Positions 1 through 64,000 of a stretch of 64,000 bases of DNA are shown one piece after another (within the stretch, counting starts at the first letter, position 1; every line of letters starts with the position of its first letter). Below the pieces are notes generated by a model that saw only the letters and a program-made list of their open reading frames with translations, made no database searches and had not been told where the DNA came from. The DNA comes from Thiothrix sp. (GTDB taxonomy: Bacteria; Pseudomonadota; Gammaproteobacteria; Thiotrichales; Thiotrichaceae), in the NCBI RefSeq assembly GCF_028714775.1, contig NZ_JAQTLS010000008.1:124001-188000 (forward strand), in the 5' to 3' direction. The position numbers were made by a program, and so were the translations under genes.

Positions 1-3000
1 GATTCCAGCCACAGCAGCAAATTGCAGCAATCCATCGTCAGCACCACCAATGGCAAGGGCGAATGGAAATTCCAGATCAAATACCCTGAATGGGGGCGTT
101 ATTTGATCCGCGCTTGCGACTTGCAGGGCAAACATTGCACTGGGAAAACCTTATACGTCGATTGGCCCGGTTGGGCAGGGCGTGCGCAGGAAGAGGGCAG
201 TGGTGCTGCCGCGATGTTGCGTTTCAGCAGTGACAAAACCAGCTATCAGGTTGGCGAAACCGCGCAAATCCAATTGCCGGAAGCGCAAGCCGGACGTGCC
301 TTGTTCACCGTCGAAACCAGCAGCCAGATTCTGGAACAACGCTGGATCGACTTTAACGGGCAACGTACCCAAATTCCGTTGCCGATTACCGCAAACATGG
401 CTCCGAACGCCTACGTCAGCGTGACCTTGTTGCAAGCGCACCAGAACAAGCAGAATGACCGCCCGATCCGTTTGTACGGCATCATTCCGCTATTGGTCGA
501 AGACCCGGCAACCAAACTGCAACCCGTGCTGAAAGCGGCGGAAGAATGGAAACCAGAAAGCACGCAAACCTTCAGCATCAGTGAACAATCTGGGCGGGCA
601 ATGGATTACACCCTTGCCGTGGTGGACGAAGGTTTACTCGGCTTGACCCGCTTTGAAGCCCCCGATTTGCACAAAGCCTTCTACCGCAAAGAAGCGCTCG
701 GCATTAAAACGTGGGACTTGTTCGACAGTGTAATCGGTGCATACAGCGGCAATCTGGAACGCATTCTCGCTATCGGTGGTGGCGACGAAGCGCAAATCGA
801 CGATGCTGCCAACAAGCCGAAACGCTTCCCACCCGTGGTACGTTTCCTCGGCGCATTCCATCTGGATGCGGGGCAAACCAAGGAGCACAGTGTTGAGCTG
901 CCGTCTTACCTCGGCGCGGTACGCATTATGGCGGTTGCCTCGGACGGTACAGCTTACGGCAAGGCGGAACAGCCTGTGTTCGTGCGCCAACCGTTGATGT
1001 TGCTGTCGTCTTTGCCGCGTACTTTGAAAGTCGGCGAACGTATCGAAGTGCCGCTGACCGTGTTTGTTTCCGACCCAGCAGTGAAATCGGTACAAGTGAA
1101 GGTGGAAGCCGATGGTGCATTCGCCAGCGTTGGCCCCGCACTCACCGTACCCTTCACGCAAGCGGGCGAAAAAGTCGTGACCCTGTTCCTCAAAGCGGGC
1201 GACAAGCCGATGCAAGGCAAGCTGAAATTTACCGCTACCAGCGGCAAACTCAGCAGCAGCCACGAAGTGAACTTAGCGGTGCAAGCCCCGAACTTGCCAA
1301 GCCTGCGCACGGTCAGCACCACGCTCGAACCCAAAGCAGACTGGCAATCCGCCATTACCCCGCACGGCATGGTCGGCACGAACCAGAGCACTTTGGAGCT
1401 TTCCAGCCTGCCGAACCTGAATCTGGAACAGCATCTGGATTACTTGGTGAACTACCCGCACGGCTGCTTGGAGCAAACCACTTCGGCGGTGTTCCCGCAG
1501 TTGTACTTGCCCAAGCTGCTCAAGCTTGACCCGGAACGCCAGAAACAGGTGGAACACCACATCAAACGTGCCATCGCCAAACTGGGCGATTTCCAGAGCA
1601 GCAATGGCAACCTGATGTACTGGCCCGGTTCAACCGAAGCCAATGATTGGGCGAGTTTGTACGCTGGGCATTTCCTGATTGAAGCGCAAAAGCAAGGCTA
1701 TAGCGTGCCGCTGGGCATGATGACTGCATGGCAAGCCTATCAGGCCAAACAGTCGCAAGACTGGACGCCAGTCGCCAGTGGTACGGAAGACACCAGTTCC
1801 ACCCAAGCCTACCGCTTGTACGTGTTGGCTGTGGCAGGCAAACCGCAGATGGGCGCAATGAACCGTTTGCGCGAATCCGGCAAAGCCAACCCGCAAGCCC
1901 GCTGGTTACTCGCCGCCGCTTACCTGTTGTCAGGGCAAGCCGAAGCTGCGCAGCAAACCACGCAAGGTTTAGTGGCTACCGAGCTGAATACGCCGACTTC
2001 CGAGCAAACCTTCAGCCAGAAACTGGGGCAACTCGGTTTGCAACTGGAAACCTTGCTGGCACTGCAAAAAATGCAGGATGCCGATCTGGTGGTACAGCAA
2101 ATTGCCACGGAACTGGGCAGCACTACTGCGCAGAATACCCACGACATTAGCTGGGCATTGCTGTCGGTCGCGCATTACCTCAGCAGCAGCAAGCAACCGT
2201 TGGCCGCGAGTTTCACCCTCGACCAAGCTGCCGCTACGCCGTTGAACAGCGCACAACCGCTGATCAGCCAGTTGCTCACCGCGCAGGATAAAGCCTTCCA
2301 GCTTGCCCTGCACAATGACGGCGACCGCAAGCTCTACGCCACAGTGACCCAGCGCGGCATTGCTCCGGCTGGCAACGAACAGGCGGAAGCGCAAGGCATG
2401 ACCCTGCAAGCCGAACTGCTCGACAAGCAAGGCAACAAGGTTTGGGACACCGCCACGCCATTGGCAGAAGCACTGAAATTGCAGCAAGGCCAAGACTACG
2501 ACCTGAACGTCAATGTCACCAACAGCGGAACGGCAGCGCTTAAGCATGTAGCACTTTCCACCTTGCTGCCATCCGGTGTGGAACTCGGCACGACCGTGAC
2601 CGAAACGGCTCCCGAAGCTAAACCTGCCAAAAAAGAGGACGGTGCAGCAACGGAAGGCGACGGCGAGGGTGAAGGGGAGGCTGCGGCTGCAACCACGGCA
2701 GCAGCAAATATCGCTACTACCCCTGCGCCAGCGGAAAAACCAGCCGCTAACCCTACTGGGCTGAGTTATCAGGACGTGCGTGACGACCGCGTGTTGAGCT
2801 ATTTTGATCTGGCAGCAGGTGAAACCAAAACCGTCAAGGTCAAACTCAATGCCGCGTTCTTGGGCGAGTTTTACTTCCCGGCAATCAGCAGCGAAGCGAT
2901 GTACCAGCCTGCGACACGGGCGCGGACAGCGGGTTTGCCAGTGAAAATCATGAGGGTTGTGCCAGTGGCGGCAGCAGCGGCGGAGGTTAAGCCGGAGCCG

Positions 3001-3009
3001 ACCAACTGA
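1..3009 (+). CDS. Alpha-2-macroglobulin family protein, 3' part (5' end outside window)
   Basis: The reading frame is open from base 1, so the gene starts upstream; the ORF track's first codon at 22 is an internal TTG. The visible ~1002 residues hold the middle and C-terminal domains of a bacterial alpha-2-macroglobulin, a periplasmic protease trap. The thioester motif CLEQ lies near visible residue 489 in 'PHGCLEQTTS', as in thioester-bearing bacterial members. A low-complexity Glu/Ala/Gly stretch ('EGDGEGEGEAAAATTAAA') sits near residues 880-900, ahead of a last beta-sandwich-like domain. It ends 8 bp before pbpC; this pairing is common in Proteobacteria and is thought to link peptidoglycan repair with protection from host or competitor proteases. 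Confidence 0.93.
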   Translation, partial: DSSHSSKLQQSIVSTTNGKGEWKFQIKYPEWGRYLIRACDLQGKHCTGKTLYVDWPGWAGRAQEEGSGAAAMLRFSSDKTSYQVGETAQIQLPEAQAGRALFTVETSSQILEQRWIDFNGQRTQIPLPITANMAPNAYVSVTLLQAHQNKQNDRPIRLYGIIPLLVEDPATKLQPVLKAAEEWKPESTQTFSISEQSGRAMDYTLAVVDEGLLGLTRFEAPDLHKAFYRKEALGIKTWDLFDSVIGAYSGNLERILAIGGGDEAQIDDAANKPKRFPPVVRFLGAFHLDAGQTKEHSVELPSYLGAVRIMAVASDGTAYGKAEQPVFVRQPLMLLSSLPRTLKVGERIEVPLTVFVSDPAVKSVQVKVEADGAFASVGPALTVPFTQAGEKVVTLFLKAGDKPMQGKLKFTATSGKLSSSHEVNLAVQAPNLPSLRTVSTTLEPKADWQSAITPHGMVGTNQSTLELSSLPNLNLEQHLDYLVNYPHGCLEQTTSAVFPQLYLPKLLKLDPERQKQVEHHIKRAIAKLGDFQSSNGNLMYWPGSTEANDWASLYAGHFLIEAQKQGYSVPLGMMTAWQAYQAKQSQDWTPVASGTEDTSSTQAYRLYVLAVAGKPQMGAMNRLRESGKANPQARWLLAAAYLLSGQAEAAQQTTQGLVATELNTPTSEQTFSQKLGQLGLQLETLLALQKMQDADLVVQQIATELGSTTAQNTHDISWALLSVAHYLSSSKQPLAASFTLDQAAATPLNSAQPLISQLLTAQDKAFQLALHNDGDRKLYATVTQRGIAPAGNEQAEAQGMTLQAELLDKQGNKVWDTATPLAEALKLQQGQDYDLNVNVTNSGTAALKHVALSTLLPSGVELGTTVTETAPEAKPAKKEDGAATEGDGEGEGEAAAATTAAANIATTPAPAEKPAANPTGLSYQDVRDDRVLSYFDLAAGETKTVKVKLNAAFLGEFYFPAISSEAMYQPATRARTAGLPVKIMRVVPVAAAAAEVKPEPTN

Positions 3010-3017
3010 AAAGGGTA

Positions 3018-5357
3018 TTGAGGGGGATATTCCCCCTCCTGTTGGTGGCATTCGTGGGGTGGTGGTATTTCTACAGCCTCCCCACGACGCTCTTCGCCAC
3101 CACTCATTCCCACCTGCTGTTAGACCGCAACGGCAGGCTGTTGAGTGCACACATTGCCGCCGACGGGCAATGGCGTTTCCCCGAACTCGAAAGCGTGCCG
3201 GATAAATTCGCTACCGCCCTAATCCAGTTTGAAGACAAGCGTTTCCAGCAACACAGCGGCGTGGATTTTCTCGCCCTTGCCCGCGCTACCTATGACAACC
3301 TGCGAGAACAGCGCATAGTCAGCGGTGCAAGTACCTTGAGTATGCAAGTCATCCGTCTATCACGCGGCAATCCACCCCGTACTTTGACCGAAAAGGGTGT
3401 GGAACTGCTTCGGGCATGGCGGTTGGAAAGCCGTTACAGCAAAGATGAAATCCTTAAACGCTACGCCAGCCACGCGCCGTTTGGTGGCAATGTGGTGGGT
3501 TTGGAAGCGGCCGCTTGGCGTTATTTTGCGCGTAGCCCCGAACAATTGTCGTGGGCAGAAAGCGCCATGCTGGCGGTGTTGCCCAACAATCCCGCGCTGA
3601 TCCACCCCGGACGCAACCGCGAGCGTTTGCTAGCGAAGCGCAACCGTTTGCTCAACCAGCTTTTCACCCAGAATGTGCTGTCGAAGCTGGAATACGAGTT
3701 GGCAGTTGCTGAACCCTTGCCCGAAGCGCCGCATCTGTTGCCCCGCCTTGTGCCACATTTGCTGGATACGTTGGCAGCGCAACACCCTGACGGGCAACGT
3801 TTCCGCACCACGCTGGATGCCAATTTGCAGCAGCAACTCAATACCTTGGCGCAACGCAGCGGTGAACAACTGGCTCTGGAAGGTGTGCAAAATCTGGCAA
3901 TTCTGGTGCTGGATAACCGCACGTTTGAGGTGATGGCGTATGTGGGCAATCGTCCCGACATGGCTTACAACGTGGAACAGGGTCACGCGATTGACATGAT
4001 CCAGCGTCCGCGCAGTACCGGCAGCACCCTCAAGCCCTTGTTGTTTGCGGATATGATTGAGCAAGGGCTGATCTTGCCGGATTCGCTGGTGGCGGATGTG
4101 CCGGTGAATTACAGCGGTTTTTCCCCGCAAAATTACAACCGCCATTACCACGGCGCGGTGAGTGCGCGGGAAGCTTTGGCGCGGTCGCTGAATATTCCGA
4201 TGGTGAATCTGCTGAGTGTGCGCGGGGTCGAGCCGTTTTTGATGCAATTGCGCCAACTGGGTTTCAGCCACTTGACCCGTTCGGCACGGGATTACGGTTT
4301 GAGCCTGATTCTGGGCGGGGCGGAAGCGTCGTTGTGGGATTTGAGCGTGGCCTACGCCAACCTTGCCAACCGTGCCGCGCAAGATCAGCAGCACCAGCAA
4401 ACCTTTTGGCAACAAGGCCGGATGCTGCTGGCGGACAATGCCAATACTCAGCAGATTGCTACACTTTCCACGGCTTCCGCATGGCTGACGATTGATTCCT
4501 TGCTGGAAGTCGCCCGCCCCGGCGACGACGGTTACTGGGAGAAATTCAGCAGCAGCCGCAAAGTCGCGTGGAAAACCGGCACGAGTTACGGGCAGCGCGA
4601 TGCGTGGGCGATAGGCACTACCCCGGATTACACCGTGGGCGTGTGGGTCGGGAATGCCGCTGGCGAAGGGCGAGCCGGACTGACCGGGACGCAAAGTGCC
4701 GCGCCGATCTTGTTCAATACCTTCAGTCTGTTGCCGTCGAATCGCGGCTGGTTCCAACGCCCCGATTGGCAAATGAGCAAGGTGGAGGTATGCCGTGATG
4801 ATGGCTATCTAAGCAATGGCGCGTGCGAAACCAAAACGGTGTATATGCCGCTCAGCAGCCACTTTGCGCGGATTACGCCTTACCATCAGCGTATCCATCT
4901 GGATGCCAGCGGGCAATGGCGCGTCACCAGCGATTGCGAAGCGGTGGCGAACATGCAAACCCGCAACTGGTTTGTGTTGCCACCGGATCAGGCCGATTAT
5001 TACCAGCAATTTCATGCCGATTACCTACCGCTGCCGCCGTGGCGTGCCGATTGCCAAAGCGATATCGACAGCCAGCAGGACGCGCTTACGCTGGTGTACC
5101 CGCAAGACCATACGCAGATTTACCTGCCGCGTGAACTTGACGGTAAGTTGGGGCAAACGATTTTCCGCGCCGTGCCTAGCCGCCCGGAAACACTGCTGTA
5201 CTGGCATTTGGATAACCAGTTTATCGGTACGACCCAGACGTTCCACCAGCAGGCAGTGCAACCCGCAGCGGGCAAGCATCGGCTGACGGTGGTGGATGAG
5301 GCGGGCAATCGGGTGGAGCGCGAGTTTGAGGTGTTGGTCACGGCGCAGGAGAAGTAG
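3018..5357 (+). CDS. pbpC: Penicillin-binding protein 1C (bifunctional transglycosylase/transpeptidase)
   Basis: 779 residues. There is a short N-terminal membrane anchor (residues ~5-20), then a GT51 transglycosylase domain with catalytic Glu in 'FEDKRF' (E72) and 'SGASTLSMQ'. The transpeptidase domain has active Ser336 in 'STGSTLKP', SLN near 390 and KTGT near 519. A C-terminal BiPBP_C-like domain follows. The start is a TTG at 3018: the frame has a stop at 2988 and no ATG or GTG before it, and an AAGG lies a few bases upstream. It polymerises and crosslinks peptidoglycan in the periplasm and probably shares a transcript with the macroglobulin gene. Confidence 0.95.
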   Translation: MRGIFPLLLVAFVGWWYFYSLPTTLFATTHSHLLLDRNGRLLSAHIAADGQWRFPELESVPDKFATALIQFEDKRFQQHSGVDFLALARATYDNLREQRIVSGASTLSMQVIRLSRGNPPRTLTEKGVELLRAWRLESRYSKDEILKRYASHAPFGGNVVGLEAAAWRYFARSPEQLSWAESAMLAVLPNNPALIHPGRNRERLLAKRNRLLNQLFTQNVLSKLEYELAVAEPLPEAPHLLPRLVPHLLDTLAAQHPDGQRFRTTLDANLQQQLNTLAQRSGEQLALEGVQNLAILVLDNRTFEVMAYVGNRPDMAYNVEQGHAIDMIQRPRSTGSTLKPLLFADMIEQGLILPDSLVADVPVNYSGFSPQNYNRHYHGAVSAREALARSLNIPMVNLLSVRGVEPFLMQLRQLGFSHLTRSARDYGLSLILGGAEASLWDLSVAYANLANRAAQDQQHQQTFWQQGRMLLADNANTQQIATLSTASAWLTIDSLLEVARPGDDGYWEKFSSSRKVAWKTGTSYGQRDAWAIGTTPDYTVGVWVGNAAGEGRAGLTGTQSAAPILFNTFSLLPSNRGWFQRPDWQMSKVEVCRDDGYLSNGACETKTVYMPLSSHFARITPYHQRIHLDASGQWRVTSDCEAVANMQTRNWFVLPPDQADYYQQFHADYLPLPPWRADCQSDIDSQQDALTLVYPQDHTQIYLPRELDGKLGQTIFRAVPSRPETLLYWHLDNQFIGTTQTFHQQAVQPAAGKHRLTVVDEAGNRVEREFEVLVTAQEK

Positions 5358-5375
5358 CCTGATAAGCTGCTGGGG

Positions 5376-6305
5376 CTAGGCGCTATATGGATTAGATTGT
5401 CCCGGCGGTGTATTTTTATAGCGCTTGTAAGACCACATATATTGTGCTGGGGCAATGGCAATGCACTGTTCAACGCCTTCATTCAGCGCCCGTGCAGCCA
5501 GTAATTCATCAGGCGAAGTAAACTCTGGGTTCACGGGCAGAAAATGGATGCGGTATCCGCGTCCTTTGGGGAGCCGTTCTGCAATTCCCCACAATACGGC
5601 TGCTTGGGCGGTTTGTGCCAAGCGTGAGGCTAAAGTCATGGTTTTGGCAGGATGCCCGAAAAAATCTGCATAAACCCCTGATGACTTGCCGGGGTCTTGG
5701 TCGGGTAGAATGACGCTGACCTGATTTTCGGCGAAGGCTTTGCGCAATGCCTTGACGCCACGGGCATTGGTCGGCACTAAGGTTGCCCCAGTGCGTTCAC
5801 GGGCGCGAACGGTAAAGGCTTCAAGGCTGCTCAAGCGGGGAGGGCGGTACAGCGCAGTCATCGCTGATTTGCTGGCAAGGTAGGGCGAAAATAATTCCCA
5901 AGCGCCCAAGTGAGGGGTCAGGATCATGACGCCTTTGCCATGTTGCTGTGCCTGCTCGAAAAGCGCTAGCCCCCGAACTTCCACGATCTTTTTCAGTAAG
6001 GTGGTAGGTTGCCATAACCATAACGGGGCAATTTCAGTGGTGGTTTTACCCAATTCGATCAGGCTTTGTTTAGCAAGGAGCAAGCGTTCGGCTTCACTCA
6101 ACTGTGGGTAGGCAATTTGCAGATTCTGTAAGGTGACGCTGCGTAGCTTATTGGGTAAGTACCAACTTAGTAGACCTAGCGCCGCACCCAGTGCATGATT
6201 TATCTGTAGCGGCAAAGTGCTAAGAATATGCATAAGACCAATAAAAAGACTGCCACGAAGCCGGTCTTTTACAGGGATGGTTTGGGTGGGGGGTAATGCT
6301 GTCAT
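5376..6305 (-). CDS. LpxL/HtrB-type lipid A acyltransferase
   Basis: 309 residues with an N-terminal hydrophobic segment ('LGAALGLLSWYLP'). The family's HX4E catalytic motif is seen in 'TPHLGAWELF' around residue 133, with 'LPDQDPGKSSGVYADFFG' further on. Family members transfer an acyl chain from acyl-ACP to a lipid A precursor at the inner membrane. Whether this copy acts as LpxL, LpxM or LpxP cannot be told from sequence alone, so no symbol is given. It is convergent with pbpC (18 bp gap) and divergent from mogA (52 bp), so it has its own promoter in that short gap. Confidence 0.9.
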   Translation of the reverse strand: MTALPPTQTIPVKDRLRGSLFIGLMHILSTLPLQINHALGAALGLLSWYLPNKLRSVTLQNLQIAYPQLSEAERLLLAKQSLIELGKTTTEIAPLWLWQPTTLLKKIVEVRGLALFEQAQQHGKGVMILTPHLGAWELFSPYLASKSAMTALYRPPRLSSLEAFTVRARERTGATLVPTNARGVKALRKAFAENQVSVILPDQDPGKSSGVYADFFGHPAKTMTLASRLAQTAQAAVLWGIAERLPKGRGYRIHFLPVNPEFTSPDELLAARALNEGVEQCIAIAPAQYMWSYKRYKNTPPGQSNPYSA

Positions 6306-6357
6306 TGGCTGTGGATGCTACCATCATGCGTTTGAATCTTCCATTCAGGTTTTGAGC

Positions 6358-6915
6358 ATGAGGCAAGGTATTGCACGCATTGGCATTTTGACAATTTCCG
6401 ACCGCGCTAGCCGTGGCGAGTATGAAGACAAGGGTGGCCCGGCGATCCATGCGTGGTTTGCCCGTGTCTTGAGCAGCCCGTGGGAAGCGGTTGCCCGCGT
6501 GATCCCTGACGAACAGCCGTTAATCGAAGTTGCCCTGCGCGAGTTGAGCGATGTGGAAAAGTGCAGCCTGATCGTCACCACCGGCGGTACGGGGCCTGCT
6601 TTGCGTGACGTGACCCCGGAAGCTACCGAAGCCGTATGCAGCAAGATGATGCCGGGTTTTGGCGAGTTGATGCGCACGGCTTCGCTGAAGTTTGTGCCGA
6701 CCGCGATCCTGTCGCGCCAAACCGCAGGCATTCGTGGGCAAAGCCTGATCGTTAACCTGCCGGGAAAACCCTCGGCGATTGACGACTGTTTGCAGGCGGT
6801 GTTCCCGGCAATCCCTTACTGCATTGATTTGATTGAAGGTGCGTGGCTGGAATCTGACCCGGCACAGTGCAAGGCATTCCGCCCTGCCCATGCCAAAGTA
6901 CAGTCACCAGCTTAA
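6358..6915 (+). CDS. mogA: Molybdopterin adenylyltransferase
   Basis: 185 residues from the ATG at 6358; the ORF track's start at 6217 would run into the divergent acyltransferase and adds no family-like sequence. The protein begins 'RIGILTISDRASRGEYEDKG', the standard MogA opening. It continues with the MPT-binding 'TTGGTGPALRDVTPEAT' and 'GQSLIVNLPGKPSAID'. MogA adenylates molybdopterin before Mo insertion in molybdenum-cofactor synthesis, in the cytoplasm. It is convergent with the YkgJ-like gene, and the two stop codons overlap by 4 bp. No other moa/moe gene is in the window. Confidence 0.95.
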   Translation: MRQGIARIGILTISDRASRGEYEDKGGPAIHAWFARVLSSPWEAVARVIPDEQPLIEVALRELSDVEKCSLIVTTGGTGPALRDVTPEATEAVCSKMMPGFGELMRTASLKFVPTAILSRQTAGIRGQSLIVNLPGKPSAIDDCLQAVFPAIPYCIDLIEGAWLESDPAQCKAFRPAHAKVQSPA

Positions 6916-7265
6916 ACCAGCACTTGGCGCGTTTCTGTGAGGAAAAGCTGGATTTGCCGCTCAATGCGCGGGTTAACCATCACCGCAGGATGCTTGCCAT
7001 TCGGGCAGGCCAGTCGTGGGGTCGTGCCAAACAGACGGCAGATCAGCGGGCGTTCCGCATAGACTTGACAGCCTTTTTCACCAAGGTGCGGGCAGCGTAG
7101 GTCAGCGAGCGCCTCTTCGTGCTCCGCATCAGTTTTGACCGGCAGCCGCGCCATCTCTTCGCTGGAAGTGGTGACGGGGCCGCAGCAGTCGTGGCAACCG
7201 GGTTCGCAGGCAAACGCGGGAATGTGTTTGCGGAAAAACCGGATTTTCTGGCTATTGGTGGTCAT
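6912..7265 (-). CDS. YkgJ-family cysteine-cluster protein
   Basis: 117 residues from the ATG at 7265 (MTTNSQ). The longer ORF up to 7406 overlaps the mini-thioredoxin gene and is rejected. It has a cluster of cysteines: 'CEPGCHDCCG' near residues 19-28, 'CPHLGEKGCQVY' and 'CRLFG', typical of the YkgJ/UPF0153 metal-cluster family thought to bind Zn or Fe-S. Its function is unknown. It lies 16 bp after the mini-thioredoxin gene on the same strand, so it is probably the last gene of the ars/thiol operon. Its link to arsenic is inference from position only. Confidence 0.85.
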   Translation of the reverse strand: MTTNSQKIRFFRKHIPAFACEPGCHDCCGPVTTSSEEMARLPVKTDAEHEEALADLRCPHLGEKGCQVYAERPLICRLFGTTPRLACPNGKHPAVMVNPRIERQIQLFLTETRQVLV

Positions 7266-7281
7266 TGCGGTGTTGCAAGCC

Positions 7282-7560
7282 TTAGCAGCACTTGCCGCCG
7301 CTGCAACAATTACCCACGCTGATTTTTGATCCCAGCAACCAGCCTTCCACACTGGCTTTGGATGGAATCCCACCCGCGTGAACCACCTTGCCATCCACCA
7401 CGACACCGGGCGTCGACATCACGCCGTAACCCATGATGGTGGGTAGGTCTTCGACCTTTTCCAATTCCAGCGTCACGCCTTTGGCTTTGGCAGTGTCTTC
7501 GATCAGCTTGTAAGTGGTGTTGCAGCTAGCACAACCCGTGCCGAGTACTTTGATTTCCAT
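7282..7560 (-). CDS. Small thioredoxin-fold protein (redox-active disulfide protein family)
   Basis: 92 residues, cytoplasmic. CASC at residues 10-13 is the redox pair. 'MSTPGVVVDGKVVHAGG' carries the cis-proline loop of the mini-thioredoxin family (MTH895-like). The C-terminus ends in paired cysteines, 'CCSGGKCC', which is unusual and suggests metal(loid) or thiol binding. It follows the permease gene by 20 bp. This permease/mini-thioredoxin pairing is frequent in ars-type operons, where the thioredoxin may supply reducing power; that role is inferred from context. Confidence 0.9.
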   Translation of the reverse strand: MEIKVLGTGCASCNTTYKLIEDTAKAKGVTLELEKVEDLPTIMGYGVMSTPGVVVDGKVVHAGGIPSKASVEGWLLGSKISVGNCCSGGKCC

Positions 7561-7580
7561 AAAAACTCCTGAATGAAACG

Positions 7581-8600
7581 TTATAAAACCAGATTAAATA
7601 CATAACCGACCAGCAAGATGCCGAGTGCCACAATGCCCACGAATGTAGCAATCAGTCGCGGTTTCAGCACCTTGCGCAGGATGATCATTTCGGGCGCTGA
7701 CAGGGCAATCACGCTCATCATGAATGCCAGTACCGTGCCCAGTGCTGCGCCTTTCGCCAACAATGCCTGCACGACGGGTATCACACCAGCGGCGTTGCTG
7801 TACATCGGCACACCCAGCAATACTGCTGCGGGAACTGCCCACCATACATCTTTGCCCATGAAAGACGCCATGAAATCTTGCGGCACGTAACCGTGGATCA
7901 ACGCGCCCAGTGCGACCCCCGCGATGATATAAGGCCAGACTTTGCCGACGATTTCACGCACATGTTGGAAACCGTGGTTGATGCGTTCCGCCCACGCCAT
8001 GCGACCACCCGGCACATCAGCGGAGCGCGTGTTTTGCATGGCACGTACCCAGTCTTCGAGGTATTGCTCCATCCCCAGCTTGCCGATCAGCATTCCGGCA
8101 ACGATGGCAATCAGCAAGCCCATCGCCAGATACAGCGCTGCCACCTGCCAGCCAAACAGCCCGAACAGCAATACCAACGCCACTTCATTTACCATCGGCG
8201 CAGCAATCAGGAACGAGAACGTCACTCCCAACGGTACGCCCGCTTGCAGAAAGCCAATGAACAGCGGCACGGCGGAACAGGAGCAAAACGGTGTAACAAT
8301 GCCCAGCGTTGCCGCCATCACATTACCCACACCGAGGCGCTTGCCGGAGAGCATCGCACGGGTACGTTCCGGCGACACGAAGGTGTGGATGATGCCCATC
8401 ACGAACACGATGCCAGTGAGTAACAGCAACACTTTGGGGGTGTCGTACAAAAAGAACTGCAACGCACTACCCAGATGGCTGTCACGGTTGAGGGGCAGGG
8501 CGGCAACCAGCGCTTCCGAAACGGGGATCAGCGATTGGTAGAGTAAAAACCAGACCACCGCCGCTAACGGTAAAAACCAGCGTTTTTCTGAAATGACCAT
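7581..8600 (-). CDS. ArsP-like permease (UPF0718/DUF318 family)
   Basis: 339 residues from the ATG at 8600, which overlaps the upstream stop as TGATG; the longer ORF start at 8639 is unlikely. About eight to ten membrane segments are visible. The family motif with clustered cysteines is present ('TPFCSCSAVPLFIGFLQAG', near residues 105-125), followed by 'FLIAAPMVNEVALVL'. Related ArsP proteins export trivalent organoarsenicals; other UPF0718 members are uncharacterised. The ars operon context supports metalloid or thiol-linked efflux, but the substrate is not proven by sequence. Confidence 0.87.
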   Translation of the reverse strand: MVISEKRWFLPLAAVVWFLLYQSLIPVSEALVAALPLNRDSHLGSALQFFLYDTPKVLLLLTGIVFVMGIIHTFVSPERTRAMLSGKRLGVGNVMAATLGIVTPFCSCSAVPLFIGFLQAGVPLGVTFSFLIAAPMVNEVALVLLFGLFGWQVAALYLAMGLLIAIVAGMLIGKLGMEQYLEDWVRAMQNTRSADVPGGRMAWAERINHGFQHVREIVGKVWPYIIAGVALGALIHGYVPQDFMASFMGKDVWWAVPAAVLLGVPMYSNAAGVIPVVQALLAKGAALGTVLAFMMSVIALSAPEMIILRKVLKPRLIATFVGIVALGILLVGYVFNLVL

Positions 8601-8887
8601 CAGCAGCACGCCTGCCCGGAAGCGGTTGGGGTGCAGCAAGCGCCACCCACAGTGACCACAGGTGCGGCAACGGACTGTTCATCGAATGCAACATCCAGCT
8701 TTTGCGCCGCTTCATCGCGGATGTGGCGGGCGATTTCCACCGCTGTGTTGATATGGTCTTCCGACACACCTAAGGAGCGCAGCCGCTGGACTTGGCATAA
8801 GCCCATGCTGGGGTGTTTGGCGGCAATCCCCGCTGCTAGCGAAATCAGCGCGACAATGGAAGAATGTAAAGGGGGTTGATCATTCAT
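8600..8887 (-). CDS. Small AhpD/carboxymuconolactone-decarboxylase-like protein with Cys-rich tail
   Basis: 95 residues. The helical core ('LISLAAGIAAKHPSMGLC', 'LGVSEDHINTAVEIARHIRD') resembles AhpD-like proteins, but the usual CxxC is not intact: only one Cys is seen, in 'SMGLCQVQRL'. The tail 'GGACCTPTASGQACC' has two vicinal cysteine pairs. Its stop overlaps the permease start (TGATG), showing translational coupling. The function is unknown; a thiol-based carrier or metalloid-binding accessory is possible. Confidence in its being a gene is high, and in the AhpD relationship moderate. Confidence 0.75.
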   Translation of the reverse strand: MNDQPPLHSSIVALISLAAGIAAKHPSMGLCQVQRLRSLGVSEDHINTAVEIARHIRDEAAQKLDVAFDEQSVAAPVVTVGGACCTPTASGQACC

Positions 8888-8902
8888 ATTTTAAGCTCCA
8901 AG

Positions 8903-9814
8903 TTAAGGGGTGTGAGATACAGGAAAATGTTGATGACAACCACACTCCGCCGCGACCGTTTCAATCTGCACGGTCGGGTGGTGGATGCCAAACTGTTCTC
9001 GCAGCGCAGCCGCCAAGTCGGTCAGGAATTGATCCCCCGGACTGTCGGCGGGCATCAGCAAATGCGCCGTCAACGCCACTTCTGACGTTCCCAGCGCCCA
9101 GATGTGCAGGTCATGCACCTGTTCCACACCGGGCAAGGCTTCCAGATGGGCTTTCACCGCTGGCAAGCTGATATGGTGTGGCACGCCATCAAACAGTAAG
9201 TGCAACGATTGGTGGAACAAACCCCATGTTCCCAGCACGATGATGATGGCAATCGCCAGACTCACCAAAGGATCAAGCCAGCCCCAGCCAAACCACAACG
9301 CCAATGCCCCGGAAATGACCACGCCGATCGACACCAGCGCATCCGCCGCCATGTGCAGGAACGCACCCCGGATGTTCAAATCCTCTGAACCACGCATAAA
9401 CAGCAACGCCGTCAAAGTATTGATCACCACCCCCACACTTGCCACCCACATGATGGTGTAGCCATCGGGCGGAATACTTGACCCAACGCGCCCGACCGAT
9501 TCCCACATCAACGAACCCATTACTACCAGCAATAACAGCGCGTTAGTGAATGCCGCTAAAATCGAGGCACGCTTCCAGCCGTAGGTATGGCGCACATCGG
9601 CGGCTAACCCACCTGCCAGCATCCCGCCCCATGCTACCACCAGCCCCGCCACATCACTCAGGTTGTGGCCTGCATCCGCCAGTAATGCCAGTGAATTGAT
9701 TTTCCAGCCGAAAAAAGCCTCAATGCCGACGAAACCAAGATTCAGGGCAATACCCAAGCCGAATGCTAGATTGAAAGAAGAAGGGGCATGATGGTGGTCA
9801 TGAGAGTGTTCCAT
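8903..9814 (-). CDS. Cation diffusion facilitator (CzcD/ZitB-type metal efflux)
   Basis: 303 residues. It starts with a His-rich 'MEHSHDHHHA' metal-binding stretch and has six membrane segments. The two CDF metal-site motifs are visible as 'LLADAGHNLSDVAG' (TM2, ~residues 45-58) and 'HMAADALVSIGVV' (TM5). A cytoplasmic ferredoxin-like C-terminal domain follows. CDF proteins export Zn, Co, Cd or similar cations in exchange for protons. It lies 15 bp after the CcdA-like gene and 15 bp before the AhpD-like gene, inside the leftward ars operon. Including a divalent-cation pump suggests broader metal stress than arsenic alone. Confidence 0.93.
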   Translation of the reverse strand: MEHSHDHHHAPSSFNLAFGLGIALNLGFVGIEAFFGWKINSLALLADAGHNLSDVAGLVVAWGGMLAGGLAADVRHTYGWKRASILAAFTNALLLLVVMGSLMWESVGRVGSSIPPDGYTIMWVASVGVVINTLTALLFMRGSEDLNIRGAFLHMAADALVSIGVVISGALALWFGWGWLDPLVSLAIAIIIVLGTWGLFHQSLHLLFDGVPHHISLPAVKAHLEALPGVEQVHDLHIWALGTSEVALTAHLLMPADSPGDQFLTDLAAALREQFGIHHPTVQIETVAAECGCHQHFPVSHTP

Positions 9815-9829
9815 GGTGTTCCCGTTGTA

Positions 9830-10510
9830 TTAACGTTGGACAATGCCCTGCCAAACCCACCACGAACCCGCCAGCAACAGGATCATGGCGAAAGTGCGCC
9901 GCCCCGGTAGCCAGTGGTCGTACTGGGCAATCTGGCGGATCAGGGTATTTGCCGTCGCAGGCATTGCCCCTGCGACAAACAGCAAGATACTGTGACCGAT
10001 GCCGTAAACCAGCAGCAGTAACATACCCCACCACAAAGACGCGCCCAGCCATGAGCCAGTGCTAACCAGCGTCAACACCGCCGCCAACGCGGGCGTGGCA
10101 CACGGGCTAAGTACCGTACCGATCAGCCCACCCAACACAATTGCCCCCCATGTCCCTGAATGGGCGAACTTTTGCTGGATACCGACGGGGAGGCTTAAAC
10201 CACAGGATTGGGCAGGGCGCAAGCCCAACCACAATGCTGCTGCTACCAGCAATGCCCCGACTAAGATTGACCAAGTGCCGGAGACATTACCGAACAGCAG
10301 CCCCATCCGCGCCGCCAGCAAACCAAAGCCCAACAACGTCAAGTTCATCCCCAGCACAAAGGCAAACGACAACCACCAAGCACGGCGCGGGGTGTCGGCA
10401 CGACTACCGACATAACCGACCGTTACGGGAATGGCTGCCAACGCGCACGGTGAGGTCGAAGTCAGGATACCGCCCAGCAATGCAACGAGCAGCCCTTCCC
10501 ACCCCGACAT
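9830..10510 (-). CDS. CcdA/DsbD-type membrane thiol electron transporter
   Basis: 226 residues from the ATG at 10510, which overlaps the thioredoxin stop as TGATG; the longer ORF to 10753 is a different-frame extension across the thioredoxin gene. About six membrane helices are seen. Conserved cysteines occur in 'STSPCALAAIPV' and 'LSPCATPALAAV', the SPC motifs that carry electrons in CcdA/DsbD beta domains. It probably takes electrons from cytoplasmic thioredoxin and reduces the periplasmic thioredoxin-fold protein encoded just upstream. Finding it within an ars operon is uncommon. Confidence 0.88.
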   Translation of the reverse strand: MSGWEGLLVALLGGILTSTSPCALAAIPVTVGYVGSRADTPRRAWWLSFAFVLGMNLTLLGFGLLAARMGLLFGNVSGTWSILVGALLVAAALWLGLRPAQSCGLSLPVGIQQKFAHSGTWGAIVLGGLIGTVLSPCATPALAAVLTLVSTGSWLGASLWWGMLLLLVYGIGHSILLFVAGAMPATANTLIRQIAQYDHWLPGRRTFAMILLLAGSWWVWQGIVQR

Positions 10511-10938
10511 CAGGATTTGCCTGCCGGAATGCCTAAAGCATCCAGAATTTCCTGTTGGGTAAGTGGCCCCATGTGCCGCCAGGTTTCCTGCCCATTGGCA
10601 TCGAAGAACACTTGGGTAGGCATCAGCATGATGTGGTACTGCTTGGCATAATCCGGTTCTTTGACAATATTGACGTGCGCCACTGACAACTGCGTGGCGT
10701 AGTCTTGTTCTAACTGATTCAGCACTTTCGACATTTCTTGGCAGGTGCGGCAACTGTCAGAACCGAACTCTGCGATGGTAGGTTTACCCTGCTGCAAGGC
10801 TTGCGCAACCATGTCACCTTCGATTGCGTGTGCTTTGGTGGATAGTTGCACCGTGCTTAAGCCCAGTATCCCCACTAGCGCCAGCAGCATCAGCCACGTC
10901 ATGATGGGCAGTTGGAACTTGCCTGATTGCCATTTCAT
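10510..10938 (-). CDS. Membrane-anchored periplasmic thioredoxin-like protein
   Basis: 142 residues. An N-terminal hydrophobic anchor (residues ~12-32) is followed by a thioredoxin fold with CRTC near residue 63 in 'GSDSCRTCQEMSKVL' and the cis-Pro loop 'IMLMPTQVFFDANGQE'. Its start overlaps the rhodanese stop (ATGA) and its stop overlaps the CcdA-like start (TGATG), so the three are translationally coupled. It is likely the periplasmic partner of the CcdA-like protein, delivering reductant outside the membrane. The target could be the exported rhodanese; that is inference. Confidence 0.88.
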   Translation of the reverse strand: MKWQSGKFQLPIMTWLMLLALVGILGLSTVQLSTKAHAIEGDMVAQALQQGKPTIAEFGSDSCRTCQEMSKVLNQLEQDYATQLSVAHVNIVKEPDYAKQYHIMLMPTQVFFDANGQETWRHMGPLTQQEILDALGIPAGKS

Positions 10939-11876
10939 AATGCGTATTCTTCATCATAGGCGTTGTCGCCTTGTACCACTGGCAAGGTCATTGCCCTATC
11001 CCATACACCCCAGCCACCGTTGAGGAAGCGCACATCTTTGTAACCTAAATTCTTGAGTTGCAGCCAGCCTAAACTCATACGGAAACCGTCGTGGCAGTAG
11101 ATGTACACCGTTTTGTCGTTGGGGATGTCCTTGTACAAGGCAGCAATGTCTTCAGCCGATTTCCACAGTTGGGTTTGCCCATCCGTGCCGTCAATGCTGA
11201 CGATGTTGATCGCACCGGGAATATGCCCACCCTGCACGGCATGTTTGATGACTTTGCCTGTATACATATCAGCCGGACGGGCATCAACTAGCACCACGTT
11301 AGGGGCACGGCGGGAAACCACATCGTCGTACACAGCCATCCATTCCACCAGCATCTTGGGGTTGGCATCTTTTAGGGTGACGTTGCCTTCTTTTGGCGTG
11401 GGAGTGGATTCTTTGGTGAGTTCGTTGAAACCAGTCCAGCCAATCGTGCCACCATCAAGGATTTTCACCTTGCTCATGTCATAGCCAAACAATTCCAGCG
11501 TGCCATACAGCCTAGAAGCCAAAGCCGTACTGGAATCGTCATAAATCACCACTGTAGAGCTGTTGTTGATGCCCCATGAACGTAAGGTTTTCTCAAACAC
11601 ATTTTTTGCCGGGAAGCGCATGATTGGACTGCCCAGATTATCGCCCAAATCCTTGAAACGCTTTACCTGCACCGCACCTTCAATATGCCCGACAGTGTTA
11701 TAACGGTGCGGATGATAACGGACTTCAAGAATCACCAAATCTTTATTGCTTTGCTTTTCGGCTGCCAGCCAATCGGCATCAACCAAAAAGTCGCGGCCTT
11801 CTGCCCATGCAGGCGACAGCAAAAACATACTCAGCAGTAACAGGGCTGCACCCATGCGTTTTAACCGTAATGCCAT
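10935..11876 (-). CDS. Exported two-domain rhodanese (thiosulfate/3-mercaptopyruvate sulfurtransferase type)
   Basis: 313 residues with a clear signal peptide ('ALLLLSMFLLSPAWAEG', cleavage near residue 25). Two rhodanese domains follow. The C-terminal one keeps the catalytic cysteine loop 'YIYCHDGFRMSLG'; the N-terminal one lacks it, having 'VIYDDSSTALASRL' at the equivalent position. Such proteins move sulfane sulfur in the periplasm. It lies 23 bp after acr3 and overlaps the anchored thioredoxin gene, so it begins the rhodanese/thioredoxin/CcdA subset of the operon. A sulfur-oxidiser background would fit but is not proven here. Confidence 0.9.
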   Translation of the reverse strand: MALRLKRMGAALLLLSMFLLSPAWAEGRDFLVDADWLAAEKQSNKDLVILEVRYHPHRYNTVGHIEGAVQVKRFKDLGDNLGSPIMRFPAKNVFEKTLRSWGINNSSTVVIYDDSSTALASRLYGTLELFGYDMSKVKILDGGTIGWTGFNELTKESTPTPKEGNVTLKDANPKMLVEWMAVYDDVVSRRAPNVVLVDARPADMYTGKVIKHAVQGGHIPGAINIVSIDGTDGQTQLWKSAEDIAALYKDIPNDKTVYIYCHDGFRMSLGWLQLKNLGYKDVRFLNGGWGVWDRAMTLPVVQGDNAYDEEYAL

Positions 11877-11899
11877 TCTATTTTTTCCTCTCCTAACGT

Positions 11900-12973
11900 T
11901 TAAGAACCTTCTGCCCCCGCTTCATACCAGCCGCGTGTACGATTGACGATAGCAACGACGGACAGCATTACCGGCACTTCCACCAATACCCCGACCACGG
12001 TAGCCAGCGCAGCACCCGAATTGAAGCCAAACAACACAATCGCCGTTGCTACCGCCAGTTCAAAGAAATTGCTTGCCCCAATCAGCGCGGAAGGGGCTGC
12101 CACACAATGCGCCACCCCAAACCGACGATTGAGCCAATACGCCAGCATCGAGTTGAAATACACCTGAATCAGAATCGGGATCGCCAGCAATAAAATGATC
12201 AGTGGCTGCGCCAACACCTGTTGCCCCTGAAAGCCAAACAGCAATGCCAGCGTTGCCAGCAATGCCCCCAACGACCACGGTTGCAGCGTTTTTAACGCAG
12301 CTTCCAGCTTGCCGGATGCGAGCAACCACTGCCGCAAACCTTGACTAATCAGCACTGGAATCACGATATAAATCACTACCGACAAAAACAGCGTCGCCCA
12401 CGGCACACTGATAGCCGACATTCCCAACAGCAAGCCCACCAACGGCGCAAACGCAAAAATCATAATGGCATCATTCAACGCCACTTGTGACAAGGTGAAA
12501 TGCGGTTCGCCATCCGTCAGATTGCTCCATACGAACACCATCGCGGTACACGGTGCAGCCGCCAACAAAATCAACCCAGCAATGTAACTATCGAGTTGTT
12601 CAGCAGGCAACCATTCCGCAAACAGCACGCGGATGAACAACCAGCCCAGCAACGCCATCGAAAACGGTTTCACCAGCCAGTTGATGAACAGCGTTACCCC
12701 AATGCCTTTCCAGTGCTGCCCGACCTCATGCAAGGCGCGGAAGTCGATTTTCAGCAACATTGGAATGACCATCAACCAGATCAGCACGGCTACGGGCAGG
12801 TTGACTTGCGCCACCTCCATTTGCCCGATGCCTTGGAATGCGCTGGGGAACACACTGCCCAAGCCGATCCCGGCGAAAATGCACAGCAACACCCACACGG
12901 TTAGGTAGCGTTCAAATACACCCATTGCCGCTTTGGTGGCACGTTTGGCAGTGACTTCACACTGGGCGCTCAT
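11900..12973 (-). CDS. acr3: Arsenite efflux transporter Acr3
   Basis: 357 residues from the ATG at 12973, preceded by AAGGA at 8-nt spacing; another in-frame ATG at 12982 overlaps arsC. About ten membrane helices are visible. The essential Acr3 cysteine is in 'LLAAAPCTAMVFVWSNL', and a conserved Glu-rich helix occurs late ('VVGVLVEVPVML'). It exports As(III) produced by ArsC using the proton gradient. It starts 2 bp after the arsC stop, which indicates coupled expression. The family assignment (BASS/Acr3 rather than ArsB) is clear from length and motif. Confidence 0.95.
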   Translation of the reverse strand: MSAQCEVTAKRATKAAMGVFERYLTVWVLLCIFAGIGLGSVFPSAFQGIGQMEVAQVNLPVAVLIWLMVIPMLLKIDFRALHEVGQHWKGIGVTLFINWLVKPFSMALLGWLFIRVLFAEWLPAEQLDSYIAGLILLAAAPCTAMVFVWSNLTDGEPHFTLSQVALNDAIMIFAFAPLVGLLLGMSAISVPWATLFLSVVIYIVIPVLISQGLRQWLLASGKLEAALKTLQPWSLGALLATLALLFGFQGQQVLAQPLIILLLAIPILIQVYFNSMLAYWLNRRFGVAHCVAAPSALIGASNFFELAVATAIVLFGFNSGAALATVVGVLVEVPVMLSVVAIVNRTRGWYEAGAEGS

Positions 12974-12974
12974 C

Positions 12975-13481
12975 TCACGCATCCTTGGTGGGTGGCAGGG
13001 TGGTTTGCCCGATGTCTTGCAACTGCTGTTGCAGGGAAAGTTCATCCAGCGAACCCATCGGCAGGTTGACGAAAATATCAATGCGGTTGTAAAGCTGGCG
13101 GTAGGCTTCGCGGAAAGCGGCTAAACGGGTGATTTCGTCACCTTCAACATCCGCCGGATCAGGCACACCCCAATGGGCGCTCATGGGTTGACCCGGCCAG
13201 ATGGGACACATTTCAGCCGCCGCTTTATCGCACACGGTAAAAACAAAATCCAACTTGGGCGCATCAGGTGCGGCAAATTCAGCCCAGTCCTTGCTACGCA
13301 AATCCGCCGTGACATAATTCAGGCGATCCAGCAAGCTGGTGGTCATGGGGTTGACTGCACCACGTGGATGGCTGCCTGCGCTATAAGCCTTGAATTTGCC
13401 CATGCCCAAACGGTTCAGGATGGCTTCTGCGATAATGCTGCGGGCAGAATTACCCGTGCAAAGAAACAGGACGTTGAACAT
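12975..13481 (-). CDS. arsC: Arsenate reductase, low-MW tyrosine-phosphatase type
   Basis: 168 residues from the ATG at 13481 (MFNVLFLC), preceded by AAGGA; the ORF track's TTG at 13499 lies upstream of that Shine-Dalgarno. The P-loop CX5R is 'FLCTGNSARSIIAEA' at residues ~6-20. Further on are 'DKAAAEMCPIWPG' and the acid loop 'WGVPDPADVEG'. It reduces As(V) to As(III), probably with thioredoxin or glutaredoxin as donor. A 76-bp gap separates it from arsJ and holds a second copy of the putative ArsR operator, so it may have an internal promoter. Confidence 0.93.
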   Translation of the reverse strand: MFNVLFLCTGNSARSIIAEAILNRLGMGKFKAYSAGSHPRGAVNPMTTSLLDRLNYVTADLRSKDWAEFAAPDAPKLDFVFTVCDKAAAEMCPIWPGQPMSAHWGVPDPADVEGDEITRLAAFREAYRQLYNRIDIFVNLPMGSLDELSLQQQLQDIGQTTLPPTKDA

Positions 13482-13519
13482 AAAATTATCCTTCTTCAAG
13501 CAGTTGTTAAAGAGGATAA

Positions 13520-13543
13520 CATATACGTCAAATCGAATATATG
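13520..13543. promoter_or_regulatory. Putative ArsR operator 2, upstream of arsC
   Basis: Perfect CATATA/TATATG inverted repeat with a 12-bp spacer. On the + strand, bases 13521-13541 match 15796-15816 at 18 of 21 positions (core CGYCAAATCRAATATA). It lies about 40 bp upstream of the arsC start. A shared site in two gaps of the same operon suggests binding by the operon's ArsR; this is inference. Confidence 0.55.
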
Positions 13544-13557
13544 GAATGGACTAAGTA

Positions 13558-14760
13558 TTATGTCACAAAAGATTCATGTTTTTCAGGCAAGCGTAACGAC
13601 AGCAACAACGCCGCCAACACAAATCCCGCCGACAGCCACAAACAACCTTCCAACCCGTATTGCTGGTATGACCAACCCGACAACACCGTACCCGCCAGCC
13701 GCCCACCTGCATTCGCCATGTAATAAAACCCGACCTTTAACGCCACCTTATCATGATCCGCGTAAGCCAGAATCAGGTAAGAATGCAGCGCGGAATTGAT
13801 GGCAAACACCACGCCGAAAATCAGCAAACCCGCGACCAACACAGACCCGGCATCCCAGCCCTGTCCTAATACCAGCGCAATACCTGCGGGAATCAACAAC
13901 AACACCAACGCCCAGAATTGGGCAGCGCCCGCCCCCGGCGCATGTTGTTTCAAGCCCAGCAATGCAGGCGCACTCGCTTGCACCACCCCGTAGCCGATTA
14001 CCCACACCGCCATGAAACCTCCGACCTGCATGAAGCTCCAGCCCAATACCGCGTGCATGAATACTGGCACTGCCACCACGAACCACACATCCCGCGCCCC
14101 AAACAGGAAAAACCGCGCTGCCGACAGCCAGTTAATCGCCGCATTATTGGAAAACACTTGGGTAAATTTCGGTTTGGATTTCGCTTTGCCAAGCTCATCC
14201 GGCAACAGCAGCAGGGTCAATAGTGTCACCACGAACAACCCACCCGCGAGGATCAGCAGTGCATTCTGGAAACCAGCGACTTGCAACAAAGCCGCACCGA
14301 GGAAAAAGCCCACGCCTTTCAGCGCATTTTTCGAGCCGGTGAGGATCGCCACCCACTTGAATAGCTTCGCATCCGCATCTTTCGGCACGAGGGTTTTGAC
14401 ACTCGCTTTCGCCGACATCTTGTTCAGGTCTTTGGCAATGCCGGACAGGGCTTGCGCCGCCATCACATAGGGCACAGACAGCCATGCGGTGGGTAGCAAC
14501 ATCCCCAACGCGGCAATTTGCAATACCATGCCGAGGTGCATCGTGACATTCAGCCCCAGCCGCGCTGCCAACCAGCCGCCGACCAGATTGGTGACAATGC
14601 CGAAAAATTCGTAGAACAAGAACAGCATCGCCACCTGAAACGGCGAATAGCCGAGCTGGTGAAAATACAGCACCACCAGCATCCGCAGTGCGCCATCAGT
14701 GAGGGTGAATGCCCAGTAGCCACCCGTGACAGTGAGGTAATTGCGCAGGTCAAGGGTCAT
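13558..14760 (-). CDS. arsJ: ArsJ, organoarsenical (1-arseno-3-phosphoglycerate) efflux MFS transporter
   Basis: 400 residues from the ATG at 14760 (MTLDLRNYL), 2 bp after the GAPDH stop. The longer ORF to 14820 reads into GAPDH and is rejected. About twelve membrane helices are present. The opening 'GGYWAFTLTDGALRMLVVLY' and 'FHQLGYSPFQVAMLFLFYE' is typical of ArsJ. ArsJ works with an adjacent GAPDH: the enzyme makes unstable 1-arseno-3-phosphoglycerate from arsenate, and ArsJ exports it. The immediate GAPDH-ArsJ coupling seen here supports that function strongly. Confidence 0.93.
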   Translation of the reverse strand: MTLDLRNYLTVTGGYWAFTLTDGALRMLVVLYFHQLGYSPFQVAMLFLFYEFFGIVTNLVGGWLAARLGLNVTMHLGMVLQIAALGMLLPTAWLSVPYVMAAQALSGIAKDLNKMSAKASVKTLVPKDADAKLFKWVAILTGSKNALKGVGFFLGAALLQVAGFQNALLILAGGLFVVTLLTLLLLPDELGKAKSKPKFTQVFSNNAAINWLSAARFFLFGARDVWFVVAVPVFMHAVLGWSFMQVGGFMAVWVIGYGVVQASAPALLGLKQHAPGAGAAQFWALVLLLIPAGIALVLGQGWDAGSVLVAGLLIFGVVFAINSALHSYLILAYADHDKVALKVGFYYMANAGGRLAGTVLSGWSYQQYGLEGCLWLSAGFVLAALLLSLRLPEKHESFVT

Positions 14761-14762
14761 GC

Positions 14763-15758
14763 TTACAAACTCGCCACAACTTTCGCCGTCAACTCCATCA
14801 TGCGGTTCATATAGCCCCACTCGTTGTCATACCACGCATAGATTTTCACCTGCGTACCGTCGATGACCATTGTGGAAGGCGCGTCGATGATGGACGAACG
14901 CGGGTCATGCTTGTAATCCACCGATACCAGCGGGCGTTCTTCGTAACCCAAAATGCCTTTGAGGTAGGTGTCCGCCGCTTCCTTGAAATAGCCATTCAGC
15001 TCTTCCGCCGTCACCTCACGCGCTGCTTCAAACACAAAGTCGGTGAGGGAGGCATTCAACAAGGGGATGCGCACCGCATGACCGTTCAATTTTCCCGCGA
15101 GTTCGGGGAAGATTTTGGTGATGGCTTTGGCAGAACCCGTGGTGGTGGGGATCATGGATTCGCCACACGCCCGTGCCCGGCGCAAGTCCTTATGCCCCTT
15201 GTCGATGATAGTTTGGGTGTTGGTGATATTGTGCAAGGTGGTCATGCAGCCGTGTTTGATGCCGACCTTTTCGTGCATGACTTTGACCACGGGTGCGAGG
15301 CAGTTGGTGGTGCAAGAAGCGGCAGTGATTAAATGATGCTCATCCGGCTTGTACCAATCGTCATTCACGCCATACACGATATTCAACGCGCCTTCCACAG
15401 GAGCGGCAACGATCACTTTTTTCACGCCTTGGTCGAAATACGCCTGTAACTGCTCAATTTTGCGGAACTTGCCGCTGCATTCCAGCACGATGTCGCAGCC
15501 AGACCAATCCGTGTCTTCGATAGCTTTATTGGAGGTGTAGGAAATGGTTTGACCATCAACGGTCATAGTGCGGTCATCGGCACTGCATTCCGGCGACCAG
15601 ATGCCGTGGATGGAATCGAACTTCAGCAAATGCGCGGATGTAACCGCATTGCCCGCGATTTCATTGACTTGCGTGAAGGTGAACGCCGGGTTGCCCCATG
15701 CTGCGCGGATGCCCAAGCGCCCCATGCGCCCGAAGCCGTTGATGCCGATGATTGCCAT
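14763..15758 (-). CDS. Glyceraldehyde-3-phosphate dehydrogenase of the ArsJ pathway
   Basis: 331 residues, a full-length GAPDH. '[18 protein letters not shown]' is the NAD-binding opening, '[17 protein letters not shown]' carries the catalytic Cys near residue 150, and '[15 protein letters not shown]' and '[16 protein letters not shown]' follow. Its position between arsR and arsJ indicates the dedicated arsenic isozyme, which uses arsenate in place of phosphate, rather than the glycolytic one. Transcription probably starts in the 89-bp gap after arsR, which holds a putative ArsR operator. A housekeeping role in addition cannot be excluded. Confidence 0.93.
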
Positions 15759-15794
15759 GAGCTGCTCCTGAACCTATATTAACGTGCGGCTCAT

Positions 15795-15825
15795 TATATT
15801 CGCCAAATCAAATATAGCGATATTT
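15795..15825. promoter_or_regulatory. Putative ArsR operator 1, upstream of the GAPDH-arsJ genes
   Basis: AT-rich block in the arsR/GAPDH gap with two overlapping inverted repeats: TATATT-N10-AATATA (15795-15816) and AAATAT-AGCG-ATATTT (15810-15825, perfect). The first matches the site before arsC at 18 of 21 positions. This style of site is typical for ArsR/SmtB repressors; binding is inferred. Confidence 0.55.
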
Positions 15826-15847
15826 TTTATTATTTTTAACAAAAGGT

Positions 15848-16198
15848 TCATGCGCAGGGTAAGCATACCTCACTTTGCCGTTCCGCTCCTGTCAGGCGTT
15901 GGCGGTCAGTGTGGAAAGGCTCCTCACCTTCGCTGCCCAGTCGCAAACTTTCCAGCGTATCCAGCAACCAGCACGGCAGGTCGGGATGCAGGCGGTAATA
16001 CACCCACAACCCGGCCTTACGGTCTAGCAACAAACCGCCTTCGCGCAACACGGCAAGGTGGCGGGAAATCTTCGGTTGCGCCAGTTCCAGTGCTTGCGTG
16101 AGTTCGCACACGCACAGTTCCGCCTTGCCCACCAACAGCAGCAGGATGCGCAGGCGGGTCTGGTCGGCAAGGGCTTTGGTGAAAGTTTCCAGTTGCAT
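15848..16198 (-). CDS. arsR: ArsR-family arsenic-responsive repressor
   Basis: 116 residues from the ATG at 16198 (MQLETFTKALADQTRLRIL); the ORF's upstream extension to 16273 runs into the duplicated trxC end. It is a winged-helix ArsR/SmtB protein. The recognition region 'QPKISRHLAVLREGGLLLDR' is canonical, and the 'ELCVCEL' CxC in helix alpha-3 is the classical As(III) sensor. The C-terminus 'EVCLPCA' adds a further Cys pair. A TATACT -10-like box lies at 16235-16230, about 35 bp upstream of the ATG. It is first in the operon and presumably autoregulates it. Confidence 0.94.
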   Translation of the reverse strand: MQLETFTKALADQTRLRILLLLVGKAELCVCELTQALELAQPKISRHLAVLREGGLLLDRKAGLWVYYRLHPDLPCWLLDTLESLRLGSEGEEPFHTDRQRLTGAERQSEVCLPCA

Positions 16199-16241
16199 TG
16201 TCGTTTGGTCAGTTAACAGGGTACTGCCGAGTATAGCGCGG

Positions 16242-16262
16242 TTAAAGCTGGCTGCGCACCCA
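16242..16262 (-). repeat. Second copy of the trxC 3' end (21-bp direct repeat, left copy)
   Basis: These 21 bases are identical to 17158-17178, the last seven codons of trxC including its stop. In the trxC frame they still read 'WVRSQL' then TAA. Upstream of this the two copies diverge at once. The repeat lies 44 bp before the arsR start and flanks the 0.9-kb block up to trxC. Confidence 0.8.
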
Positions 16263-16347
16263 GTGGTTGCCATTTTGTACCGATTGTCAGTAAATGCTTT
16301 TATTTATTCTGAGTATTGTGTTTGTTGGCTTTTAGCATTAATTGATA

Positions 16348-16365
16348 GTTACAATAATTTGTAAC
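16348..16365. promoter_or_regulatory. GTTACAA-TAAT-TTGTAAC palindrome
   Basis: Perfect 7-bp inverted repeat with a 4-bp centre, just upstream of an extended -10 box and overlapping where the -35 region would sit. A palindrome of the same design (GTTACA-N6-TGTAAC) occurs at 17702-17719. It is probably an operator for an unidentified dimeric regulator. Confidence 0.45.
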
Positions 16366-16372
16366 TTGTCTT

Positions 16373-16381
16373 TGGTATAAT
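16373..16381 (+). promoter_or_regulatory. Extended -10 promoter (TGGTATAAT)
   Basis: Exact TGnTATAAT extended -10 consensus about 100 bp upstream of the zinc-ribbon microprotein start at 16484. No good -35 hexamer is seen at 16-18 bp, which extended -10 promoters tolerate. Confidence 0.5.
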
Positions 16382-16483
16382 GAAGCGTTAAGTTTATAAC
16401 CTAAGTATCAGCCCGCGCTATTTGTTTGGCGCAAGATAATATTTTCACCTATACGATATAACAGTTTAAGAAAGATACGTAAT

Positions 16484-16633
16484 ATGCCTTTAGCATCTGG
16501 TGTCAATGTCACAACCTGCCCGTACTGTCGGGCACGCGCCCATCAGGCACGCCCCGCTTGGTGGATGCGCTGGCTCTTGGATAGCAGGCTAGTGTATGTC
16601 TGCTATGTTTGTAAACGCCATTTTCGGCAGTGA
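16484..16633 (+). CDS. 49-residue zinc-ribbon microprotein
   Basis: Too short for the ORF track. It starts at ATG 16484 and ends with TGA at 16631-16633. 'TTCPYCRARAH' near residues 10-20 and 'VYVCYVCKRHFR' near 37-48 give two CxxC knuckles, the pattern of a small zinc ribbon. The middle is Trp-rich ('PAWWMRWLLD'). It has an extended -10 promoter upstream and an intrinsic terminator about 137 bp downstream, so it looks like a self-contained small transcription unit within the block between the duplicated trxC ends. The function is unknown; such proteins often bind nucleic acid or act as adaptors. Confidence 0.6.
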   Translation: MPLASGVNVTTCPYCRARAHQARPAWWMRWLLDSRLVYVCYVCKRHFRQ

Positions 16634-16769
16634 TTGGGTGGATAGTCGTGAGGTGTAATTGGTTTTTTTTATGAGTTGCGGATGATAAGGTTTCATTTCC
16701 CTTTGCTTAAGTTTGATTTGCCGTAATAAGATTATCATGTAAAATAATGTTCACTCCCTCGCAAGTGTA

Positions 16770-16806
16770 AAGCCACATTGTTTTCCGGCAATGTGGCTTC
16801 TTTTTT
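16770..16806 (+). terminator. Rho-independent terminator
   Basis: Perfect 11-bp stem (AAGCCACATTG / CAATGTGGCTT) with an 8-nt loop, followed by C and six Ts. It probably ends the zinc-ribbon transcript. Confidence 0.8.
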
Positions 16807-16941
16807 GTAGCTCAATATGCGTTTCAAGGTCTTAATATCCCTGCTTGCCATCGGTAAGTAATTACCTAAAATCAGCCAAGGAGCGGCATAGATGAGCAAG
16901 CTGATACATCAGTGTGCATCACCCGTAACCATCTGGGGGTA

Positions 16942-17091
16942 ATGAGCAAGTCCGCACTGGCATTTGCCAGTGATACCACGCAGTTGGTTGATTTCACCTT
17001 GCCAGCGACGGATGTGTACGGCAGTTACGCACGTCTGGATAATGCCAGTTTCGCGGCTAACTACATCGTCAACGGCGGTGTCCCGAAATAA
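16942..17091 (+). other. Short open frame, possible remnant of a surface protein
   Basis: 49 codons from ATG 16942 to TAA 17091. 'TLPATDVYGSYARLDNASFA' looks like a piece of an exported repeat protein rather than a whole small protein, but I cannot name a family. A second ATGAGCAAG start lies in another frame at 16891 and stops after 16 codons. A terminator follows at 17115. It may be a broken gene or a translated small ORF. Confidence 0.3.
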
Positions 17092-17114
17092 CTGGCACAG
17101 GGATGGAAACGGAT

Positions 17115-17146
17115 AGCCTCAGCCGGGCGACTGGCTGGGGCTTTTT
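17115..17146 (+). terminator. Rho-independent terminator
   Basis: 10-bp stem AGCCTCAGCC / GGCTGGGGCT (one G-T wobble) with an 8-nt loop, followed by a T run. It ends rightward transcription just before the convergent trxC gene. Confidence 0.7.
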
Positions 17147-17157
17147 CGTATTCGTGT

Positions 17158-17178
17158 TTAAAGCTGGCTGCGCACCCA
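17158..17178 (-). repeat. trxC 3' end, right copy of the 21-bp direct repeat
   Basis: Intact copy within trxC; identical to 16242-16262. Together the two copies bound a 0.9-kb block holding the zinc-ribbon gene and two terminators. Confidence 0.8.
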
Positions 17179-17592
17179 ACGTACAATATCTGCCGCACCC
17201 ATCGCCCCGGATTGGCGGGAGATTTCCTGCCCGTTACGGAACAGCACCATCGTTGGGATACTGCGAATATTGTATTGCGCCCCCACCATCTGGTGGGCTT
17301 CGGTGTTGAGTTTCGCTAGCCGTACCTGCGGTTCCAGTTGCCCTGCGGCTTGCTCGAATGCCGGAGCCATCTGGCGGCAAGGCCCACACCACGGAGCCCA
17401 GAAGTCGACCAGCACCGGAATGTCATTACGGCTGACGTGTTTGGCGAAATTCGCCCCGCTCAGTTCAACCGGGTGCGCGTTGAACAGGGCGCTGTGGCAC
17501 TTGCCGCACTTGGGTTGGTCTTTGGTGCGGTCAGCGGGGATGCGGTTGGTTACGTCGCAGGCAGGGCAAACCAAATTCAGTACATCGCTCAT
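17158..17592 (-). CDS. trxC: Thioredoxin 2 with N-terminal zinc finger
   Basis: 144 residues from the ATG at 17592 (MSDVLNLVCPACD). The N-terminal zinc-binding CxxC pairs 'CPAC' and 'CGKC' are diagnostic for TrxC. The thioredoxin fold has WCGPC near residue 68 in 'DFWAPWCGPCRQMAP' and cis-Pro in 'IRSIPTMVLFRNG'. It is a cytoplasmic disulfide reductase, often stress-induced. The last seven codons are duplicated exactly at 16242-16262. It may be the cytoplasmic electron source for ArsC or the CcdA-like protein, though it lies outside the ars operon. Confidence 0.95.
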   Translation of the reverse strand: MSDVLNLVCPACDVTNRIPADRTKDQPKCGKCHSALFNAHPVELSGANFAKHVSRNDIPVLVDFWAPWCGPCRQMAPAFEQAAGQLEPQVRLAKLNTEAHQMVGAQYNIRSIPTMVLFRNGQEISRQSGAMGAADIVRWVRSQL

Positions 17593-17642
17593 GTGATTTC
17601 CTTGTGAAATTTTTACAGAATGCGCTGAATATGGGGGCAAAT

Positions 17643-17693
17643 CTATCGACTTTCTACCCCAGATTCGTTGATGGAATGAAATTTAATGTCCGG
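17643..17693 (-). pseudogene. Remnant of a second prfC 3' end
   Basis: Reading leftward from 17693, sixteen codons give 'PDIKFHSINESGVESR' then TAG. The intact prfC end at 19508 reads '[16 protein letters not shown]' then TAA. Twelve of sixteen residues match, and many codons differ only at silent positions (for example GTA/GTG, GAA/GAG, AGT/TCG), so this came from a diverged functional prfC. With the intact end it flanks the 1.8-kb block holding the TPR gene. It lies about 50 bp upstream of the trxC start. Confidence 0.75.
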
Positions 17694-17701
17694 TCATCGA
17701 C

Positions 17702-17719
17702 GTTACACGGATGTGTAAC
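17702..17719. promoter_or_regulatory. GTTACAC-GGAT-GTGTAAC palindrome
   Basis: Perfect 7-bp inverted repeat with a 4-bp centre, 8 bp beyond the prfC remnant. It shares the GTTACA-N6-TGTAAC form with 16348-16365. It could be an operator, a recombinase-related site or the first hairpin of a small RNA. Confidence 0.45.
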
Positions 17720-17767
17720 TATGGGTGTATACGTTCCAATGCTACAGTTCAAGCCAGTGAGTTAGGA

Positions 17768-17821
17768 GCTTCATTTAAATGAAGCGGGGGTTGCCAGATT
17801 ACTCTTGCGGCAACCATTTTT
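17768..17821 (+). terminator. Palindrome plus rho-independent terminator with no coding gene before it
   Basis: An 18-bp perfect palindrome (GCTTCATTTAAATGAAGC, 17768-17785) is followed at once by a stem GGTTGCC / GGCAACC (17789-17815) and ATTTTT. No ORF precedes it on the + strand, so it may end a small RNA starting around 17700. The rest of the gap, 17593-17936, otherwise holds the prfC remnant and upstream sequence of the 17937 gene. Confidence 0.5.
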
Positions 17822-17936
17822 AGCAAAAAAAGAAAATGGATCGCCACTTAATGTGTAAAAATATACGTCATGCCTGTGGCAGATGTTTCTGGAGAGAGGA
17901 CTAGCTTAGGCACGCTACCCCGCATACAGCTATACT

Positions 17937-19511
17937 GTGTGCTGTGGTATGCCAAAGCCCAAATATCTTATGGAAATTGATGCCCTCACCATACAAAAGG
18001 AGTTGGAAAGTATTCTTTCTAGCCGTTGCTTCCGCTCCCGCAAAGCTTCAAAAAAACTCCTGCGTTACATTGTTACGGCAAGTATTACCGGAAACCCTCA
18101 GCCTCTCACCCAACATGCGATTGCTGTTGAAGGGCTGGGCAGGCAACCTGATTTTAATGACATTTACAACCCTCTAGTGCGTGTCCAAGCGGGGCGTTTG
18201 CGTAAACAATTGGAAGAGTATTATGCAACGGAAGGGCTTCTGAATCAGGTGCGTATCGAGCTTCCACTTGGCAGTTACCAACCTGTTTTTACACGTCATG
18301 AGCATGAACTCCGCAATCCGTTACCTGTACCAGCAGATGAGTCCTTCAGTATTTCCCAAGGCCCCAGTATTGCTTGTGTGCCGCGTAACTTTTTAGCAGA
18401 TGAAACGGTCGGTTGGCCTTTCATCACTCACGTGACCCGTGAATACGTCAATGCCTTGACCCGTTTTAATTTTTGTCAGGTCATGTTTACTGAGGATACG
18501 CCTGCCCGCGTACCGATAGAACGGACGGATTTTATCCTTTTCTTTGACTTGCACAGCAGCGGGGAGAGCTACAGCCTCAAGTGCAGCTTGGTGCAAAACC
18601 AGACCCTCCAGATTATCTGGGCAGAAAGCTTTGCATTAGGTAGCCACGACCCCACCCCAGCGTTACTAAACCCAATTTTCAAACGCATTGCCAACGACAC
18701 CGTTAGCCTCGAATGTGGCCTCACGCACGATGTTTGGGTGCGGCAATTACTGGATTCAGGCAAGCCTATCGCTGCCCACCATCAAGTCATGGTGGCAACT
18801 CGCCAGCAACTCTGGGAATTGTCCCCCGTCAACTTCCGCAACCTGCGGCTGGTGTGTGAACAACGCTTGGAACAATTCCCACATGATGTGCAAGCAACAC
18901 TGATATACGCTGACCTGTGCCGTTCGGAATATTTGCTGAAATACCGTGAATTTGATTCATTGAAAACCCACTGGGCACAAGTTGCGGACACCCTCATGCA
19001 ACTGGCTCCCGGCAATGCCCATTCTCACCTGTACGCTGCCGGTGCTTACTTGTTGGATGAGGAATACGAACTGTGCTTGGAAGCATTGGCAAGAGCGCAG
19101 TCCATGAATCCACTGGATACACACTTAAACACCATCAGTGGGCTGATTCACATCGGGATGGGCGACTGGCGAACGGGGGCGCAACTGATTCAGGATTGCG
19201 TCGACATCAGCCCGATTTACCCGGACTGGTATCACATTCCCTTGTGCCTTTCCCATTACCGGGAAGGCCGTTTTCGGGTAGCCATGCAGGAAGCTAAAAA
19301 AATCCGGCTTAAACATTGCTGGGGGCCCATGTTGCGGGCTGCCCTCTATCAGCACAATGACTTATGGGAAAAAGCGGGGGTCGAATACCAACGATTGGCG
19401 AATAACCACCCCGATTTTATCCAGACTGGCAAAAACCTCGCGCAAGGTTTCACCAGTAAAGCCAATCGGGTGATTGGCAAGATATTATCGGATTTCCCCC
19501 CCAAGCCTTAA
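17937..19511 (+). CDS. TPR-type protein with the N-terminal domain found in adenylate-cyclase-like regulators
   Basis: 524 residues in the track; the true start is uncertain among GTG 17937, ATG 17949 and ATG 17970, none with a good ribosome-binding site. Residues ~20-120 ('[19 protein letters not shown]', '[19 protein letters not shown]', '[12 protein letters not shown]') match the probable DNA-binding N-terminal module common in bacterial cyclase/TPR regulators. The rest is helical with TPR-like repeats from ~330; there is no cyclase or kinase domain. It is predicted cytoplasmic. It sits between the intact and remnant prfC ends, and its stop shares bases with the convergent prfC stop. A regulatory role is inferred. 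Confidence 0.8.
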
Positions 19512-21100
19512 CGCGACTCCACTCCATGTTCGCGGGTGGAATGGAATTTAACGTCCGGCCATTTTTCCTGTGCCATTTGCAGGTTGATGCGTGTCGGGGC
19601 GATGTAAACCAATTCCCCCGCATGGTCGTAAGCCAAGTTTTGCGCGGCCTTGGTTTTGAACTCTTCAAACTTTTTCTCGTTGGTGGATGTGACCCAACGC
19701 GCGGTTTGCACGTTCACGCCTTCAAACAGCGCGTCGACTTTGTATTCGTCTTTCAGGCGCTGCGCCACCACGTCGAACTGCAATACTCCGACCGCGCCGA
19801 GGATCAGGTCGTTGTTATTGAGCGGTTTGAAAAGCTGGGTTGCGCCTTCTTCGCACAACTCCGCCAAACCTTTTTGCAACTGCTTCATTTTCAGCGGGTC
19901 ACGGAGTTGCGCACGGCGGAACAATTCCGGTGCGAAATTGGGGATGCCGGTGAATTGCAGGTTTTCGCCTTGCGTAAACGTATCGCCGATGCGGATGCTG
20001 CCGTGGTTGTGCAGGCCGATGATGTCACCGGGGTAAGCGTCTTCCACATGCTCGCGGTCAGATGCCATGAAAGTCAGCGCGTCAGGGATTTTGACATCCT
20101 TACCGATGCGCACGTGCTTGGCTTTCATGCCCTTTTCAAACTTGCCGGAACACACCCGCAGGAAGGCCATGCGGTCGCGGTGTTGCGGATCCATATTGGC
20201 TTGGATTTTGAAAACGAAACCCGTGAACGGCTCTTCGCCAGCTTCCACTTTGCGCGTGGTGGTGGGGCGGGCTTGTGGTGCGGGGGCGTTTTCCACGAAA
20301 TCGTCCAGCAATTCGCGGATACCGAAGCTGTTTAATGCCGTGCCGAAATACACCGGGGTCATTTTGCCGTCGAGGTAGGCTTGCAGGCTGAATTCGTGGC
20401 TTGCACCTTTTACCAATTCGATTTCTTCGCGTAATTCGTCGGCTTGTGTGCCGAGTTTTTCGTCCAATTCGGGGTTATCCAGCCCTTGGATTTCGTCGTA
20501 GTCGAGTTTGCGTTCGGTGCTGGGTTTGTAGAGGATTACTTTATCCTGATACAGGTGGTAAATGCCTTTGAGGCGTTTGCCCATGCCGATAGGCCAAGTG
20601 ATCGGAGCACATTGGATATTGAGGACGGTTTCGACTTCATCCAGCAATTCAATCGGCTCTTTGCCTTCGCGGTCGAGCTTGTTGATGAAGGTCATGATCG
20701 GTGTATCGCGCAGGCGGCAAACTTCCATCAGCTTGATGGTGCGTTCTTCGACCCCTTTCGCCACGTCGATAACCATCAGCGCGGAGTCAACTGCGGTCAA
20801 AACGCGGTAGGTATCTTCCGAGAAATCCTCATGCCCCGGCGTGTCGAGCAAGTTGACGATGCGCCCGTTGTAGGGGAACTGCATGACGGATGAGGTGACG
20901 GAAATCCCACGTTCCTTTTCCATCGTCATCCAGTCGGAAGTCGCATGGCGGGCAGCTTTGCGCCCCTTGACTGTACCCGCAAGCTGGATCGCTCCCCCGA
21001 ACAGCAACACCTTTTCGGTCATGGTGGTTTTCCCCGCATCCGGGTGGGAAATGATCGCGAAAGTGCGGCGGCGGGCGGTTTCTTGTAGGCGGTCGGTCAT
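19508..21100 (-). CDS. prfC: Peptide chain release factor 3
   Basis: 530 residues from the ATG at 21100 ([19 protein letters not shown]); the track's start is a GTG three codons earlier. It has GTPase motifs '[12 protein letters not shown]' (G1), '[14 protein letters not shown]' (G3) and '[10 protein letters not shown]' (G4), then EF-Tu-like and RF3 C-terminal domains. RF3 recycles RF1/RF2 from the ribosome after termination. Its 3' end is repeated in diverged form at 17643-17693. It is convergent with the TPR gene, and the stop codons overlap as TTAA. Confidence 0.97.
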
Positions 21101-21183
21101 GGTGTTCACGGGGTCAAGGAGTTGGAAAGAGGGCGATTATAGCGGAAAGGGAGTGATTGCTACAGCATTCCAAGATTGCGTAT

Positions 21184-21360
21184 TTACGTCCACGGATTCA
21201 CTAACACTAACCCCGGCAGAAAATCAAAATCCGTCACGTTCCGCGTTGCCAGTACGCAATCATTTGCCTGTGCCACCGCCGCAATCAACATATCCTCAAC
21301 ACTCATCGGCGGCTTGCTTGCCGGTAACTCGGAAATGACGTTGGTATCCAGCAAGATCAT
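21184..21360 (-). pseudogene. Internally deleted PIN-domain toxin (VapC/FitB type)
   Basis: 58 codons. It starts 'MILLDTNVISEL', the PIN opening with its first acidic residue. After only a few residues it jumps to 'VEDMLIAAVAQANDCVLATR' and 'NVTDFDFLPGLVLVNPW', the PIN C-terminus. The middle ~80 residues, including the central conserved Glu region, are missing, with the frame kept. Compare the intact 136-residue PIN protein at 47394. Its ATG overlaps the upstream stop (ATGA) as in real toxin-antitoxin pairs. Toxicity is probably lost. Confidence 0.7.
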
Positions 21361-21566
21361 GTAGCATCCCCGGAAAAGTCGGGGGCAGGGCGGGGAAGGG
21401 AGCGTGCGGGTAAGGGCAAATCAATCCCGTGCGTCAATACAACGACCTGTTGGTGTACGCGAGTTCCAAAGCCTTTTTGAGGGTTTTGCGGGGATAGGAT
21501 TTGTTGCGGAGTGCGCAACGGTGGCTTGCGGGTGTCCTTTCGATTACGGATTTTCAGCATTACCAT
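21357..21566 (-). pseudogene. Degenerate FitA/VapB-like antitoxin
   Basis: 69 codons. The opening 'MVMLKIRN' resembles ribbon-helix-helix antitoxins ('MATLTIRN' type). The end '[19 protein letters not shown]' resembles their toxin-binding tails. The helix-turn-helix-like middle is replaced by '[16 protein letters not shown]', so most of the DNA-binding domain seems deleted. The stop overlaps the truncated toxin start. Both members of this pair have lost internal segments, which points to a decayed toxin-antitoxin locus. Family assignment is by eye and moderate. Confidence 0.5.
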
Positions 21567-21685
21567 CGCCAGTACTACCTAGTGCAGTGAGATTGCTATG
21601 TATTGTAGGCAACACGCCCACTGAGTGCAAAGGCTGCGATATTCCCACCGATAAGCTACCATTGCCCCACAAATGGAGGTTTTTC

Positions 21686-22069
21686 ATGGGTAAAGCAATG
21701 TTGGCTATCGCCTTGGGCGCGAGTGCAGGAGCCGTGTTACGTTGGCTGCTGGGGGTAAAGCTCAATGGCCTGTTTCCAGCAATTCCGTTGGGCACATTAT
21801 CGGCGAATCTGGTGGGGGGCTATATTATAGGTTTCGCCATCGCGTATTTCGCACAGATGCCGAACCTTGCCCCGGAATGGCGCTTGCTGATTATCACCGG
21901 ATTTTGCGGCGGATTGACCACGTTTTCCACCTTTTCGGCGGAAGTAGTGACGTTGCTCCAGCAGGGTAGGCTAACATGGGCAATGGGCGCGATCAGCATC
22001 CATGTGGCGGGGTCGTTGCTGATGACTTTGGTTGGGATGGCGACGTGGCAGTGGTTGAAAATGCGTTAA
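21686..22069 (+). CDS. crcB: Fluoride channel CrcB/Fluc
   Basis: 127 residues from the ATG at 21686, which has GGAGG at good spacing; the longer ORF from 21404 overlaps the decayed toxin-antitoxin locus. Four membrane helices are seen. '[12 protein letters not shown]', '[17 protein letters not shown]' and '[13 protein letters not shown]' are the Fluc signature. It exports fluoride as a dual-topology dimer. It is followed 12 bp later by a DUF190 gene, a common partner. I saw no convincing fluoride riboswitch in the leader. Confidence 0.95.
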
Positions 22070-22081
22070 GGAGGCAGGCGT

Positions 22082-22405
22082 ATGGATGGTTATCAAGTTA
22101 CTTTTTTCACCCAGCAGAGCCGTAGTCATCAAGGTAAGCCGTTGGTCGATTGGTTGGTGCATTTGTCCGGGGAATTGGGCTTGCGTGGCGTGACCGTGAT
22201 TCCGGCGAGTATTGGGATTGGGCATGACCACCAACTGCATTCGGCGCATTTTTTCGAGCTGAGCGACCAGCCAGTGCTGGTGATTATGGTGGTGACGGCA
22301 GAGGAGTGCGCCCGCCTGTTTGTGCGATTGGAAACCGAAACCGTGAAAATTTGTTACACCAAAGCGGCGGTGACGTTTGGTACAGTGGGGAAAGCCCCTA
22401 ACTGA
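22082..22405 (+). CDS. DUF190 (UPF0166) PII-like protein
   Basis: 107 residues: '[20 protein letters not shown]', '[20 protein letters not shown]' and '[18 protein letters not shown]'. This is the DUF190 fold, related to PII signalling proteins, with no catalytic residues recognised. Its genes are often next to crcB, and a role in fluoride tolerance or channel regulation has been suggested but is not established. Its stop overlaps the recQ ATG by one base, so crcB, this gene and recQ are probably co-transcribed. Confidence 0.85.
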
Positions 22406-24246
22406 TGCAACGCGCCTACCATTTCCTCAACACCGTCTACGGTTACAACGATTTCCGCCTTAACCAGCGCGATATTATTGAATCACTGCTGCAAGGCCGT
22501 GACGTGCTTGCGCTCATGCCCACGGGCGGTGGTAAGTCTTTGTGCTACCAGATTCCAGCCTTGGCGCGGGACGGTGTGGGCATCGTGGTTTCGCCGCTGA
22601 TTGCCTTGATGCAAGATCAAGTGGATGCGCTGCAACAGTTGGGCATCCGTGCTGCTTACCTCAATTCGACCTTGGATTTCGCCAGTGTGCAGCAGGTGGA
22701 ACGCGATTTGCTGGCAGGCACGTTGGACATGCTTTATGTCGCGCCCGAACGTTTGCTCAGCGACAAAATGCTGAGCCTGCTCGACCGTGTGCATGAAACC
22801 GTGGGTGTGGCGCTGTTTGCCATTGATGAAGCGCATTGCGTGTCGCAGTGGGGGCATGATTTTCGCCCGGAATACCAGCAACTGTCGGTATTGGTAGAAC
22901 GTTACCCCGGCGTGCCGCGCATTGCTTTGACGGCGACTGCTGACCTGCGTACCCGCGAAGAAATTATCCAGCAACTGCGGCTGCAACAGGCGGATGTTTT
23001 CGTCAACAGTTTTGACCGCCCCAATATCCACTACGCGATTACGCAGGGGCAAAACGCCCGCCAGCAATTGTGGCATTTCATCGAAGCCAACCACCCGCAG
23101 GATGCAGGCATTGTTTACTGCCTGTCGCGCAATAAAGTCGAAGACATTGCTGCGTGGTTGTGTGACCAAGAGCGTGTGGCTCTGGCCTACCACGCGGGGA
23201 TGGATGCTGCCACCCGCCGCGACCACCAGCAACGTTTCCTGCGCGAAGAGGGCGTCATCATGGTCGCCACCATCGCGTTTGGGATGGGCATCGACAAGCC
23301 GGATGTGCGTTTCGTCGCCCATTTGAGCTTGCCCAAAAGCATCGAAGCCTATTATCAGGAAACCGGACGTGCCGGGCGCGACGGCCTGCCCGCGAATGCG
23401 TGGATGGCGTATGGCCTGCAAGATGTCATTTCCCTGCGGCAAATGATGGCGCAATCGACCGCCAGTGAACAGCAAAAGCGCATCGAACACCACAAGCTCG
23501 AAGCCATGCTCGGCCTGTGCGAAATGACCGCCTGCCGCCGCCAAGCCTTACTGGAATATTTCGGCGAAGCTGCCCCCGAACCGTGCGGCAACTGCGATAA
23601 CTGCCAACATCCGCCGGAAGCGTGGGAAGCCTCCCTCGCCGCACAAAAGGCATTGTCTTGCGTCTACCGCACCGGGCAACGTTTCGGCGTGAATTACGTG
23701 GTGGATGTCTTACTGGGCAAGGACGATTCGCGCATCAGTCAATTCCGCCACGATTTGCTCACCACTTACGGCATCGGCAAGGAATATTCCTCCCCCGAAT
23801 GGCGCAATATTTTCCGCCAATTGATTGCCTTGGGGTATTTGAGTGTGGATGTTGACGGGCACGGCGGTTTGCGCCTGACCGATAAATCCCGCCCATTGTT
23901 GCGCGGCGAGCAGGAGTTGCACTTACGCAAGGAGCAAAAGCCAGAAAAGCGCCGCAAGGAACGCAACCGCACCGAACGCGCCGACAAACCGCGTTTCGAC
24001 CGCGAAACCTTGCCCGCCGAGGCTGAAGCGTTATGGGAAGCCTTGCGTACCTTGCGCCTGCAATTGGCGCGGGAACAGGGTGTGCCGCCTTACGTCATTT
24101 TCCACGATTCGACCCTGCTGCACATGGCAACTGAACGCCCGTCCACGCTGGAAGCCATGCGCGGCATCACCGGCGTGGGTGAAAGCAAGCTGGAAAAATA
24201 CGGGCAGGCGTTTTTGGATGTGGTTACAGCAAATTTGCCAACTTGA
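22405..24246 (+). CDS. recQ: ATP-dependent DNA helicase RecQ
   Basis: 613 residues. Helicase motifs: Walker A '[12 protein letters not shown]' (~residues 37-48), DEAH in '[19 protein letters not shown]', '[16 protein letters not shown]' (motif V) and '[12 protein letters not shown]' (motif VI). The zinc-binding Cys set '[10 protein letters not shown]' / 'CGNCDNCQ' near 370-400 precedes the winged helix. An HRDC domain ends the protein after a basic linker ('[19 protein letters not shown]'). It acts in recombination and replication-fork repair. The last 23 bp overlap the convergent rsmA gene. Confidence 0.97.
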
Positions 24247-25006
24247 CGAAATCTTCAACGGCAAGGGTTTCTGCCCGCCGTGTCGGGTCGATGCCGATGC
24301 TTTCCATTTGTTCCACCGTCACCAAACCTTTCAGGGTATTGCGTAAGGTTTTGCGCCGTTGTGCAAACGCTTGTTTCACCAGCTTTTCAAACTGTTCCAC
24401 GTCGTTGGCGATGTGCGGTTGGATTGCCCACGGTTTGAGGTAAACCACGGCGGAATCCACTTTCGGCGGTGGGGTAAATGCGCCGGGGCCGATTTTCAGC
24501 AGGTAATGCGGTTCGCAGAAATATTGCACCATCACGGAAAGCCGCCCGTAATCGGCGCTGTCCGGTTCGGCGGTGATGCGGTCGACCACTTCCTTTTGCA
24601 GCATGAACAGCATGTCGCGGATGTGTTCGCGGTGGTGCAGGAAATGGAAAATCAGTGGGGTGGAAATGTTGTAGGGCAGGTTGCCAATGATGCGCAGTTT
24701 CTCACCTTCGCCGTGCAAGGTCGCGATGTCGAGCTTGAGCGCGTCTTGGGCGTGGATATTGAGTTTGCCTTGCGCTTGCGGCTGTTGTTGCCACCACGCA
24801 ATTACATCGCGGTCGATTTCTACCACGTCCAGTTGCGGGAGTAGTTCCAGTAAAGGGAACGTGAGTGCGCCGGGGCCGGGGCCGATTTCGACGACATGAT
24901 CAGTCGCTTGCAAATTGAGGGCGCGGAGCATTTTGTCGATGACATTGCGGTCGTGCAAGAAATGCTGACCGAAGCGTTTTTTGGCTTGGTGTTCGTAACG
25001 GGACAT
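24224..25006 (-). CDS. rsmA: 16S rRNA dimethyladenosine transferase
   Basis: 260 residues. '[18 protein letters not shown]' opens the protein, and the SAM-binding '[16 protein letters not shown]' lies near residues 38-53. The catalytic '[15 protein letters not shown]' motif is near 108-122. It dimethylates two adjacent adenosines in 16S rRNA helix 45 (A1518/A1519 in E. coli) late in 30S assembly. It is convergent with recQ, overlapping by 23 bp. A palindromic repeat lies between it and the upstream OmpA gene. Confidence 0.97.
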
Positions 25007-25024
25007 AGGTTTCCGGGGAGTAAT

Positions 25025-25048
25025 GCCCTCCCCAGATAAGGGGAGGGC
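25025..25048 (-). repeat. Palindromic repeat, probable terminator after the OmpA/TSP3 gene
   Basis: Perfect 9-bp stem GCCCTCCCC / GGGGAGGGC around AGATAA. The sequence following on the + strand (TAGAGTGGGGGCTTCTT) resembles the arm of the larger inverted repeat at 48776-48874, so both belong to one dispersed family. Its position suits transcription termination. Confidence 0.6.
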
Positions 25049-25063
25049 TAGAGTGGGGGCTTC

Positions 25064-27043
25064 TTACGGTAGGATTTTCAATTCAACCCGGCGGTTTTGC
25101 GCTTTGCCTTCTGGCGTGGCGTTATCCGCAATCGGTTGGTTGGGGCCGTAACCTTTGGCACTGAGCAGCTCGGCTTTCGCACCTTTTTCAACCAGATATT
25201 TCATCACGGTTTCCGCGCGGGATTGCGAGAGTTTTTCGTTCGCCGCTTTGTCGCCGCTGCTGTCCGTGTGCCCGCCGACTTCGATTTTTAGGTCGGGGTA
25301 CTTTTTCAGGGTGTTGGCAGCTTCATCCAAAATCGGCAAGGAAGTGGCGGTCAGGATGGATGAACCTGTTTCAAAGTTCACGCCTTTGAGGTTGATGTTC
25401 TCAGTTTTGGCGCAACCGACCTGATTGACTTCGCTGCCAGCGGCAGTGCCGGGGCAAAGGTCAGCATCGTCGGCTACGCCGTCTTTGTCGGCATCAGCAA
25501 TCGCATCGCAGCCTTTGTCGTCGACTTTCGCACCTTCTTTGCTGTCTAGGCACTTGTCAGCGTCATCCGCAACGCCGTCTTTGTCGCCATCAGGCGGAGG
25601 CAGGTCACAGCCTTTATCATCGACTTTCACGCCTTCTTTGGTATCAAGACATTTGTCCGCGTCGTTAGGCACGCCGTCTTTGTCGTCATCAGCCGGAGGC
25701 GGAGGAGGCAGGTCGCAGCCTTTGTCGTCGACTTTCACACCTTCTTTGGTATCAATGCATTTATCCGCATCGTTAGGCACGCCGTCTTTATCGTCATCAG
25801 CCGGAGGAGGCGGAGGCAGGTCGCAACCTTTTTCATCGACTTTCACACCAGCCGCAGTGGTTGGGCATTTATCCGCATCGTTAGGCACACCGTCTTTGTC
25901 GTCATCAGCCGGAGGCGGTGGCGGTAAGTCACAACCTGTGGCATCAACTTGCACACCTGCTGCGGTGGTGGGGCATTTGTCGAGCTTGTCAGGGATGCCG
26001 TCTTTGTCGTTGTCCTTGGTTTCGGTTTCAAGGGTGCTGGCGAGACGCTGCTTTTCGCTTTCCAATGCCGCGTAGTTTTCACGCAATTTGGCAAACTCTT
26101 GGGAAACTTCGGCGATGGCACTGACCTTGGTGTTCATTTCAGTGACTTTGCCTTCCAGCTCGCCTTTTTCAGCTTTGCAGCTTTCCAACTCGGCTTTTTT
26201 GACGCTTGCTGCCAATTCACCTTGCAGGCTGTCGAGCTTTTGTTGGAGGTTGGATTTGCCGCTGCTGGCTTCTTCGAGCTGCTTTTTCAGGTCGGCAATG
26301 GTCTTTTCTTGCACGGACAGGGTTTCTTGGGTTTTGCTGACCAAATCAGTTTGCTGTTGGCGCAACGTACCAAGGGTTTTGTTGAGGCTGTCGATTTGCT
26401 GGACAGTACCGCTTTGGTTGGCGGTATTTGTCTGTGTACCAGTTAGGTATTGGTTTGCCGTGGTGTTGTAAGCATTGCTGTAACCCATGCTAGGCCATGA
26501 AAAAGTGGGCATGGGCGGCAACATGAGCGGTGGTGGTGCAGGCGGAACCATCATCGAACCGGGCATGAAATACCCCGGATTGTAATAAGAGTTGCTACCT
26601 GTGTACCCCCGGTTCATGTAGGGATACTGGTAAGTGTTGCCCCACGTTGAGGTGCTTTGCGGCATGGTGTAGCCGTAAGTGTAAGTGCTCGGGCTTAAGG
26701 CATACGTGCCGGGGCTAACCGTGGTTGCCGTGCCGGTGGTTGCCGCTGTTGCGCCCGCTTGGGGGTAAACATACGTACCGGATGTTGCGGTAGCTGCCGG
26801 TGTTGTTGCGCTGCTGGCTGCTTCGGTTCCACTGGTTGTGGTCGTTGTTGCCGTCGGCTGGCTGGCGGTGTAACTCCATTGGGTAGACGTGGTGTTGCTG
26901 GAGCCGTCATTACTGGTCGTGGTTTCTGTCTTTGCTGTGGCGTCTGGCGGAAGCGTGCTGGGGTCAGGGAACTTCGGCGTTTCCGCATACGCGGACACGG
27001 TGAGTACCGAAGTCATAGTCAGGCAGGCGATGAGTTTGTACAT
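25064..27043 (-). CDS. OmpA-family outer membrane protein with thrombospondin type-3 repeats
   Basis: 659 residues. There is a signal peptide ('LTMTSVLTVSAYAETPK'), then a Ser/Thr/Ala-rich stretch (~25-125) and a Tyr/Pro/Met-rich region ('GSMMVPPAPPPLMLPPMPTF'). A coiled coil follows (~220-345, 'QEKTIADLKKQLEEASS'). Six calcium-binding TSP3-like repeats of the type 'DDDKDGVPNDADKC' are joined by 'LPPPPPA' linkers. The OmpA peptidoglycan-binding domain ends the protein ('VGGHTDSSGDKAANEKLSQS'). The repeat spacer likely spans the periplasm. There is no N-terminal barrel, so membrane insertion is unclear. Confidence 0.9.
   Translation of the reverse strand: MYKLIACLTMTSVLTVSAYAETPKFPDPSTLPPDATAKTETTTSNDGSSNTTSTQWSYTASQPTATTTTTSGTEAASSATTPAATATSGTYVYPQAGATAATTGTATTVSPGTYALSPSTYTYGYTMPQSTSTWGNTYQYPYMNRGYTGSNSYYNPGYFMPGSMMVPPAPPPLMLPPMPTFSWPSMGYSNAYNTTANQYLTGTQTNTANQSGTVQQIDSLNKTLGTLRQQQTDLVSKTQETLSVQEKTIADLKKQLEEASSGKSNLQQKLDSLQGELAASVKKAELESCKAEKGELEGKVTEMNTKVSAIAEVSQEFAKLRENYAALESEKQRLASTLETETKDNDKDGIPDKLDKCPTTAAGVQVDATGCDLPPPPPADDDKDGVPNDADKCPTTAAGVKVDEKGCDLPPPPPADDDKDGVPNDADKCIDTKEGVKVDDKGCDLPPPPPADDDKDGVPNDADKCLDTKEGVKVDDKGCDLPPPDGDKDGVADDADKCLDSKEGAKVDDKGCDAIADADKDGVADDADLCPGTAAGSEVNQVGCAKTENINLKGVNFETGSSILTATSLPILDEAANTLKKYPDLKIEVGGHTDSSGDKAANEKLSQSRAETVMKYLVEKGAKAELLSAKGYGPNQPIADNATPEGKAQNRRVELKILP
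25440..26000 (-). repeat. Coding tandem repeats (TSP3 units)
   Basis: About six in-frame units averaging ~93 bp within the OmpA gene. Units two to four are nearly identical at DNA level, including poly-proline linkers. Copy number is likely variable between strains through recombination or slippage. Confidence 0.75.
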
Positions 27044-27091
27044 GTTGGAACCTTCCTCTCTAAAACAATGAAATAGTTAACGTTGTGCTTG

Positions 27092-27511
27092 TCACGTTTT
27101 GCCGCCAACGGACAGGTCGCGGCGTGCGGCGGATATGGTAATGGTAAAACCAGCAATGACATCCAAAAATGACATAGCCGTCAGAATCAGGAATACGGAA
27201 TTTCCACCCCAATCATAAATGAGCCATGCGGTCAGGTAGGCTATCAGCACAAAAGTGGAAAATAAATGGTCAATGATGGTGGCTTCCGATGTACGGGTAG
27301 ACTTAAACAGCTCCAAGTACAGTGTGCCAACCCCGAGCAGGATCATAATATCGCCCCACGTCGGTTTCCACCAAGCGTTGGAGGGCAGGTGCATGTGGAA
27401 CAGTACATGGTCTAATTTTTCAGGAAAAAAGCCGATTTTTACCGCAAGCCAGTAAAAGACGAACAGCACGCCAAACAGCGGGACAACTTGTAGGACTCGA
27501 AACATCATCAT
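27092..27511 (-). CDS. Four-helix membrane protein of unknown function
   Basis: 139 residues. Four hydrophobic segments are visible: 'VVPLFGVLFVFYWLAV', 'GDIMILLGVGTLYLELF', 'FSTFVLIAYLTAWLIYDW' and 'FLILTAMSFLDVIAGFTITI'. I do not recognise a named family with confidence. It lies 48 bp upstream of the OmpA/TSP3 gene on the same strand, so the two may be co-transcribed. The gap to the next, divergent gene (27512-27694) must hold promoters for both directions. Confidence 0.7.
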   Translation of the reverse strand: MMMFRVLQVVPLFGVLFVFYWLAVKIGFFPEKLDHVLFHMHLPSNAWWKPTWGDIMILLGVGTLYLELFKSTRTSEATIIDHLFSTFVLIAYLTAWLIYDWGGNSVFLILTAMSFLDVIAGFTITISAARRDLSVGGKT

Positions 27512-27694
27512 GGCAGTAATCGGTTAGTTACATGGTTAGGAGTATAAAACAAAGGCTTGCCGCCGTCAGGCATAACAAATGAAATGTTCGTTCGTCGGGT
27601 GAATTTGTGGTGTTCGGGCGACACACAATATAGTTGCTCGCAAGTGTCATTGGATACATAAAAATAAAGACACACAACAGAAGAGATAACAATC

Positions 27695-30322
27695 ATGAAC
27701 AACAAAAAATTCCGTATTTCCCGAAGGGCTCTTTTGCCATTGCTGTTTTGCTCCGCTGCTGTGCTGGCGGGTGACGGTGGTGTCGAAGCACCGTATGGGC
27801 AAATGCCTCCTGCCTCCCAAAATGCTTTAACCCTCGAAGATGAAGCTGCGGTTGCTCCTTGTGACAGCGGTGATCCTGCGCGTGGTGACTGCCCAGAAAT
27901 GGCTGCTGAAGCGCCAGCGATGGTAGCAAGTGCCGAGGCAGCGCCAGCACCAGATACCATGCAGCAAGCCCAACAATTGGGTAAAGAAAGCGATGGTTTC
28001 GTCGATGATGCTAGCCAAACGGGCGCACCTAGCCTCAATACTGGCTATGTCGGTGGGCAAACCCGCATCGGCGTGGGCATTGATTCCGAATTCAAGGGTA
28101 AAGCCGATTTGAGCCATGTCTTTACTGAAAACGAAGACAGCGCGGTTATCGGGCAAGGTTACGTCGGTGTAGACCCAAGAAAAGGCACTTCAACTGGGCA
28201 TATCACGGGTGCTGGTGCTAAGTTGAACTACCATTGGGTTTCTAAAGATGGCGCTGGGCAAGTCAGCCATGTTAATAAAGTATACGGTGCTTACGACCAA
28301 AACGGCGCATCCGATAAAGACGGTAAGCAAGGCAAAAAAGTAACCGTTGGTTACGGTCAAGAACGTGAAAACATGTTCTGGTCGGGCAGCGTGATGAAAG
28401 GCTTGTCTAGCAAGGCCGACACTGGCATGAAAGACGCTAACGGCAACACCATTTATGAAAAAGCCTACGATTGGGGTGTTGGTGGGCGCGTGGGTACGTT
28501 CATTTCCGAACAGCAAATGCGGGTACAAGGTGGTTTGGATTACGAATGGGGCAGTGAACATGCCGCCAACGAAAGCAAAGCCAAACAGTTAACACTGACT
28601 GGCGGCGTGGAAAAATTTATTCCAGATTCACCGCATAGCGTGAATGCCAACGTTGATGTGTACAAAAAATCCGGTGGTTATGAAGACGGCAGCCAAAAAA
28701 CCCAAGTCCGTGGTGGCGTAGGCTACCGCTATGACATCGCCAGCGAAGCGGGCATTTGGCAAGCGGACAAAATGTACCGCCGTGTGCGCACAGAAATTCC
28801 GGGTGAATCCGTCAAGCAGCCGCCTAAAATTGAGCGCAAGCTGGTCAAGCACACCATGGAACTGGAAGCGGATACCTTCTTCAAAGTGGACAGCGCCAAG
28901 CTGACACCAGAAGCACAGGATCGCCTGAAAGCCGTTATCGCGCAAATGCGTGCATCTGGGCATGAAGGTAACATCCGTATTTCCGGCAATACCTGTGACA
29001 TCGGTTCAACAGCACATAACCAATCGCTTTCCGAACGTCGTGCGAAAAGTGTGCGCGAATTCTTGGTCAAGCAAGGTTTTACGGCAGATGAGCTGATCGC
29101 CGAAGGTTTGGGTGAAACTCATCCGAAATACCCGAATACCAAAGCGGAACGGCACAAAAACCGCCGTGTAGACATTGAGTACGTGTCTTACCAAAGCGAG
29201 TACAAAGACCAAGTTATCGAGCAAGGCGGCACAACTGCGACCGACCCGAAAGTGGTTTGGAAGCAAGAGCTGATTCCATCTCCGCCACTGTGGGTACGTC
29301 AGGCATTGCATAATGTGGCTGATCACAAGCAACGTGTTGATACCTATAAGACCACAGCGGGTGGTGCACCAGCGGTTTGTAGTATCGCGGCAGACAATGA
29401 TGACTATCCTGTTGCTAAGGATAGTACGGATAACCCACTCAATGTATTGGATGGAGATGAGGGATGCGATAGCACCATTACCATCACTGCGGTAGGTACA
29501 CCAGAGCATGGTACTGTCACTATTCATCCTGATGGGGAGTGGGTGGTCTATACGCCAACAACGGGTTACACCGGGTCAGATACCTTTACCTATACCATTA
29601 CGGATGCTGATGGTCACACCAGTACTGCGACGGTTACTGTTACTGTTGGTAGTGGCGCTTGTAGCATCGCGGCAGATGATGATGATTACGGAAATATTAA
29701 AAACGGCGACTCTGCAACCCCGATGAACGTCTTTGATGGTGATACGGATTGTGGTGGTAGTCCAATCACTGATCCAAAATCCGTAACAGTTAATATTGTG
29801 GCTCCACCAACACACGGTACTGTAGACATTGGCACTGATGGCTATCCATTTTACACGCCGGGTGCTTCCTATGTGGATAGTGATAGCTTCACTTACACGA
29901 TTACGGCAAATGGTCATACATCGAATGTGGCGACAGTGACTATTGGAGCGTGTCCATCAACAGGCAGTTGCAGTTGTGCAGCAGATAAAGTAGGCAGTTT
30001 CAGCTATGCCTACAATAACGTAACACCTGCGGTGGGTTCTATTAATCCAGCAAGCTATTTGGATTCCGCTGATGTGATTGAGTCTGTATCTTTTGATGCA
30101 GCAAGTAGTCTTGCTTCCAAGCAGTTCTACGCGACAACAGTATCTGGAACTCCAATTTATGCGGGGGTATTCGCTGTTCAGTCTGATAACACCATTAAGT
30201 TTACGCAAAGCTCTAATGGATATTGCCAGAATGGTACGCTTGTCTTCTACATTAAGAAGCAAGGTTGCGATGCACCCATTAAAGTAACTATTGACGTTAC
30301 ACAGACTGCGCCAGCGCCATAA
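27695..30322 (+). CDS. Envelope protein: beta-rich domain, OmpA domain, then cadherin-like repeats
   Basis: 875 residues with a signal peptide ('RALLPLLFCSAAVLAGDGG'). Residues ~110-370 alternate short amphipathic strands ('TRIGVGIDSEFKGKADLSHV', 'KKVTVGYGQERENMFWSGSV') and may form an outer-membrane barrel. An OmpA peptidoglycan-binding domain follows at ~385-500 ('ISGNTCDIGSTAHNQSLSER'). Then come two cadherin/VCBS-like repeats with 'GYTGSDTFTYTITDADGH' and 'YVDSDSFTYTITANGH', and a Cys-containing tail. This domain order is unusual, since cadherin-like repeats are usually extracellular and OmpA domains periplasmic. Function is unknown; adhesion or envelope bracing is possible. Confidence 0.8.
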   Translation: MNNKKFRISRRALLPLLFCSAAVLAGDGGVEAPYGQMPPASQNALTLEDEAAVAPCDSGDPARGDCPEMAAEAPAMVASAEAAPAPDTMQQAQQLGKESDGFVDDASQTGAPSLNTGYVGGQTRIGVGIDSEFKGKADLSHVFTENEDSAVIGQGYVGVDPRKGTSTGHITGAGAKLNYHWVSKDGAGQVSHVNKVYGAYDQNGASDKDGKQGKKVTVGYGQERENMFWSGSVMKGLSSKADTGMKDANGNTIYEKAYDWGVGGRVGTFISEQQMRVQGGLDYEWGSEHAANESKAKQLTLTGGVEKFIPDSPHSVNANVDVYKKSGGYEDGSQKTQVRGGVGYRYDIASEAGIWQADKMYRRVRTEIPGESVKQPPKIERKLVKHTMELEADTFFKVDSAKLTPEAQDRLKAVIAQMRASGHEGNIRISGNTCDIGSTAHNQSLSERRAKSVREFLVKQGFTADELIAEGLGETHPKYPNTKAERHKNRRVDIEYVSYQSEYKDQVIEQGGTTATDPKVVWKQELIPSPPLWVRQALHNVADHKQRVDTYKTTAGGAPAVCSIAADNDDYPVAKDSTDNPLNVLDGDEGCDSTITITAVGTPEHGTVTIHPDGEWVVYTPTTGYTGSDTFTYTITDADGHTSTATVTVTVGSGACSIAADDDDYGNIKNGDSATPMNVFDGDTDCGGSPITDPKSVTVNIVAPPTHGTVDIGTDGYPFYTPGASYVDSDSFTYTITANGHTSNVATVTIGACPSTGSCSCAADKVGSFSYAYNNVTPAVGSINPASYLDSADVIESVSFDAASSLASKQFYATTVSGTPIYAGVFAVQSDNTIKFTQSSNGYCQNGTLVFYIKKQGCDAPIKVTIDVTQTAPAP

Positions 30323-30340
30323 AATGACTTTTGCGCAATG

Positions 30341-30373
30341 AAAAAAGCCGCCGGGGAAACTCGGCGGCTTTTT
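30341..30373. terminator. Bidirectional rho-independent terminator
   Basis: Stem AAGCCGCCG / CGGCGGCTT with a GGGAAACT loop, flanked by an A run on the left and a T run on the right. It serves both the rightward envelope gene and the leftward 30386 gene. Confidence 0.9.
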
Positions 30374-30385
30374 ATTTGGGTAGGA

Positions 30386-30652
30386 TTAATTGTCAGGCAT
30401 TCCCGCCATCATCCATTGGGCAAACAGACGTACTTTGTCGATGTCCCAGCGTGGGCCATCGTCCCGAGGCATATTGCCGCTGGTGACTTCCAGTAAGATT
30501 TTATCTGCATGTTCACGTACTGCATCGAAAAGGTGCAGGTCAAAACTGACATCTTCGGCAAGTCGATTAGGTTGCGGTTTGCGGGCGCGGAGCATACAGC
30601 CCCGGTTTAGGTCAGTGAATAACGGACGGATGTTTGTTTTCCAAGAAACCAT
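30386..30652 (-). CDS. Small protein with 'PLF...MP...W...W' domain, unknown function
   Basis: 88 residues with no signal peptide. It opens 'NIRPLFTDLNRGCMLRAR' and ends 'GNMPRDDGPRWDIDKVRLFA' then 'QWMMAGMPDN'. The C-terminal half matches the C-terminal part of the next gene upstream ('GNVPAGVLWNIDQIRMFARW'), so the two are related. I have seen this 'IRPLF...MP...W' pattern in small uncharacterised bacterial proteins, but no activity is known to me. It lies 18 bp after the 30671 gene and ends at a strong shared terminator. Confidence 0.7.
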   Translation of the reverse strand: MVSWKTNIRPLFTDLNRGCMLRARKPQPNRLAEDVSFDLHLFDAVREHADKILLEVTSGNMPRDDGPRWDIDKVRLFAQWMMAGMPDN

Positions 30653-30670
30653 GGTTTACTCCTTCAATCT

Positions 30671-31153
30671 TTAATCGTGGTGGATGTAGTTTCTCAGCCT
30701 GAAATGCCGATGCTCCTCTGTCGAGTCATCAACCCCACGGGTATGTACAGTGGCATTGTAAGGAACATCCTTATGTTCAAGGCGGTCACTGTCCAGCCAA
30801 CGGGCAAACATGCGGATTTGGTCGATATTCCATAAAACACCTGCCGGGACATTCCCTGCTGACACTTCCATCAATACCTGTGGGGAAATGATGGGTTGTG
30901 GCAAGGTCTCCATGATTTTTGCGTCGAAGGGCAGTAACTCATACGTCAACAATTCATAAAGTGTTGGCTCATACTTGGTGGGCGGTTCTTTCCCGTAGTA
31001 TTTTTTATAGCCTTTATTGAGGACAGGTAGGATCAGTTTCTGGAAAAAGGGTGCGTACTTTGTTTTAAGGTAGGTTTGTTGAGCCTTGCTCATCATGGGC
31101 AAGATGTGGTCGTCAAAATAGATAGTGTTAGGAAAGTCTGCAATTGCTTTCAT
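30671..31153 (-). CDS. Uncharacterised 160-residue protein sharing a C-terminal motif with its neighbour
   Basis: It starts at ATG 31153 with an AGAGGA ribosome-binding site. The N-terminal ~80 residues are helical and basic ('YLKTKYAPFFQKLILPVLNK'). From ~95 it has 'EVSAGNVPAGVLWNIDQIRM' and 'FARWLDSDR', paralogous to the end of the 30386 protein. The tail is His-rich ('EEHRHFRLRNYIHHD'). There is no membrane segment or signal peptide. Together the two genes form a small two-gene unit ended by a terminator. The role is unknown. Confidence 0.7.
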   Translation of the reverse strand: MKAIADFPNTIYFDDHILPMMSKAQQTYLKTKYAPFFQKLILPVLNKGYKKYYGKEPPTKYEPTLYELLTYELLPFDAKIMETLPQPIISPQVLMEVSAGNVPAGVLWNIDQIRMFARWLDSDRLEHKDVPYNATVHTRGVDDSTEEHRHFRLRNYIHHD

Positions 31154-31251
31154 CGTGTTATCCTCTCGCTGTAACTCAAAGAGGATAGTACATGAATGAA
31201 AAATTGGCAGTGCCGTTAGTCAGGAATAACCCTAGTTTTTATCAGAAGCGT

Positions 31252-32910
31252 TCATCGGCGCAGCAATGAATATCCCAACAATCCCATACCGCTTATACCC
31301 ATTCCCCAGCTCAACAGCGAAATTCCCAATGCTGCCGGAAGCAGTGCCGAGCTGGCAGTTAATGTCGCGGTAATCAGTAACGCACCGCCGACAATTGCCA
31401 GCCGGTTGCTGCGTTGGGAATACTGCATTTCCTTACGTAAGGTTTCCAGTTGCTGCGATTCCCACTGCATTTTGAGCTTTTGTTGGGCAGTTTGCTGCAT
31501 GATGTCGTGCAGCAGGTTGGGCATGTACGGCAAGTTTTCCAGAAACTTCGGCAGGTTGACTTTCGCGCCATTGATCAGCGCCCGCACGCCGACTTGCTCA
31601 TCCATCCAGCGTTCGATGAACGGTTTGGCGGTTGACCACAAATCCAAATCGGGGTAAAGCTGGCGTCCTAGCCCTTCGATGTTCAGTAGGGTCTTTTGCA
31701 GCAGCACCAATTGCGGTTGCACTTCCATATTGAAACGCCGCGCAGTTTGGAATAGCCGCAGCAGGAAATGCCCGAAGGAAATGTCCTTGATCGGCAGGTT
31801 TAGGATCGGCTCACACACCGAGCGGATGGCGGATTCAAATTCATCCACGCGGGTAGCAGGCGGAACCCAACCGGATTCGACGTGCAATTCCGCGACCCGT
31901 TTGTAATCGCGGTTGAAAAAAGCGTAAAAGTTTTCCGCCAGATAACGCTTATCGGCGGGGGCAAGCGTACCAACGATGCCGAAATCCACCGCCATGTATT
32001 GCGGTTCATTGGGGTTCTTGGCATTGACGAAAATATTGCCGGGATGCATGTCGGCATGGAAGAAATTGTGGCGGAACACTTGAGTGAAAAACACTTCCAC
32101 ACCCAATTCGCCCAGCCGTTTGAAATTAACGCCGAGTGCCTGTAAGCGAGGGATGTCGCCGACCGGAATGCCGTAAATGCGCTCCATCACCATCACGTTG
32201 GGGTGGGTGTAATCCCAGTAAATTTCCGGCACATACAGGGTGGTTGTCCCCTCGAAATTGCGCCGTATTTGGCTGGCATTGGCGGCTTCACGCACCAGAT
32301 CAAGTTCGTCGAAAATGGTTTTTTCGTATTCGGCGACCACCTCGACCGGGCGCAAGCGGCGGGCATCCTTCCAGTAACGCTGCACCAAACTGGCGATCAG
32401 GTACATCAACTCCACGTCTTTGCGGATGGTTTTTTCGATGCCGGGGCGCAGCACTTTGACCACTACTTCCTTGCCGTTCCACAATTGTGCGGCGTGGACT
32501 TGGGCGATGGAAGCTGAGGCCATCGGTTCGGTTTCAAACTGTTTGAACACTTCCGTGACGGGTTTGCCGTAAGCCTTTTCCACCATATTGCGGGCTTCGA
32601 TGCCACAGAAAGGCGGAACCCGGTCTTGCAGTTTGGTCAATTCATCCGCGATGTCATCCGCCAGTAGGTCGCGGCGAGTGGAAAGCATTTGCCCGAACTT
32701 GATGAAAATCGGCCCCAAATCTTCCAGCGCACGGCGGATGCGCACACCGCGTGGGCGGGTTTCCTGTTTGCCCCAATTCCACGGCGACAGGTGGTAAATG
32801 AAGGCAATTGGGCGCAGGAAGGGGATGGTGAAGACGAGCTCATCCAGACCGTGGCGGATAAAGACACGGTTGATTGTCCACAGGCGTAGCAGGCGGGTGA
32901 AGGGTTTCAT
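31252..32910 (-). CDS. ubiB: Ubiquinone biosynthesis regulatory ATPase/kinase-like protein UbiB
   Basis: 552 residues. The KxGQ motif of the UbiB/COQ8 family is in '[20 protein letters not shown]' (~residues 70-90). Next are '[19 protein letters not shown]' (Ala-rich loop replacing the kinase P-loop), '[19 protein letters not shown]' (HxD...N) and '[11 protein letters not shown]' (DFG). Two C-terminal hydrophobic helices anchor it in the membrane ('[20 protein letters not shown]'). UbiB is needed for coenzyme Q synthesis. Other ubi genes that often neighbour it, such as ubiE and ubiJ, are not in the window. Confidence 0.96.
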
Positions 32911-32949
32911 GCACTTAAAGCCAAACAGTCAGGGTGAAAGCCGGGCAGT

Positions 32950-33528
32950 TTACCACATCAAATCGTCCGGGATTTTGTAATCCGCGTAAGGATCGTCTTC
33001 TTCCGCCACTTGTTGGGTGCTGCCGGTGTTTTGCACCAGAATGCAAGCGGCATCACGTTGGGCGATTTTCTCGGCAATTTGTTTGGGCACGAGTTCGTAA
33101 CCGTCACCGAATTTGACCAGCGCAATCACGCCGTAAGCAAGTTGGTCTTGCAGCTTGTCGGTAACGTAGATGTTTTTAATCTTGCTGCCGTCAGCGAATT
33201 GGTAGGAAAGGTTGCCGTGCTTGCGGTCGATGCGGTTCATGCTGATCAGTTGCTTGATCTGCGCTTGGATGGCTTTTTGCTCAGCTTGCTCGCGTTGGAT
33301 GCGGTTCAGCTCTTTGGAGCGTTCGGCCTTTTCTTGCAAGGCTTTTTTCGCCAGCAGTTTGGTTTCGTCCACGATGACTTCACCACTTTTTTTGGCCTGT
33401 TTCTGCGCCTTGGCGGTTTTCTGATGGGCTTGCTTGCGCTGTTCCTGTTCGGCTTTTTGTGCCTTGGACTGGTCGATCAGGCCAGCCTTGAGGAGTTGGT
33501 CTTTGAGTGACATGAAAGTATCCGTCAT
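32950..33528 (-). CDS. DUF2058 (YaiL-like) protein
   Basis: 192 residues, or 187 if translation starts at the ATG at 33513 (MSLKDQLLKAGLIDQ), which fits the family opening better. A long, highly charged helical segment (~20-90, 'QEQRKQAHQKTAKAQKQAKK') precedes a compact C-terminal domain ('LSYQFADGSKIKNIYVTDKL'). It is cytoplasmic and YaiL/DUF2058-like, of unknown function and possibly nucleic-acid linked. The 33528 ATG overlaps the stop of the upstream PIN gene (ATGA), so it may be expressed with that toxin-antitoxin pair. Confidence 0.85.
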   Translation of the reverse strand: MTDTFMSLKDQLLKAGLIDQSKAQKAEQEQRKQAHQKTAKAQKQAKKSGEVIVDETKLLAKKALQEKAERSKELNRIQREQAEQKAIQAQIKQLISMNRIDRKHGNLSYQFADGSKIKNIYVTDKLQDQLAYGVIALVKFGDGYELVPKQIAEKIAQRDAACILVQNTGSTQQVAEEDDPYADYKIPDDLMW

Positions 33529-33968
33529 GTCTCCAAAATGGAAACGTTAGTAAGGAATGGGTTAATGATGGTCATGTTACCGATTTGTTGCCCGTGTTGC
33601 ATGTCTTCGCTCAAGATGTAGGTGCAATCCTGAACCTGCGCAGCCGACAGGATCAGCGAATCCCACCACGAAAAGCCGTAGCGTTCCTGAATCAACCACG
33701 CATTTTCGATGACCGTGCTATCGACTGCAATAGGGTTCCACAGTAACAGGCTGCGAATATCCGCTTGTGCTTCGGGACGGGGCAGTCCCGGTTTGAGCCG
33801 TTGCGTTACGGTGACGTAAAACTCATTCAGGGTTTGGAAGCTAATCCTGCCCGAACGGTTTTGCCATAAAATGCTGAGCCAATCGAGTGCAATAGCTTGT
33901 TTGGCTTCTTCCGATTTATCCCGTGAGTAAACCAGAATATTGGTGTCAACGAATGTCCTAACGCTCAT
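33525..33968 (-). CDS. PIN-domain ribonuclease toxin (VapC-like)
   Basis: 147 residues. PIN acidic residues are visible in 'TFVDTNILVYSRD' (~5-17), 'FQTLNEFYVTVTQRL' and 'FSWWDSLILSAAQ', followed by 'YILSEDMQHGQ'. Such toxins cut tRNA or rRNA and are held inactive by the cognate antitoxin. The start overlaps the antitoxin gene by 11 bp. The stop overlaps the DUF2058 start, joining a toxin-antitoxin module to an apparent housekeeping gene. Confidence 0.88.
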   Translation of the reverse strand: MSVRTFVDTNILVYSRDKSEEAKQAIALDWLSILWQNRSGRISFQTLNEFYVTVTQRLKPGLPRPEAQADIRSLLLWNPIAVDSTVIENAWLIQERYGFSWWDSLILSAAQVQDCTYILSEDMQHGQQIGNMTIINPFLTNVSILET

Positions 33969-34188
33969 AGAGCGATTCCCGGCCGGGGTAACGTTCGGCT
34001 TTGGGCTTCAATGCCTTGGGTGTACGCGCAAGGAATTGTTGCATGGCTGCTTGGTAGCCATTTTCTTCCCGCATTCTGTTGCGCAATAGGTTGCCCAGCA
34101 ATTGTGAGATACTGGTGTTCTGCTTGGCAGCCCAAACGCGAACCCATTGGGCGACTTCATCTTCGAGTGAAACCGTTACATTTTTCAT
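33958..34188 (-). CDS. Ribbon-helix-helix-type antitoxin (VapB-like)
   Basis: 76 residues. The N-terminus 'MKNVTVSLEDEVAQWVRVWA' followed by 'NTSISQLLGNLL' fits a ribbon-helix-helix DNA-binding domain, and the basic tail 'KALKPKAERYPGRESLYER' would contact the toxin. It overlaps the PIN toxin by 11 bp. The upstream region holds an inverted repeat (34203-34230) that could be its operator. It should repress its own operon with the toxin. Confidence 0.85.
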   Translation of the reverse strand: MKNVTVSLEDEVAQWVRVWAAKQNTSISQLLGNLLRNRMREENGYQAAMQQFLARTPKALKPKAERYPGRESLYER

Positions 34189-34202
34189 AACACAAACTCC
34201 GT

Positions 34203-34230
34203 GCTACACGAATTTAGTGTTAATTGTAGC
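34203..34230. promoter_or_regulatory. Inverted repeat upstream of the antitoxin
   Basis: GCTACA and TGTAGC half-sites separated by 16 bp, ending 15 bp before the antitoxin ATG. This is a plausible antitoxin operator. Confidence 0.35.
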
Positions 34231-34316
34231 GTGATTGGCCTGAGTGGGGTAGCGCTATATTCTGTTTGTGGCATGGTGCGTATACTGATGCTGCTATCTG
34301 TTTGCGAGACTGATTT

Positions 34317-34962
34317 ATGAGCGAACTATTACCATCAGCGCCTTTACTGGCAGCTTTTCCTGGCCGCCAGTTTCCTACTCGCTATCACGCCCGACCCCGG
34401 CGTTTTCTACATCGTTATCCGCAGTCTTACCCAAGGCCGCCGTTGCGGTCTCGCTTCGGTTGCAGGTGTGGCACTGGGTAATCTTGGCAATGCCATCGGT
34501 GCGTCCATCGGATTGGCGGCATTGTTTGCGGTGTCGTCACTGGCTTTTACCCTCATCAAATATGCTGGGGCAGCCTATCTGGCGTATCTCGGCATTCAGG
34601 TCTTGCGTGCGCCCAGTGAACCGCTACCCGGTAGCGTGCCTGAGCCTGCAAAGTGGGGGCGGATTTTCCGCGATGGTTTTATCGTGGCGCTGTTTAACCC
34701 GAAAACCACGGTCTTTTTCGCTGCTTTCCTGCCGCAATTCATGGAGGTTGGGGCAGCCTCCACGCAGGGAATAATGTTGAGCATTTTGTTTGTTGTCATT
34801 GCTGGCGTGACCGATAGCGCCTACGCTCTTGCTGCTGGTACGGTTGCGCCGCTGTTGGGGCAGGGCATAGGAATCCGGCGGTTTGGGCGTTACCTCAGTG
34901 GCAGTGCCTTCATTGGACTAGGAATTTTCACGGCTTTTGCTGGAGCGCGTACCACCCAGTAA
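34317..34962 (+). pseudogene. LysE/RhtB-family exporter with apparent N-terminal frameshift
   Basis: The track shows only 34468-34962, from an internal GTG. The LysE frame is open back to a stop at 34319 and has no start codon, while ATG 34317 opens another frame. Removing one T from the T4 run at 34355-34358 joins 'MSELLPSAPLLAAF' to 'LAASFLLAITPDPGVFYIVI' and gives 214 residues, the normal family length with six helices. So a single-base indel splits the gene, or it is a sequencing error. LysE/RhtB proteins export amino acids or related compounds; the substrate is unknown. Confidence 0.75.
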
Positions 34963-34994
34963 GATGACCAGAACGGAACCAACGAGGAGCAGAT

Positions 34995-35405
34995 ATGAAC
35001 CCCAGAATCAGCATGATCACCTTGGGCGTGCGCGATATGGTGAAAGCGGTCACTTTTTATCGTGATGGGTTGGGTTTTCCGCAGATGGAATCACCGCCGT
35101 CTGTAGCGTTTTTTACCCTCAATGGCAGTTGGTTGGGGCTGTATGGGCATGACGAACTGGCGGAAGATGCCAGCGTTTCTGCCGCAGGCAGCGGTTTCAA
35201 GGGTTTTGCGCTTGCCCATAATGTTGCTTCGGAAACGGAAGTCGATCAGGTATTGGCGCAAGCGGTTGCCGCAGGCGCGACCCTGACCAAACCCGCGCAG
35301 AAAACCTTTTGGGGCGGCTATTCCGGTTATTTTCAAGACCCGGATGGGCATTTGTGGGAAGTTGCCCATAACCCGTTTTTCTGGGTGGGGCCTGCGGATA
35401 AATAA
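34995..35405 (+). CDS. Glyoxalase/bleomycin-resistance (VOC) family protein
   Basis: 136 residues. 'ITLGVRDMVKAVTFYRDGLG' opens the first beta-alpha-beta-beta-beta unit and 'FWGGYSGYFQDPDGHLWEVA' closes the second, the standard VOC pattern. Metal ligands can be expected from the Glu in 'LWEVAHN', but the specific reaction is not deducible; glyoxalase I-specific features were not recognised. It has AGGAGC upstream. It lies 32 bp after the lysE frame and may be co-transcribed with it. Confidence 0.88.
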   Translation: MNPRISMITLGVRDMVKAVTFYRDGLGFPQMESPPSVAFFTLNGSWLGLYGHDELAEDASVSAAGSGFKGFALAHNVASETEVDQVLAQAVAAGATLTKPAQKTFWGGYSGYFQDPDGHLWEVAHNPFFWVGPADK

Positions 35406-35435
35406 GTATCATCAGCAATGTAGGAAGACGGTTAT

Positions 35436-36116
35436 ATGCAACAAGAAGACATACGTTACGTGCCGATCTGGTCGGGTTGGGTACGTTTGACCCACTGGCT
35501 GATGGCGTTGGGGGTGCTGTTCCAGATCATGAGTGCGTGGGCGATCCAACTCGGTAGCAGTGATTACGAATTCTGGCGTGATTGGCACATGATCAGCGGG
35601 CAATTGCTATTGCTGGCGGTAGTCGGGCGTGTAATTTTGATGTTCATACTGCCGGGTACGGGTAGTTGGCGGGCATTTCTGCCTGACCGGGTGCAAGGGG
35701 AGGGCGTGTTGCAGATGCTGCGTTTTTACTTCAGTTTTGCGCGTTTTTCATTGCCCAATTGGTTTGCGCACAACCCATTCTGGCGGCAACTTTACCCGCT
35801 GATATTGTTGGTGCTGATTGGCTGTGGCATCAGCGGGCTGGTGTATAACGCGCCGTATACCTTTGCGGGCGTGGTGATGCATCAATGGCACAGCGTGTTG
35901 GCGGAGGTCATTGTCTTTTTCAGCGTGGCGCATGTGCTGGCGGCCTTTTTGCATGATTTGAAAGGCAAAGGTGCGGCGATTTCCGGGATGATCAGCGGTT
36001 TCCGTTATTTCCATGTGCCTGCCGCTGCCAAGAAGCCGGAACAGGCCAGCCCGTTCAAGGGCAGTACGCCGCCTGTTTATGTGTCGGTGGACAGCATCAA
36101 GCGGCGTGAACCATGA
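35436..36116 (+). CDS. Di-haem cytochrome b561-type membrane protein
   Basis: 226 residues with four membrane helices. Paired histidines for two haems are seen in 'VRLTHWLMALGVLFQ' (helix 1), 'DWHMISGQLLLLAVVGRV' (helix 2) and 'MHQWHSVLAEVIVFFSVAH' (helices 3-4). It resembles the cytochrome b subunits of hydrogenases and thiosulfate reductases and the stand-alone b561 quinol-cytochrome proteins. No catalytic partner gene is adjacent. Its stop overlaps the hemW start (ATGA), so the two are translationally coupled, a link through haem being plausible but inferred. Confidence 0.9.
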   Translation: MQQEDIRYVPIWSGWVRLTHWLMALGVLFQIMSAWAIQLGSSDYEFWRDWHMISGQLLLLAVVGRVILMFILPGTGSWRAFLPDRVQGEGVLQMLRFYFSFARFSLPNWFAHNPFWRQLYPLILLVLIGCGISGLVYNAPYTFAGVVMHQWHSVLAEVIVFFSVAHVLAAFLHDLKGKGAAISGMISGFRYFHVPAAAKKPEQASPFKGSTPPVYVSVDSIKRREP

Positions 36117-37261
36117 CCCCCATCCCGCTTTCCCTCTACATCCACATCCCGTGGTGTATCCGCAAATGCCCGTATTGTGATTTCAATTCCCACGCTGCCC
36201 CCAGCGGCTTGCCGGAAAAGCAGTATGTGCAAGCCTTACTCGCCGACTTTGCCAGCGAATTGCCATCCATTTGGGGGCGCAAACTGGAATCCATCTTCAT
36301 CGGTGGCGGTACGCCCAGCTTGTTTTCGGCGGAAAGTATTGATGAATTGCTGTGTGGAATCCGTGCGCTGTTGCCGTTCCGCCCCAACATTGAAGTGACG
36401 ATGGAAGCCAACCCCGGCACGTTTGAGCAGGAAAAATTCAAGGGTTTCCGTGAGGCCGGGATCAACCGCTTGTCGGTCGGCATCCAGAGTTTCAGTGACA
36501 CGCAATTGCAGGCATTGGGGCGGGTACACAACCGCGATGAGGCATTACGTGCGGCGGAAATTGCCCGCACTGCCGGGTTCGATAATTTCAACCTTGACCT
36601 GATGTTTGGCTTGCCCAACCAGACCTTGGAAGAGGCGATGCAGGACTTGCAACAAGCGATTGCCCTGCAACCCACGCACCTGTCGTGGTATCAATTGACC
36701 CTCGAACCCAACACGCTGTTCTACCAACAACCGCCAATGTTGCCCGATGATGATCTAGTCGCAGAAATTCAGTTTTCTGGGCAACATTTAATCAATGCGT
36801 CGTGTTACACTCAATATGAAGTTTCCGCCTATGCCAGACCGGGTTTCCAATGTCGACATAACCGGAACTACTGGGAATTTGGTGATTACGTAGGCTTAGG
36901 TGCTGGCGCACATGGAAAAATAACGAACCCTTGCGATGCCACTATCACCCGCTATCACAAATACCGGCAACCGGCAGAATACATGCAGCAGGTAAGCCAA
37001 AGCAAAACCCGCAGCGGGGAACAAACCCTTACCCCGGCGGATTTGAGCTTTGAATTCATGTTGAATGCTTTGCGCTTGCGTGACGGTTTCCCACTGCCTT
37101 TGTTCACTGAACGTACCGGTCTGGCATCCCATCACCTCAAGGCGGGGCTGGATCAGGCATTGCGGCGTGGTTTGCTGGTAGTTGAGGGCGGGCATATCCG
37201 CGCAAGTGAAACCGGCTGGCAATTCCTGAATGAGGTTATACAACTCTTTTTGGAGGATTGA
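36113..37261 (+). CDS. hemW: Radical SAM haem chaperone HemW
   Basis: 382 residues. The radical SAM CX3CX2C is in 'IPWCIRKCPYCDFNSHA' near residues 14-21. 'IFIGGGTPSLFSAESIDELL', 'MEANPGTFE' and 'AGINRLSVGIQSF' follow, with a C-terminal HemN-like domain. It has the HemW pattern ('CPYCDF') rather than the coproporphyrinogen dehydrogenase pattern. HemW inserts haem into client proteins such as respiratory cytochromes. The overlap with the upstream b561 gene fits that role. The downstream small Cys protein starts 2 bp after its stop. Confidence 0.93.
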   Translation: MTPIPLSLYIHIPWCIRKCPYCDFNSHAAPSGLPEKQYVQALLADFASELPSIWGRKLESIFIGGGTPSLFSAESIDELLCGIRALLPFRPNIEVTMEANPGTFEQEKFKGFREAGINRLSVGIQSFSDTQLQALGRVHNRDEALRAAEIARTAGFDNFNLDLMFGLPNQTLEEAMQDLQQAIALQPTHLSWYQLTLEPNTLFYQQPPMLPDDDLVAEIQFSGQHLINASCYTQYEVSAYARPGFQCRHNRNYWEFGDYVGLGAGAHGKITNPCDATITRYHKYRQPAEYMQQVSQSKTRSGEQTLTPADLSFEFMLNALRLRDGFPLPLFTERTGLASHHLKAGLDQALRRGLLVVEGGHIRASETGWQFLNEVIQLFLED

Positions 37262-37263
37262 TC

Positions 37264-37461
37264 ATGTCGCAGGCGTTAACTTACACCAACATTACCTGCC
37301 CTTACTGCTATTCAAATTTCGCGACGGAAATCGACATTACCGCTGGCAGCCAAGACTATTACGAAGACTGTCAGGTGTGTTGTAACCCGATTGAGCTGTT
37401 CATCCACATTGATGCTGACGGGGAAATTACCCGGATTGATGTGAAACCGGGGAATAGTTGA
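37264..37461 (+). CDS. CPXCG-type small cysteine-rich protein
   Basis: 65 residues from the ATG at 37264, which has GGAGG upstream; the track's TTG start two codons earlier is less likely. 'ITCPYCYSNFATEIDITAGS' and 'YYEDCQVCCNPIELFIHID' give two CxxC knuckles of the CPXCG zinc-binding family. These proteins are common small gammaproteobacterial genes with unknown function, probably a zinc ribbon. It is likely the last gene of the b561-hemW unit. Confidence 0.88.
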   Translation: MSQALTYTNITCPYCYSNFATEIDITAGSQDYYEDCQVCCNPIELFIHIDADGEITRIDVKPGNS

Positions 37462-37596
37462 GCAGTCATTGACCTTATCACCGTAGCGCCATGCAAGTTA
37501 CGGTGTGTTAATGAATGATGACGTGCGGGGTGTGGATGTTGCCCCGTGCGTTAGCCAGCACATACAATGTCGCTAGGTATGTATTAGCGGTATAGT

Positions 37597-39207
37597 ATGA
37601 AAATGAGATTTTCCCCTCCGACACTGATTGTGCTGGTCGCAGTATTTATTGCCGCTACGCACAATCAGGCGCTCTTCAAGTTACTCTCCGAACGTCTCGA
37701 TGCGCTGTCATGGCAAGGTTTCGGCTATGCCGCGTTTGTCGGTATGCTGGTGACAACCTTGCTGAGTTGGTTGTTGCTGGTGGTTGCCCAACATTTTTGG
37801 CTGAAACCCACGTTGATGTTGGTATTGCTGGTGTCAGCGGTACTGAGCTATTTCACCCAGAGTCTTGGTGTCCTGTTTGATGTCGATATGATCCGTAATA
37901 TGGCTGAAACGGTACGCGACAATAATCGGGCAGAGGCACAGGAGTTGATTTCTTGGCCGTTGATTAGCCATGTTTTGCTGTGGGGAGTGATGCCGGGGAT
38001 TGTTGTTGTATTGTTCCCGCTAGCCAGTTCGGGCAGTTGGTGGCGCGGGGGGCTGCGGCGGCTTGCTTATGCAGTGGTGTTGTTTGCGGTAACAGCAGCT
38101 TTACTGCTGGTTAACTACAAATACGCCACGTATTTCTCGCGAGAGAATCGCGATGTGCGCAATTACGTGACCCCGCTGTTTGCTTTCAACTCTGTATATA
38201 AATATATCAATAGCTTAAGGGCGCAGGATAAGATGCAGTTTGTTGAGTTGGGAACTGACGCCAAGCAGCATAAAACGACGCCAGCACGTACTATTGGCAT
38301 TATGGTGGTGGGTGAAACCGCCCGTGCAGACCATTTCTCGCTCAACGGCTACGGTAGGGATACCAATCCTTTGCTTGCTAAGGAAAAAATCACCAGCTTT
38401 AAGCAGGCCAACGCTTGCGGTACATCAACGGCTTTTTCAGTCCCCTGCATGTTTTCCTTTTTGGGACGGGAAAATTACAGCCCAGAAAAAGCGGGGGCAG
38501 AGTCTAATGTGCTGGATGTTTTACAGCGTGCAGGTGTGAAAGTCTTATGGCTCGACAATAATTCCAGTTGCAAAGGCGTGTGTGAGCGGGTTGAAAATAT
38601 CAACCTAAGGGGTACGCCAGATGAGAAGCATGAATTTTACAGTGATGGTGGTTATTACGACGAGGCGATGCTAGATTATTTGGCGGATGCGGTCAAAAGT
38701 TCGCAGGATGTGCTAATCGTCTTGCATACCCTTGGCAGCCACGGGCCTACTTACCACAAACGTTTTCCTGCCGCCTTTGCCCAATTTAAGCCGTATTGCC
38801 AGCAAGATACGCCCCAAGCCTGTGGGGATCAGGAAGTGATCAACGCCTACGATAATACCTTGCTGTATACGGATTATGTGCTGGAACGGTTTATTACTTG
38901 GCTCAAGCAGCAAACCGCGCAGGATGACACTTTCCTGTTGTACGCATCTGATCATGGCGAGTCGTTAGGGGAAAACGGGGTTTACTTGCACGGTTTGCCG
39001 TATTTCATTGCGCCCGCCGCGCAGACGCATATCCCTATGTTGTTGTGGTTGTCGGACGGTTATTTACAACATAGCCCGACAGCGTGGTCAACCGCACAAG
39101 GGAAGGTTGACCAGCCATTATCCCACGACAATTTGTCTCACACGCTGTTAGGGATGTTTGGTGTGCAAACAACGCTTTATCAGTCGCAACTCGATTTATT
39201 GCGCTGA
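37597..39207 (+). CDS. eptA: Lipid A phosphoethanolamine transferase (EptA type)
   Basis: 536 residues. Five membrane helices (~1-185) precede a periplasmic sulfatase-fold domain. Metal and nucleophile residues are visible: 'IGIMVVGETARADHFSLNGY' (~228-250, Glu), catalytic Thr ~276 in 'ACGTSTAFSVPCMFS', 'HTLGSHGPTYHKR' and 'YASDHGESLGENGVYLHGLP'. It adds phosphoethanolamine from phosphatidylethanolamine to lipid A, which lowers polymyxin binding. It leads a block of envelope-lipid genes. It overlaps the convergent UPF0104 gene by 12 bp. Confidence 0.93.
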   Translation: MKMRFSPPTLIVLVAVFIAATHNQALFKLLSERLDALSWQGFGYAAFVGMLVTTLLSWLLLVVAQHFWLKPTLMLVLLVSAVLSYFTQSLGVLFDVDMIRNMAETVRDNNRAEAQELISWPLISHVLLWGVMPGIVVVLFPLASSGSWWRGGLRRLAYAVVLFAVTAALLLVNYKYATYFSRENRDVRNYVTPLFAFNSVYKYINSLRAQDKMQFVELGTDAKQHKTTPARTIGIMVVGETARADHFSLNGYGRDTNPLLAKEKITSFKQANACGTSTAFSVPCMFSFLGRENYSPEKAGAESNVLDVLQRAGVKVLWLDNNSSCKGVCERVENINLRGTPDEKHEFYSDGGYYDEAMLDYLADAVKSSQDVLIVLHTLGSHGPTYHKRFPAAFAQFKPYCQQDTPQACGDQEVINAYDNTLLYTDYVLERFITWLKQQTAQDDTFLLYASDHGESLGENGVYLHGLPYFIAPAAQTHIPMLLWLSDGYLQHSPTAWSTAQGKVDQPLSHDNLSHTLLGMFGVQTTLYQSQLDLLR

Positions 39208-40146
39208 AGTTGGGGGCGTTGCTTGCTGTTTGATTGGAATCAACCAGCCGAATAAGCCGCCCAGCAACGATGAGCCAAGGATGAATAAATGCGCATTGAC
39301 CGCGCCAATGGTGGCGGTATGCACATCCACAATCCGCGACAGTGGGGCAATAATCCCCGCCTCATAGGTGCCGAAACCACCGGGGGCGTGGATGGGCAAT
39401 ACGCTGGTCAGTTCCCCGCCGACCACGCTGGTCAGCAGCAAATTCCAGCTTGCGGCGGGTACAAACTGTTGCAGTAACCACGCAATCGTTACCAGCTTGA
39501 CCAGCCAGTTTGCCCAAGTCATTGCCCAACTGCGCCAGAATTCACCCCAATTGTCCGGTAAGCCGTACATTGCCTGCTGCGCCAGTTCGCTGAATTTGCC
39601 GTCTTTGCCTGCAAACCAGATTTCAATGCGGTTGTGTAACAGGTAAGCAACGAGCGGCACCGTCATCCACAGCAATAGCAGCGGTGTTGCCAGCTTTTTC
39701 AACGGGGTAATCATCAGCAGTGGGAATACTGCAAACGTCAGGATCGCGTGCAAATCCAGCAAGCGGAACCACAGCAATGCCGACACCGAATGCGCGTAAC
39801 TGACCCCGAAATAGCGTTTCATCAGCAGTGGGAAACTCGCTTCCCCGGTGCGGGCAGGCAGCAAATTATTCAGTGCGTTATGGATCAGCATTAGCCGCCA
39901 GGTTGCAAACCATTGCCCCGTCAGGTATTGCGGAAAATAGTCATACATCCGCCACGCCCGCAGCGCATAGCTCAACACCAGCAGTGCCAGCGCGATTAAA
40001 CCTTGCGCCCAACTAAACTGTGCCCACGGTGCAAGAACCGTTTTCCAGCCAATCCAGTGCTCAACTGCGGCAATAAATAGCAATAGGACTAACCATGAAA
40101 CGATCAGTCTCCAGCGTTGGCCTGATGTATTGTTCTGTTCTGTCAT
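39196..40146 (-). CDS. UPF0104/LPG-synthase-transmembrane-domain protein
   Basis: 316 residues with about eight membrane helices and no soluble catalytic domain. 'LPARTGEASFPLLMKRYFGV' and 'ELTSVLPIHAPGGFGTYEAG' are the family's polar loops. The family is related to the membrane part of MprF (lysyl-phosphatidylglycerol flippase) and includes proteins handling dolichol- or undecaprenyl-linked lipids. Here it lies among lipid A and glycolipid genes, so a lipid-flipping role is plausible but unproven. It is divergent from the GT2 gene by 58 bp. Confidence 0.85.
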   Translation of the reverse strand: MTEQNNTSGQRWRLIVSWLVLLLFIAAVEHWIGWKTVLAPWAQFSWAQGLIALALLVLSYALRAWRMYDYFPQYLTGQWFATWRLMLIHNALNNLLPARTGEASFPLLMKRYFGVSYAHSVSALLWFRLLDLHAILTFAVFPLLMITPLKKLATPLLLLWMTVPLVAYLLHNRIEIWFAGKDGKFSELAQQAMYGLPDNWGEFWRSWAMTWANWLVKLVTIAWLLQQFVPAASWNLLLTSVVGGELTSVLPIHAPGGFGTYEAGIIAPLSRIVDVHTATIGAVNAHLFILGSSLLGGLFGWLIPIKQQATPPTSAQ

Positions 40147-40204
40147 CCTTCACCTGCTTTACCGTATAATCCGTGCCAATTGTAGCCTAAGTGGGTCGTT
40201 ACAC

Positions 40205-41203
40205 ATGACAAATTCTGTTGATACCGTCAGCATCATCGTGCCTTTTTACAACGAGGAAGGTAATGTTCTGCCGCTGGTGGAGCGCGTGAATGCGGCGTTG
40301 GCAGACTTTGCGCTGTCGTGGGAATTGGTGTTGGTTGATGATGGAAGTTCCGACCAAACCTTGAAGCGCCTCAACGAGGCAGCAAAAACGTTTGGTGCAT
40401 ACGTGCATGTGGTCGAGTTGCAGCGCAATTTCGGGCAAACTGCCGCTATGCAGGCGGGCATTGACCAAGCGCGTGGTTCGTTACTGGTCACGCTGGACGG
40501 GGATTTGCAAAATGACCCCGCCGATATTCCCGCCATGATTAAAGATTTGCAAGAGCGTGACCTTGACCTGTTGGTAGGTTGGCGTAAAAATCGCAAAGAT
40601 ACCTTGGTCATGCGCAAAATCCCTTCACGTATTGCCAATAAGTTGATCCGCAAAGTTACCGGCGTACACCTGCACGATTACGGTTGTAGCCTCAAGGTCT
40701 ACCGCGCCTCGGTGATGAAACGGGTGCGTTTGTATGGCGAAATGCACCGCTTTATTCCCGCATGGGTCGCCACTGCCGTGCCGCCATCACGCATTGGGGA
40801 ATGCGTGGTGAACCACAATGAACGCTTAAGCGGTGAATCCAAATACGGCATTTCGCGCACCTTTCGGGTGATTATCGACTTGTTGTTCATGTGGTTCTTC
40901 ATGCGTTTCCGGGCGCGTCCGGGGCATTTGTTTGGCACGATGGGCTTGGCGTTTGGTTTGGCAGGTTCACTCATCTTGTCATGGTTGGGTGTCGATAAAT
41001 TCTTGCTGGGTAATGACATTGGTGGTCGCCCTTTGTTGTTGGTTGGAGTAATGCTGGTGATAACCTCCATCCAGTTTCTGACCACCGGCATTATCGCAGA
41101 GATGCTGTCGCGGATTTATTTTGAATCGTCCAGCCGTAACGCTTACGTCATCCGTCCACCCCGCCATGAAGTGGATTCGCGGGCTTGGCATAAGGACGTT
41201 TAA
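40205..41203 (+). CDS. GT2 polyprenyl-phosphate glycosyltransferase (DPM1/GtrB/ArnC-like)
   Basis: 332 residues from the ATG at 40205; the upstream extension to 40130 overlaps the divergent gene. The GT-A domain has 'VSIIVPFYNEEGNVLPLVER', 'LVLVDDGSSDQTL' and 'VTLDGDLQNDPADIPAMI' (DxD-like). 'GCSLKVYRASVMKRVRLYGE' follows, with two C-terminal membrane helices (~235-300). Such enzymes load a sugar onto undecaprenyl phosphate for a later GT-C transferase. The next gene, 0 bp away, encodes just such a GT-C enzyme, so they likely act in sequence. Confidence 0.92.
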   Translation: MTNSVDTVSIIVPFYNEEGNVLPLVERVNAALADFALSWELVLVDDGSSDQTLKRLNEAAKTFGAYVHVVELQRNFGQTAAMQAGIDQARGSLLVTLDGDLQNDPADIPAMIKDLQERDLDLLVGWRKNRKDTLVMRKIPSRIANKLIRKVTGVHLHDYGCSLKVYRASVMKRVRLYGEMHRFIPAWVATAVPPSRIGECVVNHNERLSGESKYGISRTFRVIIDLLFMWFFMRFRARPGHLFGTMGLAFGLAGSLILSWLGVDKFLLGNDIGGRPLLLVGVMLVITSIQFLTTGIIAEMLSRIYFESSSRNAYVIRPPRHEVDSRAWHKDV

Positions 41204-42778
41204 ATGCGTGTCAGTACGAGTTTGCGTTATTGGTTACTGCAAAGCGGTGACGGTTTCCTGTTGCCCTTGGTGGTGTTGGCATTTTTCTGGCAATTGGGTA
41301 CACCTGCGCTGTTTGACCTTGATGAAGGTGCATTCAGTGCGGCAACGTGGGAAATGCTCCAGCGCGGTGATTTCATCACCACCTTCCTCAATGGCGAGCC
41401 GCGTTTTGATAAGCCGATCCTGATTTACTGGGCGCAAGCCCTGAGTGTGTGGCTGTTTGGCTTGCACGAATGGACATTACGCTTGCCCTCCGCATTGGCG
41501 GCGAGTACGTGGGTGATGGCAACCTATTATTTCGCCAAACCACGTTTGCCACACAGAAGTGCGCTGATGGCTGCGCTGATGGTGGCGACTTCCGCTGCTA
41601 TCGTGTTGATTGGACGGGCAGCGACTGCCGATGCCTTGCTGAATATGCTGATTGTGTTAAGCCTGTTTGACATTTGGCGCTATTGGGAAAAACCGACGCG
41701 CATGGTGTTGTTCCGGGTGTTTTTCTGGTTGGGTTTGGGCTTTCTGTGCAAAGGCCCGGTTGCGGTTGCCATTCCTTTGGTTGTCAGTGGCTTTTTGTTT
41801 ATCGGCACGGGGCAGTGGAAAAGCTGGTTGAAAACGGTTTTCAATCCCTACGGCCTAGTGGTCTTTCTGGCAGTGGCGTTGCCGTGGTATGTGTTGGAAT
41901 ATCAAGCGCAAGGGCAAGCATTCATCGACGGGTTTTTCTTTAAGCACAATGTCAGCCGTTTTTCCGACACGATGGAAGGGCATGGCGGGCATTGGTGGTA
42001 TTACGCGCTGGTGTTGCCTTTTATTATTATGCCGTTTGCGGGTTTGTTGGGGCAATTGGCAAGGCGCGTGGGGAAGGAAACCGATATTTTCGAGCGATTT
42101 TTGTGGTTCTGGTTCTTGGCAGTGTTTGTGTTGTTTTCATTTTCAAACACCCAATTGCCACATTATTTGCTGTATGGCATCACGCCTTTGCTGCTGCTAT
42201 TGGCGAAGCATTGTGGGGAAAACCCTAACCGTTGGTTGGCGGTAATGCCTGCGATTTTATTGGCAGGTGTGTTGTTGTTTTTACCGGAATTGCTGAGTAA
42301 TGCAGTGGCGAAAAATCCTGAAGCCTATTTACAGGGTCTACTAGAACAGTCGCAAAAAGTGACAGGTATGTATTACCGTGTGGCGGCTGGAGTTTATTTG
42401 GCGGCATTGGTTCTGCTGTTGTTGTGGCCACGGGTACAAAACTTTTGGCGTTTGGTGGGTGTCGCCTTGTTACAAACCGTGTTCCTGACCAGTGTGTTGA
42501 TTCCAGTCATCGCTTATACCCAGCAAACACCCGTAAAAGAAGCTGCACGCTTTGCACAGCGTTATTTAAGTGCCAACGATCAGCGGGTCGGGTCTACGGT
42601 GGTGATGGATGGGGTGAATATGCCCAGTTTCACCGTCTACCGAGAAGCGTTGACTCCGCGCCGTTCGCCTGAAGTGGGGGAATATGTCTTTTCTAAAGCT
42701 GGGGCATTACAACCAGTGGAAAATTATATGGTGGTATTTGAACAAGGCGGTATCGTGCTTGCCAGACGGATGTGGTGA
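41204..42778 (+). CDS. ArnT/PMT-like GT-C glycosyltransferase
   Basis: 524 residues with about twelve membrane helices. The first periplasmic loop has the GT-C acidic motif in 'ALFDLDEGAFSAATWEMLQR' and 'GEPRFDKPILIYWAQALSV', as in ArnT and other GT83/GT39 enzymes. It transfers a sugar from a polyprenyl phosphate carrier to an envelope acceptor such as lipid A. Whether the sugar is aminoarabinose cannot be said: arnB/A/D homologues are not in the window. It starts directly after the GT2 stop. Confidence 0.88.
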   Translation: MRVSTSLRYWLLQSGDGFLLPLVVLAFFWQLGTPALFDLDEGAFSAATWEMLQRGDFITTFLNGEPRFDKPILIYWAQALSVWLFGLHEWTLRLPSALAASTWVMATYYFAKPRLPHRSALMAALMVATSAAIVLIGRAATADALLNMLIVLSLFDIWRYWEKPTRMVLFRVFFWLGLGFLCKGPVAVAIPLVVSGFLFIGTGQWKSWLKTVFNPYGLVVFLAVALPWYVLEYQAQGQAFIDGFFFKHNVSRFSDTMEGHGGHWWYYALVLPFIIMPFAGLLGQLARRVGKETDIFERFLWFWFLAVFVLFSFSNTQLPHYLLYGITPLLLLLAKHCGENPNRWLAVMPAILLAGVLLFLPELLSNAVAKNPEAYLQGLLEQSQKVTGMYYRVAAGVYLAALVLLLLWPRVQNFWRLVGVALLQTVFLTSVLIPVIAYTQQTPVKEAARFAQRYLSANDQRVGSTVVMDGVNMPSFTVYREALTPRRSPEVGEYVFSKAGALQPVENYMVVFEQGGIVLARRMW

Positions 42779-42780
42779 TT

Positions 42781-43530
42781 ATGCGGGATATAACGGAAAC
42801 GATAGGGGTGCTTGCCCTGCTATTGTTACTGATGGCGGCGGTGATTGCTGCGGCTGGGCTTAATACTGGACTGTTTTTGGAGATGCAGCCAGTGTTTGCC
42901 TTGTTGCCAGCGGCTTTTTGGGAAAATGTCACGGTATTGGGGGATGCGTTGGTGGCTCTGGCGTTGCTGGGAATGTTGGCATTCCGCTATCCGCAATTGC
43001 TTCCGGCAGGTTTGTTGGCAGGTTTGTTGGCTACGTTGATTACCCGCAGTTTAAAGCCGTTATTGGCGGTGGAACGTCCACTGTCAGTGTTGGGGGAACA
43101 GGTGCAGGTGATCGGTGTTGACCTACATAATTTCAGTTTCCCCTCGGGGCATACTACGGCAGTGTTTGTGTTAGCGGGGGTGTATGCACTGGTATTGCAA
43201 CGTGAACGCATCACCGCGTTGTTGTTCTGTGGGGCGGCACTGGTAGGTTTAAGCCGGATTGCTGTCGGTGCGCATTGGCCGCTTGATGTCATTGCAGCAG
43301 CGGCAATTGGCTGGGGATGTGCGTGGGCAGGCTGGCGGCTGGCGGACTCGTGGCAATGGTCGCGGACGAGGCAGGGGCAACGGATATTGGCTGCTATCTT
43401 CCTGCTGTTTTCCTTGTTATTGTTTGAGTTGCAGACGGGCTATCCGCACGCATTCTGGTTGCAAATGGGGATAGCAACGTTGGCTACGTTTGCTTGCTTA
43501 CTAACATTGTGGAAAAGCTGGCGTAACTGA
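42781..43530 (+). CDS. PAP2-family membrane phosphatase
   Basis: 249 residues from the ATG at 42781, just after the GT-C stop; the track's GTG start overlaps that stop. About seven helices are present. All three PAP2 phosphatase motifs are visible: 'KPLLAVERP' (KX6RP), 'FPSGHTTAV' and 'SRIAVGAHWPLDV'. It removes phosphates from lipid substrates such as undecaprenyl pyrophosphate, or from lipid A or phosphatidyl groups. Next to GT2 and GT-C genes it may recycle the undecaprenyl carrier. Substrate unproven. Confidence 0.9.
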   Translation: MRDITETIGVLALLLLLMAAVIAAAGLNTGLFLEMQPVFALLPAAFWENVTVLGDALVALALLGMLAFRYPQLLPAGLLAGLLATLITRSLKPLLAVERPLSVLGEQVQVIGVDLHNFSFPSGHTTAVFVLAGVYALVLQRERITALLFCGAALVGLSRIAVGAHWPLDVIAAAAIGWGCAWAGWRLADSWQWSRTRQGQRILAAIFLLFSLLLFELQTGYPHAFWLQMGIATLATFACLLTLWKSWRN

Positions 43531-43534
43531 CATC

Positions 43535-44602
43535 ATGATTATTAACCGTTATCTGTTTAAGGAAATTGCCCTCAGTTTCTTGGCGGCTTTGCTAGTGTTG
43601 ACACTGATTATCGTGGGTAATGTGTTAGTGCGCTTGTTATCGGAAGCCAGTACGGGGGAGCTGCCTGCCGACCTTGTGGGTAGCCTGTTATGGATTGTCT
43701 CGTTGAAGCAATTGATCCGGCTCATTCCGGTGGCGTTGTTGATCGGCATGATGTTGGCGTTCAGCCGTTTATACCGCGACTCGGAAATGTCCGCCTTGCG
43801 GGCCGCTGGAGTCGCGCCTTGGCATTTTTACCGCGCTATTTTCAGTTTTGTCCTGCCGTTAAGTGTTTTACTGGCAGTTATGGTTATTTTTGTTTCCCCT
43901 TGGTTGGAAGCCCACAATTTGGATTTGCGTCGTGAAATTAACCAACGCCCAGAAGCATCCGGCATCCCTTCGGGGGAATTCATCACGTCCAGCTCTGGCA
44001 CTGGTAATTATACGGCGTTGGCGGAAAATATTGATCCGTCTCATACCGTGATGGAACGCTTTTTTATCCATGCGCAGGATGGGGTAAAGGACGTTCTTAT
44101 TTGGGCAAAGTCGGCAGTGCTATTCATTGATTCCGCCAATGGTGAACGGGTACTGCAAATCCGTGATGGCTACCGTTATGAGTCAGACCCGCAACAAGGG
44201 GGTATGACGGTGGCAAAATTTACCGAGCATGGTGTCCGTATTCCTTTGCGAAATTATACGGCGATGAACACGGTAGGGACGATACCAACATTGAGGCTGA
44301 TCCAGCAAGCCGATGCTTCTTCACAAGCAGAGCTCCAATGGCGGGTGGGGATTATTCTTTCTGCCCCAATACTGGCATTGTTAGCGTTTCCGCTCAGTTA
44401 CACTGCTCCACGGCAAGGGCGCTATAGCAAGGTCACATTCGCAATCCTGATTTACGCCATTTATGCCAATGTATTGGCAACCGTGAGGGGGATGATCGAA
44501 CGGGGGGATTTCCCGTTATTTCCGGGCTTGTGGTGGATACATTTGGTGATGCTTGCCCTGATTTTCTGGTTGCTGCGTAAATATTATGGGAAACCGGCAT
44601 GA
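43535..44602 (+). CDS. lptF: LPS export ABC transporter permease LptF
   Basis: 355 residues. Six membrane helices in two sets of three flank a large periplasmic beta-jellyroll (~110-260). 'IINRYLFKEIALSFLAALLV' is the family opening and 'MSALRAAGVAPWHFYRAI' the coupling helix. With LptG, LptB and LptC it extracts lipopolysaccharide from the inner membrane. The stop overlaps the lptG start (ATGA). It is usually next to lptG as here; the placement after envelope-lipid genes is less usual. Confidence 0.95.
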   Translation: MIINRYLFKEIALSFLAALLVLTLIIVGNVLVRLLSEASTGELPADLVGSLLWIVSLKQLIRLIPVALLIGMMLAFSRLYRDSEMSALRAAGVAPWHFYRAIFSFVLPLSVLLAVMVIFVSPWLEAHNLDLRREINQRPEASGIPSGEFITSSSGTGNYTALAENIDPSHTVMERFFIHAQDGVKDVLIWAKSAVLFIDSANGERVLQIRDGYRYESDPQQGGMTVAKFTEHGVRIPLRNYTAMNTVGTIPTLRLIQQADASSQAELQWRVGIILSAPILALLAFPLSYTAPRQGRYSKVTFAILIYAIYANVLATVRGMIERGDFPLFPGLWWIHLVMLALIFWLLRKYYGKPA

Positions 44603-45666
44603 GCATTATTGAGCGTTACATCTGGCAAAGCGTGCTGTTCAGTATTTTGGTGACGTGGCTGTCATTGACTATGCTGGATGGTTTTTTTGCTTTTCTGAGT
44701 GAGCTTGGTGATGTTAGCCAAACCACCCACTACGGCAACCTGCAAGCCTTCTATTACATCCTGCTGGGAACGCCGAAACGTCTCTACGATTACTTCCCCA
44801 CAGCTACGCTGATCGGCAGTTTGCTGGGCTTGGGCAACCTCGCCGCTAACAGCGAACTGACGGCAATGCGTGCGGCTGGCGTTGCTATCCGCCAAATTGT
44901 CAGTATGACGCTGAAACTGGGGCTGATGTTGGCACTGGTCGTTTTTGTGCTGGGTGAGTGGGTTGCCCCTCATGCTGAGCAAGCCGCCAACAGTTTCAAA
45001 GTGCAAATGCAGCAAAAGCAATTAGCGGTTAGTGAGCAAGGGGTGTGGATCAAAGACGGCAACCGCATCCTCAATGTTGCCAAACTGTGGTCGGAAAAAA
45101 AGCTGGAAGGGCTTTCGATCTATCAAATTAACCCGCAGGAAGGCCGCATCGAAAGCATTACCCGTGCCGCCAATGCCGAACGTGATGCGCAGGGCTGGGT
45201 GATGCACGACATTAAACGCCAGATTATCCGTAGCGATGGCATTACGCATGAAAGTTTCGCCGAAATCCGCGATGACAAGCTGATTCCCGAACACGTCCTG
45301 ACCATTGCGGCGGTTAAGCCCAACCAGTTGGCTGCTCGTGAGTTGGCGGAATTCATCCAGCATCAGCGCAGCAATGATTTGAGCAGTGACCGTTTCGAGC
45401 AGGCATTCTGGCAGCATTTCACCACGCCGCTGTCGACGCTGGTGATGTTGATTATTGCCGCGCCTTTCGTGTTCAGTTTCCAGCGTAATGCCGGGGCAGG
45501 GCAGCGCATTTTCATTGGCATCATTATCGGGATTGTGTTTTTCCTGTTTAACCGCATTCTCGGCAATATGGGTATTGTGTATGGGATTCCGCCGTTGTTG
45601 GCGGCGACCTTACCGTTGCTGGTGTTTTTATCCGGCGGATTGTGGATGTTGCGCCGGGTACGCTAG
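44599..45666 (+). CDS. lptG: LPS export ABC transporter permease LptG
   Basis: 355 residues, with the same architecture as LptF. 'SIIERYIWQSVLFSILVTWL' opens it, 'LTAMRAAGVAIRQIVSMTL' is the coupling helix and 'GIIIGIVFFLFNRILGNMG' lies near the C-terminus. It forms the LptB2FG transporter with lptF, whose gene it overlaps by 4 bp. The jellyroll domain (~130-265) would pass lipopolysaccharide to LptC/LptA. Confidence 0.95.
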   Translation: MSIIERYIWQSVLFSILVTWLSLTMLDGFFAFLSELGDVSQTTHYGNLQAFYYILLGTPKRLYDYFPTATLIGSLLGLGNLAANSELTAMRAAGVAIRQIVSMTLKLGLMLALVVFVLGEWVAPHAEQAANSFKVQMQQKQLAVSEQGVWIKDGNRILNVAKLWSEKKLEGLSIYQINPQEGRIESITRAANAERDAQGWVMHDIKRQIIRSDGITHESFAEIRDDKLIPEHVLTIAAVKPNQLAARELAEFIQHQRSNDLSSDRFEQAFWQHFTTPLSTLVMLIIAAPFVFSFQRNAGAGQRIFIGIIIGIVFFLFNRILGNMGIVYGIPPLLAATLPLLVFLSGGLWMLRRVR

Positions 45667-45712
45667 AACTGACCGGCTTTCCTCACAGACTAATGCATCA
45701 GTCGTTTTTTCT

Positions 45713-45934
45713 TTGGTTGGTTTTGTCGCGTTGGTTCCGATGGTGTTTGCCACTTACAAGGCACAGCAAGCCGCTAACCTTGCTTGTGATGATCCTGCCG
45801 GAGCGCAGAACTGTAGCATCACCCCGATCAATATTTTCTGGATTATTCTGGGGCTGTTGATTTGGGCGATGGCCTTGCTGGGTTTTTATGTCGAACTTTT
45901 CGGTCTGCCACCTGCACTAATGCCGGTAGACTGA
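45713..45934 (+). CDS. Small two-helix membrane protein
   Basis: The frame ends at 45934. The longer track ORF from 45455 reads through lptG in another frame and is not real there. The likely start is TTG 45713 (73 residues) or ATG 45740 (64 residues). The N-terminal hydrophobic part 'VGFVALVPMVFATYKAQQAA' is followed by a short loop with two Cys and a second helix 'NIFWIILGLLIWAMALLGFY'. It lies 46 bp after lptG on the same strand. I do not recognise a family. Confidence 0.5.
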   Translation: MVGFVALVPMVFATYKAQQAANLACDDPAGAQNCSITPINIFWIILGLLIWAMALLGFYVELFGLPPALMPVD

Positions 45935-45978
45935 CCACTGTGATAAAGCGCTGAAAGTACCAGCGCGAGGGCTTTTAC

Positions 45979-47061
45979 ATGAAACTGGGTTTTTGGGGCG
46001 GAACACTTGCCGTCATACTGTTTTTTGCGGGAAACAGCACTGCTTTCGCACAGTTTTTCTTTAGTCAGCCACGCGAATTTGTGCTGGATCGCTCGTGCGA
46101 GGCTTACACCTCCCTGAAAAAGAAAACCAACCCGACTGCGTTGGAAGTGGGTAAAACCTATACGGCACTGGGCGAAAACAAGCAACCGGGCGGCACACAC
46201 GCTTTCCTTAAGCTTGCTGGCGACAGCAAATGGGTGGAACTGGGTTGTGGGCATTATGTTGGTGGCAGTGCTGCTGAAAGCACAGGCAATGTGCCTGCAC
46301 CGCCTGCTGAGGCAACGGCGACCTGTTTGCCGTTTTTCGACAATGAAAATAATCCGGTCAAAATCAAGGTGGGCGGTATGGCAGACATTACCCCGCCTGC
46401 TCCTGTCCTCAATGCTTTCGACCAAGCGGTTAACACCACCTGCGGCGCGGCGGGTAAAGTGGTTTCTCCAGAAGAATTCAAAACCTTATTGCAGGCTAAC
46501 CCGGATGTGCTGCAACGCTTGATGGCATTTACTAAACAGCACGTCTACGCGGATCGTCCGGCACGCGAGTCTGGTGATGCTTATTTGGCGGATTTGACGG
46601 AAGCGTGGTTTTTCCTCAAAGCTTTCGACCACATTTTCTGCGGTCAGCCGGAAACGGGCAAAGCCATCGGTGGCCTGCATTTCTACGGGCGCTACGTGCA
46701 ATTGCAGCAAAGCGGCGAAGCTTGCCGCATGGATAACTATCGCCAGAATGAAGTCGTACCGGGCGTGCTGTATTCAATGGGGGCTGTGATGAAAGCGGAG
46801 AATGGCGGTTCTGCGCGTTCCTCGATCAAGGGTTACGGCCTGACCTTGAATGCCGAAGACATCCTCAAAGCAGCAACCCGTGCGTTCAGCGAAAATCCCA
46901 CGACCAGCAGCGAAAGCACCGCTTGTATGTTGCCTGTAACCGATGATGGCAAAAATTTCACGGTCGTATTTGTGCGGCGGGCGACGGGCATCCGCACGTT
47001 CTACCCTGATGCTACGCCTGCGCCGAATGATCCGGCGTGTACCGCGCCGATTGGTTTGTAG
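45979..47061 (+). CDS. Secreted protein with possible EndoU-like nuclease domain
   Basis: 360 residues with a signal peptide ('WGGTLAVILFFAGNSTAFAQ'). An SH3-like region (~30-90, 'LEVGKTYTALGENKQPGGTH') is followed by a Cys-containing C-terminal domain. That domain has 'AFDHIFCGQPETGKAIGGLH' and 'FYGRYVQLQQSGEACRM', then 'VVFVRRATGIRTFYPD'. The two spaced His residues and the Lys/Arg/Tyr pattern recall bacterial EndoU ribonucleases, but the match is by eye. If true, it would be an exported RNase, perhaps for nutrient scavenging or competition. No immunity gene is evident. Confidence 0.5.
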   Translation: MKLGFWGGTLAVILFFAGNSTAFAQFFFSQPREFVLDRSCEAYTSLKKKTNPTALEVGKTYTALGENKQPGGTHAFLKLAGDSKWVELGCGHYVGGSAAESTGNVPAPPAEATATCLPFFDNENNPVKIKVGGMADITPPAPVLNAFDQAVNTTCGAAGKVVSPEEFKTLLQANPDVLQRLMAFTKQHVYADRPARESGDAYLADLTEAWFFLKAFDHIFCGQPETGKAIGGLHFYGRYVQLQQSGEACRMDNYRQNEVVPGVLYSMGAVMKAENGGSARSSIKGYGLTLNAEDILKAATRAFSENPTTSSESTACMLPVTDDGKNFTVVFVRRATGIRTFYPDATPAPNDPACTAPIGL

Positions 47062-47095
47062 TGGATTGATTTGTCCTCTGGGAGAAAAATAGATA

Positions 47096-47115
47096 GACTG
47101 GTCAGGTAACTAGTC
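47096..47115. promoter_or_regulatory. Inverted repeat upstream of the Phd-type antitoxin
   Basis: GACTGGT / ACTAGTC, one mismatch, with a 6-bp spacer, 17 bp before the antitoxin ATG. Its position suits autoregulation by the antitoxin. Confidence 0.35.
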
Positions 47116-47132
47116 ATTTCGAGGTGTGCTTT

Positions 47133-47390
47133 ATGCAAACTTGGGCTGTCCAAGACGCAAAGTCTCGGTTTAGTGAATTTTTGGATGCGTGTCTGGCAAA
47201 AGGGCCGCAAATAGTCACCCGGCGTGGTGCTGAGGCGGCGGTGCTTGTCCCCGTTGATGTCTGGCGGCGGCTGCAAGCAGCAGCAAAACCATCACTCAAA
47301 GACCTGTTGTTGTCAGATGCGGGACGCGGCGATCTTGTCCTGCCAGAGCGCGGGCAAGCCCGCAGACGGCGTGTACAAGAGGTTCTGTAA
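47133..47390 (+). CDS. Phd/YefM-family antitoxin
   Basis: 85 residues from the ATG at 47133, with GAGG upstream. 'WAVQDAKSRFSEFLDACLAK' followed by 'PQIVTRRGAEAAVLVPVDVW' is the Phd/YefM DNA-binding domain. The tail 'GDLVLPERGQARRRRVQEVL' would bind the toxin. It lies 3 bp before a PIN toxin gene, a hybrid Phd-VapC pairing that is common. It should repress its own promoter. Confidence 0.92.
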   Translation: MQTWAVQDAKSRFSEFLDACLAKGPQIVTRRGAEAAVLVPVDVWRRLQAAAKPSLKDLLLSDAGRGDLVLPERGQARRRRVQEVL

Positions 47391-47393
47391 ATC

Positions 47394-47804
47394 ATGTATT
47401 TGTTGGATACCAATGTTGTCTCTGAATTGAGGCGGCAGAAACCGCATGGTGCAGTTGTCGCATGGCTTCAGTCCGTCGATGATAAGGATTTGTATCTCTC
47501 ATCGGTAACATTAGCCGAAATTCAGGCTGGTATAGAAATAACACGGGATCAGGATATACAGCGTGCAGCAGAATTGGAGGAGTGGCTTGATATGGTCGCC
47601 GCCACCTATAACATCTTGGCTTTGGATGGTGAGGCTTTTCGGGCTTGGGCAAAGCTGATGCACAAAAAATCCGACACCTTATATGAAGATGCAATGATTG
47701 CCGCAATCGCCAAAGTGAATAAGCTCGTTGTGGTCACTAGGAATATCACGGATTTTGAATCTTTTGACGTTAAGTTGTTAAATCCATTTGAGTATAAAAC
47801 CTAA
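47394..47804 (+). CDS. PIN-domain toxin (VapC/FitB-like)
   Basis: 136 residues. 'YLLDTNVVSELRRQKPHGAV' (first Asp and Glu), 'LSSVTLAEIQAGIEITRD' (central Glu), 'DTLYEDAMIAAIA' (Asp) and 'VVTRNITDFESF' (last Asp region) form a complete PIN active site. It is an RNase toxin neutralised by the preceding antitoxin. It is a useful intact comparator for the truncated PIN gene at 21184. Confidence 0.92.
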   Translation: MYLLDTNVVSELRRQKPHGAVVAWLQSVDDKDLYLSSVTLAEIQAGIEITRDQDIQRAAELEEWLDMVAATYNILALDGEAFRAWAKLMHKKSDTLYEDAMIAAIAKVNKLVVVTRNITDFESFDVKLLNPFEYKT

Positions 47805-47877
47805 TGTCCAGTTGACAGGCGCGGCGTGGAAATTAAGAGTCACGGACATGTTACCATGTCTGTCGTCGATGTTCTTG

Positions 47878-48528
47878 TTATGCATTCTCATTCCATTCTT
47901 TTTTGATGTAGTTTAATTCTCTTAATCTTCCATAAGGTATTCGATATTTGCGTTGATAGTACTTGTACATTGCATTTGTAGAAGATATTTTATTGTGCGC
48001 TTCAGTATATAATCTAATTTGATTTAAATGACCTGCTGCAATGGCAAGTGCTGCATGTAGAGTCACATTTTGATCGGTTTTTTTGAGTTTGTTATTATCT
48101 TGTAAGGCTTTTTTTAGATAGTCGCCATCTGGTAATGCTGTAGCATAACTATCAAATGTAATATCATTTATCATATCCAATCCAGAGCATGTGCTTGTCT
48201 CTGAACCTATAAGATAAGTAATAGGAACATTTGTGAGCACCTTCTCGAAGTCTAGTTCGATTTTTTCTATGGCCTTAAGAATATCTTCTCTCTCAGATTG
48301 CTTGTGCAATACATCAATTTGATCTTGTTGTTGGTTTACGGTTTTAATTAATGAAAATAGTGCTAGTCCAGCAACAAGAGGAGAAAGGATACCACCCATA
48401 TATGAGCCAAATGATGACCAGTCGGCAGTATTCGTAGATAATTCGCCATAAAACGTATATACCCACGGCAAAGCAACGCCAATTATTAGAAGTAATAAAA
48501 CAAAACTTGTGATTAATAGAGATTTCAT
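47878..48528 (-). CDS. AT-rich membrane protein, possible phage abortive-infection (putAbiC-like) type
   Basis: 216 residues. Two N-terminal helices ('LLITSFVLLLLIIGVALPWV', 'GGILSPLVAGLALFSLIKTV') are joined by 'DWSSFGSYMGG'. A coiled-coil/helical cytoplasmic part follows ('QQQDQIDVLHKQSEREDILK'). The FG-Y-GG membrane pattern with a Gln-rich helix resembles the N-terminus of putative AbiC-type proteins. Codon use is visibly AT-rich compared with all neighbours, suggesting recent transfer. Function unproven. Confidence 0.6.
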   Translation of the reverse strand: MKSLLITSFVLLLLIIGVALPWVYTFYGELSTNTADWSSFGSYMGGILSPLVAGLALFSLIKTVNQQQDQIDVLHKQSEREDILKAIEKIELDFEKVLTNVPITYLIGSETSTCSGLDMINDITFDSYATALPDGDYLKKALQDNNKLKKTDQNVTLHAALAIAAGHLNQIRLYTEAHNKISSTNAMYKYYQRKYRIPYGRLRELNYIKKEWNENA

Positions 48529-48547
48529 TTTGATTGTTTGTCAGTGG

Positions 48548-48569
48548 TGGCTATGTCGTGGCTATGTCG
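48548..48569. repeat. 11-bp tandem repeat
   Basis: Two exact copies of TGGCTATGTCG, plus a partial third, immediately upstream of the AT-rich membrane gene. It may affect that gene's promoter. Confidence 0.5.
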
Positions 48570-48775
48570 TGGCATAATAGTAGGATATACAGCTCCTATT
48601 GATCTAGTATCTAGAGGTGACCAAGCAGGATATGCTACCTTCTTCTTTCGCTGGTAACGTATTGTCAACATGGCATTTTCTCCGTTCTGACGATTGATTG
48701 CCCACGATTATAGAGCCGATAAACGATGTTTGTGTAGCATTTTTTCGTAATTTTTCAGTCACCCATCACTGTTTT

Positions 48776-48874
48776 GAAGAAACCCCCTCTAACTCCCCCT
48801 TATCAGGGGGAGGACTGGAGATGCGTACTTTCTTGTTCCTCCCCTGATAAGGGGAGGTTAGGAGGGGTTTCTTC
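48776..48874. repeat. Long imperfect inverted repeat (~38-bp arms)
   Basis: Arms 48776-48813 and 48837-48874 match with few differences; each begins or ends with GAAGAAACCCC and contains the inner palindrome CTCCCC...GGGGAG around TTATCA. A further partial copy lies at 48878-48894, and a related element at 25025-25064. The element fills much of the 48529-48908 gap, which otherwise shows no gene. It could terminate ampG transcription. Confidence 0.75.
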
Positions 48875-48908
48875 AAGCTTGATAAGGGGAGGGCACAGGG
48901 AATTATTT

Positions 48909-50453
48909 TTACTCGACTTTTAATTCCCGCCCGACCAGCCACACCAACACCATCACTGGCACACCAATCAGCGAGGTAAAGGTAAAGAACCCCGGATAGC
49001 CAATGCCATCCACAATCGTGCCGGAATACCCGCCGATGACTTTCGGGAATAAGGTCATGAGTGAGCTAAAGATCGCGTATTGCACTGCCGTAAACGACAC
49101 GCTGGTTAAACTCGACAGGAAGGCAATGAATGCAGCCCCCGCTAAGCCCGCTTCAAAGTTGTCGAAACCGACCGCCAAATACATCAGCAGTACATTGTGC
49201 CCGGATAAAGCCAGCAGGATGAATACCGCATTCGCCGCGACTGCCAATGCCGCGCCCAGCATTAAAATACGCATGACCCCAAAGCGCGTCACCAATAGCC
49301 CACCAAAGAAGCCGCCCGCAATGCTCACAATCACTCCGAAGGTTTTCACCGCTGTAGCGATTTCAATTTTGGAAAAGCCCATGTCTTGATAGAACACATT
49401 GGAAATGACCCCGAGTACAATGTCGGAAATGCGGTAAAAACCAATCAGCGCCAGCAGCAGCAACGCTGTTTTCAGCCCGTAACGGCGGAAGAAATCAGCA
49501 ATCGGCTCAACCCACGTATCCCGCGCCATCTCGCGGTTAACCAGCCCCAACAGCACGAGTCCCCAGCCAATCAGTACCGCTACGCCAATCGCCATGAAGA
49601 AATGCAGCGCTTCCAGCAGGAAGCCAGTAAATACGCCATCGCCCACGGCTTGTTTCAGCCACACGAAGGCATCCGAACCTAAGAAAAATGCCCCGATGAA
49701 CCCCGCAACCCCCGCCGCAAACACAGCCAGCAAGCGTGCGTAATCGGTCGCGGCGTAATGGTGTTTGTCCACTTGCTTGCGTTCCGGTTCTGGCATCAGC
49801 AGGGTAGTGATGACCCCGACCAAAACCGTCCCCGCCATGATCAGGTAGGTGGATTGCCACGCGCTGTACACATAATGGCCTTTTTCCGAACCAAACGAAG
49901 CGGCAAGGAACAACGCACCCGCACCCGATACCACCATCCCCAAGCGATAGCCCGCGATGTAGGTGGACGACATCATCGCCTGCAAGCGCGTTTCCGCCGA
50001 TTCAATCCGGTAAGCGTCGATCACGATGTCTTGTGTGGCGGCGGAAAAACCCAGCAGGATGGCTGCCAGCGCCATTTGCACCAGACTGTCTTGCCCCGTG
50101 GTCGGGTCAATCATCCCCATCAGCACAATCGCCAGCATGATGAAACACTGCGCAACCAGCAGCCACGCCCGCCGCCTTCCCAGCAATGCCGTCAGCAGCG
50201 GCAATGGCAGTTTGTCGATCAGCGGAGCCCACACGAACTTGAAGGAATACGCCAACGCCGCCCAACTGAAAAACGTTACCGCCTTGCGTTCAATGCCCGC
50301 TTCCCCCAGCCACAACGACAGCGAAGAAAAGATCAGCAGCAGCGGAATCCCCGCCGAAAAGCCGAGGAACAACATGGTAATGACACGTGGGTGCAAAAAG
50401 TTGCGGAGCGATTCGCCCCAGCCCTGTGGCTGGTTGGGTGCGGATTCAGTCAT
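48909..50453 (-). CDS. ampG: AmpG-type muropeptide permease
   Basis: 514 residues with about fourteen hydrophobic helices. 'TMLFLGFSAGIPLLLIFSSL' and 'KFVWAPLIDKLPLPLLTALL' then 'GRRRAWLLVAQC' are typical AmpG openings. 'AATQDIVIDAYRIESAETR' and 'YIAGYRLGMVVSGAGALFLA' follow. It imports anhydro-muropeptides for cell-wall recycling, which also signals beta-lactamase induction in some bacteria. It stands alone; no ampD or ampR is in the window. The inverted-repeat element lies just past its stop. Confidence 0.93.
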   Translation of the reverse strand: MTESAPNQPQGWGESLRNFLHPRVITMLFLGFSAGIPLLLIFSSLSLWLGEAGIERKAVTFFSWAALAYSFKFVWAPLIDKLPLPLLTALLGRRRAWLLVAQCFIMLAIVLMGMIDPTTGQDSLVQMALAAILLGFSAATQDIVIDAYRIESAETRLQAMMSSTYIAGYRLGMVVSGAGALFLAASFGSEKGHYVYSAWQSTYLIMAGTVLVGVITTLLMPEPERKQVDKHHYAATDYARLLAVFAAGVAGFIGAFFLGSDAFVWLKQAVGDGVFTGFLLEALHFFMAIGVAVLIGWGLVLLGLVNREMARDTWVEPIADFFRRYGLKTALLLLALIGFYRISDIVLGVISNVFYQDMGFSKIEIATAVKTFGVIVSIAGGFFGGLLVTRFGVMRILMLGAALAVAANAVFILLALSGHNVLLMYLAVGFDNFEAGLAGAAFIAFLSSLTSVSFTAVQYAIFSSLMTLFPKVIGGYSGTIVDGIGYPGFFTFTSLIGVPVMVLVWLVGRELKVE

Positions 50454-50621
50454 GCGGCGGTACTCGTGATGGTGTTATGGATTAAAAGTATAGGACTGAA
50501 TCATCAGCGAATCGTTCGGCGATGTAAACGGAAATTGCAGCCATGCGCAAGGTTTGCCTGCTACCCGTCTGGCGAAACCTGCTATCCTAAACCCATCACT
50601 TTAAGACCGCAGGGCATCGCC

Positions 50622-52163
50622 ATGTTGCAACGCTTACCCGTTGGCATCCAGACCTTTTCCGAGTTACGCGGGCGTAACTGCCTGTATGTGGATAAAACCG
50701 AAACCATTGCACAATTGCTGAATACCGGGAAATATTTCTTCCTCTCGCGCCCGCGCCGCTTCGGGAAATCCCTGCTGCTCTCCACCATCAAGGAAATTTA
50801 CCAAGGCAACCGCGCCCTGTTCGACGGATTGTGGATTGCCGACCAGTGGGATTGGGGTAAAGTGCATCCTGTCATCCATCTGTCGTTTGCCAGCATGGGC
50901 TACCGCGAATTGGGGTTGGAAACGGCTATCCGCTTGCGGTTACAAAGCTACGCCAACGATTATGGCATTTGCATTGATACCATCGGCAGCATTGCCCGCA
51001 TCTTTGCCGAATTGTTGGAAAAAATCGCCAACCAACACGGCAAGGTTGTGTTGCTGATCGACGAATACGACAAGCCGCTGATTGACTACCTTGATGACAT
51101 CCCGTTGGCGCGAACTAACCAGCAGGTGATGAAAACCTTTTACTCGGTCATCAAGGACAGCGACCCCTACTTGGAATTCCTGCTGATTACGGGCGTGTCA
51201 AAATTTAGCCGCGTGTCGATTTTTTCCGACCTGAATAACCTCTATGACCTGACCTTAGATCGCAGTACTGCCACCCTGTTGGGCTATACCCAAACAGAAC
51301 TGGAGCATTATTTCACCCCCTACATGCCGGAAACCGAACAGTATCTTGAAATTACCCGTCCAGCATTGTTGGAAAAAATCCGTGAATGGTATAACGGCTA
51401 TACGTGGGATTTGCGCACCTCAGTCTATAACCCGTATTCGATCTTGAGCTTTTTCCAAGCGCAGGCATTCCGTAATTTCTGGTTTGAATCCGGCACACCC
51501 ACCTTCTTGCCCAAGCTGATGCGCCGCGATAAGGTGTATCGGCTGGACAAGTTTAAGATAGATGACTTGGGGTTGGGCAATTATGACCTCGACAGGTTGC
51601 AACTGATCCCGGTGATGTTCCAGACGGGTTATTTGACCCTGCAAAGCCAAGACAAGTACGGTATGTATTGGCTGGATTACCCCAACCGTGAAGTGCGCCG
51701 TTCGATGCTGATGTTCCTGATGGCGGAATGGGCGCACGTCGAACCTGCCTATACCACGCCAATGGTGCTGCAACTCAGCGAAGCCTTTGACAACAATGAT
51801 GTGCCTGCGGTGATTGAGGCGATCAAGACCGTGTTCCAGAAAATCCCTTACCAGATATTCTTGCAAGACCGCGAAGCCTATTACCACAGCCTGATTTACC
51901 TGACGTTTTTCTATCTGGGGCAATACGCTGAAGCGGAGGTTAATGAAAACAACGGGCGGGTGGATTGCGTGGTAAAGACGCCAACCCACCTCTATATCAT
52001 TGAATTCAAGCTCGACAAGACCGCCAAGATTGCGATGGAACAGATCAAAAGCCGCGATTACGCCGGGGCATTCCGCGCTGACCCGCGTCCGAAGGTGCTG
52101 GTAGGCATCAACTTCAGCAGCAAGTTGAAGGGTGTGGATGATTGGGTGATGGAGGCGGGCTGA
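50622..52163 (+). CDS. AAA-ATPase-like / PD-(D/E)XK nuclease-like protein (DUF1703 type)
   Basis: 513 residues from the ATG at 50622; the track's longer ORF (from 49758) reads antisense through ampG. The N-terminal AAA-ATPase-like domain has Walker A 'LSRPRRFGKSLLLSTIKEIY' and Walker B 'VVLLIDEYDKPLIDYLDD'. The C-terminal PD-(D/E)XK-like domain has 'GRVDCVVKTPTHLYIIEFKL' (D...ExK). This family is widespread in Bacteroidetes and sulfur bacteria, often in many copies per genome, with unknown function. The N-terminal 'LPVGIQTFSELRGRNCLYVD' is standard for it. Confidence 0.92.
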   Translation: MLQRLPVGIQTFSELRGRNCLYVDKTETIAQLLNTGKYFFLSRPRRFGKSLLLSTIKEIYQGNRALFDGLWIADQWDWGKVHPVIHLSFASMGYRELGLETAIRLRLQSYANDYGICIDTIGSIARIFAELLEKIANQHGKVVLLIDEYDKPLIDYLDDIPLARTNQQVMKTFYSVIKDSDPYLEFLLITGVSKFSRVSIFSDLNNLYDLTLDRSTATLLGYTQTELEHYFTPYMPETEQYLEITRPALLEKIREWYNGYTWDLRTSVYNPYSILSFFQAQAFRNFWFESGTPTFLPKLMRRDKVYRLDKFKIDDLGLGNYDLDRLQLIPVMFQTGYLTLQSQDKYGMYWLDYPNREVRRSMLMFLMAEWAHVEPAYTTPMVLQLSEAFDNNDVPAVIEAIKTVFQKIPYQIFLQDREAYYHSLIYLTFFYLGQYAEAEVNENNGRVDCVVKTPTHLYIIEFKLDKTAKIAMEQIKSRDYAGAFRADPRPKVLVGINFSSKLKGVDDWVMEAG

Positions 52164-52165
52164 AC

Positions 52166-52945
52166 TTACAGCGGGTAATCGTAATCCAAAATCAGCGGCG
52201 CATGGTCGGAAAAGCGTTCCTCTTTATAGATGGAAGTCGCTTTCACCTTGCCTTTGAGCGAAGGGGTCAAAATATGGTAATCAATCCGCCAACCGACGTT
52301 TTTCGCCCATGCCTGCCCGCGATTTGACCACCATGTATACTGGTCGGCTTCCTGATTGATTTCGCGGAAGCCGTCGACAAAACCGACTTCACCGAATAAC
52401 TTATCCAGCCATGCGCGTTCTTCGGGCAGGAAACCGGAGTTTTTCAGGTTGCCTTTCCAGTTTTTGATGTCGATGTTTTGGTGGGCAATGTTCCAGTCGC
52501 CACAAATCACGTAGTCGCGCCCGGAGGCTTTCATTTGCTCCATTGCGGGCAGGAAATGCTCCATGCAGCGGTATTTGGCTTGCTGGCGTTCTTCGCTGGA
52601 CGAGCCAGAGGGCAGGTACAAGGAAACCACGCTCAGGTTGCCGAAACGCGCCTCAATGTAACGCCCTTCCGCGTCGAATTCGGCATTGCCCATGCCAGTA
52701 ATGACTTCATCAGGTTCAGTACGGCAGTAAAGCGCCACACCGCTGTAGCCCTTTTTTTCCGCATCATGGTAATAGCAGTGGTAGCCAGCCGGGAAGAAAA
52801 GCTCGCGGTTTTCTTCCAGTTGGTGGATTTGTGCTTTGGTTTCTTGGATGCAAACGACATCCGCCGCTTGCTGTTTCATCCAATCGAAGAAACCTTTTTT
52901 CGCCGCAGAACGGATGCCGTTGGTGTTGGCAGAGATTATCCTCAT
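52166..52945 (-). CDS. xthA: Exodeoxyribonuclease III
   Basis: 259 residues. Endonuclease/exonuclease/phosphatase fold: '[20 protein letters not shown]' and '[10 protein letters not shown]' (metal-binding Glu). '[20 protein letters not shown]', '[20 protein letters not shown]' and '[15 protein letters not shown]' (catalytic Asp-His) follow. It is an AP endonuclease and 3' exonuclease in base excision repair. Its start overlaps the argF stop (ATGA), an unusual operon partner. It is convergent with the AAA-ATPase gene. Confidence 0.96.
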
Positions 52946-53877
52946 GCCGCGTCAGAAGTACCGGCGGGGAAACCGCACACCAGTGCTTCCAGCAACGCTT
53001 TTTGCGCGTGCAGGCGGTTTTCAGCCTCATCCCACACCACGCTTTGCGCACCATCCATGACTTCGGCGGAAACTTCTAAGCCACGGTAAGCAGGCAGGCA
53101 GTGCATGAAAATCGCATCCGGTGCTGCCAATTGCATCATCGCGCTATCGACTTGATAGCCTGCGAAGGCTTTTTCGCGCAGTTTTTTCTCAGCTTCTTGT
53201 CCCATGCTTGCCCAAGTGTCGGTGACAACGACTTCCGCGCCTTTAGCCGCTTCCTGCGGGTCGCGGAAATAGCTGACCGAACCTTCGGTGCTGGCAACCA
53301 TGTCGGCGTCCGGGTCATAGCCTTCCGGGCACGCCACGTTCAGGTGGAAACCAAACAGTTTCGCGGCTTGCATCCACGAATGGCACATATTATTGCCGTC
53401 ACCAATCCACGCCACGGTTTTGCCGTTAGGTAGGCCACGCTGTTCCATCCACGTCATCATGTCCGCCAACAATTGGCAGGGGTGATGCTTGTCGGTTAGG
53501 GCATTGATCACCGGAACGCGGGAATATTCGGCGAAACGCTCAACTTTTTCCTGCTCAAAGGTGCGGATCATCACCACATCGACCATGCGTGAAATCACCC
53601 GTGCCGCATCTTCAATCGGCTCACCGCGCCCAAGCTGGGTATCGTTGGGGGAAAGGAACATCGAATGCCCACCGAGTTGGGTCATACCTGCTTCAAACGA
53701 CACGCGGGTGCGGGTGGATGATTTCTCGAAAATCATTGCCAAGGTGCGCAAATGCAGCGGTTCATGAATATCGCCACGTTTCCACATGGCCTTCAACTGG
53801 ATTGCCCGCCCAATCAGCGCGTGCAATTCCACGGGGGTAAAATCAGCCAGTGTCAAAAAGTGTCTGACAGTATTCAT
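52942..53877 (-). CDS. argF: Ornithine carbamoyltransferase
   Basis: 311 residues. The carbamoyl-phosphate site '[19 protein letters not shown]' is near residues 53-71, with '[17 protein letters not shown]', and '[16 protein letters not shown]' carries the ornithine-binding Cys-Leu-Pro. It makes citrulline from ornithine and carbamoyl phosphate in arginine synthesis. It lies about 55 bp downstream of argD on the same strand, giving an argD-argF-xthA unit. No ARG box was assigned. Confidence 0.96.
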
Positions 53878-53932
53878 TTATTGTTCCTCTCTCCTGCCGC
53901 CACATTTTGGCAGCAACACTCCAACGGCAGGC

Positions 53933-55099
53933 TTATAAAAAAGCCCGCACCAATTCGGTTACGGTTGTTATTATCTGGTCAGCTTGCGCCGGGGTAATAA
54001 CTAATGGTGGCAGCAAGCGGATAACATTACCTGCTGTTACATTAATTAATAGACCTTTTGCCAGTGCTTGCTTAACTAATTCAGCACAATCTTTTTCCAG
54101 TTCAATGCCCAGCATCAAACCTTTGCCGCGAATCTCGCGTACCCCGGCGATACCCGCCAGTGATTGACGGAATTGCGTGAGGAAATACTCGCCTAGCGCG
54201 GTGGCTTGCGCCGCCAACTGTTCGTTTTCCATCACTTCAATCACGGCTAACGCTGCACGGCACGCCAGTGGGTTGCCGCCAAACGTAGAGCCGTGGTTGC
54301 CGGGGCCGAATACGCTTGCGGCTTTGCCGCCCGCCAGACACGCGCCAATCGGCACGCCATTGCCCAAGGCTTTCGCCAGCGTCATTACATCCGGCTTGAT
54401 GGCGGTATGTTGGAAGGCGAACCACTTGCCAGTACGGCACATGCCCGCTTGGATTTCATCCAGCATCAACAGCCAATCGTGTTGGTCGCAAATGCTGCGC
54501 AAGCGTGGCAGGTAATCGTCCGCTGGGATGCGGATGCCGCCTTCGCCTTGGATCGGTTCAACCAGTATCGCCACGATATTCGGGTTGCTTGCCAGTGCTT
54601 CCACCGCGTCGGCATCGCCGTATTCGACCCGCACGAAACCTTCCAGCAGGGGGCCGAAACCGGCTTGTGCTTTGGGGTTGCCGGTGGCGGTCACGGTTGC
54701 CATCGTGCGCCCGTGGAAGGAGTTGGTCATGACGATAATCGTGGGCGTTTCCACACCTTTGTTATGACCGTACAGGCGGGCAATCTTGATCGCGGCTTCG
54801 TTGGCTTCCGCACCGGAATTGCCGAAGAAAACATTGTCCAGCCCAGCCAGCGCACACAGCTTTTCGCCCAGTGCGGTTTGGTGTTCGATTTGGTAAAGGT
54901 TGGACGTGTGCAACAAAGTGTGCGCTTGCGCACAAATGGCATCTGCCACTTCGCGGCGGGCATGACCCACGTTGCAGACGGAAATGCCGCTCAGGGCATC
55001 CAGATATTGCTTTCCGTCGGTGTCCCACAAGAGAGCGCCTTCACCTTTAGTGAACGTAACGGGCAAACGTGCATACGTTGGCATCAGTGCATTAGTCAC
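53933..55099 (-). CDS. argD: Acetylornithine aminotransferase
   Basis: 388 residues starting at GTG 55099 (MTNALMPTYARLP), preceded by GGAGG at 7-nt spacing; the track's longer ORF to 55174 crosses a hairpin. It is a class-III PLP aminotransferase: 'YLDALSGISVCNVGHARRE', 'FFGNSGAEANEAAIKIAR', 'LLMLDEIQAGMCRTGKWFAF' and PLP lysine in 'MTLAKALGNGVPIGACL'. It converts N-acetylglutamate semialdehyde to acetylornithine. A strong hairpin upstream could be a sodB terminator or leader. Confidence 0.95.
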   Translation of the reverse strand: MTNALMPTYARLPVTFTKGEGALLWDTDGKQYLDALSGISVCNVGHARREVADAICAQAHTLLHTSNLYQIEHQTALGEKLCALAGLDNVFFGNSGAEANEAAIKIARLYGHNKGVETPTIIVMTNSFHGRTMATVTATGNPKAQAGFGPLLEGFVRVEYGDADAVEALASNPNIVAILVEPIQGEGGIRIPADDYLPRLRSICDQHDWLLMLDEIQAGMCRTGKWFAFQHTAIKPDVMTLAKALGNGVPIGACLAGGKAASVFGPGNHGSTFGGNPLACRAALAVIEVMENEQLAAQATALGEYFLTQFRQSLAGIAGVREIRGKGLMLGIELEKDCAELVKQALAKGLLINVTAGNVIRLLPPLVITPAQADQIITTVTELVRAFL

Positions 55100-55141
55100 G
55101 GCAAAACCTCCAAAAATCTGCCACAACAGCCATAAAATGCG

Positions 55142-55169
55142 AAAGGCAGCCCCAAGAAAGGCTGCCTTT
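55142..55169 (-). terminator. Hairpin between sodB and argD
   Basis: Perfect 10-bp stem AAAGGCAGCC / GGCTGCCTTT with an 8-nt loop. It lacks a long T run after it on the minus strand, so it is a weak terminator for sodB or a structured argD leader. Confidence 0.5.
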
Positions 55170-55267
55170 TGCAAGAAAGCGGAAGACTATATGCAATCAG
55201 ATTCCGCTTGTCAATCACCACTTTAGTGCATTGTCAAGAGCTTTTTGCGCAAAACTGCGCTGGCTAC

Positions 55268-55855
55268 TTATGCAGCGTAGTTGCTGGCTGCAAAATCCCA
55301 GTTCGCTAAGCTGTTCAGGAAAGTCTCAACGAATTTAGGGCGCAGGTTGCGGTAGTCAACATAATAAGCGTGTTCCCACACGTCAACGCACAGCAGCGCG
55401 GTGTCGCCGGTGGTCAGTGGTGTGCCAGCAGCGCCCATGTTTACGATGTCGACAGAACCGTCAGCTTTTTTCACCAGCCAAGTCCAGCCAGAACCGAAGT
55501 TACCAACAGCGGAAGTTTGGAACGCGGTTTTGAATGCGTCGAAAGTGCCCCATTTGGCATTGATTGCATCAGCCAATGCGCCAGTTGGAGTGCCGCCGCC
55601 GTTAGGGGACAGGCAGTTCCAGAAGAATGTGTGGTTCCAGACTTGCGCTGCATTGTTGTAAACGCCGCCAGCCGGAGCCGCTTTGACGATTTCTTCCAAG
55701 CTCATGGCTTCAAACTGTGTGCCCGGAATCAGGTTATTCAGGTTGGTCACGTAAGCGTTGTGGTGCTTACCGTGGTGGAATTCCAGCGTTTCGGCTGACA
55801 TGTGTGGGGCAAGGGCGTCTTTGGCGAATGGCAATTCTGGCAAAGTATGGGTCAT
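55268..55855 (-). CDS. sodB: Iron superoxide dismutase
   Basis: 195 residues. Metal ligands are in 'LEFHHGKHHNAYVTNLN' (His), 'AAQVWNHTFFWNCLSP' (His) and 'CVDVWEHAYYVDYRNLRPKF' (Asp and His). The 'AAQVWNHTFFW' and 'GSGWTWLVKKADGSV' patterns indicate the Fe form rather than Mn. It is cytoplasmic and removes superoxide. It is transcribed alone, about 116 bp downstream of the luxR-type gene in the same direction. Confidence 0.96.
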   Translation of the reverse strand: MTHTLPELPFAKDALAPHMSAETLEFHHGKHHNAYVTNLNNLIPGTQFEAMSLEEIVKAAPAGGVYNNAAQVWNHTFFWNCLSPNGGGTPTGALADAINAKWGTFDAFKTAFQTSAVGNFGSGWTWLVKKADGSVDIVNMGAAGTPLTTGDTALLCVDVWEHAYYVDYRNLRPKFVETFLNSLANWDFAASNYAA

Positions 55856-55971
55856 GGGTTCGTTACCTCTAAAGTCTATTGATTATGTTCAGCGCGTAAG
55901 ATAGGCCATTTCAGGGTGGGCGTGCAATAAGCCCATTTTTGATTGATGGATTATCACGGCAAGTTCACGCT

Positions 55972-56735
55972 TTACGACTCATTCAACAAATGCAGCAGAC
56001 CTACCAAGAACATGAGCCGGTCACGGGTTATACCGCCAAACTTACCGCGTAACTTATCGAGTATATTGGCAGCGACCCGGTAGGACGCCACATCGACGGA
56101 ATATTCAATGCGTTTGAACGGTTCGCCCCGCGCCAAGTGCCGCAGGATGTCGATTTCCTTTTGGTTCAAGCTGGCAAGGAAAGGCCGCAGGAATTGTTTC
56201 GATAGTTGCTGTTCGGCAAGTACACAGGAATGGAACGCCCTAGTTATCAGGAACAGTGTGTCCAGCTTTTCCTGCTTGAGCAAAGCGAACGGGGCGTCGT
56301 GTTCGGAACTGATGATGCTCGCGCCCGCAATACCATCTTTGTTGGTCATGGTGGGGATAGTCAGCGCATTACGGATGCCATAGTCGGCACGCGCCAGCGC
56401 AATCACCGTGGTTTCTGCCTTGCTACTTCGTGCTCACGCCAATCCAAAGGCAGCATATAACCGCTATTCACTTTTCTGATGGTGAAATCCCGCTCGTCAA
56501 GCCGTTCCGCTTGGTAGTGCTCCAAAAAATCCATCGGGTATTCGGTCGTAGCGGCGAATACGGGTGGTGTAGAAAACTTCGTGTTTAATTGGATATTGGG
56601 GATGAAGGTATAAGTTGCCCCATCAAATCCCATACCTACAACAAATTGGTCGTAAAGACGAAAACGCGCATCCAACGACTCGGCGGCATAAAGTTCAGCC
56701 ACAAAGCGCCCTAGCAGCGTGTGGTCAACGTGCAT
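55972..56735 (-). pseudogene. LuxR-type autoinducer receptor, split by an apparent frameshift
   Basis: Two ORFs make one protein: 56403-56735 ('MHVDHTLLGRFVAELYAAES', ending 'EHEVARQKPR') and 55972-56406 ('IALARADYGIRNALTIPTMT' on). Adding one A in the AAG-like run near 56410-56416 fuses 'DWREHEVA' to 'TTVIALARADYG', giving a normal ~254-residue LuxR. The ligand domain has Phe for the usual Trp57 ('YPMDFLEHY') and Phe for the usual Pro71 ('ERDFTI') in TraR numbering, so the ligand is probably not a standard acyl-homoserine lactone. The C-terminal HTH ('KEIDILRHLARGEPFKRI') is divergent. It is either a true mutation or a sequencing error. Confidence 0.75.
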
Positions 56736-56816
56736 GAAACATAACCTCGCTCCCTATGGACAAGTAGCAGACTCCCTAACCTAACCCCGCTACCATACCA
56801 TTAACGCTAGGTATTA

Positions 56817-57500
56817 CTATGCCTCCTTGTGTAATACCAGAAAATTAACCCCCCCACTAAAATGCCGTTGGTGGCATTCCAGTACCCGAAACCCGACTTC
56901 TTGCGCCTGCCGGATCAAGCCATCCATGCTAATGAAATTGGCTTGCGGGTTATCTCCTAACTTAAGATTATAGTGCTTAAACGCGGCAAAGTCTGGGTGC
57001 GCGACCAACTCTTTTTCCGCATCGCGCAATAATTTTTCCAAGCATAACCGTTGGTTAGGCGTCGCCAGAACGAAGCTCGCACCCTCCGTCAGCATTGTGA
57101 AGATATGCTTTAAGGTTAGCACCGGATCAGGCCACGAGTAATAACTCTGGATGGATACCCCAGAATCAAAACGGGCGTCTACTGCCTCAATCATGCTGTG
57201 CGCAATGGTGAAAGAGGGGCGTTGGAGGGTTTGCACTACCTGCCGCGCCACCGTGACCATTTCCTGCGCATAATCCACGCCGGTGTAAGCGGTAATGTGC
57301 GGGTTGTCTGCCAGCAATGGTGCGATTTTCGCGCTGCCACAACCACAATCCACCACGCTGCCTTGCAGGTAAGTGCAGGCTTCCTGATACAAATTCAGTT
57401 GCACCGAGGTGGTGACGGAGGCGTGTAAGCGGGCGTAATGTTCCCATTCGGTAACGGCGTAAGCGGCTTCCCCCGCTGGGCTATGTTCATGCAAGCTCAT
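56817..57500 (-). CDS. SAM-dependent methyltransferase in the signalling cluster
   Basis: 227 residues. It is a class I methyltransferase: motif I 'SVVDCGCGSAKIAPLL' near residues 50-65 and 'YTGVDYAQEMVTVARQVVQT' for motif II. The later part is 'ITAYTGVDYA...MLTEGASFVLATPN'-like with 'NQRLCLEKLLRD'. The family is generic and the substrate unknown. Its ATG overlaps the acyltransferase stop (ATGA), and the receptor gene follows about 80 bp on. Methylation of the acyl product made by the upstream enzyme is a natural hypothesis. Confidence 0.85.
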   Translation of the reverse strand: MSLHEHSPAGEAAYAVTEWEHYARLHASVTTSVQLNLYQEACTYLQGSVVDCGCGSAKIAPLLADNPHITAYTGVDYAQEMVTVARQVVQTLQRPSFTIAHSMIEAVDARFDSGVSIQSYYSWPDPVLTLKHIFTMLTEGASFVLATPNQRLCLEKLLRDAEKELVAHPDFAAFKHYNLKLGDNPQANFISMDGLIRQAQEVGFRVLECHQRHFSGGVNFLVLHKEA

Positions 57501-58084
57501 GGTAATTTCTCCCCAATAAATTTTTCTAAAAAAGGTTTGCTACGTTTCACATCCCACTCAAGGAAGGAAAACGGTTCGTTGGTTCCGTAGGAATAGCCGA
57601 TGTCTTTAACCAGCACGTTAGCGCCGACCGCTTTCTCATAAAAACGGTTGCTTTTGCTGCGGCAAATGAACACCAGCGAATCTATCGAATGGGTGATGCC
57701 GATTTCGTAGTAGGTCAGCAGGTAACTGGGTAATGCCCCCTGAGCCTCCCGCGAAATGGCAAACTTGCTGGGTTCGGCGATGACTTTGCCGCTAGCCCGC
57801 AACTGGTCTACTGCCGGTTTGATGAGTTCATCGGCGGGTAAACCCAATTCCCCGTCGAAAGCAACCCGCCCGGTGCTGATCACTTCCCCCGTTTCCTTTG
57901 CGCTGTACAGCACGCAGGCTTCTTGGTCGTACACGTCGTCCTGAAAGCAGGTCACTTCGGGATAAAGTTTGCTGTATTCCACCTCCCGGAGTTCCCAGAT
58001 TTTGTGCAGCGTATCCTCTGATGTGGCAATGTTTAAAAGCCCCGGCACTCGTGACAGTGCCAGTGATGGTTTCAATTCGTACAT
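57497..58084 (-). CDS. N-acyl amino acid synthase/LuxI-like acyltransferase (FeeM type)
   Basis: 195 residues from the ATG at 58084 with AGGGG upstream; the track's extension to 58171 lacks family-like sequence. It is a GNAT-like fold: 'ELREVEYSKLYPEVTCFQDD' and 'YDQEACVLYSAKETGEVIST', then 'GRVAFDGELGLPADELI' and 'VIAEPSKFAISREAQGALPS'. It resembles FeeM, which makes N-acyl tyrosines from acyl-ACP and is structurally related to LuxI autoinducer synthases, more than LuxI itself. It begins a translationally coupled acyltransferase-methyltransferase unit followed by a LuxR-type receptor. The amino acid substrate is not deducible. Confidence 0.7.
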   Translation of the reverse strand: MYELKPSLALSRVPGLLNIATSEDTLHKIWELREVEYSKLYPEVTCFQDDVYDQEACVLYSAKETGEVISTGRVAFDGELGLPADELIKPAVDQLRASGKVIAEPSKFAISREAQGALPSYLLTYYEIGITHSIDSLVFICRSKSNRFYEKAVGANVLVKDIGYSYGTNEPFSFLEWDVKRSKPFLEKFIGEKLP

Positions 58085-58112
58085 TTGGATCCCCTTATTT
58101 ATTAAGTTGATC

Positions 58113-58124
58113 CCAAGCGCTTGG
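58113..58124. promoter_or_regulatory. CCAAGCGCTTGG palindrome, possible receptor-binding site
   Basis: Perfect 12-bp palindrome about 28 bp upstream of the acyltransferase ATG. Lux-type boxes are palindromes of similar placement, but this does not match the classical lux box closely. A weak TTTCAC/TATAGG promoter with 17-bp spacing may lie further upstream on the minus strand. Confidence 0.4.
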
Positions 58125-58301
58125 TATCGGTTTCTGCATGATGCGGGATGAAGTATGCCTATAATTTCCACACTATTTCTGTGAAAAAATCACATTTTGC
58201 TTAATTAGTGCTCATGCTGGTAGGGATGCCATTTCCGTAACTGACGGCGGGTGCAACAGCCTGCTAAACTCCACGCAGTCCATTAGCAAGGGAACACAGA
58301 C

Positions 58302-59384
58302 ATGGGTGGAAATGTGAAATTGATGGTCGGCGGCATCCTGCTGGGTGTGGTGGTGCTGTTCGCCCTCGTGGGTATCAAGAGCATGTTGGGAAGCAGTGAC
58401 CCAACGTTGGTCGATGGTCAAACGCCAGTGATAGGCACGCCTTACCCCAGTGCGAATACGCCGATTTTGGGGTTGCCCTCAGACAATGCAGGCGTCTCTT
58501 CCTTGGGTGATAAGCCGCTAAGCCAAATTGATGCTGGGCAAAAAGTGGAGCTGGTGAATGAGCCGGATACCACGAAACCCGCTACCGAAGACAGGCCGCT
58601 GACCACCTCAAGGCCAACGCCAGCGCCAACTCCAAGCCTTGGCTCAAGCGTATTACCGGGTGTGCAAACGCCAGCGCCCGTAGCCCCGCCAGTTGCCAAT
58701 GTCGGCAAGCTGACAGTGGTGGTGCAAGAAGAGGAAAGCGGGCGGGCGCTCAATGCCAACATTTATGTGCAACGCCCCAACGGTATGCAGGTCAACCAAG
58801 TGGATTACATTTCCACCGCAGCGTTTAACCTCAAGCCGGGCACGTACCGGATTACTGCACGGGCGGAAGGCCGCGCCAGCGTATCGCGTAACATCAGTGT
58901 GGCGGCGAATACGGCAGTGAATGAAGTTTTCGCATTGCCTGTCAGCACCCCTGTGGCTTCCCCTGAGCCAGCCCAGCCGATGCAACCGTGGTCGTCCGTG
59001 GTTGGGCAAAACCCCGCGATAGAGCCGCAAGTGGTTCCTGTCCCAGAGCCTCTCCGTCCGGCTCCTCCTGCGCAAAATGCTGAAAAAGGTAAGCTGCGCT
59101 TGGTTGCGCTCAGTGCCGACGATGGCAGTCCGGTGGCGGTCAATTTCACCATTACCCGTTTGGATGGCAGCGTTGTGAACCAAATCAATGATGTGCCAGT
59201 GGCGGAACTCACTTTGCCTGCGGAAGAGTTTGTGGTGAGTTTCAATTACCAAGGCAAGCAGGGCTACAAATCCCTGACCGTGGAGCCGGGGCAAACCCAT
59301 ACACATACCTTCAACATCCAAGGGGGGCAGCAAAGCGACCCGTCTGCGATGGGGATGAGTGATATGCTCCAGCGGATGCGTTAA
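58302..59384 (+). CDS. Membrane-anchored protein with two Ig-like/carboxypeptidase-regulatory-like domains
   Basis: 360 residues. One N-terminal helix ('GGILLGVVVLFALVGIKSML') anchors it, followed by a Pro/Thr-rich linker (~40-125). Two related beta-sandwich units follow: 'KLTVVVQEEESGRALNANIY' (~130-210) and 'KLRLVALSADDGSPVAVNFT' (~265-345). Both contain 'YRITARAEG'- or 'FVVSFNYQGKQGYKSL'-like endings typical of carboxypeptidase-regulatory-like domains. It is predicted periplasmic. Function unknown. It has AGGGA before the ATG and is divergent from the acyltransferase gene by 217 bp. Confidence 0.8.
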   Translation: MGGNVKLMVGGILLGVVVLFALVGIKSMLGSSDPTLVDGQTPVIGTPYPSANTPILGLPSDNAGVSSLGDKPLSQIDAGQKVELVNEPDTTKPATEDRPLTTSRPTPAPTPSLGSSVLPGVQTPAPVAPPVANVGKLTVVVQEEESGRALNANIYVQRPNGMQVNQVDYISTAAFNLKPGTYRITARAEGRASVSRNISVAANTAVNEVFALPVSTPVASPEPAQPMQPWSSVVGQNPAIEPQVVPVPEPLRPAPPAQNAEKGKLRLVALSADDGSPVAVNFTITRLDGSVVNQINDVPVAELTLPAEEFVVSFNYQGKQGYKSLTVEPGQTHTHTFNIQGGQQSDPSAMGMSDMLQRMR

Positions 59385-59391
59385 TGCGTTT

Positions 59392-60573
59392 TCAAATACC
59401 GCAAACGCCGCCGTCGTAAACGTCCATGATGGCTTTCAGTTCTTGGTAAACGTGTTCGCGTTCCGTTTCGGACAGGGATTGTAAGCATTCTGGCACTTCG
59501 CCGTTTTCCACTGCGTACAGCAGTTTATTGACCTGTACGCAGCCCCGGCACGCAATCCTTTCAATCATTTCATCCAATTTGGCGTGATCCAGCGGATCGG
59601 CGGGCACAACCGCCTGTGGGAAACTGCCGCTACCGAACCAAAACTCTAAGCCTTGCGCAAGAAACTCATCGTGGTTGAGGTAATGGCTTCCGTCACAGGA
59701 AAAATTTAGCCCTATCTTGCCGTTGACGATATTCAGCGAGGCTGAACGCAGGTAGATGGTTTCATCGGCAAAACGCAATGCTTTGAACTGGCGGAGAATC
59801 TTGCCCACATCGGCTGGCGGCACAATGGCGCGTTCAAAATACGGGCGGCGCGGGTAAGCGAGGCAGATATTGGGGTCGGAGAGTTCATCCATCGTCAGAA
59901 TGCGGTACACATACGGGTCATCCATGTGCCAGATGGTGGAACGGCTGCTGGAAAAGTGTATCTGGAAATGGTACACGCCCTGATCAAGCATTAATGCTTC
60001 GTGGACGGACAGCACGTTGTCCATGTGCTGATCCATCAGGCTTTCCACGCGCTGCTGGTAAAATAGCCCGCTGCGGATGGCAGGGTCGCCCTTGATCTGC
60101 CGCCACTGGCTGGGTTCCTCGTAAATCACGTCGGAATGCGGTAATTCCCGCAAGTCGTAATCCACCCCCAGAAAGCCGAGCCGTTTCCCCTCAGGATCGC
60201 GGATGGTCTGCACGGCAGTGACGGAAGGGCGCTTTTTGTTGCGGCTGATATAGGCTTCCGACAGGTTGAAGTCGATGCTGTCGTCCTGAATGTGCTGCAT
60301 GTACGGGCGTTCGGTGCGGTCACGTCCCCGCGCCTCATCATCCGGGCCGAAACGGTTGATGGTTGAGCTGATTTGCACACCATCCGCCCCCAACACGTAT
60401 ACATATTTGCAATGGTCGATGGAGCGGAAAATATCACGCAGGTGGGTATCCAGCGCATCCGCGTCACCAATGAACGGAATAATTTCGCCTGCATACTGAC
60501 CCAAGGCATGACTCAGCAAGTTCGCCAGCCGTTGGCGATGGGCGTTGATGGAGTTTTGTAACGTATCGCTCAT
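59392..60573 (-). CDS. Soluble Cache/PDC-type sensor protein
   Basis: 393 residues without signal peptide or clear membrane helix. Residues ~30-150 look like a PDC/Cache sensor domain ('YVYVLGADGVQISSTINRFG', 'RPYMQHIQDDSIDFNLSEAY', 'VQTIRDPEGKRLGFLGVDYD'). The C-terminal half ends in a Cys cluster ('RIACRGCVQVNKLL', 'CGI') and resembles small-molecule or metal-binding sensors. It has no output domain (GGDEF, kinase or methyl-accepting). A Cache domain is normally periplasmic, so a soluble version is odd. It is convergent with the anchored Ig-like gene. Confidence 0.7.
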   Translation of the reverse strand: MSDTLQNSINAHRQRLANLLSHALGQYAGEIIPFIGDADALDTHLRDIFRSIDHCKYVYVLGADGVQISSTINRFGPDDEARGRDRTERPYMQHIQDDSIDFNLSEAYISRNKKRPSVTAVQTIRDPEGKRLGFLGVDYDLRELPHSDVIYEEPSQWRQIKGDPAIRSGLFYQQRVESLMDQHMDNVLSVHEALMLDQGVYHFQIHFSSSRSTIWHMDDPYVYRILTMDELSDPNICLAYPRRPYFERAIVPPADVGKILRQFKALRFADETIYLRSASLNIVNGKIGLNFSCDGSHYLNHDEFLAQGLEFWFGSGSFPQAVVPADPLDHAKLDEMIERIACRGCVQVNKLLYAVENGEVPECLQSLSETEREHVYQELKAIMDVYDGGVCGI

Positions 60574-60678
60574 GAGTCGAGCATCCCCTGCGGCATTTCA
60601 AAAAATGCAGGTGTAACACGGAAATCAGGCGCGGTATAGTGCCTCCTGTTTTGATAAATGCGGATCCGACCACGCAGG

Positions 60679-60933
60679 TTAGTAATGGTAGCGGCACATC
60701 GCTATCAGCAAATCCTCGCCATCCACTTTGTAAACCAGCCGATGTTCATCATTGATGCGGCGCGACCAATAGCCAGACAGCCCGTGCCGCAACGGTTCGG
60801 GCTTGCCGATACCTTCAAACGGTTCTCGGGAAATGGCTTTGATTAGGTCATTGATGCGTTTGAGCATTTTCTTATCGGCTTGCTGCCAATGTACGTAGTC
60901 TTCCCACGCTTTGGATGAAAAGATTATTCGCAT
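60679..60933 (-). CDS. yoeB: YoeB-family ribosome-dependent mRNA interferase toxin
   Basis: 84 residues, the normal YoeB length. 'FSSKAWEDYVHWQQADKKML', 'GKPEPLRHGLSGYWSRRIND' and 'EHRLVYKVDG', with the terminal 'CRYHY' (catalytic His near the C-terminus), match closely. It cleaves mRNA in the ribosomal A site. Its start overlaps the yefM stop by 10 bp. Confidence 0.96.
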   Translation of the reverse strand: MRIIFSSKAWEDYVHWQQADKKMLKRINDLIKAISREPFEGIGKPEPLRHGLSGYWSRRINDEHRLVYKVDGEDLLIAMCRYHY

Positions 60934-61181
60934 TCAATCAACTCACGCACTTGACCCTGACCACGCTCCAATTCCGCAATGGATTCCAGCAGTCGGTTGG
61001 CATTAGCAGGGCTACGTAATAAATACGCGGTTTCTTCCATCGCCTTGTAATCTTCCAATGAAATCATCACCACGGCTTGCTCGCGGTTGCGGGTAATGAT
61101 GATGGGTTCGTGATCTTCGCAGACCCGATCCATCGTTTTGGCTAAATCCGCTCGCACGGCGGTGTAGGAAATGGCGTTCAT
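60924..61181 (-). CDS. yefM: YefM antitoxin
   Basis: 85 residues from the ATG at 61181 (MNAISYTAVRADLAKTMDRV); the track includes three extra upstream codons. The Phd/YefM fold is followed by 'REQAVVMISLEDYKAMEETA' and an acidic toxin-binding tail 'GQVRELIECE'. It neutralises YoeB and represses the operon. TGTACGT direct repeats just upstream fit the known YefM-YoeB operator core. Confidence 0.96.
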   Translation of the reverse strand: MNAISYTAVRADLAKTMDRVCEDHEPIIITRNREQAVVMISLEDYKAMEETAYLLRSPANANRLLESIAELERGQGQVRELIECE

Positions 61182-61193
61182 GGCTAACAAACC

Positions 61194-61212
61194 TGTACGT
61201 GATAATGTACGT
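61194..61212. promoter_or_regulatory. Probable YefM-YoeB operator (two TGTACGT repeats)
   Basis: TGTACGT-GATAA-TGTACGT, a 12-bp period, 12 bp upstream of the yefM ATG. YefM-YoeB complexes elsewhere bind paired repeats with a TGTACA core at the same spacing. Confidence 0.6.
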
Positions 61213-61314
61213 AAAACTATAAGCTAGCAACCCTTAACAGTGCAAGTTGAAATACATACCAGCAAACAGAATGTGGCAAACTACGCCGATTGAAGACGAT
61301 AACAAGGATCGACT

Positions 61315-63090
61315 ATGTGCGGCATTTGCGGTGAACTACGCCTCGACGGGCAACTCCCCGAACTGAAATACCTCAACAGCATGATGGCGAAGCTGGAAAA
61401 GCGCGGCCCCGACCACGCGGGCAGCTTTTCCGACGGCGGCTTGATGTTTGGGCATCGCCGCTTGGCGATCATCGACCTGTCGTACAAATCCAGCCAGCCG
61501 ATGGTGGACATCGAATCGGGGCTGGCGCTGGTGTTCAACGGCACGATCTACAACCACCCCGAATTGCGGGCGGAACTGAAGGCTCGCGGGCATCATTTCT
61601 TTTCCGAAGGCGATACCGAAGTCATCATCAAAGCCTACGCCGAATGGGGTGAAGATGCGCCCAAGCATTTGCTCGGCATGTTCGCCTTCGCTATCTGGGA
61701 TATGCGCAAGAAAACGCTGTTCGTGGCGCGTGACCGCATGGGCATCAAGCCGCTGTACTACGCCGCTGACGGTAAAAGTTTCCGCTTTGCCTCCAACACG
61801 CAAGCCTTGCTGACCACGCCGGGGATTGATACCAGCCTCGATCCGTTGGCAATCCACAACTTGTTTTCGCTGCACGCGGTTGTGCCCGCACCACGCACCG
61901 TGCTGAAGGGCATCCGCAAGCTGCAACCCGCGCACAGCCTCACCATCCACGCTGACGGGCGGCAAGAGCTGAAACGTTACTGGAATCTGGTGGCACGTCG
62001 CCCCGCCGAGCCGCGTTCCGAACAGGAATGGATTGATGCGGTACACGAATCGCTGAAAACCGCCGTGCGCCGCCGCAACAATATCGCCGACGTACCCGTG
62101 GGCGTACTGCTTTCCGGCGGCTTGGATTCGAGCCTGCTGGTTGGTTTGCTGTCTGAAATCGGTATCAAGGACATCCGCACCTTCACCATCGGTTTCGACG
62201 ACCAACCGGAGGAAAAAGGCAGCGAATACGAATATTCCGACGCGGTGGTGGAACGCTTCAGCCCCACGCACCACAAATTCCACATCCCCAACGAACACAC
62301 CCTGTCACGCCTGCCGGAAGCTGTGGCGAACATGGCAGAACCAATGTTCGGGCAGGATGCGATTGGTTTTTACCTACTCTCCGAACAGGTGTCGAAGCAT
62401 GTGAAAGTGGTGCAATCCGGGCAAGGCGCGGATGAAGTGTTCGGCGGCTATTTCTGGTATCCGCAAGCGCACGCCGACAAAAACCCCGACATGCTGCAAC
62501 GCCTCGCGCCGTATTATTTCGACCGCGACCACAGCGAGATGGCGGAAATGTTGCAAACCCCGTTCCAAACCCGCGATTACACCGGCGAATTGGTGCGCGA
62601 ATTGCTGGAGTCGGCGGATGCAGAAGAAACGCTGGATGCGGTATTACGCGCCGACGTGACCACGTTCATCGTCGATGATCCGGTCAAGCGCGTGGATAAT
62701 ATGACGATGGCTTGGGGGCTGGAAGCACGTGTGCCATTCCTTGATCATGAGCTGGTGGAACTGGCGGCGCAAATGCCGACCGAATTAAAATTGCGCGATA
62801 GCGGCAAGTATGTGCTGAAACAGATTGCACGCGGGCTAGTACCGGATAGCGTGATTGACCGCCCGAAGGGGTATTTCCCTGTGCCTGCGCTCAAATTCGT
62901 GCGTGGCGAGTTTCTGGAAATGATGCGCGATTTGTTGGATTCGCAAGCGTGTCGCGAACGGGGATTGTATCAGCGTAGCTACATCGACAAAGTGCTCGCT
63001 TCCCCCGAAGCGCATTTGACGCGGATTCAGGGGAGCAAGCTGTGGCACATGGCGGCGTTGGAGATGTGGTTGCAGAGTCAGGGCGTTTAA
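61315..63090 (+). CDS. Asparagine-synthase-family amidotransferase, N-acetylglutaminylglutamine amidotransferase type
   Basis: 591 residues. The class II glutaminase domain starts with the N-terminal nucleophile 'MCGICGELRLDG' and has 'LEKRGPDHAG' and 'LVFNGTIYNHPELRAELKAR'. The synthase domain has 'VPVGVLLSGGLDSSLLVGLL' (PP-loop) and 'RVDNMTMAWGLEARVPFLDH'. Overall it resembles the NAGGN amidotransferase used for the osmolyte N-acetylglutaminylglutamine amide rather than AsnB. The usual partner, an NAGGN synthetase, is not adjacent; toxin-antitoxin genes lie on both sides. Subfamily is moderately certain. Confidence 0.8.
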   Translation: MCGICGELRLDGQLPELKYLNSMMAKLEKRGPDHAGSFSDGGLMFGHRRLAIIDLSYKSSQPMVDIESGLALVFNGTIYNHPELRAELKARGHHFFSEGDTEVIIKAYAEWGEDAPKHLLGMFAFAIWDMRKKTLFVARDRMGIKPLYYAADGKSFRFASNTQALLTTPGIDTSLDPLAIHNLFSLHAVVPAPRTVLKGIRKLQPAHSLTIHADGRQELKRYWNLVARRPAEPRSEQEWIDAVHESLKTAVRRRNNIADVPVGVLLSGGLDSSLLVGLLSEIGIKDIRTFTIGFDDQPEEKGSEYEYSDAVVERFSPTHHKFHIPNEHTLSRLPEAVANMAEPMFGQDAIGFYLLSEQVSKHVKVVQSGQGADEVFGGYFWYPQAHADKNPDMLQRLAPYYFDRDHSEMAEMLQTPFQTRDYTGELVRELLESADAEETLDAVLRADVTTFIVDDPVKRVDNMTMAWGLEARVPFLDHELVELAAQMPTELKLRDSGKYVLKQIARGLVPDSVIDRPKGYFPVPALKFVRGEFLEMMRDLLDSQACRERGLYQRSYIDKVLASPEAHLTRIQGSKLWHMAALEMWLQSQGV

Positions 63091-63094
63091 TCGC

Positions 63095-63601
63095 TTATTC
63101 CCCAGCCATCACCGTAAGCTGTTCGCGCAATCGTGCCGACAGCCGATACCCAGAACGGAACAATGCATCCAGCTCCGTTGTGACGTTGGTAATGTACCCA
63201 CGCCGCTTTGCCGTCACCAACACGATACCCGTGCCGATAATGCGCACACCTTTTTGTTGCGCCACTACCCTGCCGCGCTGTTCGTCAATTAGCAGTAAAT
63301 CGGCGGGGAGATGCAGGGCAAGCGCAATGGCTTCCGCTTCGCCGGGGTCTAAACGCTGTTTTAACTCAGCGACAGCGGCGGTGGGAATAGCAGCATAATC
63401 TGCCGTTTCCAACCAACCTTCTGCTAACGCCTGCTGAAGTTCTGCACCACCCGGACGCAAACTACCTGCCTGCAATTCCGCATGAACGGCAGGAGGTATC
63501 AAGATGCGTTGGTAAAGCTGTTGAAGCAGGGTCAATCTGCCAATTTTTGCCAAGCCAATCAACGGGCTGGCATCAGCAATGATCACAGGCAGCAAGCGCA
63601 T
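63095..63601 (-). CDS. DUF3368 PIN-like toxin
   Basis: 168 residues from the ATG at 63601 (MRLLPVIIADASPL). 'IIADASPLIGLAKIGRLTLL' with Asp and 'LDPGEAEAIALALHLPADLL' then 'LIDEQRGRVVAQQKGV' give the DUF3368 PIN-like acidic residues. It pairs with UPF0175 antitoxins and is expected to be a nuclease toxin. It overlaps the antitoxin gene by 29 bp, indicating coupled translation. Confidence 0.9.
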   Translation of the reverse strand: MRLLPVIIADASPLIGLAKIGRLTLLQQLYQRILIPPAVHAELQAGSLRPGGAELQQALAEGWLETADYAAIPTAAVAELKQRLDPGEAEAIALALHLPADLLLIDEQRGRVVAQQKGVRIIGTGIVLVTAKRRGYITNVTTELDALFRSGYRLSARLREQLTVMAGE

Positions 63602-63923
63602 CCTCCAATTCGCGTTCGAGTTCTTCGGGCGGATAATCCACCGCATCAATGCCGCTTGCACCGAGCAATTCGATGAAGGATGATAAATCCATGTCTGCCA
63701 ACTTGGCGGCTTGCGCCAGCGTCAACTGATGGGATTGCACCATGTGCAAAGCGATGACACGGTGAATGCCATGCTGTAATAAATGCGCATCAAAGGGGAT
63801 TGCCAAAATGGAGGGTTTGCCGTGCTTGGTGATGATGCTGATATTACCATCGGTGGCATGTTTCAGCAGCTCACCGGAACGGTTGCGCAAATCACGCGCA
63901 GTGTAGACTTCGACAGCTTGCAT
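63573..63923 (-). CDS. Fusion antitoxin: Phd/YefM-like N-terminus plus UPF0175 C-terminus
   Basis: 116 residues. The first ~50 residues ('VYTARDLRNRSGELLKHATD', 'IITKHGKPSILAIPFDAHLL') are Phd/YefM-like. From ~52 it reads 'HRVIALHMVQSHQLTLAQAA' and 'FIELLGASGIDAVDYPPEEL', the UPF0175 antitoxin domain. UPF0175 proteins normally stand alone, so this is a two-domain form that brings its own DNA-binding domain. It overlaps its DUF3368 toxin gene by 29 bp. The remaining 77 bp of the window hold no gene that I can see. Confidence 0.85.
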   Translation of the reverse strand: MQAVEVYTARDLRNRSGELLKHATDGNISIITKHGKPSILAIPFDAHLLQHGIHRVIALHMVQSHQLTLAQAAKLADMDLSSFIELLGASGIDAVDYPPEELERELEDALAACDHC

Positions 63924-64000
63924 GGTAACGACTCCTGCCTAATTGTATGCACACAGTGTAGCACTTTTCATTTGCCTAAACTGGGGGACTTTGATGCATT

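Follow-up and report, generated by a model that had tools for sequence, protein, structure and literature searches.

A secreted rhodanese linked with arsenic genes in SoxB-bearing bacteria and a separate thioredoxin-CcdA cassette meet in an ars operon of Thiothrix sp.

If a secreted rhodanese, a periplasmic thioredoxin and a membrane electron carrier are encoded by overlapping genes within an ars operon, do they form one functional module, and does their presence indicate that sulfur transfer and arsenic are linked? This question is raised by three minus-strand genes in the window (viz. the whole stretch of 64,000 nucleotides from Thiothrix sp. that was analysed), which the earlier note had read as a single coupled module in a sulfur-metabolising host. 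The genes encode RHOD, a secreted two-domain rhodanese of 313 aa (10935..11876; a Sec-like signal and two PF00581 stretches, 1e-33), TRX, an N-terminally anchored periplasmic thioredoxin of 142 aa (10510..10938; PF00085, 4.7e-12), and CCDA, a CcdA/DsbD_TM thiol electron carrier of 226 aa (9830..10510; PF02683 DsbD_TM, 5e-16). The first two overlap by ATGA and the last two by TGATG, and these overlaps, together with the Pfam matches and the signal and transmembrane segments, confirm the description of the three genes given in the earlier note. The mechanical ORF list gives CCDA as a 307-aa ORF, which begins too early, 10510 being its likely start. As orthologues of each of the three proteins keep the catalytic residues, they are not chance ORFs.

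The three genes belong to a series of 12 on the minus strand, separated by short gaps, in the order arsR-gapdh-arsJ-arsC-acr3-RHOD-TRX-CCDA-CDF-95aa-arsP-arsE, which from its sequence is probably a single transcription unit; promoter-like sites were about as frequent as expected from shuffled sequence, and the terminator-like ones fell inside genes. At its head is an ArsR-like repressor (15848..16273), recognised from its ORF and from orthologues at the head of the ars clusters in L019, L027, L029 and L050. It is followed by a GAPDH (14763..15758; assigned from ORF and sequence, with orthologues adjoining ArsJ in L019, L030, L035 and L050), which is the usual partner of ArsJ, and by the ArsJ organoarsenical efflux MFS transporter itself (13558..14820; NF033734, 605.9 bits, cut-off 400). 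Next are an ArsC-like low-molecular-weight phosphatase-type arsenate reductase (12975..13499; PF01451, with TIGR02691 at 65 bits being below cut-off) and the ACR3 arsenite efflux transporter (11900..13081; TIGR00832, 377 bits, cut-off 282.8), which lies directly upstream of RHOD and ends 23 nt from it. On the other side, 15 nt separate CCDA from the start of a CDF cation efflux transporter (8903..9814; TIGR01297, 247.9 bits), after which come a 95-aa protein with a C-terminal CC...CC (8600..8887; no Pfam or NCBIfam match), an ArsP-type permease (7581..8639; PF03773, 261.9 bits, the gene start being unsure between 8606 and 8639) and an ArsE/MTH895-type small thioredoxin-like protein (7282..7560; TIGR00412, 93.4 bits, cut-off 62). 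The 95-aa protein recurs in ars operons (L014, L027, L029, L115, L118, L125 and L127). Between its gene and that for ArsP, two genomes congeneric with that of the window encode a 141-aa protein which matches nothing in NCBIfam (L014:8891-9313).

RHOD has two PF00581 stretches, a catalytic Cys in the second domain alone and a six-residue active-site loop, as found in two-domain rhodaneses of the TST/MST superfamily, and it is thus predicted to be a member of this group and a putative sulfurtransferase. Its sole Cys, C261, is in the loop CHDGFR of the C-terminal domain, whereas the N-terminal domain (DDSST) has no Cys. In alignment A6 of the RHOD sequences, from which the Cys-less L047 paralogue and one plasmid row were left out, the loop is CHDGFR in 38 of 40 rows, CDDGFR and CHDGYR occur once each, and C261 is invariant; every member that keeps the Cys has a CX4R loop. 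A signal-like N-terminus is seen in all 42 members with a readable start, and the N-terminal motif RYHPHRY..GHI.GA.QVQRF.DLGDN is strongly conserved. The AlphaFold model (pLDDT 85.5, pTM 0.84, with low values for residues 293-302) resembles thiosulfate sulfurtransferases in the PDB, the best being 1UAR (TM 0.78/0.87). Assignment to 3-mercaptopyruvate sulfurtransferase (PRK11493, 84.2 bits against an NCBIfam cut-off of 250) or to the ExtH rhodanese of selenite/tellurite operons (NF040901, 62.4 bits, cut-off 200) was rejected. The divergent paralogue noted above (L047:2545-3453; 44%), whose catalytic loop lacks Cys, is located behind a response-regulator-like gene.

Among the best 80 of 333 relatives in a scan of genome contigs, the members of the RHOD family (L021-L050) show 44-74% identity, after which generic rhodaneses follow at 33% or less. 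In the phylogenetic tree the members form one clade with a long stem (100/99, length 2.63), the root being unsure as several outgroup branches are very long. Judged by this stem, the near-invariant CHDGFR and the signal peptide, RHOD is a distinct clade of rhodaneses, no description of which was found in the literature searched, which covers few subscription journals. The named hosts are mostly sulfur oxidisers, viz. Thiobacillus, Thiocapsa, Allochromatium, Thiohalocapsa, Sulfuricella and Sulfuritalea. Of 47 RHOD loci, 30 have hallmark arsenic genes within 10 kb, in comparison with 0 of 50 loci of generic rhodaneses from the same scan (Fisher 3e-13), where the RHOD loci include related genomes and are only partly independent of one another, the controls are drawn from many phyla, ORFs were chosen by composition score, and the hallmark panel was made from the islands of the window and its relatives, so that distant arsenic genes near the controls could escape it. 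In the subset with at least 3 kb of flank on both sides the count is 19 of 25, and several loci (L023, L028, L034) have no arsenic gene within 10 kb. The genes near RHOD include those for ACR3 (its commonest identified upstream neighbour), ArsC, ArsP, ArsE, ArsJ and ArsM, as well as AioAB (L025, L046) and ArxA (L123, L127).

Genes for OsmC, TauE and metallohydrolases also recur in these islands. The metallohydrolases include a SoxH-like protein of metallo-beta-lactamase fold (L050:8171-9091; TIGR04558, 151 bits, below the cut-off of 300), which often adjoins or is near RHOD and has homologues in L021, L026, L031, L042, L043, L116, L118 and L125. A porin gene is found just upstream of RHOD in L017, L021, L023, L028, L032 and L116 (PF13609 Porin_4 in L021, homologues elsewhere), and in L021 the SoxH-like gene lies between the porin and RHOD. 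Some islands (L033:18266-20914, also L029, L031 and L048) encode a clade of TAT-type molybdoenzymes, whose best PDB match is 2VPW (labelled thiosulfate reductase), followed by ArrA, and which show 26-33% identity to ArxA; in L033 and L048 they are accompanied by AioXSR-like regulators.

RHOD is linked with sulfur as well. SoxB scores over its cut-off in all 34 RHOD genomes, as against 135 of 340 sampled genomes of the class, and within the class sample 13 of 13 RHOD genomes are positive (Fisher 4e-6, with kinship ignored); in the window's genome, SoxB is on a contig other than that of the ars operon. The association of RHOD with both arsenic and sulfur, which the earlier note had put forward as an idea to test, is thus well supported. 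The contrary pattern named there, i.e. occurrence mainly outside metalloid contexts or beside cytochrome c maturation genes, was looked for and was not found, since most RHOD loci have ars, aio or arx genes and TRX-CCDA also occurs in arsenic operons. A clear arsenite oxidase is present in only about 10 of the 34 genomes (AioA-type in 7, at above 1000 bits; ArxA-type in 3, at 60% or greater identity over long stretches; TIGR02693 matches of 340-456 bits and ArxA matches of 31-40% were not counted), and at these thresholds the window's genome has neither type. Due to this, a role for RHOD that depends upon arsenite oxidase was rejected in favour of one independent of it.

The claim of a single coupled module did not hold. 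TRX-CCDA is usually missing where RHOD occurs, and RHOD is often missing where TRX-CCDA occurs; all three genes were seen side by side only in the window. A conserved three-gene module was not found beyond it, except for an analogue on plasmid pORIO3 of Cereibacter azotoformans ORIO, where an arx island has the analogous order arsP-arsE-rhodanese-TRX-CCDA-CDF, but this rhodanese is single-domain, lacks a signal peptide (cytosolic) and is unrelated to RHOD. Two separately arsenic-linked units meet in the window. The second of these, TRX-CCDA, is a recurrent cassette of arsenic operons separate from RHOD. TRX has a transmembrane segment at residues 12-30, the active site CRTC and a cis-Pro at P107, while CCDA belongs to the CcdA/DsbD transmembrane family (PF02683, 59.1 bits, cut-off 27.1; 5VKV CcdA) and has two S-P-C motifs with C22 and C137, both invariant in six homologues. 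In an unselected sample of 389 genomes drawn evenly from the phylum, a strong CCDA relative occurs in five genomes, one of which is the window's; the four new matches, three of them from one family, all adjoin ArsP/ArsE in arsenic operons. Two genomes of this sample, the window's and G692, have RHOD, and each of them has TRX-CCDA as well. Some association of the two units is nevertheless suggested by the overlapping genes of the window and by the occurrence of a strong CCDA relative in 3 of 27 RHOD genomes compared with 4 of 388 sampled genomes. In one of these three (G183) the relative shares the operon of RHOD a few genes apart, in Allochromatium (G431) it belongs to an ars operon some 14 kb away from RHOD, and in G426 it is beside MoaA, AioA and AioB on a contig other than that of RHOD. 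On plasmid pSCD of Sulfuricella denitrificans, an arx/ars island carries such a relative and RHOD some 11.5 kb apart.

Rhodaneses form a persulfide on a Cys and from it transfer sulfane sulfur to a nucleophile, the classical enzyme converting cyanide into thiocyanate, and monothioarsenate, one of the thioarsenates which form in sulfidic waters, is the arsenic analogue of thiosulfate. This family chemistry and the likeness of the two compounds suggest that RHOD may transfer sulfur to or from arsenic. As regards its arsenic substrate (thioarsenate included), the direction of transfer and the flow of electrons between RHOD and TRX, we infer the following. In Sox-type sulfur oxidisers, RHOD would act in the periplasm as a dedicated sulfurtransferase linked with arsenic. 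Its C261 would accept sulfane sulfur, with thiosulfate, polysulfide or a persulfide as donor, and hand it on to arsenite exported to the periplasm by ACR3, yielding monothioarsenate. TRX-CCDA would carry electrons across the membrane and reduce periplasmic thiols, which may include a stalled persulfide or oxidised C261 of RHOD; however, as RHOD mostly occurs without TRX-CCDA, it has no obligatory dedicated electron partner. That RHOD thiolates exported arsenite, with TRX-CCDA as a separate periplasmic thiol-reductant cassette, is the reading we tentatively prefer, at somewhat less than even chances. It is favoured by the adjacency of ACR3 and by the many RHOD genomes without a clear arsenite oxidase; however, genomic context alone sets neither the substrate nor the direction of transfer.

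The same enzyme working in reverse, by desulfurating monothioarsenate, is nearly as possible. In this case, C261 would free arsenite for ACR3, Aio or Arx, and the persulfide would pass to TRX-CCDA, the SoxH-like metallohydrolase or Sox, the sulfur serving as an energy source. The resemblance of monothioarsenate to thiosulfate, the presence of RHOD in the aio/arx islands of L025, L046, L123 and L127, the SoxH-like hydrolase adjoining it in several loci and the SoxB of all hosts tested agree with this, but a clear arsenite oxidase is missing from most RHOD genomes, the production of arsenite beside an arsenite pump would be poor detoxification, and published proposals assign thioarsenate oxidation to Sox itself (PMC6620896). 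We regard it as rather unlikely. Less probable again, though the OsmC, TauE and SoxH-like metallohydrolase neighbours also fit general persulfide handling and recur in the same islands, is that RHOD, TRX-CCDA, OsmC and TauE deal with the reactive sulfane sulfur that accumulates once thiol and sulfur metabolism is blocked by arsenite, arsenic being the inducer and not the substrate; the tightness of the clade-specific arsenic linkage, the ACR3 adjacency and the absence of such linkage from all 50 generic rhodanese loci speak against it. A periplasmic arsenate reductase of the Acr2/Cdc25 type, which the rhodanese fold and the arsenic context might bring to mind, is highly improbable and was rejected, as six-residue rhodanese loops go with sulfur substrates whereas the seven-residue HCX5R required here goes with phosphate or arsenate (PMC6272796), the loop of RHOD is CX4R, and the operon already has a separate ArsC.

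Compatible with any of these readings of RHOD, and itself on the doubtful side, is that TRX-CCDA works for the ArsP/ArsE branch (organoarsenicals) and that its position beside RHOD is incidental in this genome; CCDA might itself be an ArsG-like permease. TRX-CCDA adjoins ArsP and/or ArsE in seven loci (L118, L126, L158, L168, L169, L170, L171) whether RHOD is present or absent, and ArsG (NF040495) is the best NCBIfam match of the window's CCDA. However, CCDA was rejected as ArsG because its score of 48.5 bits, like the 26.8 bits of a homologue, is far under the cut-off of 200 and two further homologues gave no match, and the gene overlaps and genome counts given above suggest an association with RHOD.

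The enzyme pathway of thioarsenate oxidation is stated to be unknown (PMC6620896), and a rhodanese which is secreted, encoded in arsenic operons and, as far as tested, found only in SoxB-bearing bacteria provides a concrete gene for thioarsenate chemistry. The RHOD family is a candidate for the missing enzymes that convert arsenite into sulfur-bound arsenic or back, and RHOD could conceivably, though with the odds slightly against it, be the founding arsenite:sulfane sulfurtransferase (or thioarsenate desulfurase), i.e. the first dedicated enzyme for the biological formation or breakdown of inorganic thioarsenates. With TRX-CCDA, the repertoire of ars genes gains a periplasmic reductant pair that recurs and as yet has no name.

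In comparison with known systems, the nearest published case to RHOD, likened by description only, is in Thioalkalivibrio jannaschii, where 5 mM arsenite strongly induces an operon that has a rhodanese-related sulfurtransferase and lies beside arx and ars (PMC6620896); other papers on arx clusters (PMC6549141, PMC6683785, PMC6397845) make no mention of a rhodanese. TsoB (NF045694) combines the same three activities (rhodanese, DsbD and thioredoxin), but it is one fused selenoprotein with selenocysteine, whereas TRX and CCDA are separate genes that score 24-32 bits against its cut-off of 805 and were rejected as TsoB. ArsG and CCDA are both CcdA-superfamily membrane proteins of ars operons; CCDA is below the ArsG cut-off, and having TRX as a partner points to a role in carrying electrons. 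Judged by function, the nearest precedent for TRX-CCDA is SoxV-SoxW, a pair of sulfur oxidisers whose CcdA-type carrier reduces a periplasmic thioredoxin (Appia-Ayme and Berks 2002, as cited in PMC10451225), although TRX-CCDA is located in arsenic operons and not in sox clusters. With the arsenate reductases Acr2/LmACR2/Cdc25, RHOD shares the rhodanese fold and the relation to arsenic, but it differs in its CX4R loop, periplasmic site and two domains. With the two-domain TST/MST enzymes (bovine TST, SseA and T. thermophilus 1UAR) it has in common the fold, the inactive N-terminal domain, the C-terminal catalytic Cys and the six-residue loop, and it is distinguished from them by being secreted and arsenic-linked, by the near-invariant CHDGFR and its own N-terminal motif, and by an identity of only about 22-30% to the solved members.
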